Below, piece by piece: positions 1 through 53,682 of a DNA stretch of 53,682 bases. The stretch is from Thermus scotoductus DSM 8553 (lineage in GTDB: Bacteria; Deinococcota; Deinococci; Deinococcales; Thermaceae). Where the stretch lies: positions 1 to 53,682 of the forward strand of contig NZ_KB905738.1 in the NCBI RefSeq assembly GCF_000381045.1, written 5' to 3'. Numbering within the stretch: position 1 is the stretch's first letter; each line of letters opens with the position of its first letter. The position numbers were made by a program, and so were the translations under genes. Below the pieces are notes generated by a model. It searched no databases. It saw only the letters and a list, made by a program, of their open reading frames with translations, and was not told the DNA's origin.

Positions 1-215
1 AGGCCCTGTTCCAGGAAGCGCCTGAGGACGAGGTAGACGGTGGAGCGGTCTTTGTGGAAGTGGCGGGCGATTCTTGGGGCGGTCCAGCCCTCGGCGGCCA
101 GGCGGACCATGGCGGCCCAGAGGCGGGTTTTCTTGTGGGTCTTCGGGTCCAGGGAGAGTTCCAGCAGGAGCCGGTCCTCCTCAGGGGTCAGCTGGATCTG
201 AAGAGGGGCTGCCAT
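1..215 (-). mobile_element. IS630-type transposase, N-terminal fragment (runs off the left edge)
   Basis: The minus strand opens with ATG at 215-213 and stays open to base 1, giving about 71 residues (MAAPLQIQLTPEEDRLLLEL...). The frame carries a helix-turn-helix of the homeodomain-like type: 'RLAAEGWTAPRIARHFHKD' followed by 'RSTVYLVLRRFLEQG'. This is the DNA-binding start of IS630/Tc1-like transposases. The catalytic DDE part lies outside the window, so intactness cannot be judged. The start is supported by a -10-like TATCAT (227-222) six bases upstream. The family call rests on the HTH style and could be another winged-helix recombinase. Confidence 0.65.
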
Positions 216-221
216 GTTGAC

Positions 222-227
222 ATGATA
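222..227 (-). promoter_or_regulatory. -10 element of the IS transposase
   Basis: TATCAT on the minus strand ends six bases before the ATG at 215, the spacing seen repeatedly in this window for leaderless starts. No clear -35 was seen. Confidence 0.4.
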
Positions 228-254
228 AGGGGTTGGCACTTAAAGGGTCAAGCC

Positions 255-284
255 TTGACAAGCGAGGCAAGAGGCCCATAAATA
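255..284 (+). promoter_or_regulatory. topA promoter
   Basis: TTGACA (255-260) is followed after an 18-base spacer by TAAATA (279-284). The ATG at 292 lies seven bases after the -10, so the message would start at or next to the start codon. The -35 also forms part of a short inverted repeat GTCAAG-C-CTTGAC (247-259), which might be an operator or the end of the neighbouring insertion sequence. Confidence 0.55.
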
Positions 285-291
285 GGGGGCG

Positions 292-2994
292 ATGCCGCCT
301 AGAGACAGGCCCCATAAGGCTCAAGCGAAAAACCGCCGTGGTCAGAAGGGTTCAGTGGAGGGACCCGATGCATCTCGCAGTAGCTCTTTGGCTGACCCAA
401 CAGGGTCCCTCTTCCAGGGCAGGCCCCTAGAGGCATCCACCCTGGTGGTGGTGGAATCCCCCGCCAAGGCCAGGAGCATTCAAAAGATGCTGGGGCCCGG
501 CTATGAGGTGCGGGCGAGTTTGGGGCACGTGGCCGACCTGCCGGAACGAGAGCTCGGGGTGGATGTGGAGCGGGACTTCGCCCCCACTTACGAGGTGAAA
601 AAGGACAAAAAGCCCGTGTTGGAGGCTCTAAAGCGGGCGGCTAAGGGAAAGCGCCTTCTCATCGCCACTGACCCTGACCGGGAAGGGGAGGCCATCGGCT
701 GGCACGTGGCGAGGCTTCTGGGCTATGACCCCAAAGAGCCTCTAAGGGTGGAGTTCCACGAGATCACCCCCAGGGTGGTGCGGCAGGCGGTGCAAAACCC
801 GAGGCCCATAGACCAGAACCTGGTGGATGCCCAGCAGGCCCGGAGGGTCCTGGATCGTCTGGTGGGCTATAACCTCTCTCCTCTTCTTTCCCTGGAGTTC
901 CGCAAGCGGGCCCTCTCCGCGGGAAGGGTCCAGAGCGTGGCCCTGCGGCTTTTAGTGGAGCGGGAGGAGGAGATCGAGGCCTTCCGCCCGGAGGAGTACT
1001 GGACCCTGGAGGGGGTTTTCGCCCTGGGCCAGGACCGAACCCTTCCCGCAAGCCTCTATGAGGTGGAGGGCAAGCGGCTATGGGCCGGCCAGGGGGAGAA
1101 GGAGGGGAAGCTCCACCTGGCGAACGAGGCCCAGGCCAAGGCCTTGGCCGAGGAGGTCAAGGGGCGGTCCTACCGCGTGGTCCAGGTGGAAACCAGGGAG
1201 CGCCGCAAATCCCCCCCGCCTCCTTTCACCACCTCCACCCTGCAGCAGGCGGCCAGCAGCCGCCTGGGCTACACCGCAAGCCGCACCATGCGCATCGCCC
1301 AGCGCCTCTACGAGGGCGTGGACCTTCCCGAGGGGACGGTGGGCCTCATCACCTACATGCGCACCGACTCGGTGCGGGTTTCCCCGGAGGCCTTGCAAGC
1401 GGCCCGGGAGGTCATTCAAAGGATCTTTGGCCTCGAGTACCTGCCGGAAGGCCCCAGGGTTTACCGGAACCGCAAGGAGGGGGTGCAGGACGCCCACGAG
1501 GCCATCCGCCCCACCGACGTGCGGCGCACTCCCGATAGCGTGAGGAAGTACCTTTCCGACGAGGAGTATCGCCTTTACGACCTCATTTGGCGGCGCTTTG
1601 TCGCCAGCCAGATGCGGGATGCCCTCTACGACCAGACGGTGGTGCTTCTCAAAGATGAGGGGGAGAAGCCCCGTTTCACCTTCCGCGCCTCGGGCTCGGT
1701 GCTTAAGTTTGAGGGGTACCTGAAGGCCTGGGGGCGGGGGGATGAAGGGGGGGTGGCGCAGGCGGTAAATGAGGGCCAAGAGGTGGAGGCGGAACCCCCC
1801 TTGCCCCTGGTGGCGGAGGGCACAGGGGCAGAGCTTTTGGAGGTCAAGGCCCAGCAGCACTTTACCGAGCCCCCGCCCCGGTACACGGACGCCACCCTGG
1901 TGAAGACCATGGAGGAGCTTGGCATCGGGCGTCCCTCCACCTATGCCCCCACCCTGGAAACCCTGGAAAAGCGGGGGTACATGGTGCGCAAGGGGCGCAC
2001 CCTGCTGCCCACTCCCCTGGGCCGCCAGGTGACCCACTACCTCAAGGAGCGCTTCCCTCAGGTGGTGGCCTACGAGTTCACCGCCCGCATGGAGGACCGC
2101 CTGGACCAGGTGGAGGAGGGGAAAGCCCCCTGGCCCAAGGTGGTTTGGGAGTTCTACGAGCCCTTTCTGGGGGAGCTTTCCCAGGTGCCCAAGAAGACCT
2201 GTCCCCGGTGCGGGAGGCCTTTGGAGCTAAAGGTAAGCCGGTTCGGCCAGTTTCTGGGGTGCACGGGCTACCCGGAGTGCACCTACACTGAGCCTTTGGA
2301 GAGGAGAAAGGAGGCCGAGCCCATCGGGGAGGCTTGCCCCAAGTGCGGAAGACCCCTGGTGCGCAAGGAGGGCCGGTATGGCAGCTTCATCGCCTGCTCC
2401 GGCTACCCCGAGTGCGATTACACCCGGGACGATGGCGAGCCCACGGGGCATACTTGCCCCAAGTGCGGAAGCCAGGTCCTCGAGAAGCGAAGCCGCCGCG
2501 GTAAGCCCTACTACAAGTGCGAGAACAACGCCTGCGATTTCCTTTCCTTCTATCCCCTTCTGGACCAGACCTGCCCCTCCTGCGGCTGGCCTTTGGTGAA
2601 GAAGGGGGAAGGAGCCTGCATGAACCCTGCCTGCCCGGTTCACGACCCCAAGCTGGTTCCTCCCCCCAAAGCTTCCAGCCGGGCTGCCTCCTCGTCAGGG
2701 GAGTTGGCTTCCAGGGGCAGGAGGTCCTCCCGCCGCAAGGCCGCTAGGGCAGGAGAAAGCCGCACTGGGGCGAAGGCCAAGGCGAAGGTTCAGGAACCTT
2801 CCCCACCCAAACCCCCCAAGGACTGGGAGGAGCTGAAACCCTTCCTTGGGGAACTCACCCCGGAAGAGCGCCAGGCGGCGGAGGCCTTGGCCCTTGGGGA
2901 AGTCCTTTCCCCGGAAGCGGCCAAGCTGGCCCAGCGGGCCATCTTCAAGCTACGCATGAAGAAGGGCCGCGCCAGGAAGGAGGCGGTTACCTGA
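292..2994 (+). CDS. topA: DNA topoisomerase I (type IA) with four C-terminal zinc ribbons
   Basis: Relaxes negatively supercoiled DNA by nicking one strand through a 5'-phosphotyrosine. The Toprim domain begins near residue 50 (LVVVESPAKA, with E55) and contains D127-x-D129 in 'ATDPDREGE'. The catalytic tyrosine is Y355 in 'ITYMRTDSVR'. From about residue 637 there are four zinc ribbons (CPRCG..CTGYPEC, CPKCG..CSGYPEC, CPKCG..CENNAC, CPSCG..CMNPAC), then a Lys/Arg/Ser-rich linker and a short helical C-terminus. At 900 residues it is of usual size. The first 49 residues are basic, low in complexity and not part of the conserved fold. A promoter placed exactly for a leaderless ATG at 292 supports this start, but an internal start such as TTG 388 cannot be excluded. 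The stop overlaps the next start (TGATG). Confidence 0.95.
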   Translation: MPPRDRPHKAQAKNRRGQKGSVEGPDASRSSSLADPTGSLFQGRPLEASTLVVVESPAKARSIQKMLGPGYEVRASLGHVADLPERELGVDVERDFAPTYEVKKDKKPVLEALKRAAKGKRLLIATDPDREGEAIGWHVARLLGYDPKEPLRVEFHEITPRVVRQAVQNPRPIDQNLVDAQQARRVLDRLVGYNLSPLLSLEFRKRALSAGRVQSVALRLLVEREEEIEAFRPEEYWTLEGVFALGQDRTLPASLYEVEGKRLWAGQGEKEGKLHLANEAQAKALAEEVKGRSYRVVQVETRERRKSPPPPFTTSTLQQAASSRLGYTASRTMRIAQRLYEGVDLPEGTVGLITYMRTDSVRVSPEALQAAREVIQRIFGLEYLPEGPRVYRNRKEGVQDAHEAIRPTDVRRTPDSVRKYLSDEEYRLYDLIWRRFVASQMRDALYDQTVVLLKDEGEKPRFTFRASGSVLKFEGYLKAWGRGDEGGVAQAVNEGQEVEAEPPLPLVAEGTGAELLEVKAQQHFTEPPPRYTDATLVKTMEELGIGRPSTYAPTLETLEKRGYMVRKGRTLLPTPLGRQVTHYLKERFPQVVAYEFTARMEDRLDQVEEGKAPWPKVVWEFYEPFLGELSQVPKKTCPRCGRPLELKVSRFGQFLGCTGYPECTYTEPLERRKEAEPIGEACPKCGRPLVRKEGRYGSFIACSGYPECDYTRDDGEPTGHTCPKCGSQVLEKRSRRGKPYYKCENNACDFLSFYPLLDQTCPSCGWPLVKKGEGACMNPACPVHDPKLVPPPKASSRAASSSGELASRGRRSSRRKAARAGESRTGAKAKAKVQEPSPPKPPKDWEELKPFLGELTPEERQAAEALALGEVLSPEAAKLAQRAIFKLRMKKGRARKEAVT

Positions 2995-3254
2995 TGGAAA
3001 GCTTCAAGCTCCACCTCCTGCGCCTGGCCCGGGAGGGGAAGGTGGAGGTGCCCGGCGTGCCGGTGCGGGGTTATACCCTGGTGGGGGAAGAAGAACGCCA
3101 GGATATGGCCTTTTACCTGGTTCTGGAAGGGGAGTTGGTCATTGACCTGCCCCAAGGCCAGTATCTGCACCTGAAAAGGGGGGAGGCCGCCCGGGTTACG
3201 GAGCCCCACCGCCTTGTGCCGGTGGAGCGGGTGGTGCTTCTGGAGGTGGGGTAG
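2994..3254 (+). CDS. Small cupin-like protein, translationally coupled to topA
   Basis: An 86-residue protein whose ATG overlaps the topA stop (TGATG at 2992-2996), so it is probably translated by re-initiation. The sequence alternates short strands and Gly turns ('GVPVRGYTLV', 'FYLVLEGELVIDLPQGQYLHLKRGEAARV'), which resembles a single cupin barrel. It lacks the His-rich metal motif of enzymatic cupins, so a binding or sensing role is more likely than catalysis. Its last 59 bases overlap the end of the VanW gene on the other strand. I do not recognise a characterised family. Confidence 0.6.
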   Translation: MESFKLHLLRLAREGKVEVPGVPVRGYTLVGEEERQDMAFYLVLEGELVIDLPQGQYLHLKRGEAARVTEPHRLVPVERVVLLEVG

Positions 3255-4335
3255 GCCCTACCAGGTACACGGCACCCCAGGGCCTGTACACGCTCACCAC
3301 TTTGTTCTCCAGCACCCGGCCGTCCCGGTAGCGCACGGTGCGCCTCACCTCTACCCTGGCCCCCTCGGCGGCGAAGTCCACCTGTTTGCGCACGCCAGGG
3401 GGCAAGGAGGGGGCCGGGATCTCCCGGGGGGGTAAGGGAGGCTTCCTATCGGAGATGAAGGGGCCTTCCCAGCGCACTTCCCGGTCCTTGGTGCCGAAGA
3501 GGTGAAAGCGGAGCCGGGTGCCCACCACGGAGCGCTGCACCAGGATGTGCCCCGGGGTGTCGTTCACCACCTTGAGGTCCTTGTAGGGTTGGATCACCGC
3601 GGCGTCCAGGCCCGTGGGTTTGTAGTAGGCCACCTGGTAACTGTGGGCGTGGCGCTCCTTTATGGGTAGCCCGGCCAGGAAAAACGCCCGGAACAAGGTG
3701 GTGGAAACCTGGCAGACCCCGCCCCCCACCCCCTGCTCCGTGCGGTCCCCTACGATGACGAAGGCTTCCTTGTATCCCTCTTCCTCGGTGATGGGCCCCA
3801 GGGCTTGATTGAAGGAGAAGGTGCCCGGGGGGATCAAGAGGCCGTCCAGCTTGCTGGAGGCAAGGAGCAGGTTGTGGGCACGCTCCCGGCTGGAACCCCG
3901 GAAGTCCGTTTCCCCGGTGGCCAGGTGCTCCCGGATTCCCAGGGCGTAGAGGTCCTTGAGGCTTGGGGTGGGCGGGAGGTAGCGCACGGGCAGGCGGAAG
4001 CTTTTGCGCCCGTTGGCCAGAGCCTCGCGATAGGCGGCCAAAACCTCGGCCTCGTCAAAAGCGAGCCCCTTTTTCTCCACCCCCCGCCAGCGCCCATCCT
4101 GCAGGACGAAGCGGGGCCTTTTGGGTTCACGGGCCAGCTTTTTGATGAGGACTCTCAGCTCCTTCTCCGTGGCCACAGGATAGGGTTGGCTACCTACATA
4201 GCTGAGAATCTGACCATCTTCAATGACGTCCTCTTCCAGGACCAGGATGGCGGTGATAGGGGAGGAATCAGGGGTGGTGCTACCCTGGGCCAGGGCAAGG
4301 CCCAGGGCCAGCGTCCAGGCGAATCGCCGAAGCAT
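3196..4335 (-). CDS. VanW family exported protein with C-terminal G5-like domain
   Basis: A 379-residue protein with an N-terminal signal peptide (MLRRFAWTLALGLALAQG). Residues about 60-130 form a peptidoglycan-binding-type region. The VanW core follows ('ERAHNLLLASSKLDGLLIPPG', then 'GGGVCQVSTTLF' and 'HAHSYQVAYY'). A G5-like segment (about 315-365) and a Pro-rich tail end the protein. VanW proteins act in the envelope, but their chemistry is not established. A -10-like TAGATT (4347-4342) six bases before the ATG supports the start. The Pro-rich tail is encoded opposite the cupin-like gene, so the two genes converge with a 59 bp overlap. Confidence 0.88.
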   Translation of the reverse strand: MLRRFAWTLALGLALAQGSTTPDSSPITAILVLEEDVIEDGQILSYVGSQPYPVATEKELRVLIKKLAREPKRPRFVLQDGRWRGVEKKGLAFDEAEVLAAYREALANGRKSFRLPVRYLPPTPSLKDLYALGIREHLATGETDFRGSSRERAHNLLLASSKLDGLLIPPGTFSFNQALGPITEEEGYKEAFVIVGDRTEQGVGGGVCQVSTTLFRAFFLAGLPIKERHAHSYQVAYYKPTGLDAAVIQPYKDLKVVNDTPGHILVQRSVVGTRLRFHLFGTKDREVRWEGPFISDRKPPLPPREIPAPSLPPGVRKQVDFAAEGARVEVRRTVRYRDGRVLENKVVSVYRPWGAVYLVGPTPPPEAPPAPPAQGGGAP

Positions 4336-4341
4336 GGGGGC

Positions 4342-4347
4342 AATCTA
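4342..4347 (-). promoter_or_regulatory. -10 element of the VanW gene
   Basis: TAGATT on the minus strand, six bases upstream of the ATG at 4335. It implies a leaderless or near-leaderless transcript; no good -35 at standard spacing was seen. Confidence 0.45.
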
Positions 4348-4359
4348 TCACGTGTTCTG

Positions 4360-5076
4360 TTAAAGGTCTGTGAAAAGCCCCACCACCCGGTACAGGGCTT
4401 CCTCCTCCTCTTGGGAGAGGTAGCGGGCCTGTCCTACGGGGAGGTCCCCTAGGGTGAGGGGGCCCAGGGAGAGCCGCTTCAGGTAGAGGACACGGTTCCC
4501 TCGAGCCTGGAACATGCGCTTTACCTGGTGAAAGCGCCCTTCCCTCAGGACCAGCTCCACCCGGGTGGGGTCTTGGTCCCAGGAGAGCTCCGCGGGAAGA
4601 AGCCGCGTGCCCTCTAGAACCAGGCCCTCTCTAAAGGCCTCCTGGTCCTCCCTTGTGGCGGGGCGTTCCAGATGGACCAGGTAGCGCTTTTCCACCTTGT
4701 GCCGGGGATGGGTGAGGCGGTGGAGAAGCTCGCCGTCGGTGGTGAAGAGGAGAAGCCCTTCCGTGTCCTTGTCCAGGCGGCCCACCGGGGAGAGGTCCCG
4801 GGTGGGAAAGCCTTCCAGGAGAGCGTAGACCGAAGGGCCTTCCCTCCGGCTGGTCACGTACCCCGCCGGCTTGTGCAGGAGGATGTGGTGGTGGCACCGC
4901 AAGACAAGGAGTTCACCGTCCACCTCGAGGCGGGCACCTGGGGGCACGTGAAAGGCTGGGTCCCTGACCACCTGGCCTTCCACCTGTACCTGGCCGCTTC
5001 GCACCAGGCGGGCCACCTCCTTACGGCTTCCCAGGCCCAGGCGGGCCAGGAGCTTGTCGAGCCTTTCCCCCCTCAT
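4360..5076 (-). CDS. RsuA-type rRNA pseudouridine synthase
   Basis: A 238-residue protein that isomerises a uridine in rRNA. An S4 RNA-binding domain (residues 1-55, 'RLDKLLARLGLGSRKEVARL') is followed by the synthase domain with the catalytic Asp in 'GRLDKDTEGLLL' (D102). The stretch 'HRLTHPRHKVEKRYLVHL' is closer to RsuA (16S position 516) than to RluB, which is present at 47.0-47.7 kb. The frame is open further upstream, but ATG 5076 is chosen because it overlaps the stop of the MNT gene (ATGA) and begins the S4 domain. It is likely the third gene of the HEPN-MNT operon. Confidence 0.9.
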   Translation of the reverse strand: MRGERLDKLLARLGLGSRKEVARLVRSGQVQVEGQVVRDPAFHVPPGARLEVDGELLVLRCHHHILLHKPAGYVTSRREGPSVYALLEGFPTRDLSPVGRLDKDTEGLLLFTTDGELLHRLTHPRHKVEKRYLVHLERPATREDQEAFREGLVLEGTRLLPAELSWDQDPTRVELVLREGRFHQVKRMFQARGNRVLYLKRLSLGPLTLGDLPVGQARYLSQEEEEALYRVVGLFTDL

Positions 5077-5402
5077 AGCTCCAAGGCTCCTTCCAGCCAC
5101 CACAGGGCCCCCTTGGCCATGGCCTGGGCGAACTCCTCCGGGGTTAGGCCCTTGGCCTCCACCCGCCCGGGGTTGAGGCCTTGGAGGAAGAGGAAGCGCT
5201 CTAAGGGGTCTTTCGGCAGATGGGGGGAGACCACCAGGAGGTCTATGTCGCTTTCCAGGTTGAAGCTACCCCGGGCTACCGAGCCATAAAGGTAAACCCG
5301 GGCCTCTCCCAGGGTTTCCCGCACCCTTGTGGCGTAGGCTTGGGCCTCTTCCAGGAGGGCCTCCCAGGCGGCCATTCGCAGCCTAAGGGCTTCCGAGGCC
5401 AC
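5073..5402 (-). CDS. MNT-type minimal nucleotidyltransferase (antitoxin-like)
   Basis: A 109-residue protein with the signature GS-x10-D-x-D: G40-S41 in 'YGSVARGSFNLESDIDLLVV' with D52 and D54. This is the active site of MntA-like minimal nucleotidyltransferases. In characterised HEPN/MNT (type VII) modules the MNT partner AMPylates the HEPN toxin and silences it. Here it lies directly downstream of the HEPN gene with a 20 bp overlap and upstream of the rRNA pseudouridine synthase with an ATGA overlap. The active site is intact, so it is probably functional; the antitoxin role is inferred from the family and context. Confidence 0.85.
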   Translation of the reverse strand: MASEALRLRMAAWEALLEEAQAYATRVRETLGEARVYLYGSVARGSFNLESDIDLLVVSPHLPKDPLERFLFLQGLNPGRVEAKGLTPEEFAQAMAKGALWWLEGALEL

Positions 5403-5802
5403 GCCAAACCTCCTCTGCCCATTTCAGAACGCCCTCGGCTGCCCTTAGGGCCTCCTCAGCCCGGGCCCGCGTGTAGTACTCGTAGGGGCTTCCTTCGGGG
5501 TAGGCATCGGGATAGCGGGCGGGAATGTAATGGGCGTCTAAGGTGCGCGCCTTTTCTTCCAAGGCTTCGGGGACCTCATGGCCCGCTTCCTTCAGCGCCT
5601 GGAGCAGGCGGATCAGGGCGTGACCAAAGGCGGGCTGTCCTAGTCCCCGTAGCAGGCCCTTAAGGGCGTATTCCCCTGCCTGGTGGGCCTTAAAGCTGGC
5701 CCAGTCGTAGTCCCCTTCCTCCAGGTCCCGCTTCCCAGAGGCCAGGGTATGCTGGGCTTGCGCGTACCATCTTGCCCATTCCTCCCAGTCCAGGGGTGCC
5801 AT
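5383..5802 (-). CDS. HEPN domain protein (putative RNase toxin)
   Basis: A 139-residue all-helical HEPN protein. Helix one contains 'WARWYAQAQHTLASGKRDLE'. The characteristic 'RTLDAHYIPARYPDAYPEG' stretch contains R86-x4-H91, matching the R-x4-6-H RNase motif of HEPN toxins, with Y92 immediately after. The ATG at 5802 is preferred over the upstream in-frame start at 5823 because TAGAAT (5815-5810) lies seven bases before it and because the longer form would overlap the divergent alanyl-tRNA editor gene. It pairs with the MNT gene that follows. Cleavage activity is inferred from the motif. Confidence 0.85.
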   Translation of the reverse strand: MAPLDWEEWARWYAQAQHTLASGKRDLEEGDYDWASFKAHQAGEYALKGLLRGLGQPAFGHALIRLLQALKEAGHEVPEALEEKARTLDAHYIPARYPDAYPEGSPYEYYTRARAEEALRAAEGVLKWAEEVWRGLGSP

Positions 5803-5808
5803 CCTCTT

Positions 5809-5815
5809 TATTCTA
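5809..5815. promoter_or_regulatory. Shared bidirectional -10 element between HEPN/MNT and the tRNA editor
   Basis: The 19-base gap between the divergent ATGs (5802 minus, 5822 plus) contains TATTCT on the plus strand (5809-5814) and TAGAAT on the minus strand (5815-5810). The two hexamers overlap by five bases, and each lies exactly seven bases from its own start codon. RNA polymerase could open only one direction at a time, and any -35 contacts would fall inside the opposite gene. Confidence 0.5.
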
Positions 5816-5821
5816 AAGGGC

Positions 5822-6949
5822 ATGAGGCTTTACCAGGAGGACAGCTACGCCACCCGCTTCCAGGCCCGGGTGGTGCGGGCTTGGAGCGACGAGCAGGGCC
5901 ACCATGCCGTGCTTTCCGAAACCCTCTTTTACCCGGAGTCCGGGGGGCAGCCCGCGGATACCGGGGTCTTAAGGGGAGGGTTTGGCGAGGTGCGGGTATT
6001 GCACGTGTACGAGGAGGCCAAGGCCTTCGGGGATGTGGTGCACCGTGTGGACGGCCCTATCCCCGAGGGAGCGGAGGTGGAGGGAGAGATTGACTGGAAC
6101 CGGCGGTTTCGCCACATGCAGCGCCACACCGCCCAGCACATTCTTTCCCAGGCCCTCCTCAGGGCCGGGGGGTACCACACCATCGCCGTGAGCCTGGATA
6201 GCCCGGTTTCCACCGTGGACCTCGAGGAGGAAGTGGAGGAGGCCAAGCTCCAGGAGGCGGAGGCCCTGGCCAACTTCGCCGTGTACGCGGACTACCCCAT
6301 AGAGGCCTTTTGGGTTTCTGAGGAGGAGCTTGCCCGTTACCCTTTAAGGCGGCCTCCCAAGGTTCAGGGCCAGGTGCGCCTGGTGCGGATCGGGGACTTT
6401 GACCTGGCGGCCTGCGGGGGCACCCACCTGAGGACCAGTGCCCAGGCGGGCCCCATCAAGGTCCTGAAGTGGGAGCGGTACAAGGGGGGAAGCCGGGTGT
6501 ACTTCATGGCGGGGTGGGAGGCTTTGGAGGACTACCATGCCAAGCACGCCCTGCTTTCCCGCCTGGCCCTTTCCTTCTCCACCAGCCCCCTGGAGCTGGA
6601 AAAACCGGTGCGTCGGCTTCAGGAAGAGGTGTACGCCCTAAAGGGCGAGAACCTGGAGCTTAAGGAGGCTTTGGTGGAGGCCCTCCTGCCCCGGGCCCTC
6701 GAGGAGCGGGTGCTCCTGGTGCCGGCTCCCGTCCTGGGGGACCTGGCCAAGAGGCTTCTTTCCTGGAGCGAGAAGACCTTTTTGCTCCTTTCCCCCGAGG
6801 GTCGCTTCGCCGCCCTGGGCCCCGGCCGGCAGGAGGTTTTGGAAAGGCTTAAGGCCCTTGGGGCCAAGGGCGGGGGAAAGGAGGTGGTCCAGGGAAGCCT
6901 GCCCAAGGAAAAGGTGGCCGCGGCCTTGGATCCAAGCCTCGTAAGCTAA
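5822..6949 (+). CDS. Alanyl-tRNA editing protein (AlaX-type, with DHHA1-like C-terminus)
   Basis: A 375-residue protein related to the editing half of alanyl-tRNA synthetase. It probably hydrolyses Ser or Gly mischarged on tRNA-Ala. The N-terminal barrel (1-90) precedes the editing domain with the zinc site: 'HTAQH' (about residues 101-105) and 'CGGTH' (about 198-202). The C-terminal part (about 240-375) begins with a heptad-like helix and ends in a DHHA1-like domain, making this the long AlaX form. No aminoacylation domain is present. It starts after a 19 bp divergent promoter region, and its final codons contain the -10 box of the next gene. Confidence 0.9.
6942..6947 (+). promoter_or_regulatory. 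-10 element of the SDR gene, overlapping the upstream stop codon
   Basis: TAAGCT lies in the last codons of the tRNA editing gene and shares a base with its TAA stop (6947-6949). ATG 6954 follows after six bases. This may give the SDR gene its own leaderless transcript. Confidence 0.4.
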
Positions 6950-6953
6950 GGCC

Positions 6954-7724
6954 ATGGGGCTTTTTGAGGGAAAGGGAATCCTGGTGACGGGAGCGGCCCG
7001 GGGTATCGGCCGGGCCATCGCCCGGGCCTTCGCCCGGGAAGGGGCCCTGGTGGCCCTTTGCGATCTGCATCCCGTGGGGCGGGGGGTGGCGGAGGAGATC
7101 GGAGGCTTCTTCGTGCAGGCGGACCTGGCCGAGGAAAGGGACCGGGTGCGCTTCGTGGAGGAGGCAGCCCATGCCCTGGGGCGGGTGGACGTACTGGTCA
7201 ATAACGCAGCCATCAGCGCCCCAGGGTCGGCCCTGACCGTGAAGCTCCCCGAGTGGCGAAGGGTTCTGGAGGTGAACCTCACCGCTCCCATGCACCTCTC
7301 CGCCCTGGCGGCCAGGGAGATGGCCAAGGTGGGCGGGGGGGCCATCGTGAACGTGGCCAGTGTCCAGGCGCTTTTCGCCGAGCAGGAAAACGCCGCTTAC
7401 AACGCCTCCAAGGGAGGGCTGGTCAACCTCACCCGTTCCCTGGCCCTGGACCTGGCTCCCTTGGGCATCCGGGTGAACGCCGTGGCCCCGGGGGCCATTG
7501 CCACGGAGGCGGTACTGGAGGCCATCGCTCTTTCCGAGGACCCGGAGAGGACCCGCCGGGACTGGGAGGATCTTCACGCCCTGAGGAGGCTGGGCCAGCC
7601 TGAGGAAGTGGCGGAGGCAGTGCTTTTCCTGGCCTCGGAGAAGGCCAGCTTCATCACCGGGGCCATTCTGGTGGTGGACGGGGGGATGACGGCCAGCTTC
7701 ATGATGGCGGGTAGGCCAGTGTAG
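6954..7724 (+). CDS. Short-chain dehydrogenase/reductase (classical SDR)
   Basis: A 256-residue NAD(P)-dependent oxidoreductase. It has the cofactor motif TGAARGIG (12-19), the structural NNAA (83-86), and the catalytic S136, Y149 and K153 (Y-x3-K). D37 after strand two ('ALCDLHP') suggests NAD rather than NADP. The C-terminal '[12 protein letters not shown]' is typical of the family. The substrate cannot be read from the sequence. The gene follows the alanyl-tRNA editing gene by four bases and ends at a strong hairpin. Confidence 0.88.
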
Positions 7725-7729
7725 CGCCG

Positions 7730-7756
7730 CCCCACCCTGGTTTTGCCAGGGTGGGG
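7730..7756. terminator. Perfect 11 bp hairpin between convergent genes
   Basis: CCCCACCCTGG (7730-7740) pairs with CCAGGGTGGGG (7746-7756) across a TTTTG loop. It sits between the SDR gene and the opposing thioredoxin reductase-like gene, and has no U-tract on either side. Nearly the same stem occurs at 44543-44568 in the same kind of position. A bidirectional terminator or RNA-end stabiliser is the likely role. Confidence 0.65.
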
Positions 7757-7810
7757 GCCAATCCCTGGCCCGTGCTATTTAGACTTTTACCGATATGGCG
7801 AAAAAGGGCA

Positions 7811-8353
7811 TCACGTGGCGTGGTCCTTGTAGGGCTCTCCCCGCAGGTCGGAGATCAAGTGGATGGCCACGTAGGCTCCGTCCCCTGCGCTCACGATGGC
7901 GTGTCCCGGCACCTTGCCCCGGGCCACCCCAGCGGCGTAGACCCTGGGATAGCTGGTACGGCCAGCCTCGTCGGTTTCTATGTGGACTCCCTTGCGGGTA
8001 AGGCCCAGGAGGGAGGGCAGGGTGGGGTCTTTGTGGGTGCAAAGGAGAAGCCTTTCCGCTTCCACCACGCCCTCCTCGGTTTCCACTTCAAAGACCCCTC
8101 CCAGGTCCCGCACTCCCTTGACTACGCCCCTTTGGATCTCTGCCCCGTAGCGGCGGGCGTGCTCTTTTAGCCTCTCTAGAAGCTCCTTGCCCGAGGGTTC
8201 GTCCAGCAGGCCAGGGTAGTTGGGGACCCGGCTTACCTGGGCGATCTTGGAATGGCCCCCGTCCAGCACCAGGACCTTAAGCCCGGCCCTGGCGAGGAAA
8301 AGGGCCGCGGAAAGACCCGAGGGGCCGCCGCCTACCACGAGAACGTCCCACAT
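7811..8353 (-). CDS. Half-size thioredoxin reductase-like FAD protein without redox cysteines
   Basis: A 180-residue protein with the FAD-binding GGGPSG motif (8-13) and the second flavin motif 'YAAGVARG..GHAIVSAGDGAYVA'. It matches the FAD domain of thioredoxin reductase but lacks the inserted NADPH domain, and with it the CxxC pair; only one Cys is visible. From memory, a protein of the same size is annotated as thioredoxin reductase-related in T. thermophilus. It should bind FAD, but cannot work as an ordinary thioredoxin reductase alone. It is divergent from the PASTA gene. Confidence 0.85.
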   Translation of the reverse strand: MWDVLVVGGGPSGLSAALFLARAGLKVLVLDGGHSKIAQVSRVPNYPGLLDEPSGKELLERLKEHARRYGAEIQRGVVKGVRDLGGVFEVETEEGVVEAERLLLCTHKDPTLPSLLGLTRKGVHIETDEAGRTSYPRVYAAGVARGKVPGHAIVSAGDGAYVAIHLISDLRGEPYKDHAT

Positions 8354-8363
8354 ACCTTTTTAG

Positions 8364-8405
8364 AGTATATGGGTCGGGAACGGAGGAGAGAAGGCAAGGT
8401 ATAAT
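8364..8405. promoter_or_regulatory. Divergent -10 elements for the FAD protein and PASTA genes
   Basis: TATACT on the minus strand (8369-8364) lies ten bases before the ATG at 8353. TATAAT on the plus strand (8400-8405) lies nine bases before the ATG at 8415. Both predict very short leaders. No convincing -35 was seen for either. Confidence 0.5.
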
Positions 8406-8414
8406 CGGCGGCGC

Positions 8415-9767
8415 ATGATCTTGGACGACCGCTACCCGGTGCTGGAGACCCTCGAGGAGAAGGAGGGGATCACCCTTTATCGGGTGGAGGGCGGGGTGGT
8501 TTTCTTTTTCCAGGTGCGCACCCCCGAGGACAAGGAGCGCTTTTACCGGTACCGGGCGGCCATCAAACGCCTAGAGGAGCTCGGGCTTGTGGAGGCGGCG
8601 GTTTCCGCCAAGCCCGGGCGCTACTACGCCTTTTTTCCCGAACGTCCCCTGGCCCGTAAGGCTCCGCCCCGGGCTGCCCTCGAGGCCCTGGCTCCCTTGG
8701 GTTTTGGCCCGGAGCATCTGGCCATGGCCGAGGAAGGGGTGGCCTATCTTTCCCCCTGGCCCCTGGGGTCTAGCCGGCGGGCCTTGGCCCGGGGTCCTTC
8801 CCGCCTCCAGCCGGGCTTCCTTCTAGGGGTAGCCCCGGGCCTTCTCCTCTTCCTCCTGGGGCTATGGCTTTTTTCCCAAGGGGTTTACCGCTACTTCAAC
8901 CCTCCGGAGTACGCTGTGCCGAACCTGGTGGGCAAAACCGCCCGGGAGGCCTTTCTCCTTTTGAAGGATATGGAGCTCAGGCTGGAGGTGGTGGAGGGAA
9001 ACGACCCGGCCAAGCCCAAGGAGGTGGTGCTGGCCCAGGAGCCTCCACCGGGAACCCGCCTTAGGGCGGGGCGCACCGTGCGCCTCACCCTTAACCAGGC
9101 CCGGCTGAACCCTCTGCCCGAGCTCAAGGGACTTCGCCAGGAGGAGGCGGAAGCCCGGCTCTCCGAGCTGGGCTACCGCCTGGCTGGGGTGGCCCAGGTG
9201 GAAAGCCCCGAGCCCCTGGGCACGGTCCTGGCCAGCGACCCACCTCCTGGCACCCCCCTGCCTCCTGGGGCCCCGGTGCGGCTTCTGGTTTCCCGGGGTG
9301 CTTCCCTGGGTCCCACGGTGCCCCTTCCCCAGCTCACGGGTTTAAGCCAGAAGGAGGCGCTTTTCCTCCTGAACGCCATGGGCCTGCAGGTCCAGGTGGA
9401 GGAGGTGCCCTCCGGGGCTCCGCCCGGCACGGTGCTGGCCCAGGAGCCCGCCCCCGGCACCCCCATGCCGCCAGGAAGCGGGGTGCGCCTGAGGGTGGCG
9501 GCGAGGGGAGAGGTGCGGGTGGGGGCTTTGAGCCCTCTGCCTGCCCCTAAGCCCGAGGCCCGTACCGTGACCCTGGCCCTGAACCTGCCCCCGGAGGTGG
9601 AAGGACGCCAGGTGCGCCTGGTGCTGGTGGACGACCGGGGGGAGCACCTGGTTTACGAGGGGGAAGGCCGTGAGGGCCTGAGGGTTTCGGGTACCTACGA
9701 AGCGGTGGGGGAGGCCCACTTCCGCCTTTACCTGGACGGGGAGCTCTTCCAGGAGTGGGCCCCCTGA
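8415..9767 (+). CDS. Membrane-anchored PASTA protein with degenerate kinase-like N-terminus
   Basis: A 450-residue protein. The cytoplasmic N-terminus (1-130) starts '[20 protein letters not shown]', which resembles the opening of a bacterial Ser/Thr kinase N-lobe. The Gly-rich loop, catalytic Lys, HRD and DFG are all absent. One membrane helix (about 134-155) is followed by three PASTA repeats (about 164-227, 232-296, 300-366), each with 'AQEPPPGT'-like or 'ASDPPPGT'-like turns. A beta-rich C-terminal domain (380-450) ends the protein. PASTA domains bind peptidoglycan fragments or beta-lactams, so an envelope sensing or cell-wall role is likely. TATAAT nine bases upstream supports the start. 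Confidence 0.88.
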
Positions 9768-9793
9768 GGTTTCCCTGGATTGGGGAGGAAGGC

Positions 9794-10123
9794 GTGAAAG
9801 GAGGCTGGGCCGAGGACCTGGCGCTCGCCTACCTTCTTGAGCGGGGCTACCGGCTTCTTGGCCGCAACCGCCGCACCCCCTTTGGGGAGGTGGACCTGTT
9901 TCTGGAACAGGACGGGATTTACGTGCTGGTGGAGGTCAAGCAAAGGAGCTCAGGGGCGTTTGGAAGTCCTTTGGAGGCCATTACCCCTAGGAAAGTGGAG
10001 CGCCTGCTGAAAAGCGCCCGCTATCTCCTGGGTCGGGATGATCTCCCGGTGAGGCTCGAGGCCATCCTGGTCCACGGGACCCCGAGGGCCCACCGGATAG
10101 AGCACCTGGTGTTGGAAGTGTAG
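9794..10123 (+). CDS. YraN/UPF0102 family putative endonuclease
   Basis: A 109-residue protein of the UPF0102 family, which has a restriction-endonuclease-like fold. The key motif is '[23 protein letters not shown]', giving the D...E-x-K nuclease signature. The usual start '[22 protein letters not shown]' is intact. GTG 9794 is chosen because a Shine-Dalgarno-like GGAGG (about 9784-9788) precedes it and the family normally starts here. An in-frame ATG at 9755 would overlap the PASTA gene by 13 bases. The cellular role is unknown; a Holliday-junction or repair function has been suggested for relatives. Confidence 0.85.
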
Positions 10124-10165
10124 GCGGCAATCCTCACGGCTTTTCCCCTTTGGGTAAGCTTGGGG

Positions 10166-11953
10166 GTGTTTAGGAACCTCGAGGCCTATCTCCTGGCCCT
10201 GGAGAAGCGGGGGGAGCTTAAGCGCATAAGGGTGCCCGTTTCCAGCGAACTGGAGATCACCGAGATCGCCGACCGCATGGTGAAGGCGGGGGGTCCTGCG
10301 CTCCTCTTTGAAACGGTGGTGGGGAAGGATTTCCCTGTGGCCATCGGCCTTTTCGGCACCCGGGAGCGCACCGCCTTCGCCCTGGGGGTTCGGGACCTGG
10401 ACGAGCTTTCTGAGAAGGTGGCCCGCTTGCTGGAGTTGAAGCCGGGAAGGGGGGGGATCTCCGCCCTCATGGGCCTTCTTCCCAAGCTTCCCCTTCTTAG
10501 AGGGTTCTTCCCCAGGTGGGTGGGGAGGGCCCCGGTGCAGGAGGTGATCCTGAAGGGAGAGGCAGTGGACCTCTTCCGCCTTCCCATCCTGAAGTGCTGG
10601 CCCTTGGACGGAGGGCCCTTCCTCACCCTGCCCCTGGTGATCACCAAGGATCCGGAGACCGGAGAGCTCAACGTGGGCATGTACCGCATGCAGGTTCTGG
10701 ACAAAAGGAGCACGGCCATGCACTGGCAGCTCCACAAGGTGGGCCGCCAGCACCTGGAAAAGGCCAGGAAGCTGGGGAAAAAGCTGGAGGTGGCCGTGGC
10801 CCTGGGGGGGGATCCCATCCTCACCTACGCCGCCACCGCCCCTTTGCCCCCTCTTCCCGGGGTAAGCGAGTTCCACCTGGCGGGATTCCTGCGGGGTGCA
10901 CCCCTGGAGCTCACCCGGGGTGTCACCGTGGACCTTCCTGTCCCCGCCGAGGCGGAGTTCGTGCTGGAGGGCTACATTGACCCGGAAGAGCCCCTGGTGG
11001 AGGAGGGTCCCTTTGGGGACCACACGGGCTTCTACACCCCCGTGGATCTCTATCCCCGCTTCCACGTGACCGCCATTACCCACCGGAAAAGGGCCATCTA
11101 CCCCGCCACCATCGTGGGGGTACCTCCCATGGAGGACGCCTACCTTATCGAGGCTTCCGAGCGCCTTTTCCTGCCGCCTTTGCGCCTCATCCTTCCCGAG
11201 GTGGTGGACTACCACATGCCCCCGGAAGGGGTGGCCCACAACTGGGTGAACGTGGCCTTGCGCAAGGCCTATCCGGGCCAGGCCTACAAGGTGGCCTACG
11301 GGATGCTGGGGCTTGGGCAGATGATGTTCGCCAAGGTGATCGTGGCCGTGGACGGGGATGTTCCGGTGAGGCCGGGGTTTCAAACCCTTTTGGAAGCCCT
11401 TAAGCATGCCCTGCCCGGGCGGGATACCCTTCTCCTCCGGGGGCCTATGGATGTTCTGGACCATAGCTCGAGGGGTTTCGCCTTTGGGGGGAAGCTTATC
11501 CTGGATGGTACCCGGAAGCTTCCTGAGGAAGGGGGGGAGGGACCCTTTACACCCCGGGCGCACCAGGAACTGCCCCATGAACCGGAGGTGGTGGCGCAAC
11601 GTCAGTGGCCGGGGATCTGGGGGGTGGCCTTGCGCAAGGAGCGCCCGGGCCAGGCCTGGGCCTTGGCGGAACGGCTCCTTAAGGCCCCGCAAAGCACCGG
11701 CATCCGCCTTCTTCTCCTGGCGGACCACGATGTTCTCCTTACCCCTGAAGAGGTTCTTTGGGCTGTTCTCAATAACATAGACCCCGAGCGGGACGCCCGG
11801 GTGATGCCAGGGGTGGAGGGGCCGGTTTTGGTGCTGGACGGCACCCGCAAGTTTTCCGAAGAGGGTTTTGACCGGGTCTGGCCCGAGCGCATCCGCATGG
11901 ACCCTCGCATTAAGGCCCTGGTGGATTCCCGCTGGGAGGAATACGGCCTTTAA
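10166..11953 (+). CDS. UbiD family decarboxylase (prenylated-FMN dependent)
   Basis: A 595-residue UbiD-like decarboxylase. The N-terminus 'LEAYLLALEKRGELKRIRVPV' and 'EITEIADRMVKAGGPALLFE' are classic. The cofactor-binding region includes 'GMYRMQVLDKRSTAMHW', and the active-site stretch 'EEGPFGDHTGFY' is intact. It is longer than E. coli UbiD (about 497) through C-terminal additions. Thermus makes menaquinone by the futalosine route, so decarboxylation of a naphthoate intermediate is a reasonable role, but aromatic acid substrates cannot be excluded. GTG 10166 is chosen because TAAGCT (10155-10160) lies five bases upstream; TTG 10160 is the alternative. The stop overlaps the stop of the opposing gene in TTTAAA. 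Confidence 0.88.
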   Translation: MFRNLEAYLLALEKRGELKRIRVPVSSELEITEIADRMVKAGGPALLFETVVGKDFPVAIGLFGTRERTAFALGVRDLDELSEKVARLLELKPGRGGISALMGLLPKLPLLRGFFPRWVGRAPVQEVILKGEAVDLFRLPILKCWPLDGGPFLTLPLVITKDPETGELNVGMYRMQVLDKRSTAMHWQLHKVGRQHLEKARKLGKKLEVAVALGGDPILTYAATAPLPPLPGVSEFHLAGFLRGAPLELTRGVTVDLPVPAEAEFVLEGYIDPEEPLVEEGPFGDHTGFYTPVDLYPRFHVTAITHRKRAIYPATIVGVPPMEDAYLIEASERLFLPPLRLILPEVVDYHMPPEGVAHNWVNVALRKAYPGQAYKVAYGMLGLGQMMFAKVIVAVDGDVPVRPGFQTLLEALKHALPGRDTLLLRGPMDVLDHSSRGFAFGGKLILDGTRKLPEEGGEGPFTPRAHQELPHEPEVVAQRQWPGIWGVALRKERPGQAWALAERLLKAPQSTGIRLLLLADHDVLLTPEEVLWAVLNNIDPERDARVMPGVEGPVLVLDGTRKFSEEGFDRVWPERIRMDPRIKALVDSRWEEYGL

Positions 11954-12924
11954 ACCGCCCGCAGGGCCCGGTTGCGCAGAAGACCGCTTTTCAGGGCCCG
12001 CACCACCTCCCGATGCAGGCGACCCTTCCGGGCTTCCTCCTCCAGCACCTCCAAGGCTTCCTCGGGGCGCAAGGACTTCCGGTAGGTGCGCACGCTGGTG
12101 AGGGCGTCGTAGATGTCGGCGGCACTGAGGGCCTGGACCAGAAGGGGAACCTCGGTGAGGCCATCGGGGTAGCCGGAGCCGTCCAGCTTTTCATGGTGCC
12201 AACGTATGTAGGGGCGCAAGCGGGGGTAAGCCCTTAGGGGCTGGATGATCTCGTCGCCCTTGACCGGGTGTTGCTTTATAAGGCGCCACTCGTTTTCCGT
12301 GAGGGGGTAGTCTCCCCTCAGGATGTGGTCGGGGATGCCGATCTTGCCTATATCGTGGAGCAAGGCTCCCATATGTAGCTCCTCTAGTTCCTCTGCTGTG
12401 GCCCCCAACTCCTCCGCCGTCCAACAAGTATACTGGGCCACCCTTTCCCCGTGGCCAGCGGTGTAGGCATCCTTCACCTCCACCGCCCGCACCAAGGCTA
12501 AAAGCGTTCTTTCCAGGTCCTCTAGCTTTTCCTGTAGCCAGCGCCTTTCCAGGTGTCCCTTAACCCGGAGCCTTAGCTCGGTGAGGTCCACGGGGCGGTT
12601 CAGGAAATCGTCGGCCCCGGCCTCAATGCCTTTAAGCCGCACTTCCCTGTCCCCGTCGGCGGTGAGGAGGATGACGGGGAGCAAGGGGTCCAGGGCCTTT
12701 ACCCTGCGGGTGAGCTCGAGGCCGTCCATGATGGGCATGTGCAGGTCGGTGAGCACCACATGGGGGAGGCTATCCCGAAGGAGGTCCAAGGCCTCTTGCC
12801 CGTTTCTCGCCTCCTGGACCTCCACACCTAAAGGCTCCAAGGCCCGCATGAGGAGGAGGCGCTGGATGGGTTCGTCGTCCACCAACAGAACCCGCCTTGG
12901 GGGGCGTGTCGCGGCGCGCTTCAT
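11950..12924 (-). CDS. Response regulator with HD-GYP c-di-GMP phosphodiesterase domain
   Basis: A 324-residue signalling protein. The receiver domain (10-125) has D16-D17, the phosphoacceptor D60 ('VVLTDLHMP') and T88. The conserved receiver Lys appears as Arg in 'FLNRPVD' (R110). A coiled linker (about 120-150) leads to the HD-GYP domain (150-320) with H190-D191 ('LLHDIGKIG') and 'HHEKLDGSGYP' (243-253). It should hydrolyse cyclic di-GMP under phosphorelay control. Its ATG overlaps the stop of the DUF4388 gene (ATGA), so the pair forms an operon. The partner kinase is not in the window. Confidence 0.93.
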   Translation of the reverse strand: MKRAATRPPRRVLLVDDEPIQRLLLMRALEPLGVEVQEARNGQEALDLLRDSLPHVVLTDLHMPIMDGLELTRRVKALDPLLPVILLTADGDREVRLKGIEAGADDFLNRPVDLTELRLRVKGHLERRWLQEKLEDLERTLLALVRAVEVKDAYTAGHGERVAQYTCWTAEELGATAEELEELHMGALLHDIGKIGIPDHILRGDYPLTENEWRLIKQHPVKGDEIIQPLRAYPRLRPYIRWHHEKLDGSGYPDGLTEVPLLVQALSAADIYDALTSVRTYRKSLRPEEALEVLEEEARKGRLHREVVRALKSGLLRNRALRAV

Positions 12925-13526
12925 AGCCCCATCCCCTTAAGAAACAGCCCTAAGAGGCCTGGCCGAACCCCTTCTATCTTGCCCGTGCGCTCTACCAAGC
13001 CCTTTCGTTCCAGGCGAAAGAGGTAAAAACGCACCAGGTCCAGGGGCATTTTCAGGGCTTTGGTCAAGGTTTCCGCAGAGACCCCTTTTTGCAGATAGGG
13101 CAGAACCTTCCTCAAAAAGCTTTCTTGGGGAAGGCTCTTCTTCGCCATAGGGGTGACCTTGAAGACCGCCCGGGGGTCGGGGAGAAGGGGCCGGTAGCGC
13201 TCTAACTCGTCCTGGAGGGCGATGGTGCTCAGTAGCACTTTTTCCAGGGACCAGTTCAAGCGGTATTTGTGTTTGGGCTTTGCCCCGGGGAAGAACTCAA
13301 AGCTTCCTTGCCGGTTCTGGATCAAGGTTTGCAAGAGAGCCTTGGCCGCCAAAGGCTCCAGGGGCTTGCCGTTTTGGTCTATGGAGCGGATGAACCCGGG
13401 TTTAAGGTAAATAACGGTGGGGGGAATATCCTTTAGGTTCCAGATCTCCAGGGCCCCTTCCTTCTGGGCAAGGAGCTGGAGGAGCTCCTCTAGGGGTAAG
13501 GAATCTAAGCTTCCAAATAAGGCCAT
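12921..13526 (-). CDS. DUF4388 (PATAN-type) regulatory protein
   Basis: A 201-residue protein starting 'MALFGSLDSLPLEELLQLLAQKEGALEIW', the standard opening of DUF4388 domains, which occur in two-component and motility regulators. Residues 1-100 form this domain. The C-terminal part ('LTKALKMPLDLVRFYLFRLERKGLVERTG', about 155-190) looks like a winged helix. The gene has a strong Shine-Dalgarno AGGAGGT (13539-13532), so it is a leadered gene, unlike its divergent neighbour trmB. It is the first gene of an operon with the HD-GYP regulator, which suggests joint function in c-di-GMP signalling. Confidence 0.8.
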   Translation of the reverse strand: MALFGSLDSLPLEELLQLLAQKEGALEIWNLKDIPPTVIYLKPGFIRSIDQNGKPLEPLAAKALLQTLIQNRQGSFEFFPGAKPKHKYRLNWSLEKVLLSTIALQDELERYRPLLPDPRAVFKVTPMAKKSLPQESFLRKVLPYLQKGVSAETLTKALKMPLDLVRFYLFRLERKGLVERTGKIEGVRPGLLGLFLKGMGL

Positions 13527-13584
13527 AACCCAACCTCCTGCTTTTACCCTAGAGGGACCCTGTGAAAAGGCTTTGAAAAAACCG

Positions 13585-13590
13585 TATAAT
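13585..13590 (+). promoter_or_regulatory. -10 element of trmB
   Basis: Perfect TATAAT, eight bases before the GTG at 13599. This predicts an almost leaderless trmB mRNA. Confidence 0.6.
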
Positions 13591-13598
13591 CCCCCCTT

Positions 13599-14564
13599 GT
13601 GCTGGTGCGGCCTGCCCTACTCCCCGTTTGGCCCCCTCGGGTAGCGGATCTGTTTGGTCGGGAAGGGCCCTTGGTCCTCGAGGTGGGCTTTGGCGACGGG
13701 CGCTTCACCGCGGAGCTTGCCAAGGCCCATCCGGAATGGCTCATCCTGGGGGCTGAGGTCTCGGCGGCCAGCGTCCTGAGGGCCTATAGGCGCCTGAAGC
13801 GCGAGGGCATAGGAAACGTGCGCCTTTACCACGGGCAAGGCCCCTTCGCCCTGAGGAACCTGGTGCCGCCGGGAAGCTTAAGGCGGGTCATCGTCAACTT
13901 CCCCGATCCCTGGCCCAAGAAGCGGCACCAGGCAAAAAGGCTTTTGCGGGAGGACTTTTTTCGCAAGCTTTCCACAAGGCTCGTGGAGGGTGGGGACCTC
14001 CTCCTCACCACCGACCACGAGGAGTACTTTCGCTTCGCCCTGGAGGAGGCGGCAAAAACCGGGCTTTACCGGGTGGAGGTTAGGGATCCGCCTGAGGCCC
14101 ACCTGCGCACCAAGTACGCCCTCAAGTGGAAGGCGGCAGGCCGCACTTTTTTCCATGCGGTCTTCACCAAGGTGGCCGTTGCTTTGCCCGAAGGGCAAAC
14201 ACGCCTTGCGGATCCCACGCCTTGGCCGCCCATAAGGAGGTACGAGGTGGCCCATGCGCTGTTAAGGGGGGAACTGCCCAAGGAGCTTACCCTTGCCAAG
14301 GCTCCCGTGGCCATCCCCGGGGGGGTGGCGGTCTTTCTGGAGGTGGCCCGGGGGGAGGAAGGGTTTTACGTGCTCACCCACGTGGAGGAAGAAGACCTCA
14401 CCCAGGATTTGCTTCTGGAGGTGAGGAGGAGTGCCCACGGACTCTACGCAGGGGTTAGCCGCTTCGGTAGCCCCCTCATCACCGAGGGGGTGAAGGAGGC
14501 GGTGCGGGTCCTGGTGCGGGAGCTCGGGGGGGTGGGCCTCGAGGTGGTCCAGGACCACACCTAG
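13599..14564 (+). CDS. trmB: tRNA (guanine-N7)-methyltransferase with C-terminal extension
   Basis: A 321-residue enzyme that methylates G46 of tRNA at N7 using S-adenosylmethionine. The SAM site is '[12 protein letters not shown]' (about 26-37) and the family signature is '[17 protein letters not shown]'. Typical bacterial TrmB is near 220 residues; here about 100 extra residues follow ('[17 protein letters not shown]' onward). A similar long C-terminal region is known in the Aquifex enzyme, where it supports heat stability. The start is GTG, supported by the TATAAT eight bases upstream; the first residues before '[10 protein letters not shown]' are not conserved. Confidence 0.92.
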
Positions 14565-14573
14565 CCCACGCCC

Positions 14574-14579
14574 TAAAAT
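14574..14579 (+). promoter_or_regulatory. -10 element of glmU
   Basis: TAAAAT, six bases upstream of the glmU ATG at 14586, in the short gap after trmB. It predicts a leaderless glmU message. Confidence 0.5.
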
Positions 14580-14585
14580 AGCCCT

Positions 14586-15947
14586 ATGCACGCCCATGTG
14601 ATCCTGGCCGCCGGGCAGGGGACCCGCATGAAATCCCGCCTGCCCAAGGTACTCCATCCCCTCCTGGGCAAGCCCATGCTGGCCTATGCGGTGGACACGG
14701 CCCTGGCCCTGGAACCCCAAAGGCTGGTGGTGGTGGTGGGGCATGGAGCCGAGCAGGTGATGGAGGTCCTAAAGGCCTATCCGGTGGAGGTGGCGGTGCA
14801 GGAAGAGCAGCTGGGAACCGCCCACGCCCTTTTGCAGGCGGAGGCCTTGTTAAAGGACTTTCCTGGCCCCACCCTGGTTACCCAGGGGGATACGCCCCTT
14901 CTTCGCCCGGAAACCCTAAGGGACCTTCTGGAAAGGGTGGAGGAGGGAGCGGGGATGGCCCTCCTCACCGTGGAGCTTTCTGACCCCACCGGCTACGGCC
15001 GCATCCTGCGCCGGGGGGAGGAGGTCTTGGGCAGCGTGGAGGAGAAGGATGCCTCCCCTGAGGTCAAGGCCATCCGGGAGGTGAACGCCGGGGCCTATGC
15101 CTTTGACGGCTTCCTCTTCCAGGCCCTCAAGGAGGTGCGAAACGAAAACGCCGCCCGGGAGTACTACCTCCCCGACCTCATCGCCATCTACCGGGCCAGG
15201 GGGCGGAGGGTGGTGGCGGTGAAGGGCGTGGTGGAGGAAGCCTTGGGGGTGAACACCCGGGAGGAACTCGCCCGGGTGGAGGGAGTGCTCCTTTCGGCCT
15301 TGCGCCGGGAGTGGATGCGAAAGGGAGTGCGGATGATCCTTCCCGAGAGCATCTACCTAGAGGCCAGCGTGGAGCTGGCCCCGGACGTGACCCTCTGGCC
15401 AGGGGTGGTGCTTAAGGGAAAGACCCAGATCGGCGAGGGGGCGGAGGTGGGGCCTTACGCTGTTTTGGAAGACACCCTCTTGGAACCGGGGGCCCGGGTA
15501 TTGGCCCACACCGTGGCCCAGGGGGCGGTGATCGGTAGGGGAGCCGACGCCGGGCCCTTTGCCCGGCTACGCCCCGGGGCCGTTCTCAGGGAGGGGGTCC
15601 ACGTGGGCAACTTCGTGGAGGTGAAGAATAGCCTCCTCCACCCCGGGGTCAAGGTGGGGCACCTGGCCTATTTGGGGGATGCCGAGGTGGGGGAGGGCAC
15701 CAACATCGGGGCCGGGGTCATCACCGCCAACTACGATGGCAAGCGCAAGCACAGAACCTTCATCGGCAAGGGAGCCTTCATCGGTTCCAACAGCGTGCTG
15801 GTGGCCCCGGTGCGGGTGGGGGATGGGGCCATGGTGGGGGCGGGGAGCGTGATCACCCACGATGTGCCCGAGGATGCACTGGCTGTGGCGCGGGAGAGGC
15901 AGCGGAACCTCGAGGGCTACGCCCGGCGCAAGCTGGAGGGGGACTAG
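14586..15947 (+). CDS. glmU: Bifunctional GlcN-1-P acetyltransferase / GlcNAc-1-P uridylyltransferase
   Basis: A 453-residue cytoplasmic enzyme making UDP-GlcNAc for peptidoglycan. The N-terminal pyrophosphorylase has 'LAAGQGTRMKSRLPKVLHP' (about 8-26) and 'QGDTPLL'. The C-terminal left-handed beta-helix (about 250-450) has the hexapeptide pattern and the acetyltransferase stretch 'GEGTNIGAGVITANYDGKRKHRT'. Length and order are standard. The gene stands between trmB and tatA, each apparently with its own -10 element. Confidence 0.96.
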   Translation: MHAHVILAAGQGTRMKSRLPKVLHPLLGKPMLAYAVDTALALEPQRLVVVVGHGAEQVMEVLKAYPVEVAVQEEQLGTAHALLQAEALLKDFPGPTLVTQGDTPLLRPETLRDLLERVEEGAGMALLTVELSDPTGYGRILRRGEEVLGSVEEKDASPEVKAIREVNAGAYAFDGFLFQALKEVRNENAAREYYLPDLIAIYRARGRRVVAVKGVVEEALGVNTREELARVEGVLLSALRREWMRKGVRMILPESIYLEASVELAPDVTLWPGVVLKGKTQIGEGAEVGPYAVLEDTLLEPGARVLAHTVAQGAVIGRGADAGPFARLRPGAVLREGVHVGNFVEVKNSLLHPGVKVGHLAYLGDAEVGEGTNIGAGVITANYDGKRKHRTFIGKGAFIGSNSVLVAPVRVGDGAMVGAGSVITHDVPEDALAVARERQRNLEGYARRKLEGD

Positions 15948-15975
15948 GGTTTCACCTTCCTTTCAGCCCGGGTGG

Positions 15976-15981
15976 TAAACT
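15976..15981 (+). promoter_or_regulatory. -10 element of tatA
   Basis: TAAACT, seven bases before the tatA ATG at 15989; the intervening bases GGGGGGT could also act as a weak Shine-Dalgarno if a leader exists. Confidence 0.45.
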
Positions 15982-15988
15982 GGGGGGT

Positions 15989-16240
15989 ATGAACCTGGGC
16001 ATGCCGGAAATCCTGGTGATCCTGGTGGTGGCCCTCCTCATCTTCGGGCCCAAGAAACTCCCCGAGCTCGGCCGTTCCCTGGGCCAGAGCATCCGGGAGT
16101 TCAAGCGGGGGGCCCAGGAGATCCGGGAGGAGCTGGAAAAGACCGTGGACGTAAGGGAAGAGCCGAAGCCGAAGCCGGTTTCCGAGGCTTCCAGCAAGGC
16201 CCCGGCGGTTTCCGAACCCCAAGAGGAGCGTAAGGCTTGA
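15989..16240 (+). CDS. tatA: Twin-arginine translocase subunit TatA
   Basis: An 83-residue protein with one short N-terminal membrane helix ('MPEILVILVVALLIFGPKKL'). The hinge 'FGPKKLPELGRSLGQSIREFKRG' and an amphipathic helix follow, then a charged Lys/Glu/Pro-rich tail. This is the pore-forming subunit of the Tat exporter for folded proteins. Its TGA overlaps the TTG start of tatC (TTGA), so the two are translationally coupled. No tatB was seen, which suits a two-component TatAC system. Confidence 0.95.
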   Translation: MNLGMPEILVILVVALLIFGPKKLPELGRSLGQSIREFKRGAQEIREELEKTVDVREEPKPKPVSEASSKAPAVSEPQEERKA

Positions 16241-16980
16241 AGGAAGCACCCCTGGTTGAACACTTAGAAGAGCTCAGGTCCCGCATCCTCTGGTCCTTGT
16301 TGACCTGGGTGGTGGGTACGGGGGTGGCCTGGAGTTTTAGGGTCCAGCTTCTGGAGTGGCTGAAGCGGCCCCTGGACCTGGCGGCCCAGCAGAACCACAT
16401 CCAGGTGAACCTCATCGTCTTGGACATCACCGAGCCCTTTTTGGTCTCCTTGAAGGTGGCGGCCTTCGGGGGGCTGGTGTTGGCCCTGCCCTTCATCGTC
16501 TACCAGGTCTGGGCCTTCATCGCTCCTGGGCTTTACGAGCACGAGAAGCGGCTGGCGGTGCCCTTCTTGCTGGGGGCTGGGTTTAGCTTCGCCTTGGGGG
16601 CCCTCTTCGCCTACTACGGCTTTTTGCCCTTCGCCATACCCTTCCTCCTGGGCTTTTTGGGTGAGGTCATCACCCCGCAGATCTCCATCGGCCGCTACAT
16701 GGGCCAGGTCCTCATGATGATGGGGGTCATGGGCCTGGTCTTTGAGATGCCGGTGGTGAGCTACCTCTTGGCCCGCCTGGGGATCCTTTCCTCCACCTTC
16801 CTGGCCCGCAACTGGCGGATCGCCGTGGTCCTGCTCCTCACCCTGGCGGCCCTCATCACCCCCACGGTGGACGTGGTGTCCTTGGCCATCGTTACCGGTC
16901 CCCTATTGGTCCTTTACTGGATCTCCGTGCTGGTGGCCAGGGTGGCGGAGCGGGCCAGGCCCAAGGAAGAAGCCGCTTGA
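16237..16980 (+). CDS. tatC: Twin-arginine translocase subunit TatC
   Basis: A 247-residue, six-helix membrane protein that receives twin-arginine signal peptides. The N-terminal 'PLVEHLEELRSRIL' and the 'FIVYQVWAFIAPGLYEHEKR' loop are diagnostic. It uses a TTG start overlapping the tatA stop. The C-terminal 'VLYWISVLVARVAERARPKEEAA' is the usual cytoplasmic tail. Confidence 0.95.
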   Translation: MKEAPLVEHLEELRSRILWSLLTWVVGTGVAWSFRVQLLEWLKRPLDLAAQQNHIQVNLIVLDITEPFLVSLKVAAFGGLVLALPFIVYQVWAFIAPGLYEHEKRLAVPFLLGAGFSFALGALFAYYGFLPFAIPFLLGFLGEVITPQISIGRYMGQVLMMMGVMGLVFEMPVVSYLLARLGILSSTFLARNWRIAVVLLLTLAALITPTVDVVSLAIVTGPLLVLYWISVLVARVAERARPKEEAA

Positions 16981-17002
16981 CACCCTAAGGGGCTTTGCCC
17001 CA

Positions 17003-17008
17003 TAGAAT
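17003..17008 (+). promoter_or_regulatory. -10 element of the chorismate mutase-DAHP synthase gene
   Basis: TAGAAT, five bases before ATG 17014. A perfect TTGACA (16977-16982) overlaps the tatC TGA stop, but the spacer is 20 bases, longer than optimal, so the -35 assignment is uncertain. Confidence 0.5.
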
Positions 17009-17013
17009 AGCCC

Positions 17014-18078
17014 ATGGACGAGCGCATCCTGGCCCTGCGTAAGGAGGTGGACCGGGTTAACCGGGAAATCCTGCGCCTTCTTTCCGAACGGGGAAGGCTG
17101 GTGCAGGAGATCGGCCGCATCCAGACCGAGCTCGGCCTGCCCCACTACGACCCCAAGCGAGAGGAGGAGATGCTTTCCTACCTCACCGCGGAAAACCCCG
17201 GTCCCTTTCCCCCGGAAACCATCCGAAAGCTTTTCAAGGAGATCTTCAAGGCCAGCCTGGACCTCGAGGAGCGGGAGGACCAGAAGAAGTTCCTCTATTC
17301 CCGCAAATACAAGCCCGAGCCCACCCGGGTGCGGGTGGGGGAGGTGGTCTTCGGGGAGAAGCCCCTCCTCATCGCCGGACCCTGCTCCATCGAGTCCGAG
17401 GAGCAGATGATGGAAACCGCCCGCTTCCTTTCCGCCAAGGGAGTCAAGGTCCTAAGGGGCGGGGCCTTCAAGCCCAGGACCAGCCCCTATGGCTTCCAGG
17501 GCCTGGGGGTGGAGGGGCTGAAGCTTGGCCGCAAGGCGGCGGAAGCTTTTGGCATGGTTTTCGTCACCGAGGTCATGGATACCCGGGACGTGGAGGTGGT
17601 GGCGGAATACGCGGATATCCTCCAAATCGGGGCCCGGAACATGCAGAACTTCGCCCTCCTCAAGGAGGTGGGGCGCTCGGGTAAGCCCGTCCTTCTCAAG
17701 AGGGGGCTTTCCGCCACCATGGAGGAGTGGTTCTATGCCGCCGAGTACATCCTGAGCCAGGGCAATGAGCAGGTCATCCTGGCGGAAAGGGGAATCCGCA
17801 CCTTTGAGCGCTGGACGCGGAACACCCTGGACCTCTCCGCCGTGGCCTTGGCCAAGCAGGAAACCCACCTGCCTGTAGTGGTGGATGTGACCCACGCCGC
17901 CGGGCGCACGGATCTTCTTGCTCCCCTGGCCCGGGCGGCCTTGGCGGTGGGGGCGGATGGGGTGCACGTGGAGGTCCACCCCAACCCCAAGGTGGCCCTT
18001 TCCGACAACCAGCAGCAGATGGACTTCCGTCAGTTTGAGGAATTCCTTAAGGCCATAGAGGACCTTCTAGGGGCGTGA
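17014..18078 (+). CDS. Chorismate mutase-DAHP synthase fusion (first step of the shikimate pathway)
   Basis: A 354-residue bifunctional enzyme. Residues 1-90 are an AroQ-type chorismate mutase ('LRKEVDRVNREILRLLSERG..VQEIGRIQ'). After a linker, residues about 105-354 are a type I-beta DAHP synthase ('PLLIAGPCSIES', 'LRGGAFKPRTSPYGFQGLG', 'DVTHAAGR', 'VEVHPNP', 'SDNQQQMDF') that condenses PEP and erythrose 4-phosphate. In such fusions the mutase domain usually serves as an allosteric sensor of prephenate or chorismate. It has its own -10 element and is followed directly by a ferredoxin gene whose ATG abuts its TGA. Confidence 0.95.
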   Translation: MDERILALRKEVDRVNREILRLLSERGRLVQEIGRIQTELGLPHYDPKREEEMLSYLTAENPGPFPPETIRKLFKEIFKASLDLEEREDQKKFLYSRKYKPEPTRVRVGEVVFGEKPLLIAGPCSIESEEQMMETARFLSAKGVKVLRGGAFKPRTSPYGFQGLGVEGLKLGRKAAEAFGMVFVTEVMDTRDVEVVAEYADILQIGARNMQNFALLKEVGRSGKPVLLKRGLSATMEEWFYAAEYILSQGNEQVILAERGIRTFERWTRNTLDLSAVALAKQETHLPVVVDVTHAAGRTDLLAPLARAALAVGADGVHVEVHPNPKVALSDNQQQMDFRQFEEFLKAIEDLLGA

Positions 18079-19020
18079 ATGGGCTTCTTGGATAACCTTC
18101 TGAACGCCTTCCTCAAGGCCACGGACCCCAGGCCCCGCTACACGGAGGCTCGTTGTCTCCTCTACAAGAACAGCGTGGGGGGGTGCGACCGCTGCTACCA
18201 GGCCTGCCCCAAGGGAGCGGTGCGCCTGGAAAGCTTCCGGGTGGAGCTGGACGAGGTGCTCTGCACCGGGTGCGGCCTCTGCACGGGGGTCTGCCCTGGG
18301 GTGGCCCTGGAGTATCCCTTGGGAGGCATCCAGGAGGCCCTGATCCGGGGCAAGGGGCAGATCCGTTGCTCCAAGGCCGAGGGCAAGGGGGAGGAGGTGT
18401 TGTGCCTGGGCCGCCTGACCCCGGGGCTTTTGGCGGAGGCGGGTAGCCGTTTCGGGAAGGTGGTCTTGGCCCGGGGGGATTGCGCCTCCTGTAGGATCGG
18501 GGGGCCTGCGGTGCCCGAGCACCTGGAAAGGATGGTGGAGGAGGCCCAGCGCTACCACCCTGTGGAGGTGGAGGTCCTGCAAGGGGAGCTTCCCGGGGAG
18601 AAGGTGGGGCGGCGGGAGCTCTTCCAGGCCCTTTTGGGAAGCGCCAAGCGCACCGCCGCCGACCTGGTGCCGGAGCTTCCCCTTCCTGCCCCGGAGGAGG
18701 AAAAGGGTATGCCGGCGGAGCTTCGCCTGCGCCTTTTGGCGGCCAGGCGGGCTTCCGAGGTGCGCTGGCCCAGGATCCTGGTGGAGGAGGGATGCACCCT
18801 TTGCCCGGTGTGCACCAACGTCTGCCCCACGGAGGCGGTCTATAGGGTGCGGGAGGGGGAGGAGTATGTCCTCAGGCTCAAGGTGGAGGCCTGCACGGGC
18901 TGTGGGGCCTGTGTGGAAAGCTGCCCGCCCCAGGTGATCCGCCTCGAGGAGGCGGGTAAGGAGGAGCTTTTCCAGGAGCTGGAGCTTTACCGGGGGAAGC
19001 CCCCCTGGTACGACCTGTAG
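18079..19020 (+). CDS. Polyferredoxin-like protein with four [4Fe-4S] motifs
   Basis: A 313-residue iron-sulfur protein. N-terminal clusters use C26/C36-x2-C39-x3-C43 and C62-x2-C65-x2-C68-x3-C72. The C-terminal pair is 'CTLCPVCTNVCP' and 'CTGCGACVESCPP'. The central 150 residues hold extra cysteines ('RCSKAEGKGEEVLCLGRL', 'GDCASCRIGG') and look like a degenerate electron-transfer domain. I do not recognise a named family. It begins at the base after the upstream stop, so it is probably cotranscribed with the DAHP synthase gene, though a functional link is not evident. Its TAG stop is also the start of the next gene's -10 box. Confidence 0.85.
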   Translation: MGFLDNLLNAFLKATDPRPRYTEARCLLYKNSVGGCDRCYQACPKGAVRLESFRVELDEVLCTGCGLCTGVCPGVALEYPLGGIQEALIRGKGQIRCSKAEGKGEEVLCLGRLTPGLLAEAGSRFGKVVLARGDCASCRIGGPAVPEHLERMVEEAQRYHPVEVEVLQGELPGEKVGRRELFQALLGSAKRTAADLVPELPLPAPEEEKGMPAELRLRLLAARRASEVRWPRILVEEGCTLCPVCTNVCPTEAVYRVREGEEYVLRLKVEACTGCGACVESCPPQVIRLEEAGKEELFQELELYRGKPPWYDL

Positions 19021-19023
19021 AAT
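19018..19023 (+). promoter_or_regulatory. -10 element built on the ferredoxin stop codon
   Basis: The ferredoxin TAG stop (19018-19020) is the first half of TAGAAT (19018-19023). The epimerase ATG 19030 follows after six bases. Confidence 0.5.
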
Positions 19024-19029
19024 CCTCCC

Positions 19030-19431
19030 ATGCGGCTGCACCACGTGGGCATTGCGGTGGAGGACTTAGAGGAGGCCAAGGCCCGTTACGGGCTTTTGGG
19101 CTTTGGCGTGGTGGCGGAAGGGGAGGTGGCCTCCCAGGGGGTGCGGGTGGCCCTGCTCCGGGGGGAAGGGGAGACCCTTCTGGAGCTCCTCGCCCCCTTG
19201 GGGCCGGATACCCCGGTGGGGCGCTTTCTGGCCAAGCGGGGCCCTGGGCTTCATCACCTGGCCTTTGCCACCTCCCGGATTGAGGAGGAGCTTGCCCGGC
19301 TGAAGGGGGTGGGAGCCAGGCTCATCGACGAGGTCCCCCGGCCGGGTTTTGGCGGGCACCGGGTGGCCTTCCTCCACCCCGGCTTTGGCCTCGGGGTGCT
19401 TTGGGAACTGGTGGAGACGGAGGGTGCGTAG
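19030..19431 (+). CDS. mce: Methylmalonyl-CoA epimerase
   Basis: A 133-residue protein of the glyoxalase/VOC fold that interconverts the (R) and (S) forms of methylmalonyl-CoA. Two beta-alpha-beta-beta-beta modules are visible. Metal ligands match H5 ('LHHVGIAV'), E52 ('LLELLAP'), H75/H76 ('GLHHLAF') and E126 ('LWELVE'). Length is normal. No methylmalonyl-CoA mutase gene is nearby, so it acts with partners elsewhere. The stop overlaps the start of the VanZ gene by 8 bp. Confidence 0.9.
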   Translation: MRLHHVGIAVEDLEEAKARYGLLGFGVVAEGEVASQGVRVALLRGEGETLLELLAPLGPDTPVGRFLAKRGPGLHHLAFATSRIEEELARLKGVGARLIDEVPRPGFGGHRVAFLHPGFGLGVLWELVETEGA

Positions 19432-19810
19432 GCCAGGGTTCCGCTGGGTGCCGGCCCTCCTCGCCCTGGGGGAGATGGGGCTACTCTGGTGGCTTTCGGA
19501 CCAGCCCGCCACCGGGATGGGCCTGCCCCATCCCTGGGACAAGGGTGCCCATTTCCTGGCCTACGGGCTTTTGGGCTTCCTCCTGGGGGTGGCCTTCGGG
19601 GATTTCCGTCCCGCCCTCCTCCTGGCCGCCCTCTACGGGGTGGTGGACGAGTGGCACCAAAGCTGGGTTCCCGGACGGGAGGCCTTCGGCTGGGACCTTG
19701 TGGCGGACTTTCTAGGAGCTTGTCTGGGGGCTAGGTGGGGGGGTAGATGGGGAGCTCCAGGAGCCTTCCGCCCTTGGCGGAGGCGGCCAGGAGGATGGCC
19801 TCGGCGATGA
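19424..19810 (+). CDS. VanZ-like membrane protein
   Basis: A 128-residue protein with three to four membrane helices and the VanZ signatures 'WDKGAHFLAYGLLGFLLG' and 'DEWHQSWVPGREAFGWDLVADFLGACLG'. The GTG at 19424 overlaps the epimerase stop and begins at the usual position (RRPGFRWVPALL). VanZ-like proteins are envelope-associated with no settled function. The Arg/Pro/Gly-rich last 25 residues are encoded opposite the 3' end of the SDR gene (80 bp convergent overlap) and do not look like family sequence, suggesting an ancestral stop was lost. Confidence 0.8.
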   Translation: MRRPGFRWVPALLALGEMGLLWWLSDQPATGMGLPHPWDKGAHFLAYGLLGFLLGVAFGDFRPALLLAALYGVVDEWHQSWVPGREAFGWDLVADFLGACLGARWGGRWGAPGAFRPWRRRPGGWPRR

Positions 19811-20414
19811 GTTCCGGGGCGATCCAGCGGCTGGGGTCGGCCTCCGGCATGGCCTTCCGGTTGGCCTCGGTGTCCAGGGTACCCATGGGGTAGACGAGGA
19901 GGAAGCGCACTCCCTGCACCTCCCCCTGGAGGGAGCGGATGAGGCTGGCCAAGGCGGTCTTGGCCATGGTGTAGAGGGCTTTTCCTGGGCCGGCCCCCGT
20001 CCAGGCGGGGCCGGCGGCGATGGCGGCGAAAAACCCCTCGCCTCGAGCCTCCAGGTAGGGCAGGGTGGCCTTGAGGAGGTTGAAGGTGGTGCGCAGGTTC
20101 AGGTCCAGAAGCCAGTCGTAAAGCCCGGGGTCCGAGTCCAAAAAGCGCCCGGCGGCGAACCCGCCCACGGTGTGCACCACCCCGAAAAGGGGAGCCTCCC
20201 GCTCCACGAAGCGGGCCAAGGCCTCGGCCTCCTCCAGCCGGGTGAGGTCGGCCACAAAGGTCTTGGCCCCGTAGGCCCGGGCCCGTTCCGCCATCCGTTC
20301 CTCCCGGGGGTCGGAGAGGAAAAGCCGGGCCCCGGCGCGGTGCAGGGCGGGGATCACCGCCCGGGCCAAGGCCCCCCCGGCCCCCGTGACCAAGAAGGCT
20401 TTACCTTGGAGCAT
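19731..20414 (-). CDS. SDR family oxidoreductase, variant nucleotide motif
   Basis: A 227-residue Rossmann protein. The cofactor loop is 'VTGAGGALARA' rather than TGxxxGIG. The YxxxK pair is in 'ALYTMAKTALASLI'. The region of the catalytic Ser reads 'FFAAIAAGPAW', so the usual Ser appears to be Ala, which could weaken dehydrogenase activity. Substrate unknown. It has its own -10 element embedded in the end of the upstream lipoprotein gene, yet is in line with the lpt-like operon. Confidence 0.82.
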   Translation of the reverse strand: MLQGKAFLVTGAGGALARAVIPALHRAGARLFLSDPREERMAERARAYGAKTFVADLTRLEEAEALARFVEREAPLFGVVHTVGGFAAGRFLDSDPGLYDWLLDLNLRTTFNLLKATLPYLEARGEGFFAAIAAGPAWTGAGPGKALYTMAKTALASLIRSLQGEVQGVRFLLVYPMGTLDTEANRKAMPEADPSRWIAPELIAEAILLAASAKGGRLLELPIYPPT

Positions 20415-20417
20415 GCC

Positions 20418-21419
20418 TCATTCTACCGGGATGAAGGCCAAGGTGGTGGGACTGAAGCCCAGGTTCAGGCTCCGCAGGAAAAGGGGCGGGGAGGGTACCA
20501 GATCGTAGACCTCCAGGGCCTGCCCCTGGACCAGGTAAAGGTAGCCATCCTGGCCCACGAGCCCGGCTGTATAGGTGTGGAACTGCCGCTGCACGGGGGA
20601 CTCCCGGGGAAAGAGCACCTGGAATCCTTGCCCATAGGCCACCCCTCCCCCCACGGGATCCAGGGCCAGGCGGCTAGGCCGGGGAAAATCCGCCAGAACC
20701 TTGCGGCTTGAGAGGGACTCGCCTTCCAGGGTGTAAAGCCGTACCTCGGCCAGGGTGGCGGCAAGCCCGAGAAGCCGTCCCTGAAGGCGGTCCGGCTGAA
20801 GGTCATAGGGTCCTTGGTCCGCCTGGGGGTCCAGGGATTTCTCCAGGCTGGGGGTGCCGGTGGGATTCAGGGCAGGACGGTAGCCCAGGGCTTGCCGGCT
20901 CATATAGGCCAGGAGTTCCTGCCCCCCTTGGGGGAAAAGGGCCAGGCGTACCCCGGAGGGAAGGCCCGTGAGGTCCGCTTCTTCCAGATTCCCTGAGGCA
21001 TCCAGGCTCCAGAGGAAGGCCCGGGTGGCGTTTGGACAGTGGGCCAAAAGCCGGTTTTGGCCAAGGCGGAGATACCCCCCTGTGCAGTCCACCCCGGGTG
21101 GGAGGTTGGCCGTGGTGGGGGAGGCCTGGGGTGCTCCGTTTTCGCTAAAGCCCTGGGTGGAGTAGGCCTCGAGGCGGTCCGGGAAGAGAAGGTAAAGCCT
21201 TCGAAAGGCGTTGGAGTTGGCCAGGTCCTGAAGGCCTGGGGTAGACCAGGTGGCCACGGGGCTTGCCGCGCCCGCCTGGAGGTCCCGGGCCCGGAAGAAG
21301 CGCACCTCCCCCTCCCCTCCCATGGCCACCAGGGCGGGCAGGGGAGGCTCCTGGCTTCCCGTGCAGGCGCTTAAGGCAAGGGCCAAGAGGGCTAGGGATA
21401 GGGGCCAAAGCTTTTTCAC
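20418..21419 (-). CDS. Lipoprotein at the end of the lpt-like operon
   Basis: A 333-residue protein with a lipoprotein signal (VKKLWPLSLALLALALSAC, lipid-modified Cys at 19). The mature part has repeated short beta segments ('LRLGQNRLLAHCPNAT', 'YLYLVQGQALEVYDL') that resemble a beta-propeller. The frame is open about 370 bases further upstream, but GTG 21419 is chosen because it overlaps the lptD-like stop (GTGA) and begins a perfect signal peptide. Its place after lptF-lptG-lptD suggests a structural partner analogous in position to LptE, although there is no sequence likeness. Confidence 0.82.
   Translation of the reverse strand: MKKLWPLSLALLALALSACTGSQEPPLPALVAMGGEGEVRFFRARDLQAGAASPVATWSTPGLQDLANSNAFRRLYLLFPDRLEAYSTQGFSENGAPQASPTTANLPPGVDCTGGYLRLGQNRLLAHCPNATRAFLWSLDASGNLEEADLTGLPSGVRLALFPQGGQELLAYMSRQALGYRPALNPTGTPSLEKSLDPQADQGPYDLQPDRLQGRLLGLAATLAEVRLYTLEGESLSSRKVLADFPRPSRLALDPVGGGVAYGQGFQVLFPRESPVQRQFHTYTAGLVGQDGYLYLVQGQALEVYDLVPSPPLFLRSLNLGFSPTTLAFIPVE
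20420..20425 (-). promoter_or_regulatory. -10 element within the lipoprotein stop region
   Basis: Minus-strand TAGAAT (20425-20420) is formed by the last codons GTA-GAA and the T of the TGA stop of the lipoprotein gene. The SDR ATG at 20414 follows after five bases (GAGGC). Confidence 0.45.
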
Positions 21420-23929
21420 CGGCCACCTCCCAACTTCACGCCCTCCTCGGAAAGGAGAAGCCCTGCCGCCTGTCCCCCGTAGAGGAAGGCCAGGCCCACG
21501 CTCCCCTTGGCGGCGTCCAGGGTGAAGCGCATGGCCCAGCAACACCGGTCCAGGACCAGGATGAAGCGGGGTTTTAAGGGTTCTCCGGGAAGGTTTTGCG
21601 TGAGAAGGGCCGCCAGGTGGAGCTTGGTGTTTTCCCTGCCCAGGAAGGTGAGGGTGGGTCCGAAGCTGCGTAAGGCCAGGCCGTAGCCCTCGGGGGTTTG
21701 CGGCCTTCGGGTGTAGGTGAGGCTTCCCGAGAGGGAAAGCCCGGGGATGGCTCCTTCCCCCGCCTCGTCCGCGGGCACGGGCTTCCAAAGCTCCATGCCG
21801 CCGCTGAAGGTGGCGTCCTTGAGGTAGATGTCCTTATCCTCCACCTCGGGCAGGTGCAGGTTGGCGTTTAGGCGGAAGCCCACCTCGGGGAGGGCCTGGG
21901 TCAAGCCCAGGCGCAGGTTGGTGGCCCGGAAGCCCTCCTGGTACCGTCCGGAAAGCTCCAGGTCCAATAGGGGTCCCGGAACGGCCCCAAAGCGGTAGCC
22001 CAGGGCGTAGCCCAGGGCCTTGGGATCCAGGGTGGTCCGCAAGGAGAGGCTTTCCGGACCGAGGATGGCCTGGCCTTGCAGGGCCAGGGTGTCCACCTCC
22101 CAGTCCCGCCGGCCTTGCAGGGTGTAGGCTGTAACTCCCTCCCGCAGGGCATAGGTGAGGTCGGTGGTGAGGGCTCCCTTGCCGTTCAGGTCGTGACGGT
22201 GGGTGAGGTTGAGGCTTCCTCCGGGAAGGGCATAGCCTGCTTGCAGGAGGAGGGGGTCAAAGAGGGCCTTCGGGTGGTCGAAGCGGAGGCTAGCTTTGAG
22301 GGAGAGGGGATAAGGGGTGAAGCCCGCCTCGAGGCGGGTTTCCAAGGGGCCTTCCCCCTCGAGGCCCCGCTTGTGCCCCACCGTGAGGCTGTAGCCTTGG
22401 TCCTGCAGGAGGACCTGGGCCTCCAGGGGGAGGTACCTTTCCTCCTCCAGGTTCCTGCCCGCCTTCAGGCTCAAGGAAAGGGGTCTTTCCTGGAAACCCA
22501 GGGCCAAGGTGGCCTGGTGGCTTCGCCTTTGGGGTAGGGCGTCAAAGCGAAAGGGGGTTTCCCCCTCCTGGACGCTTCGGGCATAGCCCACCTCCACGCT
22601 GAATCCCCCCAGGCTTTGCCGCAGGCTGGCCGAGGTGGTCCAGTCCACCTGCCGCTCGCGCTCCCCATCGGGGTTTTGTGTGGTGTAGTAAAACCCCCGG
22701 AAGCGGTTCTCGGCCCGGAAGGTGGCCCCGGGCCAGGGGGAGAGGGAAAGGCTTTCGCTATGGGAAAGGAGGGCTCTTCCCGCCTCGGCATAGGGCCCGA
22801 GGGCCCGGGTGGAGCGGTTTAGGGGGTTGGTCTCCGCCAGGTAGCGGCCCAGGACGAAGCTTGCCTGCAGGCTAAAAGGACCTTCCCGGAACACAGGGCT
22901 TTGGGCCTCCACCTCGGGCAGGCGCTGGAGGGTGCGGGGGGGTGGGGTGGCGGGGTCGTGGTCCAGGAAGCCCTCAAGCCTTAGGGCATACCGCCAGTCC
23001 TGGGGGGTAGGGATGCCGGGGAGAAGGGCTTCCAGGCGGAAGCGGGAGATCTTGTCCCGGGTATCGTCCCGCTCCACCAGGGCGCTGAGGGAAAACCCCT
23101 GCCGCTTTAGGGCGTACTCCCCCCGGTACTGGAAGGTGTCCGGGGGAGTGTGGAGGAAAAAGTAGCGCTCCTTGGCCTCCCCGGTGCCGTAGTGGTCAAA
23201 GCCGAAGCCGTAGCCCCGGCCCTGGTAGTAGGAGAGGAGGGTGAATCCCAGGCCGAAGTCGGCCACGTAAGGCAAAGCGGCCTTCAGGTAAAAGCCCCCT
23301 TCGTCCTGGCCCACCTCGAACCGGGGCCGGCGCTCGGAGAGGAAGAGGAGGAGGACGGGAAGCTCCAGAACCGGTTTCTCCTGCACCAGCACCACCACCC
23401 CCCGGGCCACCACCCGGTCCCCTGGGTACAGGACGATCTCCCGGGCGCGGAAGGCGTAGTCGGGTACCTCCTGGCCGCACGAGGCGCAAGGGGTGGCGTA
23501 GCCGTTTTCCAGGAGGATGGCCCCTGCCACCCGCTGGCAAAGGGGGCCGGTGAGCAGGAGGTCCTTGGCCTCGATGCGCACCTCGAGGGCGTCAAAGCTT
23601 TCGTCGGAGAGGTCTATCTGAAGTTCCTCCGCCTCCACAAGCCTTCCCTCCCGGTCCCGGTAGCGCACCCCTTCCGAGAGGAAAAGGAGCTTACGGGTGC
23701 GAAAGTAGGTGGCCCTTCCCGCCTCGATGGCCTCCCCGTCCCGCTCCAGGCGCACGGGGTTTCCCGTGAGCACGTAGACCTCCTCCCCTCCTTCCTGCCT
23801 TAGCTCCAGCTTTTCCGCCTCCAGGATCCTCAACACCTTCTCCTGGGCCAGGGCCAGGGAGAAGAGGAGCAGGACCGCGGCCAGCCCAAAAGTGGCTTTT
23901 CGGATAGCCCCAGGCCAGGGCCGGCTCAC
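21416..23929 (-). CDS. lptD: LptD/OstA-like outer-membrane assembly protein
   Basis: An 837-residue exported protein. The signal peptide ends at 'SLALAQ'. An OstA-type beta-jellyroll (about 30-190) has 'LRILEAEKLELRQEG..YVLTGNPVRLERDG' and the Cys pair 'PCASCGQEVPDYAF'. A long beta-barrel of alternating strands follows, and near the C-terminus 'DRCCWAMRFTLD' matches the conserved Cys-Cys-Trp of LptD, used for inter-domain disulfides. In Proteobacteria LptD inserts LPS in the outer membrane. Thermus is not known to make LPS, so the cargo here is probably another envelope lipid or polymer. The gene overlaps its neighbours on both sides by 4 bp. Confidence 0.9.
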   Translation of the reverse strand: MSRPWPGAIRKATFGLAAVLLLFSLALAQEKVLRILEAEKLELRQEGGEEVYVLTGNPVRLERDGEAIEAGRATYFRTRKLLFLSEGVRYRDREGRLVEAEELQIDLSDESFDALEVRIEAKDLLLTGPLCQRVAGAILLENGYATPCASCGQEVPDYAFRAREIVLYPGDRVVARGVVVLVQEKPVLELPVLLLFLSERRPRFEVGQDEGGFYLKAALPYVADFGLGFTLLSYYQGRGYGFGFDHYGTGEAKERYFFLHTPPDTFQYRGEYALKRQGFSLSALVERDDTRDKISRFRLEALLPGIPTPQDWRYALRLEGFLDHDPATPPPRTLQRLPEVEAQSPVFREGPFSLQASFVLGRYLAETNPLNRSTRALGPYAEAGRALLSHSESLSLSPWPGATFRAENRFRGFYYTTQNPDGERERQVDWTTSASLRQSLGGFSVEVGYARSVQEGETPFRFDALPQRRSHQATLALGFQERPLSLSLKAGRNLEEERYLPLEAQVLLQDQGYSLTVGHKRGLEGEGPLETRLEAGFTPYPLSLKASLRFDHPKALFDPLLLQAGYALPGGSLNLTHRHDLNGKGALTTDLTYALREGVTAYTLQGRRDWEVDTLALQGQAILGPESLSLRTTLDPKALGYALGYRFGAVPGPLLDLELSGRYQEGFRATNLRLGLTQALPEVGFRLNANLHLPEVEDKDIYLKDATFSGGMELWKPVPADEAGEGAIPGLSLSGSLTYTRRPQTPEGYGLALRSFGPTLTFLGRENTKLHLAALLTQNLPGEPLKPRFILVLDRCCWAMRFTLDAAKGSVGLAFLYGGQAAGLLLSEEGVKLGGGR

Positions 23930-24969
23930 CTCCGCCCTCCCAGGAAGAGGAGGAGGCCCAGGATCCCGTAGAACAGGTTGGGCCCCCAGGCGGCCAAAAT
24001 GGGATCCAAGGCGTTTTGCTCCCCCATGATCCGCCCCACGCTCCAGGTGGCGTAGTAGAAGAAGGTGAGGACCGCCACCCCCACAAGCCCCAGGCTCCGG
24101 CTTCCCCCAAGGAGGTAGAAGGCGAGGCCCGTGGCGAAGAGGGCGAAGACCAGGCTGGCCGCCGGCTCGGCGTAGCGGCGGTAGTAGGTGGTGGCCTCGA
24201 GGCCCGCCTTCACCCCCGCCTGCCTAAGCCTCTCCACCTCCCTTTTAAGCTCCCATAGGGTCATGCGGTTGGCGGGGTTTTGCCAGGGCTCAAAGGTTAG
24301 GTCCTTGAGGACCAGCTCCCCGCTTTGGAAGCGGGTTACGGTCCTCGGCCTATCCCCTTCGTAGGTGATCCTTAGGCCCCTTTCCACCCGCAAGACCCCT
24401 CCTTGGAACCTTCCTTCCTCCGCCAAGACCACCTCCTCCCGCGAGAGGATTCTAAGTTTCCCGATTCTATCCCCGGCCACCTCCCCCACGTAGACCACCC
24501 TGCCCTTGGCGTCCTGGAAGGTGGTGCCCGGGGTGAGAAGGGCCCTGGGCCGTTCCAGCACCTGCCTGCGAAGGAGGTCCTGCCCTTGGGCCAGGGCTTT
24601 GGGCACCAGGCTTTCCCCCAAAAGGAAGCCCAAAAGGGCCAGGAGCGCCCCGAGGCCCAAAAGGGGTAAAAGCACGCGTTCCCGCCTTATCCCCAGGGCC
24701 AGGAGGGCCTTGAGCTCCGAGTCCTCGCCCAGGCGGGAGAGGAGGAAGAGTAGAGCGAAGAGGTAGGCCACGGGGGCTCCCCGCACTAGGGCCTCGGGGG
24801 TGCGGTAGAAGAGGTAGAGGAGAAGGGTGTAGGGATCCGCACCCTTGGCCACCAAAGGGGCCAGGACCTCGTAGACCGCCCCGGCCAGGAAGAGAAGGAC
24901 GATGACCGCAAGCCCCAGGCTGAAGTGGGCCAGGACCTCGCGCAGGAGGTAGCGGTCCAGGGTCTTCAT
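23926..24969 (-). CDS. lptG: LptF/LptG family permease
   Basis: A 347-residue membrane protein of the YjgP/YjgQ family, the inner-membrane permease of Lpt-type ABC exporters. It has N-terminal membrane helices ('DRYLLREVLAHFSLGLAVIVLLFLAG' and following), a periplasmic jellyroll (about 135-255: 'GTTFQDAKGRVVYVGEV') and three C-terminal helices. ATG 24969 overlaps the stop of the upstream permease gene (ATGA) and starts the conserved helix; the longer open frame upstream is an artefact. No LptB ATPase gene is in the window. Confidence 0.93.
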   Translation of the reverse strand: MKTLDRYLLREVLAHFSLGLAVIVLLFLAGAVYEVLAPLVAKGADPYTLLLYLFYRTPEALVRGAPVAYLFALLFLLSRLGEDSELKALLALGIRRERVLLPLLGLGALLALLGFLLGESLVPKALAQGQDLLRRQVLERPRALLTPGTTFQDAKGRVVYVGEVAGDRIGKLRILSREEVVLAEEGRFQGGVLRVERGLRITYEGDRPRTVTRFQSGELVLKDLTFEPWQNPANRMTLWELKREVERLRQAGVKAGLEATTYYRRYAEPAASLVFALFATGLAFYLLGGSRSLGLVGVAVLTFFYYATWSVGRIMGEQNALDPILAAWGPNLFYGILGLLLFLGGRR

Positions 24970-25976
24970 CTGAGCCTCCAGGTGAGGTAAAGGGCCAAGG
25001 CGGCGAAGAAGGCGTTGGGGAGGAAGGCCAGGAGGGGGTTCACGTCGTAGCGGGCGAGCTGGGCGCTCAGGGTCCAGAGCACGTAGTAGCCGAAGATGAG
25101 GAGGACGATGCTGAGGAAGGCCCAGGCGGCCTCCCGGAAGGAAAGCCCCAAGGCAGCTGCCACCAAGCCCAGGAAGAAGCCCCCGAGGGCATCCGAAAGC
25201 CGGCGGTACAGGGCGAAGCGGGCACTGGGCTCCACCTGGCTCCTTTCCCAAAGCTCCCGCAGGGTGGTGGAGTCGTAGGGATCGCGGGAGCCCAGGCTTT
25301 CCTTGGGGCGGAACTGGGTGGGGAAGGGAAGGGTGCCGGCAAAGGGCTTAGGCTTTCCTCCCTCCAGGACGTACCCTCGGAAGTGCCACCCCTCCTTGTC
25401 CCAGACTCCTTCCTGGCCGCTATAGATCCGGCCCCTTTCGTCCACCACCCGGATGCCGTAGAGGCGGTTTTGCCCCACCTCGGGCCGTACCTCCTCCGCG
25501 TAGTAGACCCCAAGGCCCTCCGCGGCGTAAAGCTGCTTGCGCAACACCCCGCTTAGGCCTCCTTCCCCGTAGAGGAGCCGGGCCAGGTGCTGGTCGTAGG
25601 CCTCGAGGGCCCGGGGGCGAAGCTCGGCCAGGTTGACGAGGTTGAAGAGGCTAACCAGAAGGGCCAGAAGCGCCAGGGGTTTCAAAAGGGCCCAGGGGGG
25701 TACGCCTGCGGCGTAAGCGGCCTTCAGCTCCGATTGGCGGATGAGGCGGGCAAGACCCACCAAGATGGCGAAGACCAGGCCCAGGGGAAGGGCCAGGCTC
25801 AGGGTCCAGGGCAGGCGGTAGAGGATGAGCTTTAGGATGGCCTCCACGCCGGCTCCCCGGCTTAGGAGCACCCCGGAGAGGCTGGAGAGGAGGTCAAAGG
25901 TGAGGAGGGCCGCGAAAAGCAGGACCCCCACCAGGTAGGGGATCAGGACCTCCTTGAGGACATACCGGCCCAGCAC
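24966..25976 (-). CDS. lptF: LptF/LptG family permease (first gene of the operon)
   Basis: A 336-residue paralogue of the next gene with the same plan: 'LGRYVLKEVLIPYLVGVLLFAALLTFDLL', a periplasmic jellyroll (about 130-240) and C-terminal helices ('AFLSIVLLIFGYYVLWTLSAQ'). The two permeases should form the heterodimer of an Lpt-type exporter. It uses a GTG start with TATACT seven bases upstream, which marks the beginning of the lptF-lptG-lptD-lipoprotein operon. Which of the two is truly F or G cannot be settled by eye. Confidence 0.92.
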   Translation of the reverse strand: MLGRYVLKEVLIPYLVGVLLFAALLTFDLLSSLSGVLLSRGAGVEAILKLILYRLPWTLSLALPLGLVFAILVGLARLIRQSELKAAYAAGVPPWALLKPLALLALLVSLFNLVNLAELRPRALEAYDQHLARLLYGEGGLSGVLRKQLYAAEGLGVYYAEEVRPEVGQNRLYGIRVVDERGRIYSGQEGVWDKEGWHFRGYVLEGGKPKPFAGTLPFPTQFRPKESLGSRDPYDSTTLRELWERSQVEPSARFALYRRLSDALGGFFLGLVAAALGLSFREAAWAFLSIVLLIFGYYVLWTLSAQLARYDVNPLLAFLPNAFFAALALYLTWRLR

Positions 25977-25983
25977 CAGGCCG

Positions 25984-25989
25984 AGTATA
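25984..25989 (-). promoter_or_regulatory. -10 element of the lpt-like operon
   Basis: Minus-strand TATACT, seven bases upstream of the GTG at 25976; predicts leaderless translation of lptF. Confidence 0.5.
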
Positions 25990-26027
25990 CGGGGCCAGGA
26001 TGAGAAACAAGCGCAGGAGGCGGGAGC

Positions 26028-26462
26028 TCAGTGGGCGATCACGTGGATCACGGGCAGGCCGAAGCGCTCCGCCTGGCTGTGCACGTCCAGGCGGAGCCAG
26101 CGGGAAAGCCCCGGGGGCAGGGTGGCCAGGACGATGGCCTGGTACTCCCCGGGATGGGCCATGAGCTCCTCCTCCAGGGCCAGGATGGGGGAGACATCCC
26201 CGGGCTTGGCCTCCTCTATGGCGATTCCTTGGGCCTCGAGGGCCGCCTTGGCGGCCTCCGCCTCCTCCTTGGCCCGCCTTTGGATCTCGCCTTCCTCGTA
26301 GACCCAGCCCGCCGGGGGGACGGCGGGTACCAGAAGGACAAAGCGGGACTCCCTAGCCAACCTAGCCCCTTCGGGGCCCTTGTCCACGGGGTCTTGGCTC
26401 CGAAGCTCGGCCAGCTCGGGGCTTTTGGCCGTGCGATGGGCCACCACCAGATACCGGGCCAT
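26028..26462 (-). CDS. USP-like alpha/beta protein of unknown function
   Basis: A 144-residue soluble protein. It begins 'MARYLVVAHRTAKSPEL' and has alternating strands and helices ending 'SQAERFGLPVIHVIAH', the pattern of universal-stress-like Rossmann proteins. The central helix is Ala/Glu/Lys-rich ('IQRRAKEEAEAAKAALEAQ'). The ATP-binding G-x2-G-x9-G(S/T) motif of true UspA proteins is not visible. A strong Shine-Dalgarno AAAGGAGGT precedes the ATG. The identity is uncertain. Confidence 0.65.
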   Translation of the reverse strand: MARYLVVAHRTAKSPELAELRSQDPVDKGPEGARLARESRFVLLVPAVPPAGWVYEEGEIQRRAKEEAEAAKAALEAQGIAIEEAKPGDVSPILALEEELMAHPGEYQAIVLATLPPGLSRWLRLDVHSQAERFGLPVIHVIAH

Positions 26463-26670
26463 GGCCTTTACCTCCTTTGCCTTGCCTCGAGGTTAGCCCC
26501 AGTTTTCGGGGAGGGCCGGGAGCGAGGTTACATTGTCCTGGCCTGTGCCCTAATACGGATTCCTTCCAGGGGAACTCCAAAGGCTCCCTAGACTCCCTGG
26601 CCTTGGGGTCATGAGGAAGGGTGATTGGGGGTCTTCTGCCCTGTTGGGGACGGGTTTTGCTGCATACCCC
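26463..26670. other. Gene-free region upstream of the solitary CRISPR repeat
   Basis: No convincing coding frame was found. It contains the leader of the USP-like gene on the minus strand and then about 150 bases that would lie upstream of the small RNA promoter on the plus strand, the place where a CRISPR leader would be. No second copy of the repeat is present here. Confidence 0.5.
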
Positions 26671-26698
26671 TTTACATACCGGTAAGCCGTGGTATAAT
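26671..26698 (+). promoter_or_regulatory. Promoter of the CRISPR-repeat small RNA
   Basis: TTTACA (26671-26676), 16-base spacer, perfect TATAAT (26693-26698). It is one of the best promoter matches in the window. No protein-coding gene starts downstream on this strand. The spacer contains the palindrome TACCGGTA (26677-26684), a possible operator. A second -10-like TAGAAT is at 26711-26716. Confidence 0.7.
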
Positions 26699-26720
26699 AA
26701 AGCAGTAGGCTAGAATAGAG

Positions 26721-26749
26721 GTAGTCCCCACACGCGTGGGGATGGCCCG
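26721..26749 (+). CRISPR. Solitary CRISPR repeat unit (type I-E-like)
   Basis: The 29 bases begin GTAGTCCCCAC and end GATGGCCCG, with the hairpin CCCCAC-ACGC-GTGGGG at 26726-26741. From memory, Thermus type I-E repeats have the form GTAGTCCCCACGCGTGTGG followed by GGATGGACC; this copy differs in the loop and one base near the 3' end. The bases after the stem (AUGGCCCG) correspond to the 8 nt 5' handle left by Cas6e. Only one copy exists in the window and no cas gene is near, so this is either an emptied array, an isolated leader-repeat or a repurposed repeat. Confidence 0.75.
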
Positions 26750-26761
26750 TCAGAGGAAGAA

Positions 26762-26788
26762 GCCGCCTGCGGGCGGCGGTTTTGTTTT
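26762..26788. terminator. Intrinsic terminator after the repeat RNA, shared with the adh gene end
   Basis: GCCGCC (26762-26767), loop TGCG, GGCGGC (26772-26777), then GG and TTTTGTTTT (26780-26788) on the plus strand. On the minus strand the same stem is followed by TTCTTCCTCT, so it may also end adh transcripts. The plus-strand T-tract overlaps the adh stop codon (26787-26789). Confidence 0.8.
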
Positions 26789-27821
26789 AGGGCACCAGGG
26801 CCACCTTGGTGGCCTGCCGCTCGTGGAAGAGGCGGTAGCCCTCAGGGGCTTCCTCGAGGGGCAGGCGGTGGCTGAACACCCAGCTGCCCTTAAGCCTTCC
26901 CGCCCGTTGCAGGGCCAGAACCTCCTCGATCCAGCGGGGGATGTTGGCCAAGGTGCTTTTCAAGGTGATGCCCCGGCTGAAAGCGGCCAGCCAAGGGTAT
27001 TCCAGCTCCTCGGCGGTGGGCACCCCGAGGCTGGACACGATGCCCCCGGGCCCCGCCAGGCGGAGGGCCAGCTTCAAGGCCTCCCCATCCCCGCCCACCG
27101 CCTCCACCACCAGATCCACCCCCAAGCCCTGGGTTTCCTTGCGCACCCGGGCCACGGGGTCTTCCGCCTTGGGGTTGACGGGCAGGCTTCCCAGGGCCGC
27201 GGCCTTTTCCAGGCGGGTTTCCTCCGGGTCTATGGCGTAGACTTGTCCAGCGCCCAGAGCATGGGCCACCATCTGGGCCATGAGGCCCACGGGCCCCGAG
27301 CCCACCACCGCCACGCTCATCCCAGGAGAGAGGAAGGGCCTTACGCCCCCGTAGGCGGTGGTGAGGATATCCCCCGCCAGGATGGCTTCCTCCGCGGGCA
27401 GGCCCCCGATGGCAAAAAGGCTTTGCCGGGCGAAGGGAACCCGAACCCTTTCCGCCTGGGCTCCCTGGAGGTTGCCCAGGGCCAAGCCGAAGCCAAAGAC
27501 CCCTCCTTTCAGGCAGGCGAAGTACTGCCCCTTACGGCAGGCCGGGCAGTCCCCGCAGGCCACCTGGAAGCTCCCCACCACCCTTTCCCCTAGGGGGAAG
27601 GGGACCAGGGGGCCCTTTTCCACAATCCGCCCCACGAACTCATGGCCCAAGACAGTGCCCGGCAGCACCCCGGCGATCTTGCCGTGGTAGATGTGCAGGT
27701 CCGAGCCACAGATGGCGGCCAGTTCCACTTGGACGATGGCGTCGGTTTCCGCCTCCAGCTTGGGCTCCGGCACCTCTTCCACCGCCACCTGGAAGGGCCC
27801 GTGGTAGACGAGGGCTTTCAT
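26787..27821 (-). CDS. Zinc-dependent alcohol dehydrogenase (MDR family)
   Basis: A 344-residue medium-chain dehydrogenase. Catalytic zinc residues are in 'AAICGSDLHIYHG' and 'GHEFVG'; the structural zinc site is the four-Cys lobe 'CGDCPACRKGQYFAC'. The NAD-binding motif is 'VAVVGSGPVGLMA', followed by 'YAIDPEE', where the Asp favours NAD. The substrate could be an alcohol, threonine-like or polyol. ATG 27821 is chosen because it overlaps the stop of the SCP2-like gene (ATGA); the longer upstream frame is Gly/Arg-rich noise. Its 3' end meets the terminator of the small RNA. Confidence 0.9.
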   Translation of the reverse strand: MKALVYHGPFQVAVEEVPEPKLEAETDAIVQVELAAICGSDLHIYHGKIAGVLPGTVLGHEFVGRIVEKGPLVPFPLGERVVGSFQVACGDCPACRKGQYFACLKGGVFGFGLALGNLQGAQAERVRVPFARQSLFAIGGLPAEEAILAGDILTTAYGGVRPFLSPGMSVAVVGSGPVGLMAQMVAHALGAGQVYAIDPEETRLEKAAALGSLPVNPKAEDPVARVRKETQGLGVDLVVEAVGGDGEALKLALRLAGPGGIVSSLGVPTAEELEYPWLAAFSRGITLKSTLANIPRWIEEVLALQRAGRLKGSWVFSHRLPLEEAPEGYRLFHERQATKVALVP

Positions 27822-28210
27822 GCCACCTCCCGGGCTACCTTGACCAGCTCCTGGGCCGCCTGGGCGTAAGGGGCCAAGGCGGCGATGCTTCCCCTTTTCA
27901 GTTCCAAAAGGCCCCGCATTAAGGCGGTGAGGGGCTCGAGGCGGCCCTCCAACACCTCCTGCCAGGTGGCCAAGTCGGCCTCTATGACGAAGTCGGCCTC
28001 GGCCTCTCCCTCCACCACCTGCACCCCCCGGCACGCCCCGTGCCACAGGTCCAGCACCACAGCCGCTCCCTTGGGGAACCCCAGGGCGGGGTCAGGGCGC
28101 ACCGCCAGGGCCAGGCTTCCTTCCCAGGTGGCGGCGGCCTTCCTGTAGGCCTCGCTTTCGTTCAGCTTCCGGCAGTAGGCTTGGGCCCAAGCTTCCTGGA
28201 AAAGCTCCAT
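27818..28210 (-). CDS. SCP2 sterol-binding-like protein
   Basis: A 130-residue single-domain protein with the SCP2 pattern: 'LALAVRPDPALGFPKGAAVVLDLWHGACRGVQVV', 'ADFVIEADLATWQEVLEGRLEPLTALMRGLLELKRG'. Such domains bind lipids or acyl-CoA in a hydrophobic tunnel. It is the first gene of a two-gene operon with the alcohol dehydrogenase. The ATG is preceded by GGGGGGAAG, and TATACT lies 24 bases upstream, so this operon has a normal short leader. Confidence 0.83.
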   Translation of the reverse strand: MELFQEAWAQAYCRKLNESEAYRKAAATWEGSLALAVRPDPALGFPKGAAVVLDLWHGACRGVQVVEGEAEADFVIEADLATWQEVLEGRLEPLTALMRGLLELKRGSIAALAPYAQAAQELVKVAREVA

Positions 28211-28234
28211 GGCTTCCCCCCTTTGCTTAAACCG

Positions 28235-28240
28235 AGTATA
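28235..28240 (-). promoter_or_regulatory. -10 element of the SCP2-adh operon
   Basis: Minus-strand TATACT, 24 bases before the ATG at 28210, giving an untranslated leader of roughly 18 nt. Confidence 0.45.
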
Positions 28241-28273
28241 AACCTAGCCCCCAAACCTTGGGTAGGGGTTGTT

Positions 28274-30619
28274 TCAGGGAGTCTCCGGCCAGGCGTGTTT
28301 GGGGTAGCGGCGCATGAGTTCCCGGCGCACCTCGGGGTAGCGGTTTTCCCAGAAGCTTTTTAGGTCCTGGGTCACCTGGACTGGACGGCCCGCGGGGGAA
28401 AGGAGCTCCACCGCCACCGCTACCCGGCCTTCCAGCACCCTGGGGGTTTCCCGAAGGCCAAAGGCTTCCTGGATGCGCAGGGAAAGAAGGGGTGGGGCCC
28501 CTTCCCGGTAGGTGAGGCGCCTGCGCTTGCCCGAGGGCAGGGCTAGGCTTTCCGGCGCCAGCCTCTCCAGAAGCTCCCGCTTGTCCCCCAGGAGGCTTAA
28601 AAGGATCTCCTTCCAGGGCAGGGCCAGGAGGTCTTCCACCTTCCGCACCCCCTGGGTCCAGGGGAGGAGCCAGGAAAGATCGCGAAGCAAGGCTTGCTCC
28701 GAGAGTTCGGGCACCTCTATCCCGTGGGCTCGGAGGAAGGAGAGGCGCAGGAGGACCTGCCGGGCCTCCTCGGGGAGGGGTAGCTGGCCGTTTAAGGCCT
28801 CCTCGAGGTGCTTGGCCGTGGGGGGGCCTGGGTCCACCGCCACCCGTTCCAGCACCAGGGTACCGTAGCGCTGCTCCAGATAGCCCCGGAGCCTTCCTTC
28901 CTCCCATCCGGTCCAAAGGACCAGTTCGGCCCGCTTGAAGAGAGCCTCCTCGGCCAGGGGGGCGTAAAGAAGAACCCTTCCTCCCTGGGGGCCCAGGTCG
29001 GCCCAGGGGGCCACCAAGTAGGCGGGGCCGTCACCGGATAGCTGGATAAGGGGCCCGGAGGAGAGCTTGTACCGCTTTGGGGCTACCCGCTTGGCCACCC
29101 GGTCGGGATAGGCGGCCAGGAGGAGCTGGCCCACTTCTTCCGGAGCCGGAAGGCTTTGCTGGGGTTTTATCGTGCCAGGGGAGTTGCTCTCGGGAAAGAG
29201 CAGGCCAAAGCGTCCCCGCCAGAGGGCGGAAACCTGCTCGTGGGCCAAAAAGGCACCCCGCCTTTCCCTCCGGGCCTCGAGGAGGCCTTCTAAATGGAGC
29301 ATCAGGTCCGGCTCCCCCTCCAGGGGATTTCGCTCCTCCAGGAGGGCCAGGAGATCGGCGGCCAGGGGGAGAAGGCCCAGCCTTTCCGCTTCCAGCACCA
29401 TGCGGGCCAGGCGGGGGTGGGTGGGGAGGGAGAGGATCCGCCTTCCCAGGGGGCTTAGCCCATTCCCTTGGACCGCTCCCAGGAGTTCCAGGAGGTTCCA
29501 GGCGCTTTGCAAGGCCCCTCGGGGAGGCTTGGTGGGCAGGGGGAGGTCTTCCAGCTTCTCGCCCAGGGCCAGAGCCACCAGGAGGGCCCGGGAAAGGTCG
29601 GCCTCCAGGATCTCCGGCCTTTTGGGGGGAAAGGGGCCTTTGGGGTAAAGCCGGTAAACCCGCCCGGGTCCGGTGCGTCCGGCCCGGCCCGCCCGTTGCC
29701 TAGCGGATTCCTCGGGGATGCGCACCAGGGCCAGGCGGGTGAGGCCGGTTCTGGGGTCAAAGCGGGGTTTTCTGGCCAGGCCGGAGTCCACCACGGCACG
29801 CACCTGGGGAAGGGTGAGGCTGGTTTCCGCCACATCCGTGGCCAGGACGATCTTCCTGGGTCCAGGCCGGAGCAGGGCGGCCTGTTCCTGGAGGGGTAAC
29901 CCCCCGTGGAGGGGGAAGGCGGGAAGATCCGAAAGAAGCCTTTGCGTGCGCTCTATCTCCCCTTTCCCCGGAAGGAAGACCAGGACATCCCCTTCTCCCT
30001 CCAGAAAGGCCTTGCGGGCATAGCGGGCAGCCAGGGGTTCCAGCGGGCCTTCCCAGGGTCTTTCCAGGTGAAAGACCTCCACCGGGTGGCTTTCCCCCTC
30101 CACCTCGAGGACCCTTCCTGCTAAGGCGGCCAAGGCCTCGTCGGGGGTGGCGGAAAGCAAGGCGATCTTGAGGTCGGGCCTTAGGGTGGCCTGGACCCGA
30201 AGGAGTAGGGCTAGGGCCAGATCGCTCTCTAGATGGCGCTCGTGGGCCTCGTCCAGGAGTACCGCCGAAACCCCAGGAAGGTGGGGGCTTTCCAGGAGAT
30301 GACGGAGAAGCAGGCCCTCCGTCATCACCAAAAGGCGGGTTTCCTGGCTTTCCTTGCCCTCCAGCCGCACACGGTAGCCCACGGTTTTCCCCAGGGGCTC
30401 CCCCAGGTTTTCCGCAAGCCTGGCCGCCACGGCCCGGGCCGCCACCCGCCGGGGTTCAAAGAGGAGGATCCTGCCCGGCAAGGCCTTTAAGAGCCGGAGA
30501 GGGAAGAGGGTGCTCTTTCCGGCCCCAGGGTAGGCCTTCAGCAGAAGGCGGCCTTCCTGAAGGAGGAGGGCCGTGGCTTCCTCCAGCCAATCCCCGGGGT
30601 GGTCGGGCGGGTAGGGCAT
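28274..30619 (-). CDS. hrpB: ATP-dependent helicase HrpB (DEAH family)
   Basis: A 781-residue DEAH-box helicase. Walker A is 'YPGAGKST' (K35), Walker B 'LLDEAHERHLESD', motif III 'LLSATPD', motif VI 'SARQRAGRAGRTGPG'. The C-terminal half has the HrpB-specific region ('RLTYREGAPPLLSLRIQEAFGL', 'PAGRPVQVTQDLKSFWENRYPEVRREL'). The biological role of HrpB is poorly defined; RNA remodelling is presumed. It lies 48 bases after gyrB on the same strand and may be cotranscribed. Confidence 0.94.
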   Translation of the reverse strand: MPYPPDHPGDWLEEATALLLQEGRLLLKAYPGAGKSTLFPLRLLKALPGRILLFEPRRVAARAVAARLAENLGEPLGKTVGYRVRLEGKESQETRLLVMTEGLLLRHLLESPHLPGVSAVLLDEAHERHLESDLALALLLRVQATLRPDLKIALLSATPDEALAALAGRVLEVEGESHPVEVFHLERPWEGPLEPLAARYARKAFLEGEGDVLVFLPGKGEIERTQRLLSDLPAFPLHGGLPLQEQAALLRPGPRKIVLATDVAETSLTLPQVRAVVDSGLARKPRFDPRTGLTRLALVRIPEESARQRAGRAGRTGPGRVYRLYPKGPFPPKRPEILEADLSRALLVALALGEKLEDLPLPTKPPRGALQSAWNLLELLGAVQGNGLSPLGRRILSLPTHPRLARMVLEAERLGLLPLAADLLALLEERNPLEGEPDLMLHLEGLLEARRERRGAFLAHEQVSALWRGRFGLLFPESNSPGTIKPQQSLPAPEEVGQLLLAAYPDRVAKRVAPKRYKLSSGPLIQLSGDGPAYLVAPWADLGPQGGRVLLYAPLAEEALFKRAELVLWTGWEEGRLRGYLEQRYGTLVLERVAVDPGPPTAKHLEEALNGQLPLPEEARQVLLRLSFLRAHGIEVPELSEQALLRDLSWLLPWTQGVRKVEDLLALPWKEILLSLLGDKRELLERLAPESLALPSGKRRRLTYREGAPPLLSLRIQEAFGLRETPRVLEGRVAVAVELLSPAGRPVQVTQDLKSFWENRYPEVRRELMRRYPKHAWPETP

Positions 30620-30667
30620 GGAGCGGAATGGGTCTCGGCTAAGGAGCCAGGGACTCTTCCCTCATCG

Positions 30668-32614
<1,947 letters not shown>

Positions 32615-32654
32615 TTAAGGATGGGCCAAGAGGGCGCGTGTTCCCGGGGAGGAG

Positions 32655-32672
32655 ATTGGTAATATTACCAAT
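32655..32672. promoter_or_regulatory. Perfect 18 bp palindrome between gyrB and a membrane protein gene
   Basis: ATTGGTAATATTACCAAT is perfectly self-complementary and stands out as an AT-rich patch in GC-rich DNA. It is 80 bases upstream of the gyrB start and 74 bases upstream of the membrane protein start, in a 170 bp divergent region. The half-site ATTGGT/ACCAAT resembles operators of dimeric winged-helix or TetR-type repressors, but the regulator is unknown. Confidence 0.55.
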
Positions 32673-32733
32673 AATGTCCGGGATGCCCTCCGCTTTGGGG
32701 CCCCTACCCCAAATGAACCGCTTTGGGGTGCCT

Positions 32734-32739
32734 TATCAT
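32734..32739 (+). promoter_or_regulatory. -10 element of the membrane protein gene
   Basis: TATCAT, six bases before ATG 32746; supports that internal ATG rather than longer upstream starts. Confidence 0.45.
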
Positions 32740-32745
32740 GGCCCC

Positions 32746-34363
<1,618 letters not shown>

Positions 34364-35551
34364 TTATCGGAGTATACCGAGCCTACGCCCCACCCTCGCG
34401 TAGGCCTCGAGGGCCTTGTCCAGCATCTCCTTGGTGTGGGCGGCGGTGACGATGTTGCGGATTCGGGCTTTCCCCCTGGGCACCGTGGGAAAGCCAATGC
34501 CCACAGCGAAGACCCCTTCTTCCAGGAGGAGGCGGCTCGCTTCAAAGGCCAAGGGGGCCTCCCCGAAGAGTACCGGGGTGATGGGGGTCTGGCTTCCTAG
34601 GGTGTCGTAGCCCATGCGGGCAAGCTCCTGCTTGAAGTAGCGGGTGTTTTCCCAAAGCCTTTCCACCCGCTCGGGCTCCTTCTCGATGAGCTCTAAGGCA
34701 CCCAGCAAAGCCCCCACCACCGCCGGGGGGTGGCTGGTGGAGAAGAGGAAGGGCCGGGCCTTGTTGATGAGGAGGTCCTTGAGCTCTAACGCCCCGGCGG
34801 CATATCCCCCCACCACCGCCCAGGCCTTGGAGAGGGTGGCCACCTGGATCACGTCGGGGTCCTGGTGGAAGCCGAAGTGGTGCACCGTGCCCTTGCCCTT
34901 TTCCCCCAGGACGCCGGAGCCGTGGGCATCGTCCACGTAGACCACCGCCCCGTACTTCTTGGCCAAGGGCACGATGCGGTCCAAGGGGGCGATGTCCCCG
35001 TCCATGGAGAAGACCCCGTCGGTGACGATGAGTTTGAGGCCTTCGGTGTCGTGGGCCTTCAGGAGTTCCTCCAGGTGGGCCACGTCGGCGTGGCGAAAGA
35101 CCAAACGGGTGGCCTTGGTGAGGCGGAGGCCATCAATGATGCTGGCGTGGTTCAGCTCGTCGGAGAAGACCACGTCCCCCTCCTTGAGGAGGGCCCCCAG
35201 CACCCCCTGGTTGGCGGTGAAACCCGATTGCAGGACCAAGGCGCTTTCCGTGCCCTTGAAGCGGGCCAGGGCCTCCTCCAGTTCCAGATGGTAGGTGAAG
35301 GTGCCGGCGATGGTGCGCACGGCGCCGCTACCTGCCCCCCACCTTTCCAGGTACTGGCGGGCTTTCTCCTTCAGGTAGGGGTGGTTGGCGAAGCCGAGGT
35401 AGTTGTTGGAGGCGAGGTTCACCACCTCCCGTCCCTCCACCCGGGTTACGGGTTCCTGGGGAGCCTCGAGGACCCTGGGGCGGATATAGAGGCCCTCTTG
35501 CTTAAGCCGTTCCAGCTCTTCCTGCACGCGGGTCCTTAGGTCCAAGCCCAT
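34364..35551 (-). CDS. kbl: 2-Amino-3-ketobutyrate CoA ligase / 8-amino-7-oxononanoate synthase
   Basis: A 395-residue PLP enzyme of the alpha-oxoamine synthase family. It joins an amino acid with an acyl-CoA, either in threonine breakdown (Kbl) or biotin synthesis (BioF). The PLP lysine is K242 ('VATLSKAWAVVGGY'); other family motifs are 'LASNNYLGFANHP', 'GSGAVRTIAGTF', 'NHASIIDGLRL' and 'VDDAHGSGVLGEKGKG'. The sequence fits Kbl and BioF about equally, and in Thermus the two labels are often combined. No threonine dehydrogenase or bio gene is adjacent. A TAGATA lies five bases before the ATG. Confidence 0.92.
   Translation of the reverse strand: MGLDLRTRVQEELERLKQEGLYIRPRVLEAPQEPVTRVEGREVVNLASNNYLGFANHPYLKEKARQYLERWGAGSGAVRTIAGTFTYHLELEEALARFKGTESALVLQSGFTANQGVLGALLKEGDVVFSDELNHASIIDGLRLTKATRLVFRHADVAHLEELLKAHDTEGLKLIVTDGVFSMDGDIAPLDRIVPLAKKYGAVVYVDDAHGSGVLGEKGKGTVHHFGFHQDPDVIQVATLSKAWAVVGGYAAGALELKDLLINKARPFLFSTSHPPAVVGALLGALELIEKEPERVERLWENTRYFKQELARMGYDTLGSQTPITPVLFGEAPLAFEASRLLLEEGVFAVGIGFPTVPRGKARIRNIVTAAHTKEMLDKALEAYARVGRRLGILR
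34371..34376 (-). promoter_or_regulatory. -10 element of the methyltransferase, inside the end of kbl
   Basis: Minus-strand TATACT lies in the last codons of kbl (GGT-ATA-CTC); the methyltransferase ATG 34363 follows after seven bases that include the kbl stop. Confidence 0.5.
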
Positions 35552-35556
35552 GGTCC

Positions 35557-35562
35557 TATCTA
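35557..35562 (-). promoter_or_regulatory. -10 element of kbl
   Basis: Minus-strand TAGATA (or the overlapping TTAGAT) five to six bases before the ATG at 35551. Confidence 0.45.
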
Positions 35563-35659
35563 ACCCCCTCGGCTTCCCCTTGTCCAGGGGCGCGTGTTCA
35601 CCCCCTTACCATCTTCTGACCGGTGTGGTCTACCCTAAGAAGGGGGTGGTAGCGTTTCC

Positions 35660-36559
35660 ATGAGACCCCATGTGCAGGCCCAAGCCGAGGCAGAGCGCCT
35701 GGAATGGCGCGCTGCCCTTCACGAGCTCCTCCACCGCCTCAAGGGCGAGCCCAACCTGCTCCTGCCCTTTCACCAGGTCCTTGCCCTGAGGCCCAAAGGG
35801 GAGCACCCCCTGGGCCTACGCACCATTGAGGTGGCCAAGGTGGTGGGTTCCGTGGACCGCTACGAGGACTTTGACCACCGCTTCCTTCCCAAGACCCCCC
35901 ACACCCTGGAGCGTTGGAAGCGTCTCCGGGTCCTGCAGCTGGAGGGGGTGGAGCTTCCCCCCATAGAGGTCTACCAAGTGGGGGAGGCCTACTTCGTCAA
36001 GGACGGGAACCACCGGGTGGCCCTGGCCAGGGCCACGGGGCAGAGGTTCATCGATGCCTACGTCATCGCCCTGGAGGTCCCGGTGCCCGTGGAGGCTTCG
36101 GACACGCTAAAGGACCTCATCCTCAAGGGGGAGTACGCCCACTTCTTGGAGAAGACCCGGCTTAAAGAGCTCATTCCTCAGGTGGAGGAGATCCGCTTCA
36201 CCACCCTGGGCCGGTACGATCTCCTCCTGGACCATATCGCCACACGGCAGTATTTCAAGGGCCTCGAGGAGAACCGGGAGATCCCCTGGGAGGAGGCGGT
36301 GGTGGACTGGTACGAGAACCTCTACAAGCCCACCGTGGAGGCCATCCGCCGCCTGGGTTTGCTGCGGGAATTTCCCGGCCGCACCGAGGCCGACCTCTAC
36401 CTATGGGTGATGGACCACCGCTACTTCCTGGCCCAGGAACTGGGGGCGGACCTTGGCCCCGAGGAGGCCGCCCGCTCGTACGAGGCCCGGTTTGGGCCCT
36501 GGTGGAAGCGGATGGGGGGTGGGCTCAAGGCGTGGCTAAGGGCTCGGTGGGGTAAATAG
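35660..36559 (+). CDS. ParB/sulfiredoxin-fold protein with C-terminal domain of unknown function
   Basis: A 299-residue soluble protein. The central part has 'LEGVELPPIEVYQVGEAYFVKDGNHRVALARATGQ' (D115-G-N-H-R119), the nucleotide-binding signature of ParB/Srx-like folds. The N-terminal 60 residues are helical. The C-terminal half (about 180-299) has 'YKPTVEAIRRLGLLREFPGRTEADLYLWVMDHRYFL', a domain I have seen in uncharacterised proteins only. There is no helix-turn-helix of true ParB, so chromosome partitioning is unlikely; CTP binding or kinase-like use of the fold is possible. A Shine-Dalgarno AAGAAGGGGG precedes the ATG. Confidence 0.75.
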   Translation: MRPHVQAQAEAERLEWRAALHELLHRLKGEPNLLLPFHQVLALRPKGEHPLGLRTIEVAKVVGSVDRYEDFDHRFLPKTPHTLERWKRLRVLQLEGVELPPIEVYQVGEAYFVKDGNHRVALARATGQRFIDAYVIALEVPVPVEASDTLKDLILKGEYAHFLEKTRLKELIPQVEEIRFTTLGRYDLLLDHIATRQYFKGLEENREIPWEEAVVDWYENLYKPTVEAIRRLGLLREFPGRTEADLYLWVMDHRYFLAQELGADLGPEEAARSYEARFGPWWKRMGGGLKAWLRARWGK

Positions 36560-36602
36560 GCAAGCTTAGCCCTGGCATGTCTTGATGGTTGTTCATCTGT
36601 AC

Positions 36603-36631
36603 TTGACCGTTCCTTACGAGAGCACTAAAAT
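36603..36631 (+). promoter_or_regulatory. Promoter of the csgG-like operon
   Basis: TTGACC (36603-36608), 17-base spacer, TAAAAT (36626-36631). It is a textbook arrangement and predicts a start near 36638, just before the first copy of the tandem repeat and about 48 bases before the ATG. Confidence 0.65.
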
Positions 36632-36638
36632 CCTAAAG

Positions 36639-36669
36639 TAGGTGCCTAGAAATTATCCTAGGTGCCTAG
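36639..36669 (+). repeat. Tandem 11 bp repeat at the csgG-operon transcription start
   Basis: TAGGTGCCTAG occurs at 36639-36649 and again at 36659-36669, exactly 20 bases apart and so on about the same helical face. Each copy is itself a near-palindrome (CTAGG-TG-CCTAG in the second). The pair begins at the predicted +1 and ends before the Shine-Dalgarno GAGGTGA. Confidence 0.7.
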
Positions 36670-36685
36670 GAGTGAGGTGAACCCT

Positions 36686-37408
36686 ATGAGAAAAGGCCTT
36701 GGCCTTCTTGGTGTGGTTTTATTGGCGGTTTTAGCGGCTTGCGCTCCCAGCGTCACCACCAAGACTTCTTCAGGCTTGGAGGGCGAAAATCCCTATGCCA
36801 ACTACACGGGGCCACGGGCCAAAGCGGTGGTGGCCAACTTCATCTGCGCGGCAGCCCAGTGCCCTCCGGGCGTTGGGGCTTCCATCTCAGAGCTCTTGAT
36901 GACCGCCCTGATCAACACCAACCACTTCATTCTCTACGACCGCTCGGTGCTTGCGCAAATTCAACAAGAAGCCTACCTCGGGGGCAAACCCCTCAACTTG
37001 CAGGGGGCTGAGCTTTTGGTGGTGGGTTCCATAACCGCTTTTGAGCCCGATGCGGGCGGTACCCGGGGGGGTGGTGGTGGTATTCTGGGGGGCCTCTTGG
37101 GTGCCTTCGGTGGTGGACAGAAACGCTCGTACGTTGCGGTGGACATGCGGATCGTGGACGCCCAAAGCGGCGCTATCGTTTCCGCTTTCCGCGTGGAGGG
37201 CGAGGCCACGGATGTGGATTACGGGGGTCTCCTGGGGATCTTGGGTCCGGGCGCTGCCCTTGGGGGGGGGTTGAAGCAGTACGAGAAGACCCCCATGGGC
37301 AAAGCCTTGGCTGTGATGACCTCTAAGGCGGTGGAGGAGATCATTAAGCGTACACCCAGGAGCTACTTCAAGTATGCGCCGGACGGAAAACCTTACCAGC
37401 AGCCTTAG
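36686..37408 (+). CDS. CsgG family lipoprotein
   Basis: A 240-residue lipoprotein (MRKGLGLLGVVLLAVLAAC, acylated Cys 19) with the CsgG-like fold: 'AKAVVANFICAAAQCPPGVGASISELLMTALINTNHFILYDRSVL', 'GAELLVVGSITAF' and 'YVAVDMRIVDAQSGAIVSAFRVEGEA'. CsgG relatives form or support outer-membrane secretion pores or envelope assemblies. An upstream ATG at 36662 is in frame but would place 'PRSEVNP' before the signal; ATG 36686 has a good Shine-Dalgarno. A Gly-rich insert (about residues 128-148) replaces part of a typical loop. Base composition is more AT-rich than its neighbours, which could mean transfer. Confidence 0.85.
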   Translation: MRKGLGLLGVVLLAVLAACAPSVTTKTSSGLEGENPYANYTGPRAKAVVANFICAAAQCPPGVGASISELLMTALINTNHFILYDRSVLAQIQQEAYLGGKPLNLQGAELLVVGSITAFEPDAGGTRGGGGGILGGLLGAFGGGQKRSYVAVDMRIVDAQSGAIVSAFRVEGEATDVDYGGLLGILGPGAALGGGLKQYEKTPMGKALAVMTSKAVEEIIKRTPRSYFKYAPDGKPYQQP

Positions 37409-38186
37409 GCGCCTTTTTCTCCTTCTGGCCACCCTGATTTTGGGGATGGCCTTGGGCCAAGGGCCCAAAACCCTCGTCCTTGTGAGCCAAGGTGAGCATT
37501 GGTGGGATGAGGAGGCGGGTCTTTACGAGGCGGCTTTACGGGAAGAACTCTTGCAGGGGGGCTTTCGGGTGCTGGACGCCGCCCAGGTGCAAAGGGTGGC
37601 GGACCGGCAGCTTCTCACCCGCCTGGTGCAGGGGGACGCCTTGGCGGCCATCACCTTGGCCACCAACTTTAAGGCTGACGCCTTGGTGGTAAGCCGGGTC
37701 TTCACCTCCCGCGTCCTTGCCACTCAGACCAACGTGGCCACCTTCTACACCTACAAGGCTACGGCGGACGTGCGGCTGGTGATGGCCAGTACAGGCCAAG
37801 TGGTGGGCAGTTGGAGTCCGTCCCAGACAGGGACCGGTACCTCCGAGCGGGAAGCGGCTTTTGCGGCCCTGCGCAACCTGGGCAGACAGGTGGGGCAGGA
37901 ATTGCGCAAGCAAAACTTTTCCGCTTCGGGAGCCAGCCCCGTGGTTCGCTTGACGGTAACTGGCCTTAAGGGCTTCACCGATGCTTCCGTGCTCCTAAGG
38001 GAGCTTGGAGCTCAGAAGGGTGTGGTCTCGGCTGAGCGTAAAAGCTTCGCCAACGGCGTCCTCGAGGCCGAGGTGGTCTTCCAAGGGTCCGTGGACGAGC
38101 TGGCAGCGCTTCTAGAAAGCCTTCAGCTCCTCCCCTTAGAGATTACGGAGGTGAGCGGCTTTGCCATAGAGGCCCGGGTACGCTGA
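37374..38186 (+). CDS. Exported CsgG/FlgT-like partner protein
   Basis: A 270-residue protein with a signal peptide ('LRRLFLLLATLILGMALGQG') overlapping csgG by 35 bases. The mature part again shows the ABD-like fold of CsgG relatives ('YEAALREELLQGGFRVLDAAQVQRVADRQ', 'NFKADALVVSRVFTS', 'ATADVRLVMASTGQVVGSWS'). The C-terminal part ('VVRLTVTGLKGFTDASVLLRELGAQKGV') resembles the second domain of flagellar FlgT-like or TolB-associated proteins. There is no lipobox. It ends 18 bases before a strong terminator, so csgG and this gene form a two-gene operon. Confidence 0.75.
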   Translation: MRRTENLTSSLRRLFLLLATLILGMALGQGPKTLVLVSQGEHWWDEEAGLYEAALREELLQGGFRVLDAAQVQRVADRQLLTRLVQGDALAAITLATNFKADALVVSRVFTSRVLATQTNVATFYTYKATADVRLVMASTGQVVGSWSPSQTGTGTSEREAAFAALRNLGRQVGQELRKQNFSASGASPVVRLTVTGLKGFTDASVLLRELGAQKGVVSAERKSFANGVLEAEVVFQGSVDELAALLESLQLLPLEITEVSGFAIEARVR

Positions 38187-38203
38187 GGGGGATGGATTTT
38201 GAG

Positions 38204-38230
38204 GGGCGGGGGTTTCCCCGCCCTTGATTT
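38204..38230 (+). terminator. Intrinsic terminator of the csgG-like operon
   Basis: GGGCGGGG (38204-38211), loop GTTT, CCCCGCCC (38216-38223), then TTGATTTT. The T-rich tail includes the TTG at 38224, which argues against that TTG being the start of the next gene. Confidence 0.8.
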
Positions 38231-38251
38231 TGGCCCTGGATCGTCCTTACT

Positions 38252-38261
38252 CTGTATACAG
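38252..38261. promoter_or_regulatory. Palindromic operator candidate of the GntR regulator
   Basis: CTGTATACAG is perfectly palindromic and lies one base before the GntR ATG at 38263. FCD-type GntR regulators commonly bind sites of the form TTGTATACAA, so autoregulation is likely. TACTCT (38248-38253) could be the -10, nine bases from the ATG. Confidence 0.55.
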
Positions 38262-38262
38262 G

Positions 38263-38925
38263 ATGCAGACCCTGGGCTTCCGCCGACCCAACCAGGTGCG
38301 CGAGGCGGTCTACGGCCACCTTAAAGACCTCCTCCTCTCCGGGCGTTTCGCCCCGGGGGAAAGGCTTTCCGAGCCCCTTTTGGCCCAAGAGCTCGGGGTT
38401 TCCCGCACCCCCGTGCGGGAAACCCTCATGCGCCTTGCCGAGGAGGGCCTGGTGGAGCTGGTGCCGGGCCGGGGGGCCAGGGTGCGGATCTTCAGCCCGG
38501 AGGAGGTGGAGGAGGTCTACGGGGTGCGGGCCCTTCTGGAAGGGGAGGCGGCACGGGAGGCAGCCCTTAGGGCCACCCCTTGGGAGCTTGCCGACCTCGA
38601 GGCCCGCCTTGAAGCCATTGACGAAGCTCCCCCTGAGGACTACCCCGAGCAGATGCGCCGGGACTTGGAGTTCCACCGGGCCTTGGTGCGGCTTTCCGGG
38701 AACAAGACCCTCTACCGCCTCTACGAGGACCTCCTTTCCAGCCTGGCCCTGGTCCGGAGCACCCTGCCCACCCTTTCCCAGGAGGAGGCCACCCGCAAGG
38801 AGCACCAGGCCATCCTCGAGGCCCTGAGGAGGCGGGACCCCGAAGGGGCCAAAAGAGCGGTGGAGGCCCACGTGTACCGGTTCCGCGACCTGGTGGCGGT
38901 CAGGCTTAGGAAAGGAGGGATATGA
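38263..38925 (+). CDS. GntR family regulator (FadR/FCD type), likely for proline catabolism
   Basis: A 220-residue transcription factor. The winged helix-turn-helix (about 8-76) has '[35 protein letters not shown]'. The all-helical FCD ligand domain (about 85-212) has '[18 protein letters not shown]' and '[18 protein letters not shown]'. ATG 38263 is favoured because an upstream TTG lies in the preceding terminator and because the operator-like palindrome lies just before it; GTG 38296 is a possible alternative. Its stop overlaps the proline dehydrogenase start (ATGA), so it is cotranscribed with the genes it probably controls. Confidence 0.88.
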
Positions 38926-39845
38926 ACCTGGATTTGTTCTATCGGCAGGCGGTGCTTTCCGTGGCCGGGAACCCCAAGGTGGAGGCCCTCATCAAGACCC
39001 GGGCCAGGAGCTTGGTGCGGCGCTATGTGGCGGGGGAGACCTTGGAAGAAGCCCTCGTGGTAGCGGAAAGACTCGAGGCCCAGGGAGTCCACGCCATCTT
39101 GGACCTCCTGGGAGAAATGGTGAGAAGCGAGGAGGAGGCCCGCGCTTTCCAGAAGGGGATCCTGGAGCTCATCCGGGCGGTGGCCGGGCGCCCCTGGCCC
39201 AAATACGTGTCCTTAAAGCTTACCCAGCTTGGGCTGGACCTCTCCGAGGCCCTGACTTTGGAACTTCTTCGGGAAATGCTTAGGGAGGCGGAGCCCAAGG
39301 GGGTCTTCGTGCGGATAGACATGGAGGACTCTCCCCGGGTGGAGGCCACCCTGCGCATCTACAAGGCCTTGCGGGAGGAGGGCTTCAGCGGGGTGGGGGT
39401 GGTTTTGCAAAGCTACCTGTTCCGCACGGAAAAGGATTTCTGGGAGCTATTGCCTTACCGGCCCAACCTGCGCCTGGTGAAGGGAGCCTACCGGGAGCCC
39501 AAGGAGGTGGCCTTCCAGGATAAGCGCCTCATCGACGCCGAGTTTTTGCACCTGGGGAAGCTAGCCCTGAAGGAAGGGCTTTACGTGGCCTTCGCCACCC
39601 ACGATCCCAGGCTCATCGCTGAGGTAAAGCGATACACCGGGGCCATGGGCGTGCCCAAGGACCGGTTTGAGTTCCAGTTCCTCTACGGGGTCCGCCCCGA
39701 GGAGCAAAGGCGCCTGGCGGAGGAGGGGTACACCGTGCGTGCCTACGTGCCCTACGGCACCCACTGGTACCCCTACCTAAGCCGGCGCATCGCCGAACGG
39801 CCCGAAAACCTGTTTTTAGTGTTGCGAAGCCTCTTGGGGGGCTAA
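38922..39845 (+). CDS. Proline dehydrogenase (monofunctional, FAD)
   Basis: A 307-residue FAD-dependent enzyme oxidising proline to pyrroline-5-carboxylate, in a TIM barrel. Motifs include '[14 protein letters not shown]', '[10 protein letters not shown]', '[10 protein letters not shown]', '[12 protein letters not shown]', '[12 protein letters not shown]' and the substrate-binding '[18 protein letters not shown]' (Arg pair for the carboxylate). It corresponds to the stand-alone PutA-type enzyme well studied in T. thermophilus. It sits between its regulator (ATGA overlap) and P5C dehydrogenase (13 bp gap with AAGGAGGTG). Confidence 0.95.
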
Positions 39846-39858
39846 AAGGAGGTGTGGC

Positions 39859-41409
39859 ATGACGGTGGAACCTTTTCGCAACCAACCCATAGAGACCTTT
39901 CAGACGGAGGAGGCCAAGCGGGAGATGCGGGAGGCCTTAAGGCGGGTTAGGGCCGAGTTTGGCCGCCATTATGGCCTCTACATCGATGGGGCCTGGGTGG
40001 ATACCCAGGAGAAGATCCAGTCCCTAAACCCCTCGGCCCCCAGCGAGGTGGTGGGGAGTACCGCCAAGGCGGGGGTGGCCGAGGCGGAGGCGGCCTTGGA
40101 GGCTGCCTGGCGGGCCTTTAAAACCTGGAAGGACTGGCCCCAGGAGGACCGGAGCCGCCTCCTCCTAAAGGCGGCGGCCCTCATGAAGCGGAGGCGGCGG
40201 GAGCTGGAGGCCACCTTGGTCTACGAGATCGGCAAGAACTGGCTGGAGGCCAGCGCCGAGGTGGCCGAGGCCATCGACTTCCTGGAGTACTACGCCCGCC
40301 AGGCCCTCAAGTACAAGTACCCTTCCGTGGAGGTGGTGCCCTACCCCGGGGAGGATAACGAAAGCTTTTACATACCCTTGGGGGCTGGGGTGGTCATCGC
40401 CCCCTGGAACTTTCCCATCGCCATCTTCACCGGCATGCTGGCTGGGCCCGTGGCGGTGGGGAACACCGTGGTGGCCAAGCCCGCGGAGGACACGGTGGTC
40501 ATCGCCGCCAAGGTCTTTGAGATCCTCCACGAGGCAGGCTTCCCCCCAGGGGTGGTGAACTTCCTGCCCGGCAAGGGAAGCGAGGTGGGGGCCTATCTGG
40601 TGGAGCATCCCAGGACCCGGTTCATCAACTTCACCGGGAGCCTCGAGGTGGGGCTTTGGATCAACCAGGCCGCCGCCAAGCTGGCCCCGGGCCAGCGCTG
40701 GATCAAGCGGGTATTCCTGGAGCTCGGTGGCAAGGACGCCATCATCGTGGACGAAACCGCGGATCTGGACGCGGCCACCGAGGGCATCCTCATCTCCGCC
40801 TACGGCTTCCAGGGCCAAAAGTGCTCGGCGGCAAGCCGGCTCATCGTCACGGAGAAGGCCTTTGAGCCCTTGATGGAAAGGGTTCTGAAGCGGGCCGAGC
40901 GCCTGGTGGTGGGCCCGGCCGAGGAGAACCCCGACCTGGGCCCCGTGGCCAGCAAGGCCCAGGAGGAGAAGATCCTTTCCTACATCGAGATCGGCAAGGG
41001 GGAAGGCCAGCTGGTCCTTGGGGGAGAGCGCCTGGAAGGGGAGGGCTACTTCATCGCTCCCACCATCTTCACCGAGGTGTCCCCCACGGCCAAAATCGCC
41101 CAGGAGGAGATCTTCGGCCCCGTGCTTTCCGTGATCCGGGTAAAGGACTTCGGGGAGGCCCTCGAGGTGGCCAACAACACCGTCTACGGCCTCACGGGTG
41201 GGGTTTACTCCCGCAAGCGGGAGCACCTGGAGCGGGCCAGGCGGGAGTTCCACGTGGGAAACCTCTACTTCAACCGCAAGATCACCGGGGCCCTGGTGGG
41301 CGTGCAGCCCTTTGGCGGCTTCAACCTTTCCGGCACCGACACCAAGGCCGGGGGGCCCGATTACCTCCTGCACTTCCTGCAGATGAAGACGGTGGCCGAA
41401 AGGTTCTGA
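39859..41409 (+). CDS. 1-Pyrroline-5-carboxylate dehydrogenase
   Basis: A 516-residue aldehyde dehydrogenase oxidising glutamate semialdehyde to glutamate with NAD. Catalytic C322 is in '[11 protein letters not shown]', the general base E288 in 'FLELGGKDA', N184 in 'APWNFPIA' and K207 in 'VVAKPAED'. Length and numbering match the known T. thermophilus enzyme. It completes the two-step route from proline to glutamate with the upstream gene, and substrate channelling between the two is known in relatives. A strong Shine-Dalgarno (AAGGAGGTG) precedes the ATG. Confidence 0.96.
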
Positions 41410-41433
41410 GGCTTCCTTGAGGCCCGGCTCCCC

Positions 41434-41462
41434 CTGGACGCCAGGGGGGGCTTGGGCTATTC
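41434..41462 (+). promoter_or_regulatory. trp promoter
   Basis: CTGGAC (41434-41439), 17-base spacer, TATTCT (41457-41462). The leader-peptide ATG 41470 lies seven bases after the -10, so the leader peptide itself would be translated leaderlessly. Confidence 0.5.
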
Positions 41463-41469
41463 TGGGAAC

Positions 41470-41505
41470 ATGAGCCCGCTTCCCGCCCTTTGGTGGCCCG
41501 GTTAG
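41470..41505 (+). CDS. trpL: trp leader peptide with tandem Trp codons
   Basis: An 11-codon frame, MSPLPALWWPG, with two adjacent TGG codons (41491-41496) and a TAG stop. It lies 64 bases upstream of trpE and just before mutually exclusive GC hairpins and a T-tract. Tandem Trp codons in such a short peptide are the hallmark of ribosome-mediated attenuation: scarcity of charged tRNA-Trp stalls the ribosome there. Confidence 0.8.
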   Translation: MSPLPALWWPG

Positions 41506-41507
41506 GT

Positions 41508-41557
41508 CCCCGGGGGCGGATGGGCGTGTTTCCCCGGGGCTAGGCCCCGGGGTTTTT
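41508..41557 (+). promoter_or_regulatory. trp attenuator (antiterminator segment and terminator)
   Basis: The terminator is CCCCGGGGC (41532-41540), loop TAG, GCCCCGGGG (41544-41552), then TTTTT (41553-41557). The upstream segment CCCCGGGGGC (41508-41517) can instead pair with 41532-41539 and block the terminator. A ribosome stalled at the Trp codons would leave this segment free, allowing read-through to trpE; one finishing the peptide at 41505 would cover it. Confidence 0.8.
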
Positions 41558-41569
41558 GTAAGGAGCGGC

Positions 41570-42958
41570 ATGGAAACCATAAGGCCTTTTCGCAAAACCC
41601 TCTTGGCGGACCTGGAAACCCCGGTGACCGCTTACCTGAAGCTTTCGGAGAAGGCCCCGGTGAGCTTTCTTCTGGAGTCGGTGGAGCGGGGAAGGCAAAG
41701 CCGCTTTTCCATCATCGGGGTGGGGGCCCGGCGCACCTTCCGCTTAAAGGATGGAATCTTCACCATAAACGGGGAACGGGTGGAGACCCAAGACCCCTTG
41801 CGTACCCTTTACCAGGCGGTCCGGGCCCCCTTGGAGCGCCACCCTGACCTTCCCCCCTTCTTCGGGGGGGTGGTGGGGTACGCCGCCTACGACCTCATCC
41901 GCTCCTACGAGCGCCTGCCCTCCTTAAAGCCCGACGACCTGGGCCTCCCCGACCTCCTCTTCGTGGAGCCCGAGGTGGTGGCGGTCTTTGACCACTTGAA
42001 AAACCTCCTGCACCTGGTGGCCCCGGGGCGGGACCTCGAGGAGGCCGAAGCCCGCCTTCTTTGGGCCGAGAAAAAGCTTAAGGGTCCCCTGCCAGGGGTG
42101 CCGGGGGAGAGGCCGGGGGGGAGGGCCCGCTTTGAGCCCGACATGAGCCGGGAGGAGTACTTAAGGGCGGTGGAAAGGGCCTTGGAGTACATCCGCGCTG
42201 GGGACATCTTCCAGGTGGTCCTCTCCCTACGGCTTTCCTCCCCTCTTACCGTGCATCCCTTTGCCCTATACCGGGCCCTGAGGAGCGTGAACCCTAGCCC
42301 TTACATGGGCTACCTGGACCTGGGGGAGGTGGTCTTGGTTTCGGCGAGCCCCGAAAGCCTCCTCCGCTCCGATGGCCGCAAGGTGGTCACCAGGCCCATC
42401 GCCGGCACCCGGCCCCGGGGGAGGGACGAGGAGGAGGATAGAAGGCTTGCGGAGGAGCTTCTAAAGGACGAGAAGGAAAGGGCCGAGCACGTGATGCTCC
42501 TGGACCTTTCCCGCAACGACATCGGCCGGGTTTCCGCCTTCGGCACGGTGCGGGTCCTGGAGCCCTTGCACGTAGAGTACTACTCCCATGTGATGCACCT
42601 GGTGTCCACGGTGGAAGGGATGTTGGCGGAGGGCAAGACCCCCTTGGATGCCTTGGCCAGCGTCCTCCCCATGGGCACGGTTTCGGGAGCCCCCAAGATC
42701 CGGGCCATGGAGATCATCGAAGAGCTGGAGCCCCACCGCCGGGGGCCCTATGGGGGAAGCTTTGGCTATCTGGCCTACGATGGGGCCATGGACGTGGCCT
42801 TGACCCTGCGTACCTTTGTGATCGCGGGTGGGTGGATGCACGTGCAGGCGGGGGCGGGCATTGTGGCGGACTCGGTGCCGGAAAAGGAGTACGAGGAGTG
42901 CTGGAACAAGGCGAAGGCCCTTTTGAAGGCGGTGGAGATGGCGGAGGAGGGGCTATGA
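41570..42958 (+). CDS. trpE: Anthranilate synthase component I
   Basis: A 462-residue chorismate-using enzyme making anthranilate with TrpG. The feedback-site 'LKLSEKAPVSFLLESVERG' (tryptophan-binding L-L-E-S) is present, so inhibition by Trp is expected. The catalytic half has 'PIAGTRPRG', 'DLSRNDIGRVS', 'YSHVMHLVSTVEG' and 'LPMGTVSGAPKIRAMEIIEELE'. ATG 41570 follows the attenuator and has AAGGAGC as Shine-Dalgarno. Its stop overlaps trpG (ATGA). Confidence 0.97.
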   Translation: METIRPFRKTLLADLETPVTAYLKLSEKAPVSFLLESVERGRQSRFSIIGVGARRTFRLKDGIFTINGERVETQDPLRTLYQAVRAPLERHPDLPPFFGGVVGYAAYDLIRSYERLPSLKPDDLGLPDLLFVEPEVVAVFDHLKNLLHLVAPGRDLEEAEARLLWAEKKLKGPLPGVPGERPGGRARFEPDMSREEYLRAVERALEYIRAGDIFQVVLSLRLSSPLTVHPFALYRALRSVNPSPYMGYLDLGEVVLVSASPESLLRSDGRKVVTRPIAGTRPRGRDEEEDRRLAEELLKDEKERAEHVMLLDLSRNDIGRVSAFGTVRVLEPLHVEYYSHVMHLVSTVEGMLAEGKTPLDALASVLPMGTVSGAPKIRAMEIIEELEPHRRGPYGGSFGYLAYDGAMDVALTLRTFVIAGGWMHVQAGAGIVADSVPEKEYEECWNKAKALLKAVEMAEEGL

Positions 42959-43536
42959 AGGTTTTGGTGATCGACAACTACGATAGCTTCACCTACAACC
43001 TGGTGCAGTACCTGGGGGAGCTTGGGGCAAGCCCCGTGGTTTGGCGGAACGACCGGTTCGCCCTCGAGGAGGTGGAGGCCCTGGACCCTGACCGCATCCT
43101 CATAAGCCCGGGTCCCTGCACCCCCTTGGAGGCGGGGCTTTCCCTGCCCTTGATCGGCCGCTACGCCCCCCGCTACCCCATCCTGGGGGTCTGCCTGGGC
43201 CACCAGGCCATCGGCATGGCCTTCGGAGGCAAGGTGGTGCCCGCCCCGGTGATCATGCACGGAAAGGTGAGCGAGATCCACCACGACGGCACCGGCATCT
43301 TCCGGGGTCTTCCCAACCCCTTCCCCGCCACCCGCTACCACTCCCTGGTGGTGGAGGAGGTGCCGGAAGACCTCTTGGTGAACGCCTGGGTGGAAGAGGC
43401 GGGAAAGAGAACGGTGATGGGCTTCCGCCACCGCCAGTACCCCACCCACGGGGTGCAGTTCCACCCGGAAAGCTACCTGACGGAAGCGGGTAAGATCATC
43501 CTTAAGAACTTTCTGGAGGACCCATGGAGGCAGTGA
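42955..43536 (+). CDS. trpG: Anthranilate synthase component II (glutamine amidotransferase)
   Basis: A 193-residue class I glutamine amidotransferase giving ammonia to TrpE. It has the N-terminal 'VLVIDNYDSFTYNLVQYLGELG', the oxyanion strand 'ILISPGPCTP', the nucleophile C80 in 'LGVCLGHQAIG', and the His-Glu pair in 'VQFHPESYLTEAG'. Start ATG 42955 overlaps the trpE stop; a longer in-frame extension to 42832 lies inside trpE and is rejected. It overlaps trpD by 13 bases. Confidence 0.96.
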   Translation: MKVLVIDNYDSFTYNLVQYLGELGASPVVWRNDRFALEEVEALDPDRILISPGPCTPLEAGLSLPLIGRYAPRYPILGVCLGHQAIGMAFGGKVVPAPVIMHGKVSEIHHDGTGIFRGLPNPFPATRYHSLVVEEVPEDLLVNAWVEEAGKRTVMGFRHRQYPTHGVQFHPESYLTEAGKIILKNFLEDPWRQ

Positions 43537-44513
43537 AGAAGGCGCTTTTGGGGGAGGTGCTCACCGAGGAGGAGGCCCACGGCCTCATGCAGGCCATGAT
43601 GGCCGGGGAGCTTTCCCCCGTGCAGGTGGCGGGGGTGCTCACCGCCATGGCCCTGAGGGGGGAGACCCCCTCGGAGATCGCCGCCATGGCCCGGGCCATG
43701 CGGGAAGCGGCCCGGCGCATTCCCGTAAGCCGCAGGCCGCTTTTGGACATCGTGGGCACCGGGGGGGACCACAAGGGGCTTTTGAACCTCTCCACCCTGG
43801 GTGCCCTGGTGGCGGCGGCGGGAGGGGTGGCGGTGGCCAAGCACGGAAACCGGGCGGCCAGCTCAAGGGCGGGCTCGGCGGATCTCCTCGAGGCCCTGGG
43901 GGTGAACCTGGAGGCTTCCCCTGAGCGGGTGGGGGAGGCCATTGAGGCGCTGGGCTTTGGTTTCCTCTTCGCCCGGGTTTTCCACCCCGCCATGCGCCAC
44001 GTGGCCCCCGTGAGGGCCGAGCTGGGTATTCGCACGGTTTTCAACCTGCTTGGCCCCCTCACCAACCCTGCGGGGGCCGACCGGTATGTCCTTGGGGTTT
44101 TCAGCCCCCGGTGGCTTGCCCCCATGGCCGAGGCCCTGGGGCACCTGGGGGCCAAGGGGCTGGTGGTCCATGGGGAGGGGGCGGACGAGCTCATCCTGGG
44201 GGAGAACCAGGTGGTGGAGGTGGGGAAGGGAGCCTACACCCTGGTCCCCGAGGAGGTGGGGCTGGAGGCGTATCCCCTCGAGGCCCTAAAGGGCGGCTCC
44301 CCAGTGGAGAACGCCGAGCTGGCCAAAAGGATCCTAAGGGGGGAGGAGAAAGGCCCTCACGCCCAAGGGGTGGCCCTGGCGGCGGGGGCGGGCTTCTACG
44401 CGGCGGGCAAGGCGGCCACCCTGCGGGAGGGGGTGCGCCTGGCCCAGGAGGTCCTGGCCTCCGGGGAGGCCTACGGGCTTTTGGAGCGGTACGTGGCCTT
44501 CTTAAGGGGGTAG
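43524..44513 (+). CDS. trpD: Anthranilate phosphoribosyltransferase
   Basis: A 329-residue enzyme transferring ribose phosphate from PRPP to anthranilate. The PRPP loop is 'DIVGTGGDHKGLLNLSTL', and the substrate loop is 'VAKHGNRAASSRAGSADLLEALGV'. 'RTVFNLLGPLTNPAGADRYVLGV' is typical. The usual 'GGD' after 'GTG' is kept. It closes the trpE-G-D operon, followed by a strong hairpin; the remaining trp genes are elsewhere. Confidence 0.97.
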   Translation: MEAVKKALLGEVLTEEEAHGLMQAMMAGELSPVQVAGVLTAMALRGETPSEIAAMARAMREAARRIPVSRRPLLDIVGTGGDHKGLLNLSTLGALVAAAGGVAVAKHGNRAASSRAGSADLLEALGVNLEASPERVGEAIEALGFGFLFARVFHPAMRHVAPVRAELGIRTVFNLLGPLTNPAGADRYVLGVFSPRWLAPMAEALGHLGAKGLVVHGEGADELILGENQVVEVGKGAYTLVPEEVGLEAYPLEALKGGSPVENAELAKRILRGEEKGPHAQGVALAAGAGFYAAGKAATLREGVRLAQEVLASGEAYGLLERYVAFLRG

Positions 44514-44542
44514 GGCCCTGGAGACGGGATCTGCCAGGGCCT

Positions 44543-44568
44543 CCCACCCTGGCGAAGGCCAGGGTGGG
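44543..44568. terminator. Perfect 11 bp hairpin between trpD and purA
   Basis: CCCACCCTGGC (44543-44553) pairs with GCCAGGGTGGG (44558-44568) across a GAAG tetraloop. It lies between convergent genes and shares the CCCACCCTGG core with 7730-7756. There is no T-tract on either strand. Confidence 0.65.
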
Positions 44569-44579
44569 TTGGGGTGGCC

Positions 44580-45806
44580 TTAGACCCAGCTCACCGCCCC
44601 GAAGGTGTCCTCCCGTCTTGGGCTTGTGGAGAAGAGGACCACGGGCACCCCGGTGTATTCCTCAATAAGCTCCAGGTAGCGCCTTAAGGAGGGGGGAAGG
44701 TCCTCCCGGCTTCGCACCCCGGAAAGGTCCCCCCAGCCCTCCAGCTCCAGGTAGCGCACGGCCTCAGGGCTCGCCTCCCCGGGCCGGGCCCCATCCAGGT
44801 ACTCCACCGCCACCTTCACCTTTTCCAGGCCGGAAAGCACATCCAGCTTGGTGATGGCCAGGCCGTCAAAGCCGTTCACCTCACAGGCGTACTTGAGGGC
44901 CACCAGGTCCAGCCAGCCCACCCGCCTGGGCCTGCCCGTGGTGGTGCCGTATTCCCCGCCCCTTTCCCTTAAATAATGGGCCAGCTCCCCCTGAAGCTCC
45001 GTGGGGAAAGGGCCTTCCCCCACCCGGGTGGCGTAGGCCTTGGCCACCCCGTAGACCTTGGTGATGGCCTTGTGGTTTAGCCCTGTGCCCACCAGGATGC
45101 CTCCCACCGTGGGGTGGGAGCTGGTCACGTAGGGGTAGGTGCCGTAGTTGAGGTCCAGGAGGGTGGCCTGGGCCCCCTCAAAGAGAAGGCGCTTGCCCCG
45201 CTTCAGGGCCTCCCGCAAGAGGCTTCCGGTGTCCGCCACGAAGGGGGCCAGGACCTCCCGCATCCGGTAAAGGTCGGCCAGGGCCTTTTCCTCCGTGTCC
45301 CAGCCCGCTTCCCGGGTGGAGTTGGGTTTTTCCAAAAGGAGGCGGCGCACCCGTTCCCTTAACGCCTCCTCCTTTAAGAGGTCCCCGGCCCTTATCCCCA
45401 CCCTCCTGGCCCGGTCGGAGTAGGCGGGGCCGATGCCCCGGCCGGTGGTGCCCACGAAGTTATGGCGGCTTTCCACGTGCTTGTGGTGGGGAAGGACCAG
45501 GTGGGCCCGTTCCGAAACCAGCACCTGAGGGTTAAACCCCTCCTTTCTCAGGGCCGCAAGCTCCTCCTGGAAGCGGAAGGGATCTATGACCATCCCGTCC
45601 CCCAGGATGTTCACCGCATGGGGATGGATGACCCCTGAGGGCAAGAGGTTCAGCTTGAAGACCCGCCCCTCCGCCACCACCGTGTGGCCCGCGTTGGCCC
45701 CGCCTTGGTAGCGGATCACGTAATCGGCTTCCTGAGCGAGGGCATCCACCACCTTACCCTTGCCCTCGTCCCCCCACTGGGCTCCTATGATGGCGACTCC
45801 CGGCAT
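44580..45806 (-). CDS. purA: Adenylosuccinate synthetase
   Basis: A 408-residue GTP-dependent enzyme joining IMP and aspartate, the first step from IMP to AMP. The P-loop is 'GAQWGDEGKGKVVD' (8-21), the catalytic His is in 'GGANAGHTVV', and the IMP loop is 'VGTTGRGIGPAYSD'. 'FEGAQATLLDLNYGTYPYVTSSHP' and the GTP motif near 'TKLDVL' are present. It is slightly shorter than E. coli PurA (432). It follows the transporter gene by 11 bases in a minus-strand cluster of purine genes (hpt, purA). Confidence 0.96.
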   Translation of the reverse strand: MPGVAIIGAQWGDEGKGKVVDALAQEADYVIRYQGGANAGHTVVAEGRVFKLNLLPSGVIHPHAVNILGDGMVIDPFRFQEELAALRKEGFNPQVLVSERAHLVLPHHKHVESRHNFVGTTGRGIGPAYSDRARRVGIRAGDLLKEEALRERVRRLLLEKPNSTREAGWDTEEKALADLYRMREVLAPFVADTGSLLREALKRGKRLLFEGAQATLLDLNYGTYPYVTSSHPTVGGILVGTGLNHKAITKVYGVAKAYATRVGEGPFPTELQGELAHYLRERGGEYGTTTGRPRRVGWLDLVALKYACEVNGFDGLAITKLDVLSGLEKVKVAVEYLDGARPGEASPEAVRYLELEGWGDLSGVRSREDLPPSLRRYLELIEEYTGVPVVLFSTSPRREDTFGAVSWV

Positions 45807-45817
45807 CCCCTTAAAGC

Positions 45818-46486
45818 TTACGCCAAGCGGAAGGGATTGAAGTCCGTGTCCCGGTCGTAGACGTCAAGCCCTTCCACCCGCTTAAGGAAGCCCACCACCC
45901 CGTAGGTGATGGGGAGCATGAGGGCCTCCACCCCCACCTTGAACACGTAGTTGGAGAGGAAGACCGCAAGGAGCACCTCTTTGGGAAAGACCCCGTAGAA
46001 GGCCACCAGGAGGAAGATGCCGGTGTCCAACCCCTGGCCCACCAGGGTGGAGGTGAGGGCCCTTAGCCAGAAAAAGCGCCCTTCCGTCTTCACCTTAAGC
46101 TTGGCCAGGACGTAGGCGTTGGCGAACTCCCCCACGAAGTAGGCCAGGAGGCTTCCCAGGACGATCCTGGGGGTAAGGCCCAGAAGGAGGCCGAAGGCCT
46201 GAGCGAAGCGCTGGCTTTCCTCATCCTTGGGGGCGGGGAGGGCGGCTACCCCCTGGAAGGTGAGGGTGGCGAGGAGGAGGGCGAAAAAGCCAAGCCAAAT
46301 AACCCGGCGGCTACGGCGGTAGCCGTAGACCTCGGTGAGCACGTCCCCGAAGATGTAGGCCAAGGGGAAAAGCAGGGTGCCGCCGTCAAAGGTGAAGGGC
46401 CCCAGCACCACCAGCTTGGTGGAGGCCACGTTGGAAACCAAAAGCACGGCGGCGAAGAGAACGGCGATCAGGTCCAGGTACTTCAT
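45818..46486 (-). CDS. Queuosine precursor transporter (YhhQ/VUT family)
   Basis: A 222-residue membrane protein with about six helices. The N-terminal 'VLLVSNVASTKLVVLGPFTFDGGTLLFPLAYIFGDVLTEVYGYRRSRRVIW' and 'TSTLVGQGLDTGIFLLVAF' are the family signature. Family members import queuine or preQ0/preQ1 for tRNA queuosine. It overlaps the hpt stop (ATGA). Location next to purine salvage genes fits transport of a deazapurine, but the substrate is inferred. Confidence 0.92.
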   Translation of the reverse strand: MKYLDLIAVLFAAVLLVSNVASTKLVVLGPFTFDGGTLLFPLAYIFGDVLTEVYGYRRSRRVIWLGFFALLLATLTFQGVAALPAPKDEESQRFAQAFGLLLGLTPRIVLGSLLAYFVGEFANAYVLAKLKVKTEGRFFWLRALTSTLVGQGLDTGIFLLVAFYGVFPKEVLLAVFLSNYVFKVGVEALMLPITYGVVGFLKRVEGLDVYDRDTDFNPFRLA

Positions 46487-47019
46487 TCTTCCTCCGGGCG
46501 GATGGAGGTGATGAAGGGCAGGTTGCGGTCAAACTGGGCCCGGTCCAGGCCGTAGCCGTAGACGTAGGCGTCCTCGATCTCAAAGCCCAGGTAGTGGATG
46601 GGCACCTCCACCTGGCGCCGGCTGGGCTTGGAGAGGAGGGCGGCCACCCGCACCGAGGCGGGTTTGCGGGCCTCGAGGTAATCCAGGAGGTAGGAGAGGG
46701 TGAGCCCGGTGTCCACGATGTCCTCCACCACGATCACATCCCGGCCATGGATGGGGAGGCGGAGGTCCTTAAGGAGCTCCACCTCGCCGCTAGACTTGAA
46801 GGCGTTCCCGTAGGAGCTGATGGCGATGAAGTCCAGGGTCAGGGGCAGGGGGATAGCCCTGACCAAGTCGGCCATGAAGATGAAGGCCCCGTTCAACACG
46901 CAGATCAGATGGGGGGTTTTCCCCTGGTAGTCCTGGGCGATCTGGGCTCCCAGCTCTTTTACCCGCTTCTCTATGGCCTCGGCTGGGATTTGCACGGGTC
47001 CGTTCCCCGCAGTGAACAT
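46483..47019 (-). CDS. hpt: Hypoxanthine phosphoribosyltransferase
   Basis: A 178-residue purine salvage enzyme converting hypoxanthine or guanine with PRPP to IMP or GMP. It has the PRPP motif 'VIVVEDIVDTGLTLSYLL', 'VLNGAFIFMADLVRAI' and 'ISSYGNAFKSSGEV'. ATG 47019 is supported by TAGAAT seven bases upstream; the long open frame beyond it lies antisense-free but overlaps the rluB-like gene and is not coding. It feeds IMP to purA nearby. Confidence 0.94.
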   Translation of the reverse strand: MFTAGNGPVQIPAEAIEKRVKELGAQIAQDYQGKTPHLICVLNGAFIFMADLVRAIPLPLTLDFIAISSYGNAFKSSGEVELLKDLRLPIHGRDVIVVEDIVDTGLTLSYLLDYLEARKPASVRVAALLSKPSRRQVEVPIHYLGFEIEDAYVYGYGLDRAQFDRNLPFITSIRPEEE

Positions 47020-47024
47020 GGCCC

Positions 47025-47735
47025 TTATTCTACCGGGGTTTCCCGTAAAAGGGCTTCCACCTCCCTTGGCGAAAGTCGCCGCCACTTCCCCGGGGGTAGG
47101 TGGCCCAGGTAGATGGGTCCCACCTGGAGCCTGATGAGCCTCTTCACCGGGTAGCCCACGGCCTTCAACATCCTTCGTACCTCCCGCTTCCGGCCCTCCG
47201 CCAGGGTGAGGAGGGCACCCCCGGGAGCTGGCCGGCAGGCCAGGGCCCGGGCAGGGCCATCCTCGAGGTCCACTCCCTCTAAAAGCCGCTGACAAATGGC
47301 CAGGGGTAGGGTGCCCCTTTCGGTATAGACCCGGTAGACCTTCTTGACCCCGTAGCGGGGGTGGGTGAGGCGGAGGGTCAGGTGGCCGTCGTTGGTGAGG
47401 AGGAGGAGCCCCTCCGAGTCCCGGTCCAGGCGGCCTATGGGGTGCAGGCCCGGGATACTGGGCAGAAGGTCATAGACCGTCTTTTGGGCGTGGGGGTCAT
47501 GGCGGGTGGTGGTGTAGCCCCTGGGCTTGTGGAGGGCGAGGACGATCCTTTCCCGGGGGGGTTCCACGGGTTTCCCGTCCACCTCCACCACGTCCCCCGG
47601 GTTCACCTTTTGCCCCAAGACGGCCACCTTTCCGTTCACCCGCACCCGGCCTTGGCGGATAAGCTCCTCCGCCTTCCTGCGGCTTCCCACGCCGGCGCGG
47701 GCCAGGAAGGCCTGTAGGCGCAGGGGTTTCTCCAT
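47025..47735 (-). CDS. RluB-type rRNA pseudouridine synthase
   Basis: A 236-residue S4-domain pseudouridine synthase. The S4 domain (1-60) has 'RLQAFLARAGVGSRRKAEELIRQGRVRVNG', and the catalytic Asp is D104 in 'IGRLDRDSEGLLLLTNDG'. 'EGRKREVRRMLKAVGYPVKRLIRLQVG' closes the active site. It resembles RluB, which modifies 23S rRNA near position 2605, more than RsuA. ATG 47735 is chosen because it begins the S4 domain and lies one base after the crotonase stop. Confidence 0.9.
   Translation of the reverse strand: MEKPLRLQAFLARAGVGSRRKAEELIRQGRVRVNGKVAVLGQKVNPGDVVEVDGKPVEPPRERIVLALHKPRGYTTTRHDPHAQKTVYDLLPSIPGLHPIGRLDRDSEGLLLLTNDGHLTLRLTHPRYGVKKVYRVYTERGTLPLAICQRLLEGVDLEDGPARALACRPAPGGALLTLAEGRKREVRRMLKAVGYPVKRLIRLQVGPIYLGHLPPGKWRRLSPREVEALLRETPVE
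47027..47032 (-). promoter_or_regulatory. -10 element of hpt on the upstream stop codon
   Basis: Minus-strand TAGAAT (47032-47027) is made of the final codons GTA-GAA and the TAA stop of the RluB-like gene. The hpt ATG follows after seven bases. Confidence 0.5.
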
Positions 47736-47736
47736 G

Positions 47737-48522
47737 CTAGAACTGGGGTTTGCGCTTTTCCTTAAGCGCCCGTAGCCCTTCTTCCAATGCTTCTCCTTGG
47801 AACCCCAAAAACTCCAGGGCCAAGGACACCTCAAAGTGGGGCACGAAGGTGCGGAACCAGTTGTTCAGGGCGTGCTTGGTGAGGCTTAGGGCCTCCTTAG
47901 GGCCTTCGGCCAGGCGCGTGGCCACCTCGAGGGCCTTTTCGTAAACTCTTCCGTCCTCCACAGCCAAGGCCACGAGGCCCAGCCTTTCCGCCTCCTCTCC
48001 CGTCAGGGGCTCGTTCAGGAAGAGGTGGTACTTGGCCTTGGCCATGCCCACCAGGAGGGGCCACAGGAGGACCGCATGGTCCCCGGCTGCCACCCCAAGC
48101 CTAAGGTGACCGTCCAGAAGCCTGGCCTTCTTGCCCACCACCACCACGTCGCTGGCCAGAGCCAAGGCCAGCCCCGCTCCCACCGCCACCCCCTCCACCG
48201 CGGCCACCACCGGCCTGGGGAAGTCCATGGGCCCGAGCACCAGCTCCCTCGCCTCCCAAAAGACCCGCATCAAGGCTTGGTGGGAGGAGCGCATTTCCTC
48301 GATGAGGGCGAAGGAACCCCCGGCGGAGAAGACCCCACCCTCGCCCCTTAGGAGAACCGCCCTTATCCCTTCCAGCTCCCTTAAATCCTGCCAGATGCGG
48401 GCCAGGTCCCGGTGGGCTTCGGGGCCCAAGGCGTTAAGCTTTTCCCCTTTTAGGGTGATCTCCAGCACCCCGGGCCGGGGCCAGGTGAAGGAAAGGCTGG
48501 GGTAACGGCCTTCTAGGTCCAT
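47737..48522 (-). CDS. Crotonase family protein (enoyl-CoA hydratase/isomerase-like)
   Basis: A 261-residue acyl-CoA enzyme. The oxyanion region is 'GVFSAGGSFALIEEM', and the second is 'EGVAVGAGLALALASDVVVV'. In classical hydratases the second contains a Glu (GGGCE); here the position is Leu, so simple hydration is doubtful. 'LGVAAGDHAVLLWPLLVG' offers an Asp at the other acid position, as in some isomerases or thioesterase-like crotonases. The reaction is therefore open. It is the first gene of the minus-strand run toward rluB and hpt. GGAGG before the ATG serves as Shine-Dalgarno. Confidence 0.85.
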   Translation of the reverse strand: MDLEGRYPSLSFTWPRPGVLEITLKGEKLNALGPEAHRDLARIWQDLRELEGIRAVLLRGEGGVFSAGGSFALIEEMRSSHQALMRVFWEARELVLGPMDFPRPVVAAVEGVAVGAGLALALASDVVVVGKKARLLDGHLRLGVAAGDHAVLLWPLLVGMAKAKYHLFLNEPLTGEEAERLGLVALAVEDGRVYEKALEVATRLAEGPKEALSLTKHALNNWFRTFVPHFEVSLALEFLGFQGEALEEGLRALKEKRKPQF

Positions 48523-48552
48523 GCCTCCATTCTTTCCCCTGGCGGGTGGTGA

Positions 48553-48558
48553 TACAAT
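48553..48558 (+). promoter_or_regulatory. -10 element of truB
   Basis: TACAAT, nine bases before ATG 48568, in the 45 bp divergent gap with the crotonase gene. Confidence 0.45.
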
Positions 48559-48567
48559 CCCCTAGGC

Positions 48568-49506
48568 ATGGCCCTCTATGCGGTGGACAAGCCCCTCCAC
48601 CTCACCTCCCATGATGCGGTGGAGGAGGCGAGGCGCCTTCTTGGTACCCGCCGGGTGGGGCATACGGGAACCCTGGACCCCCTGGCCACGGGCCTTCTCC
48701 TTCTGGTTTCCGACGAGAGCACCAAGCTGGTTCCCTTCCTCTCGGGGGAGGACAAGGAGTACATCGCTTGGGTTTCCTTCGGGGCCACCACTCCCACCCT
48801 GGATGCGGAAGGGCCGGTGAGCGAGGAAGCGCCGGTGCGCTTTGACCGCAAGGACTTGGAAAGCGTTCTCCCTTCCTTTTTGAAGCTCAAGGAGCAGGTG
48901 CCTCCCCTCTACTCCGCCATCAAGGTGGGGGGGAAAAGGGCCTACGAGGCCGCTCGGGAGGGGAAGCCCTTGGAGCTTGGCCCGAGGCCGGTAAAGTACC
49001 TGGAGGTGGAACTCCTGGCCTTGGATCCTGAACCCATACCCCATCCCATCGCTCCTTCGGCCAAGGGCTGGCGGCTTGCGGAAAAGGGCGGGCGCAAGGT
49101 GGAGCTTCCCAGGCCCTTGGGGCCTTACCCCACCGCGGTGATCCGCCTGGTGGTGGGCCCCGGCACCTATGTGCGGGCCTTTGCCCGGGACCTGGGGGAA
49201 AGGCTCAAAACCAAGGCCTTTCTCTCGGGGTTGGTGCGCACCCGTATCGGCAAGGTGGGGCTGGAACGGGCGGTGAAGCTTTCCGAGCTTTCCCCGGAAA
49301 AGGCCATCCCTGAAACCGATATTCTGCCCTTTCCCGTGGTGGAGCTTTCCCACACCGAGGCCCGGCGCGTTTTGGAGGGGGTTCCGCTGCCCATTCCCGC
49401 CCTGGGCTACGTGGCCTTGGTGGATTCCCGGAGAAGGCTTCTAGCCATCGCCGAGGGGGATGGCTTCAAGCTCAAGATAAGGCGTGTCTTTGTCAAGGAG
49501 GCGTAG
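48568..49506 (+). CDS. truB: tRNA pseudouridine-55 synthase
   Basis: A 312-residue enzyme making pseudouridine 55 in the T-loop of tRNAs. The N-terminal '[23 protein letters not shown]' and the catalytic motif '[14 protein letters not shown]' (D37) are intact. '[21 protein letters not shown]' and '[12 protein letters not shown]' are typical. The C-terminal 70 residues form a PUA-like domain ('[18 protein letters not shown]'). It ends one base before the alanine dehydrogenase start. Confidence 0.96.
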
Positions 49507-49507
49507 T

Positions 49508-50617
49508 ATGGTGATCGGCGTACCCAAAGAGATCAAGACCCTGGAAAACCGCGTGGCCATGACCCCAGGTGGGGTGGAAAGCCTGGTCAAGCGGGGGCAT
49601 ACCGTCTTGGTGGAGCGGGGGGCGGGTGTGGGCTCCGGCCTATCCGATGCCGAGTACGAGCGGGCGGGGGCCGAGCTGGTGAGCCGGGAAGAGGCCTGGG
49701 GGGCGGAGATGGTGGTGAAGGTGAAGGAGCCCCTCCCTGAGGAGTATCCCTTTTTGCGCCCCGGGCTTATCCTCTTTACCTATCTGCACCTGGCCGCTGA
49801 CCGCCTTCTCACCGAGGCCATGCTGCAAAGCGGGGTCACGGGGATAGCCTACGAAACCGTGCAGCTTCCCGATGGCTCCCTGCCCCTCCTGGTGCCCATG
49901 AGCGAGGTGGCGGGGCGCATGGCCCCCCAGGTGGGGGCCCAGTTCCTGGAGAAGCCCCACGGGGGGCGGGGGGTACTTCTCGGGGGGGTTCCCGGGGTGG
50001 CCCCGGCCAGCGTGGTCATCCTGGGGGGTGGCACCGTGGGCACCAACGCCGCCAAGATCGCCTTGGGCATGGGGGCCCAGGTGACCATCCTGGACGTGAA
50101 CCACAAGCGCCTCCAGTATCTGGACGATATCTTTGGGGGCCGGGTCATCACCCTCACCGCCACCGAGGCCAACATCAAGAAGAGCATCCAGCACGCCGAC
50201 CTCCTCATCGGGGCGGTCTTGGTGCCGGGGGCCAAGGCCCCCAAGCTGGTCACCCGGGATATGCTTCCCCTCATGAAGGAGGGCTCGGTGATCGTGGATG
50301 TGGCCGTGGACCAAGGGGGATGTGTGGAGACCATCCGCCCCACCACCCACGCCGAGCCCACCTATGTGGTGGAAGGGGTGGTGCACTACGGGGTGGCCAA
50401 CATGCCGGGAGCGGTGCCCAGGACCAGTACCTTTGCCCTCACCAACCAGACCCTCCCCTACGTGCTGAAGCTGGCGGAGAAGGGCCTTCAAGCCCTCCTG
50501 GAGGATGGCGCTCTTCTTAGGGGCTTGAACACCCACCAAGGGCTTCTCACCCATCCCGGGGTGGCGGAGGCCTTCGGCCTGCCCTATACTCCCCCGGAGG
50601 AGGCCCTAAGGAGGTAG
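49508..50617 (+). CDS. ald: Alanine dehydrogenase
   Basis: A 369-residue NAD-dependent enzyme converting alanine to pyruvate and ammonia. It has R15 ('[11 protein letters not shown]'), K73 ('VVKVKEP') and H94 ('TYLHLAAD'), the substrate and catalytic residues of the family. The NAD motif is '[20 protein letters not shown]'. '[18 protein letters not shown]' is diagnostic. ATG 49508 directly follows the truB stop; an upstream in-frame start inside truB is rejected. It probably shares the truB transcript. Confidence 0.96.
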
Positions 50618-50618
50618 G

Positions 50619-50960
50619 ATGCAAGGACGGGTGACGGTAACCGAAAGGGCTTTGGCCTCCCTTCTGGCCCTGGCGGCCCATGAGGTGCCGGGGGTGGTGG
50701 GGATGGCTCCGGCAGGGCTTAAGGACCAGGTGGTGCGCATCCTGGGGCGGCAGGAGGCCAGCGAGGGCGTGGTGGTGCGCCAGGACCCTGCCAACCCGGG
50801 TAAGTACACGGCGGACTTCTACGTGGTGGTGGCGGTGGGGACCCGGATTCCCACGGTGGTGGAGTCCTTGGCGGAGCGGGTAGCCTTTGCTGCCAAAAAA
50901 CTGGCCGGGGTGGAGCTTTCCCAGGTGCGGGTGCACGTGGTGGGGGTGGGGCGTGGGTAG
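50619..50960 (+). CDS. Asp23/Gls24 family envelope stress protein
   Basis: A 113-residue protein of the Asp23 family: 'RVTVTERALASLLALAAHEVPGVVGMAP' and 'FYVVVAVGTRIPTVVESLAERVAFAAKKLAGVELSQVRVHVVGV'. In Firmicutes an asp23-like gene often precedes fakA, and the same pairing is kept here. The role is membrane-related stress or accessory to fatty-acid kinase. It follows ald by one base and overlaps fakA by 8 bases. Confidence 0.9.
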   Translation: MQGRVTVTERALASLLALAAHEVPGVVGMAPAGLKDQVVRILGRQEASEGVVVRQDPANPGKYTADFYVVVAVGTRIPTVVESLAERVAFAAKKLAGVELSQVRVHVVGVGRG

Positions 50961-52518
50961 CCTAAGGCCGGAGGAAGTGGCCGAGGCCTTCCGCTATGCC
51001 ACGGACTGGTTTTCCGTGTTCGTGGAGGAGATCAACGCCCTCAACGTCTACCCCGTCCCCGATGGGGATACGGGCACCAACATGCACCTCACCCTCCAGT
51101 CCGCCCGGCGGGAGCTGGATCTGGCCGACACCTCCAAGATGCCCGAGGTGGCCCGGGCCATCGCCTACGGGAGCCTTTTGGGAGCCCGGGGGAACAGCGG
51201 GGTGATCCTTTCCCAGATCCTGAAGGGGTTCAGCGAGGTCCTCCGCAAAAAGGAGGTGCTGGATGCTCCCACCCTGGCTGAGGCCCTGCGCCTGGGGGCG
51301 GAAACCGGCTATAGGGCGGTGATGAAGCCGGTGGAGGGCACCATCCTCACCGTGGCCCGGGCGGCTGGGGAAGGGGCCCAAGGGGAGACCCTCGAGGAAA
51401 CCCTGGAAAATGCCCTTGGTGCAGCCCAAAGGGCCCTGGAGAAGACCCCGGACCTCCTTCCCGTGCTGAAGCAGGCGGGGGTGGTGGACGCTGGGGGTGC
51501 GGGGTACGTGCGCTTTTTGGAAGGCATCCGGGGATACCTCCTTAGGCTCCCCCTGCCCGAGCCCCCCAAGGTGGAGCGCTACGCCCAGACCGCCTTCGCC
51601 ACCGAGGAGTTTGGCTACTGCACCGAGTTCCTCATGGAGGGGGTGGAGGTGCCCGTAGAGCGGATCCGGGAGGTGGTGGCGCCTTTCGGGGATTCCCTGC
51701 TTCTGGTGGGGGCCGAGGGCTATATGAAGGGGCACATCCATACCGACGACCCCGATGGCCTCCTGGCCACCGTGGCCCGCTTCGGCCGCATGGTGCGCAC
51801 CAAGGTGGAGGACATGACCGAGCAACACACGGAGATCCTGGCCATGGCGGGGGCCGGGGAGGAAGCCCCTCCCCCCACGGGCCTGGTGGTGGTGGCCCTG
51901 GGGCATGGCCCGAGTCGGGTCTTCCGCAGCCTGGGGGCCCGGGTGGTGGCGGGAGGGCAGACGCAAAACCCCAGCGTGGAGGACCTGCTTTCCGCCATCA
52001 GGAGCGTGGCCAGCCCCAAGGTGATCCTCCTGCCCAACAACCCCAACGTCTTCCTGGCGGCGGAGAAGGCGGCGGAGCTCGCTAAGGAGCTAGGCAAAGA
52101 GGTGTACGTGCTCAAAACCCGCACCCTGGGCCAGGGCCTGGCGGCGGCCGTGCGCTACTTTCCCGAGGTGGAAGCGGAGGAGCTTCTTCCGGAGATGGAG
52201 GAAGCCATGAAGGGGGCGGTGACCCTCGAGGTCACCTGGGCCAGCCGGGACGCCGAGGTGGACGGGGTAAAGGTCCTGAAGGATAAGCCCATCGGGCTTC
52301 TAGATGGCAGGCTGGTCCTCATGGGGGAAACCCCCGAGGAGGTGCTGGAGGGCCTTATCCGCCTGGCCGGGGAAGGTAAGGAGATCCTCACCCTTTTCCT
52401 GGGTCCCAACACCCCCAAGGAAAAGGCCGAGGAAGTGGCCAGGAAGTTCCCGGGGCTCGTGGTGGAGATCCTTCCCGGCGGGCCCGAGCTCTACGCCTAC
52501 CTGGGGGTTTTGGAGTAG
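50953..52518 (+). CDS. fakA: Fatty acid kinase subunit A (DhaL-like, DAK2)
   Basis: A 521-residue ATP-binding subunit. The N-terminal DhaL domain (1-200) has 'NVYPVPDGDTGTNMHLTL' (Asp cluster for Mg-ATP) and 'GARGNSGVILSQILKG'. The middle part has 'EFGYCTEFLMEG' and 'KGHIHTDDP'; the C-terminal part has 'ILLPNNPNVFLAAEKAAEL'. With a FakB carrier it phosphorylates fatty acids for phospholipid synthesis; no fakB (DegV) gene is in the window. GTG 50953 overlaps the asp23 stop; the longer frame upstream lies inside asp23. Confidence 0.9.
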   Translation: MGSLRPEEVAEAFRYATDWFSVFVEEINALNVYPVPDGDTGTNMHLTLQSARRELDLADTSKMPEVARAIAYGSLLGARGNSGVILSQILKGFSEVLRKKEVLDAPTLAEALRLGAETGYRAVMKPVEGTILTVARAAGEGAQGETLEETLENALGAAQRALEKTPDLLPVLKQAGVVDAGGAGYVRFLEGIRGYLLRLPLPEPPKVERYAQTAFATEEFGYCTEFLMEGVEVPVERIREVVAPFGDSLLLVGAEGYMKGHIHTDDPDGLLATVARFGRMVRTKVEDMTEQHTEILAMAGAGEEAPPPTGLVVVALGHGPSRVFRSLGARVVAGGQTQNPSVEDLLSAIRSVASPKVILLPNNPNVFLAAEKAAELAKELGKEVYVLKTRTLGQGLAAAVRYFPEVEAEELLPEMEEAMKGAVTLEVTWASRDAEVDGVKVLKDKPIGLLDGRLVLMGETPEEVLEGLIRLAGEGKEILTLFLGPNTPKEKAEEVARKFPGLVVEILPGGPELYAYLGVLE

Positions 52519-52580
52519 CCTAAAGAAAGCCTAAGCTCCTTCCCCCTTTCCCTAGGTATCCTTAAGGAGAAGGGGGATTT

Positions 52581-53399
52581 ATGTGGTGGGATAGGCCAGG
52601 AATAGCCAGGGGTTTTCTTGCCGGCCTTGTGGCCTTGGTGCTTACGGCCTGTAACCTGCAAGGCGCTCCACCGGTGAGCGGGGACCTGCCCGTAGGAGGG
52701 GATGTCATTGCCCAACTTCCCCCTGCCCAGGAAAGCGGTGGGGAGCTCCGCCCCGGGGTGAGGGTGTACCGTATCGTTCTTCCTCAGGATGGGGCGGTGC
52801 GGGTAAGTGCGGTTTCCGCCGATCTCCAACTAAGGGCCCGGCTTCGCCTGGTGCTTTTGGACCAACAGGGGGTGGTGCAGGCGGTGAGCGTGGCCCGGAA
52901 CTGGTTTGCCGCCAGGCAGGAGCTTGCGCCCCTTTCCTTACGGCCCCAGATCACCACCGACCTCGGGTACCGCCTGAACTTTAAGGGCCAGGAAGGCCAG
53001 GTCTTTTACCTAAGGGTGGAAAACTACGCCTTAAGCGAGGACCAGGTGACCCTGTACGCCGACGCCTTTACCCCCAACCCTGCAGGAAACGGGGAAGCCT
53101 TCACCACCGGGACCAAGCAGGGGGCCATAGAGTTCGTGGGCGAGTTTGACCGCTATGACGTGGCCTCGGCCACGGGGTACCTGCGCCTTACCTACTCCGG
53201 TCCCTTGGACCTGGTGGCCCGCCTCTACCTTTCCCCCGCAGACCCCAACCCCCTGACCTTGGATCCCGTGATGAATTGCGCCCAGATCAGCCCAGCCACC
53301 CTTCTCGTGGTGCGTGACCGGGGTCTGGCCCGGGCCGGGTTTGACGAGGAGAATAGCGGGCGGTACAGCCTGGAGATCTCCTCTAACCCCTGTCCGTGA
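52581..53399 (+). CDS. Lipoprotein of unknown function
   Basis: A 272-residue lipoprotein with signal 'GFLAGLVALVLTAC' (acylated Cys 24). The mature part is beta-rich, with two similar modules ('YRIVLPQDGAVRVSAVSADLQLRARLRLVLLD' and 'YDVASATGYLRLTYSGPLDLVARLYLSP') that resemble the pre-peptidase C-terminal (PPC)-like fold. Two Cys near the end ('NCAQIS', 'NPCP') could form a disulfide. AAGGAG lies upstream of the ATG. It ends six bases before an insertion sequence end. Function is not recognised. Confidence 0.72.
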   Translation: MWWDRPGIARGFLAGLVALVLTACNLQGAPPVSGDLPVGGDVIAQLPPAQESGGELRPGVRVYRIVLPQDGAVRVSAVSADLQLRARLRLVLLDQQGVVQAVSVARNWFAARQELAPLSLRPQITTDLGYRLNFKGQEGQVFYLRVENYALSEDQVTLYADAFTPNPAGNGEAFTTGTKQGAIEFVGEFDRYDVASATGYLRLTYSGPLDLVARLYLSPADPNPLTLDPVMNCAQISPATLLVVRDRGLARAGFDEENSGRYSLEISSNPCP

Positions 53400-53404
53400 C
53401 GACT

Positions 53405-53424
53405 CCCCGGACTAAAGTCCGGGG
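53405..53424. mobile_element. Right-end hairpin of an IS200/IS605-type element
   Basis: CCCCGGACTAAAGTCCGGGG is a perfect hairpin (8 bp stem, loop TAAA) at the 3' end of the tnpB-like gene. The gene's stop codon (53414-53412) lies inside it. Subterminal hairpins of this sort mark the right end recognised by Y1 transposases. A second small hairpin TTTCCC-TGC-GGGAAA lies at 53437-53451. Confidence 0.65.
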
Positions 53425-53682
53425 CTTCTCGGGGTGTTTCCCTGCGGGAAAGCACGCGGGGTCTCCCCCGAAGGCCCCGTCCAGGCCCTAGCCAGGATGT
53501 TTTGGGCAGCGGCCACATCCCGGTGGAGAAGCGCCCCACACTGGGGACAGGTGTACGCCCGCACCCAGAGAGGCTTCTTCTCCCTATGGCCGCACACCGG
53601 GCAGTCCTGGCTGGTGTACTTGGGGTCTACCTTGATGACTCGCCTACCAGCTTCTTCCGCTTTGTAGGCGAGGATTGCGAGA
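53412..53682 (-). mobile_element. tnpB: TnpB (IS605 OrfB) family protein, C-terminal part (runs off the right edge)
   Basis: The last 90 codons of a TnpB-like RNA-guided nuclease. The zinc ribbon is complete: 'YTSQDCPVCGHREKKP' and 'RAYTCPQCGALLHRD', and the final RuvC aspartate is in 'HRDVAAAQNILARA'. The C-terminal tail 'TGPSGETPRAFPQGN' is Pro/Gly-rich and is encoded through the element end. In TnpB systems the 3' end of the gene overlaps the guide (omega) RNA, which reads out through the right end into flanking DNA. The catalytic N-terminal two thirds are outside the window. Confidence 0.85.

Follow-up and report, generated by a model that had tools for sequence, protein, structure and literature searches.

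The near-palindromic 11-bp word TAGGTGCCTAG, which occurs twice at the start of a csgG-like operon in Thermus scotoductus DSM 8553, is most readily understood as the two arms of a hairpin at the 5' terminus of the leader, an element of a known kind; the repeat was correctly observed in the original prediction, but its interpretation as an operator is unsupported. We lean, with modest confidence, towards a reading in which this hairpin would protect the csgG-like mRNA from decay at its 5' end, while control would be exerted through a separate palindrome centred at position -41.5. Throughout, the window is the whole stretch of DNA analysed, 53,682 nucleotides of contig NZ_KB905738.1, and its relevant features are collected in Table 1.

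Table 1. Features of the csgG-like promoter, leader and operon in the window, and related palindrome sites in other Thermus genomes
Feature	Position	Strand	Basis and remarks
Palindrome GTTCATCTGTAC, candidate activator or repressor operator, centred at -41.5	36591..36602	.	Conserved; absent from the original prediction
-35 hexamer TTGACC	36603..36608	+	Promoter scan; TTGAC unchanged in nine close orthologues
-10 hexamer TAAAAT	36626..36631	+	Promoter scan; predicted +1 at 36638
Hairpin 5' arm, identical with TAGGTGCCTAG copy 1	36639..36649	+	Folds with 36658-36668; sequence drifts but pairing is kept in four lineages
Hairpin loop, 8 nt, AAATTATC	36650..36657	+	Fold; mostly variable in alignment
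Hairpin 3' arm, overlapping copy 2 (36659-36669)	36658..36668	+	Fold; nearly invariant in four lineages
Shine-Dalgarno GAGGTG, 6 nt ahead of the ATG, outside the hairpin	36674..36679	+	Invariant in alignment
CsgG-family lipoprotein gene, 240 aa	36686..37408	+	PF03783, E=2e-24; lipobox-like LAAC
Exported partner gene, 270 aa	37374..38186	+	Overlaps the csgG-like gene; hydrophobic N-terminal stretch
KNCAYYTGNMCTTGAC sites at norC promoters	L090:1512, L091:1556, L092:429		
KNCAYYTGNMCTTGAC sites at CoxB-like/heme-copper oxidase promoters	L093:1525, L094:1483		

The elements on which the original prediction was built are present as described. Exact copies of TAGGTGCCTAG lie at 36639-36649 and 36659-36669 with a period of 20 bp, and the promoter scan recovered the consensus match TTGACC-N17-TAAAAT (36603-36631) ahead of them. 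The first copy had been placed at the predicted start point itself; counting +1 as the seventh base past the -10 hexamer puts the predicted start at about G36638, one base before the copy begins. The operon does encode a CsgG-type lipoprotein, whose profile matches the E. coli CsgG structures distantly (E=2e-4), together with an apparently exported partner for which searches of Pfam and NCBIfam matched no family. Across the wider group, 15 of 27 Thermus species genomes carry the csgG-like gene, as do four further genomes of the family, the close matches including T. parvatiensis, Thermus sp. 2.9, T. tenuipuniceus and T. brockianus. The partner gene adjoins csgG in the close lineages only; in more distant Thermus, csgG stands without it, ahead of gntR.

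In the predicted fold of the leader, the two words form the arms of an 11-bp hairpin whose first paired base is the predicted +2. An alignment of leaders from the nine closest genomes, which represent four distinct lineages (the window, G021, G023/G007 and G011), reveals two conserved blocks, one comprising copy 2 and the Shine-Dalgarno sequence and the other the sequence around the -35 box. Copy 1 behaves differently from copy 2: it matches copy 2 at 11 of 11 positions in the window, but at only 8, 5 and 8 of 11 in G021, G023/G007 and G011, respectively. What persists as copy 1 drifts is the pairing. Over a 10-pair core, all 40 cells of the four lineages are paired, 30 by Watson-Crick pairs and 10 by G.U, with no A.C; because G.U occurs without A.C, the pattern fits RNA of the plus strand, whereas duplex DNA or the other strand would carry mismatches in ten cells. 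In the 5' arm variation is confined to five positions, each of which can undergo a transition without loss of pairing; the four at which a transition would disrupt a pair are all unchanged (P=0.024). Sliding the pairing partner by one to three columns reduces pairing from 93% to 20-49%. The variation in the stem is entirely one-sided among four related sequences, with no pair changed on both sides, and given this we regard the covariation case as suggestive but not conclusive. The resemblance of the TAGGTGCCTAG words to direct repeats has a simple explanation, since UAGGUGCCUA pairs with itself once two G.U pairs are allowed.

These observations bear directly on the proposal that the tandem 11-mers are operators over which a dimeric repressor binds cooperatively across the start site. 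Near-palindromic words at +1, two helical turns apart, are what such a repressor might be expected to use, and copy 2 (CCTAGGTGCCTAGG) is nearly unchanged among close orthologues. The repeat pair is also improbable by chance, just 2 of 2000 dinucleotide shuffles of the region 36560-36685 producing an exact repeat 11 bp or longer inside 60 bp. The changes in copy 1, however, follow RNA pairing, G.U included, rather than preserving a second binding site. Moreover, a search of the 2.07 Mb genome found no exact TAGGTGCCTAG beyond the two known copies, and when the pair was sought with up to 3 mismatches in the 27 Thermus genomes it appeared in 5 of them, each time at this promoter and nowhere else. 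On conservation in orthologous promoters, which the original prediction had itself named as a way to refute it, the operator reading therefore fails. With a stronger operator candidate immediately upstream (below), we consider a tandem operator distinctly improbable. The secondary suggestion that the words might be repeated RNA elements in the 5' leader fares better: an RNA element is indicated, pairing having been kept where sequence has not, although as a single inverted hairpin and not as two repeats. Control of envelope or secretion functions as such, which had been thought likely from the operon's content, gains no support from the analysis.

The same shuffles bear on another explanation of the hairpin, that an inverted repeat arose by chance in a short stretch between genes and has been kept through recent common descent. 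Stems of at least 11 pairs appeared in 48 of the 2000 shuffles, strong stems are frequent upstream of Thermus genes, and four related sequences amount to little independent evidence. Against this, the rarity of the exact repeat is unfavourable to chance, and the pairing has persisted even though 5 of the 10 paired positions in the 5' arm have diverged, whereas most loop and flank positions diverge freely. Raw hairpin energy was dropped as evidence, 24% of Thermus control leaders being equally strong; such energies are unexceptional in these GC-rich genomes. Corrected for composition, the stability z scores of the window (-3.76) and G007 (-3.61) lie beyond all 144 control leaders, and those of G021 (-2.4) and G011 (-1.8) lie in the tail of the same 144 controls. 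Taking both sides into account, we judge a chance origin quite unlikely.

The predicted position of the hairpin recurs beyond the close relatives. Among the four close lineages the first paired base falls at predicted +2, +3, +2 and +2; in the distant G002, G005, G026 and G009, whose leader sequences are unrelated, it falls at predicted +4, +1, +2 and +1. Using as a criterion a single hairpin of at least 5 bp that starts by +4, chosen after the folds had been seen and applied to predicted start sites, all eight palindrome promoters qualify (a set that omits G019, which is without the palindrome, and G004, interrupted by a contig break), compared with 12-21% among control leaders and 15-47% among shuffles. 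Because the criterion was set post hoc and the start sites are predicted, we treat the shared 5'-terminal position over these eight promoters as a lead only. Taken by itself, the strength of the hairpin does not reach significance in promoters beyond the close lineages (p 0.14-0.20 each, 0.08 combined). Short inverted repeats also lie some 50-110 nt before distant csgG homologues in L060 and L062, from another genus (g4), where GCTAT..ATAGC and CTCCAGA..TCTGGAG stand downstream of a TATACT -10-like box.

If the hairpin acts as RNA, it could do so as a regulatory switch, opened or closed by an RNA-binding protein (an autogenous one, for example) or by temperature, and thereby control how much of the csgG-like protein is translated. 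Conservation of the 3' arm is nearly complete, beyond what pairing needs; the arm lies 5 nt from the Shine-Dalgarno sequence, and the energy of the hairpin drops steeply as growth temperature is approached, all of which would suit a switch. On the other side, the Shine-Dalgarno sequence and start codon lie outside the stem and are open in most leaders, the loop sequences are unconserved, an Rfam search returned nothing credible (best E 0.93), and the asymmetry between the arms is based on few sites. In predicted transcripts the mean unpaired probability of the Shine-Dalgarno sequence is 0.88 in the window, 0.94 in G021 and 0.66 in G007; in G011 and G002 the predicted folds pair part of it, with unpaired values of 0.39 and 0.35. 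We therefore rejected sequestration of the Shine-Dalgarno sequence for the window, where it is open in the predicted fold, and regard a regulatory switch in general as unlikely. A long-range pairing between TAGGCTCACC and the Shine-Dalgarno sequence in G026 was likewise rejected, since the TAGGCTCACC arm overlaps the predicted -10 and would for the most part lie outside the transcript.

We favour instead protection of the 5' end. Known stabilising leaders are built with a stem at the very 5' end and an open ribosome site behind it, and Thermus has RNase J, which makes 5' protection the most economical function and, by analogy, probably the hairpin's most likely one. The csgG-like mRNA would begin near 36638, and in vivo the initial 31 nt would form a hairpin at the 5' terminus, with a stem of 10-11 bp and a loop of 8 nt; a short single-stranded stretch carrying the Shine-Dalgarno sequence and the start codon would follow. 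The paired 5' end would block decay that depends on the 5' end, whether by a 5'-pyrophosphohydrolase and then the 5'-3' exonuclease RNase J or by an endonuclease that senses 5' ends, and the hairpin may also prevent leader folding over the ribosome site. Transcription itself would be driven by a class-II-type activator at the -41.5 palindrome, as the position of that site suggests. Should this account hold, an apparent operator becomes a leader-RNA element in an extreme thermophile, a setting in which protection of mRNA 5' ends has been little studied, and words that look like near-palindromic "direct repeats" over a start site can turn out to be the two sides of an RNA stem.

The palindrome overlooked by the original prediction is a better operator candidate than the TAGGTGCCTAG pair. 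GTTCATCTGTAC is kept in all close orthologues and occurs in either orientation in distant ones; it is a degenerate member of its family, the best copies of which approach TCAAGTGCAWWTGCACTTGA. In eight of eight promoters the palindromic 12-mer ends 22-23 nt before a -10-like hexamer, giving a centre at -41.5 or -40.5, with the -10 boxes for this spacing picked by the analyst. Searching the 27 Thermus genomes for GTNCATNTGCACTTGAC with 1 mismatch gave 13 matches, 12 of them at the csgG-like promoter; the one exception, in G016, is not close to any csgG match. The looser KNCAYYTGNMCTTGAC gave 14 matches in the same genomes, nine at csgG promoters, three at promoters of norC-type nitric oxide reductase genes (G001, G006 and G015) and two at promoters of a neighbouring CoxB-like/heme-copper oxidase pair (G002 and G004). 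The reversed KNCAYYTGNMCTTGAC control pattern had no matches in the genus. Outside Thermus, KNCAYYTGNMCTTGAC matches elsewhere at low frequency, and there are a few matches to the reversed control too. This distribution suggests a regulator shared between the csgG-like promoters, with the site at 36591-36607 in the window, and those of nitric oxide reductase clusters. A search of the CRP family for a paralogue whose phyletic pattern follows the palindrome found none that clearly matched.

A broader possibility is that Thermus carries a two-part cassette, in which the palindrome of one activator, nearly confined within the genus to csgG-like and nitric oxide reductase cluster promoters, is coupled to a 5'-terminal hairpin whose place and shape are conserved while its sequence is not, and which is kept even where csgG has given way to another exported protein. 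Between the DUF4032 gene and gntR, G009 has a different exported ORF in place of csgG (147 aa, without a confident family; L096:1013-1456, minus strand), which sits behind the same palindrome and a 5'-terminal hairpin; the promoter seems to have outlasted the csgG gene there. We hold the cassette as a tentative and rather unlikely generalisation; if it were true, a CsgG-like envelope system would be tied to anaerobic or denitrification control.

Past the csgG-like operon lies a terminator-like stem (GGGCGGGG/CCCCGCCC, 38204-38223), and then a perfect CTGTATACAG palindrome (38252-38261) right ahead of the GntR/FCD regulator of proline dehydrogenase genes; in G009 (L096) a CTGTATACAG palindrome likewise precedes the GntR/FCD gene. 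CTGTATACAG is likely an autoregulatory site of this GntR, and with its own palindrome and the terminator-like stem preceding gntR, we do not favour the GntR protein as the ligand of the upstream palindrome.

Several known systems resemble parts of this arrangement. Tandem repressor operators over a start site share with the window near-palindromic words 20 bp apart at +1, but here the words are unique in the genome, unconserved as repeats and better explained as stem arms. The closer parallel is with the 5'-terminal stem-loops that stabilise E. coli mRNA in the ompA and papA leaders (Emory et al. 1992; Bouvet and Belasco; Arnold et al. 1998; as cited in PMC3997798): in the window, too, the stem would begin a few nucleotides from the predicted 5' end, its first paired base at predicted +2, and be followed by a single-stranded ribosome binding site. 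Thermus differs from E. coli in having RNase J-type decay, and the structure of T. thermophilus RNase J includes a 5'-monophosphate pocket (PMC3997798); the start site compared here is a predicted one and the stabilisation is inferred.

The upstream palindrome, lying next to the -35 box and centred at -41.5, is placed like class II sites of the CRP/FNR superfamily such as those of SdrP (TTHA1359) in T. thermophilus. It nevertheless fits neither of the SdrP consensus sequences, TTGTG(N)9CNC and AWTGTRA(N)6TYACAWT (PMC8465061), and it has the left half only of the NsrR palindrome CTTGACCNNGGTCATGG; identification as an SdrP or NsrR site was rejected, the sequences not fitting. The nor promoters of T. 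thermophilus require DnrS, DnrT and NsrR (PMC5748679), and the likeness to NsrR-Th/DnrT-controlled nor promoters is that the norC promoters of G001, G006 and G015 carry the matching GGACATTTGCCCTTGAC. The palindrome may thus connect this envelope operon of CsgG-like type to the nitric oxide reductase regulon.
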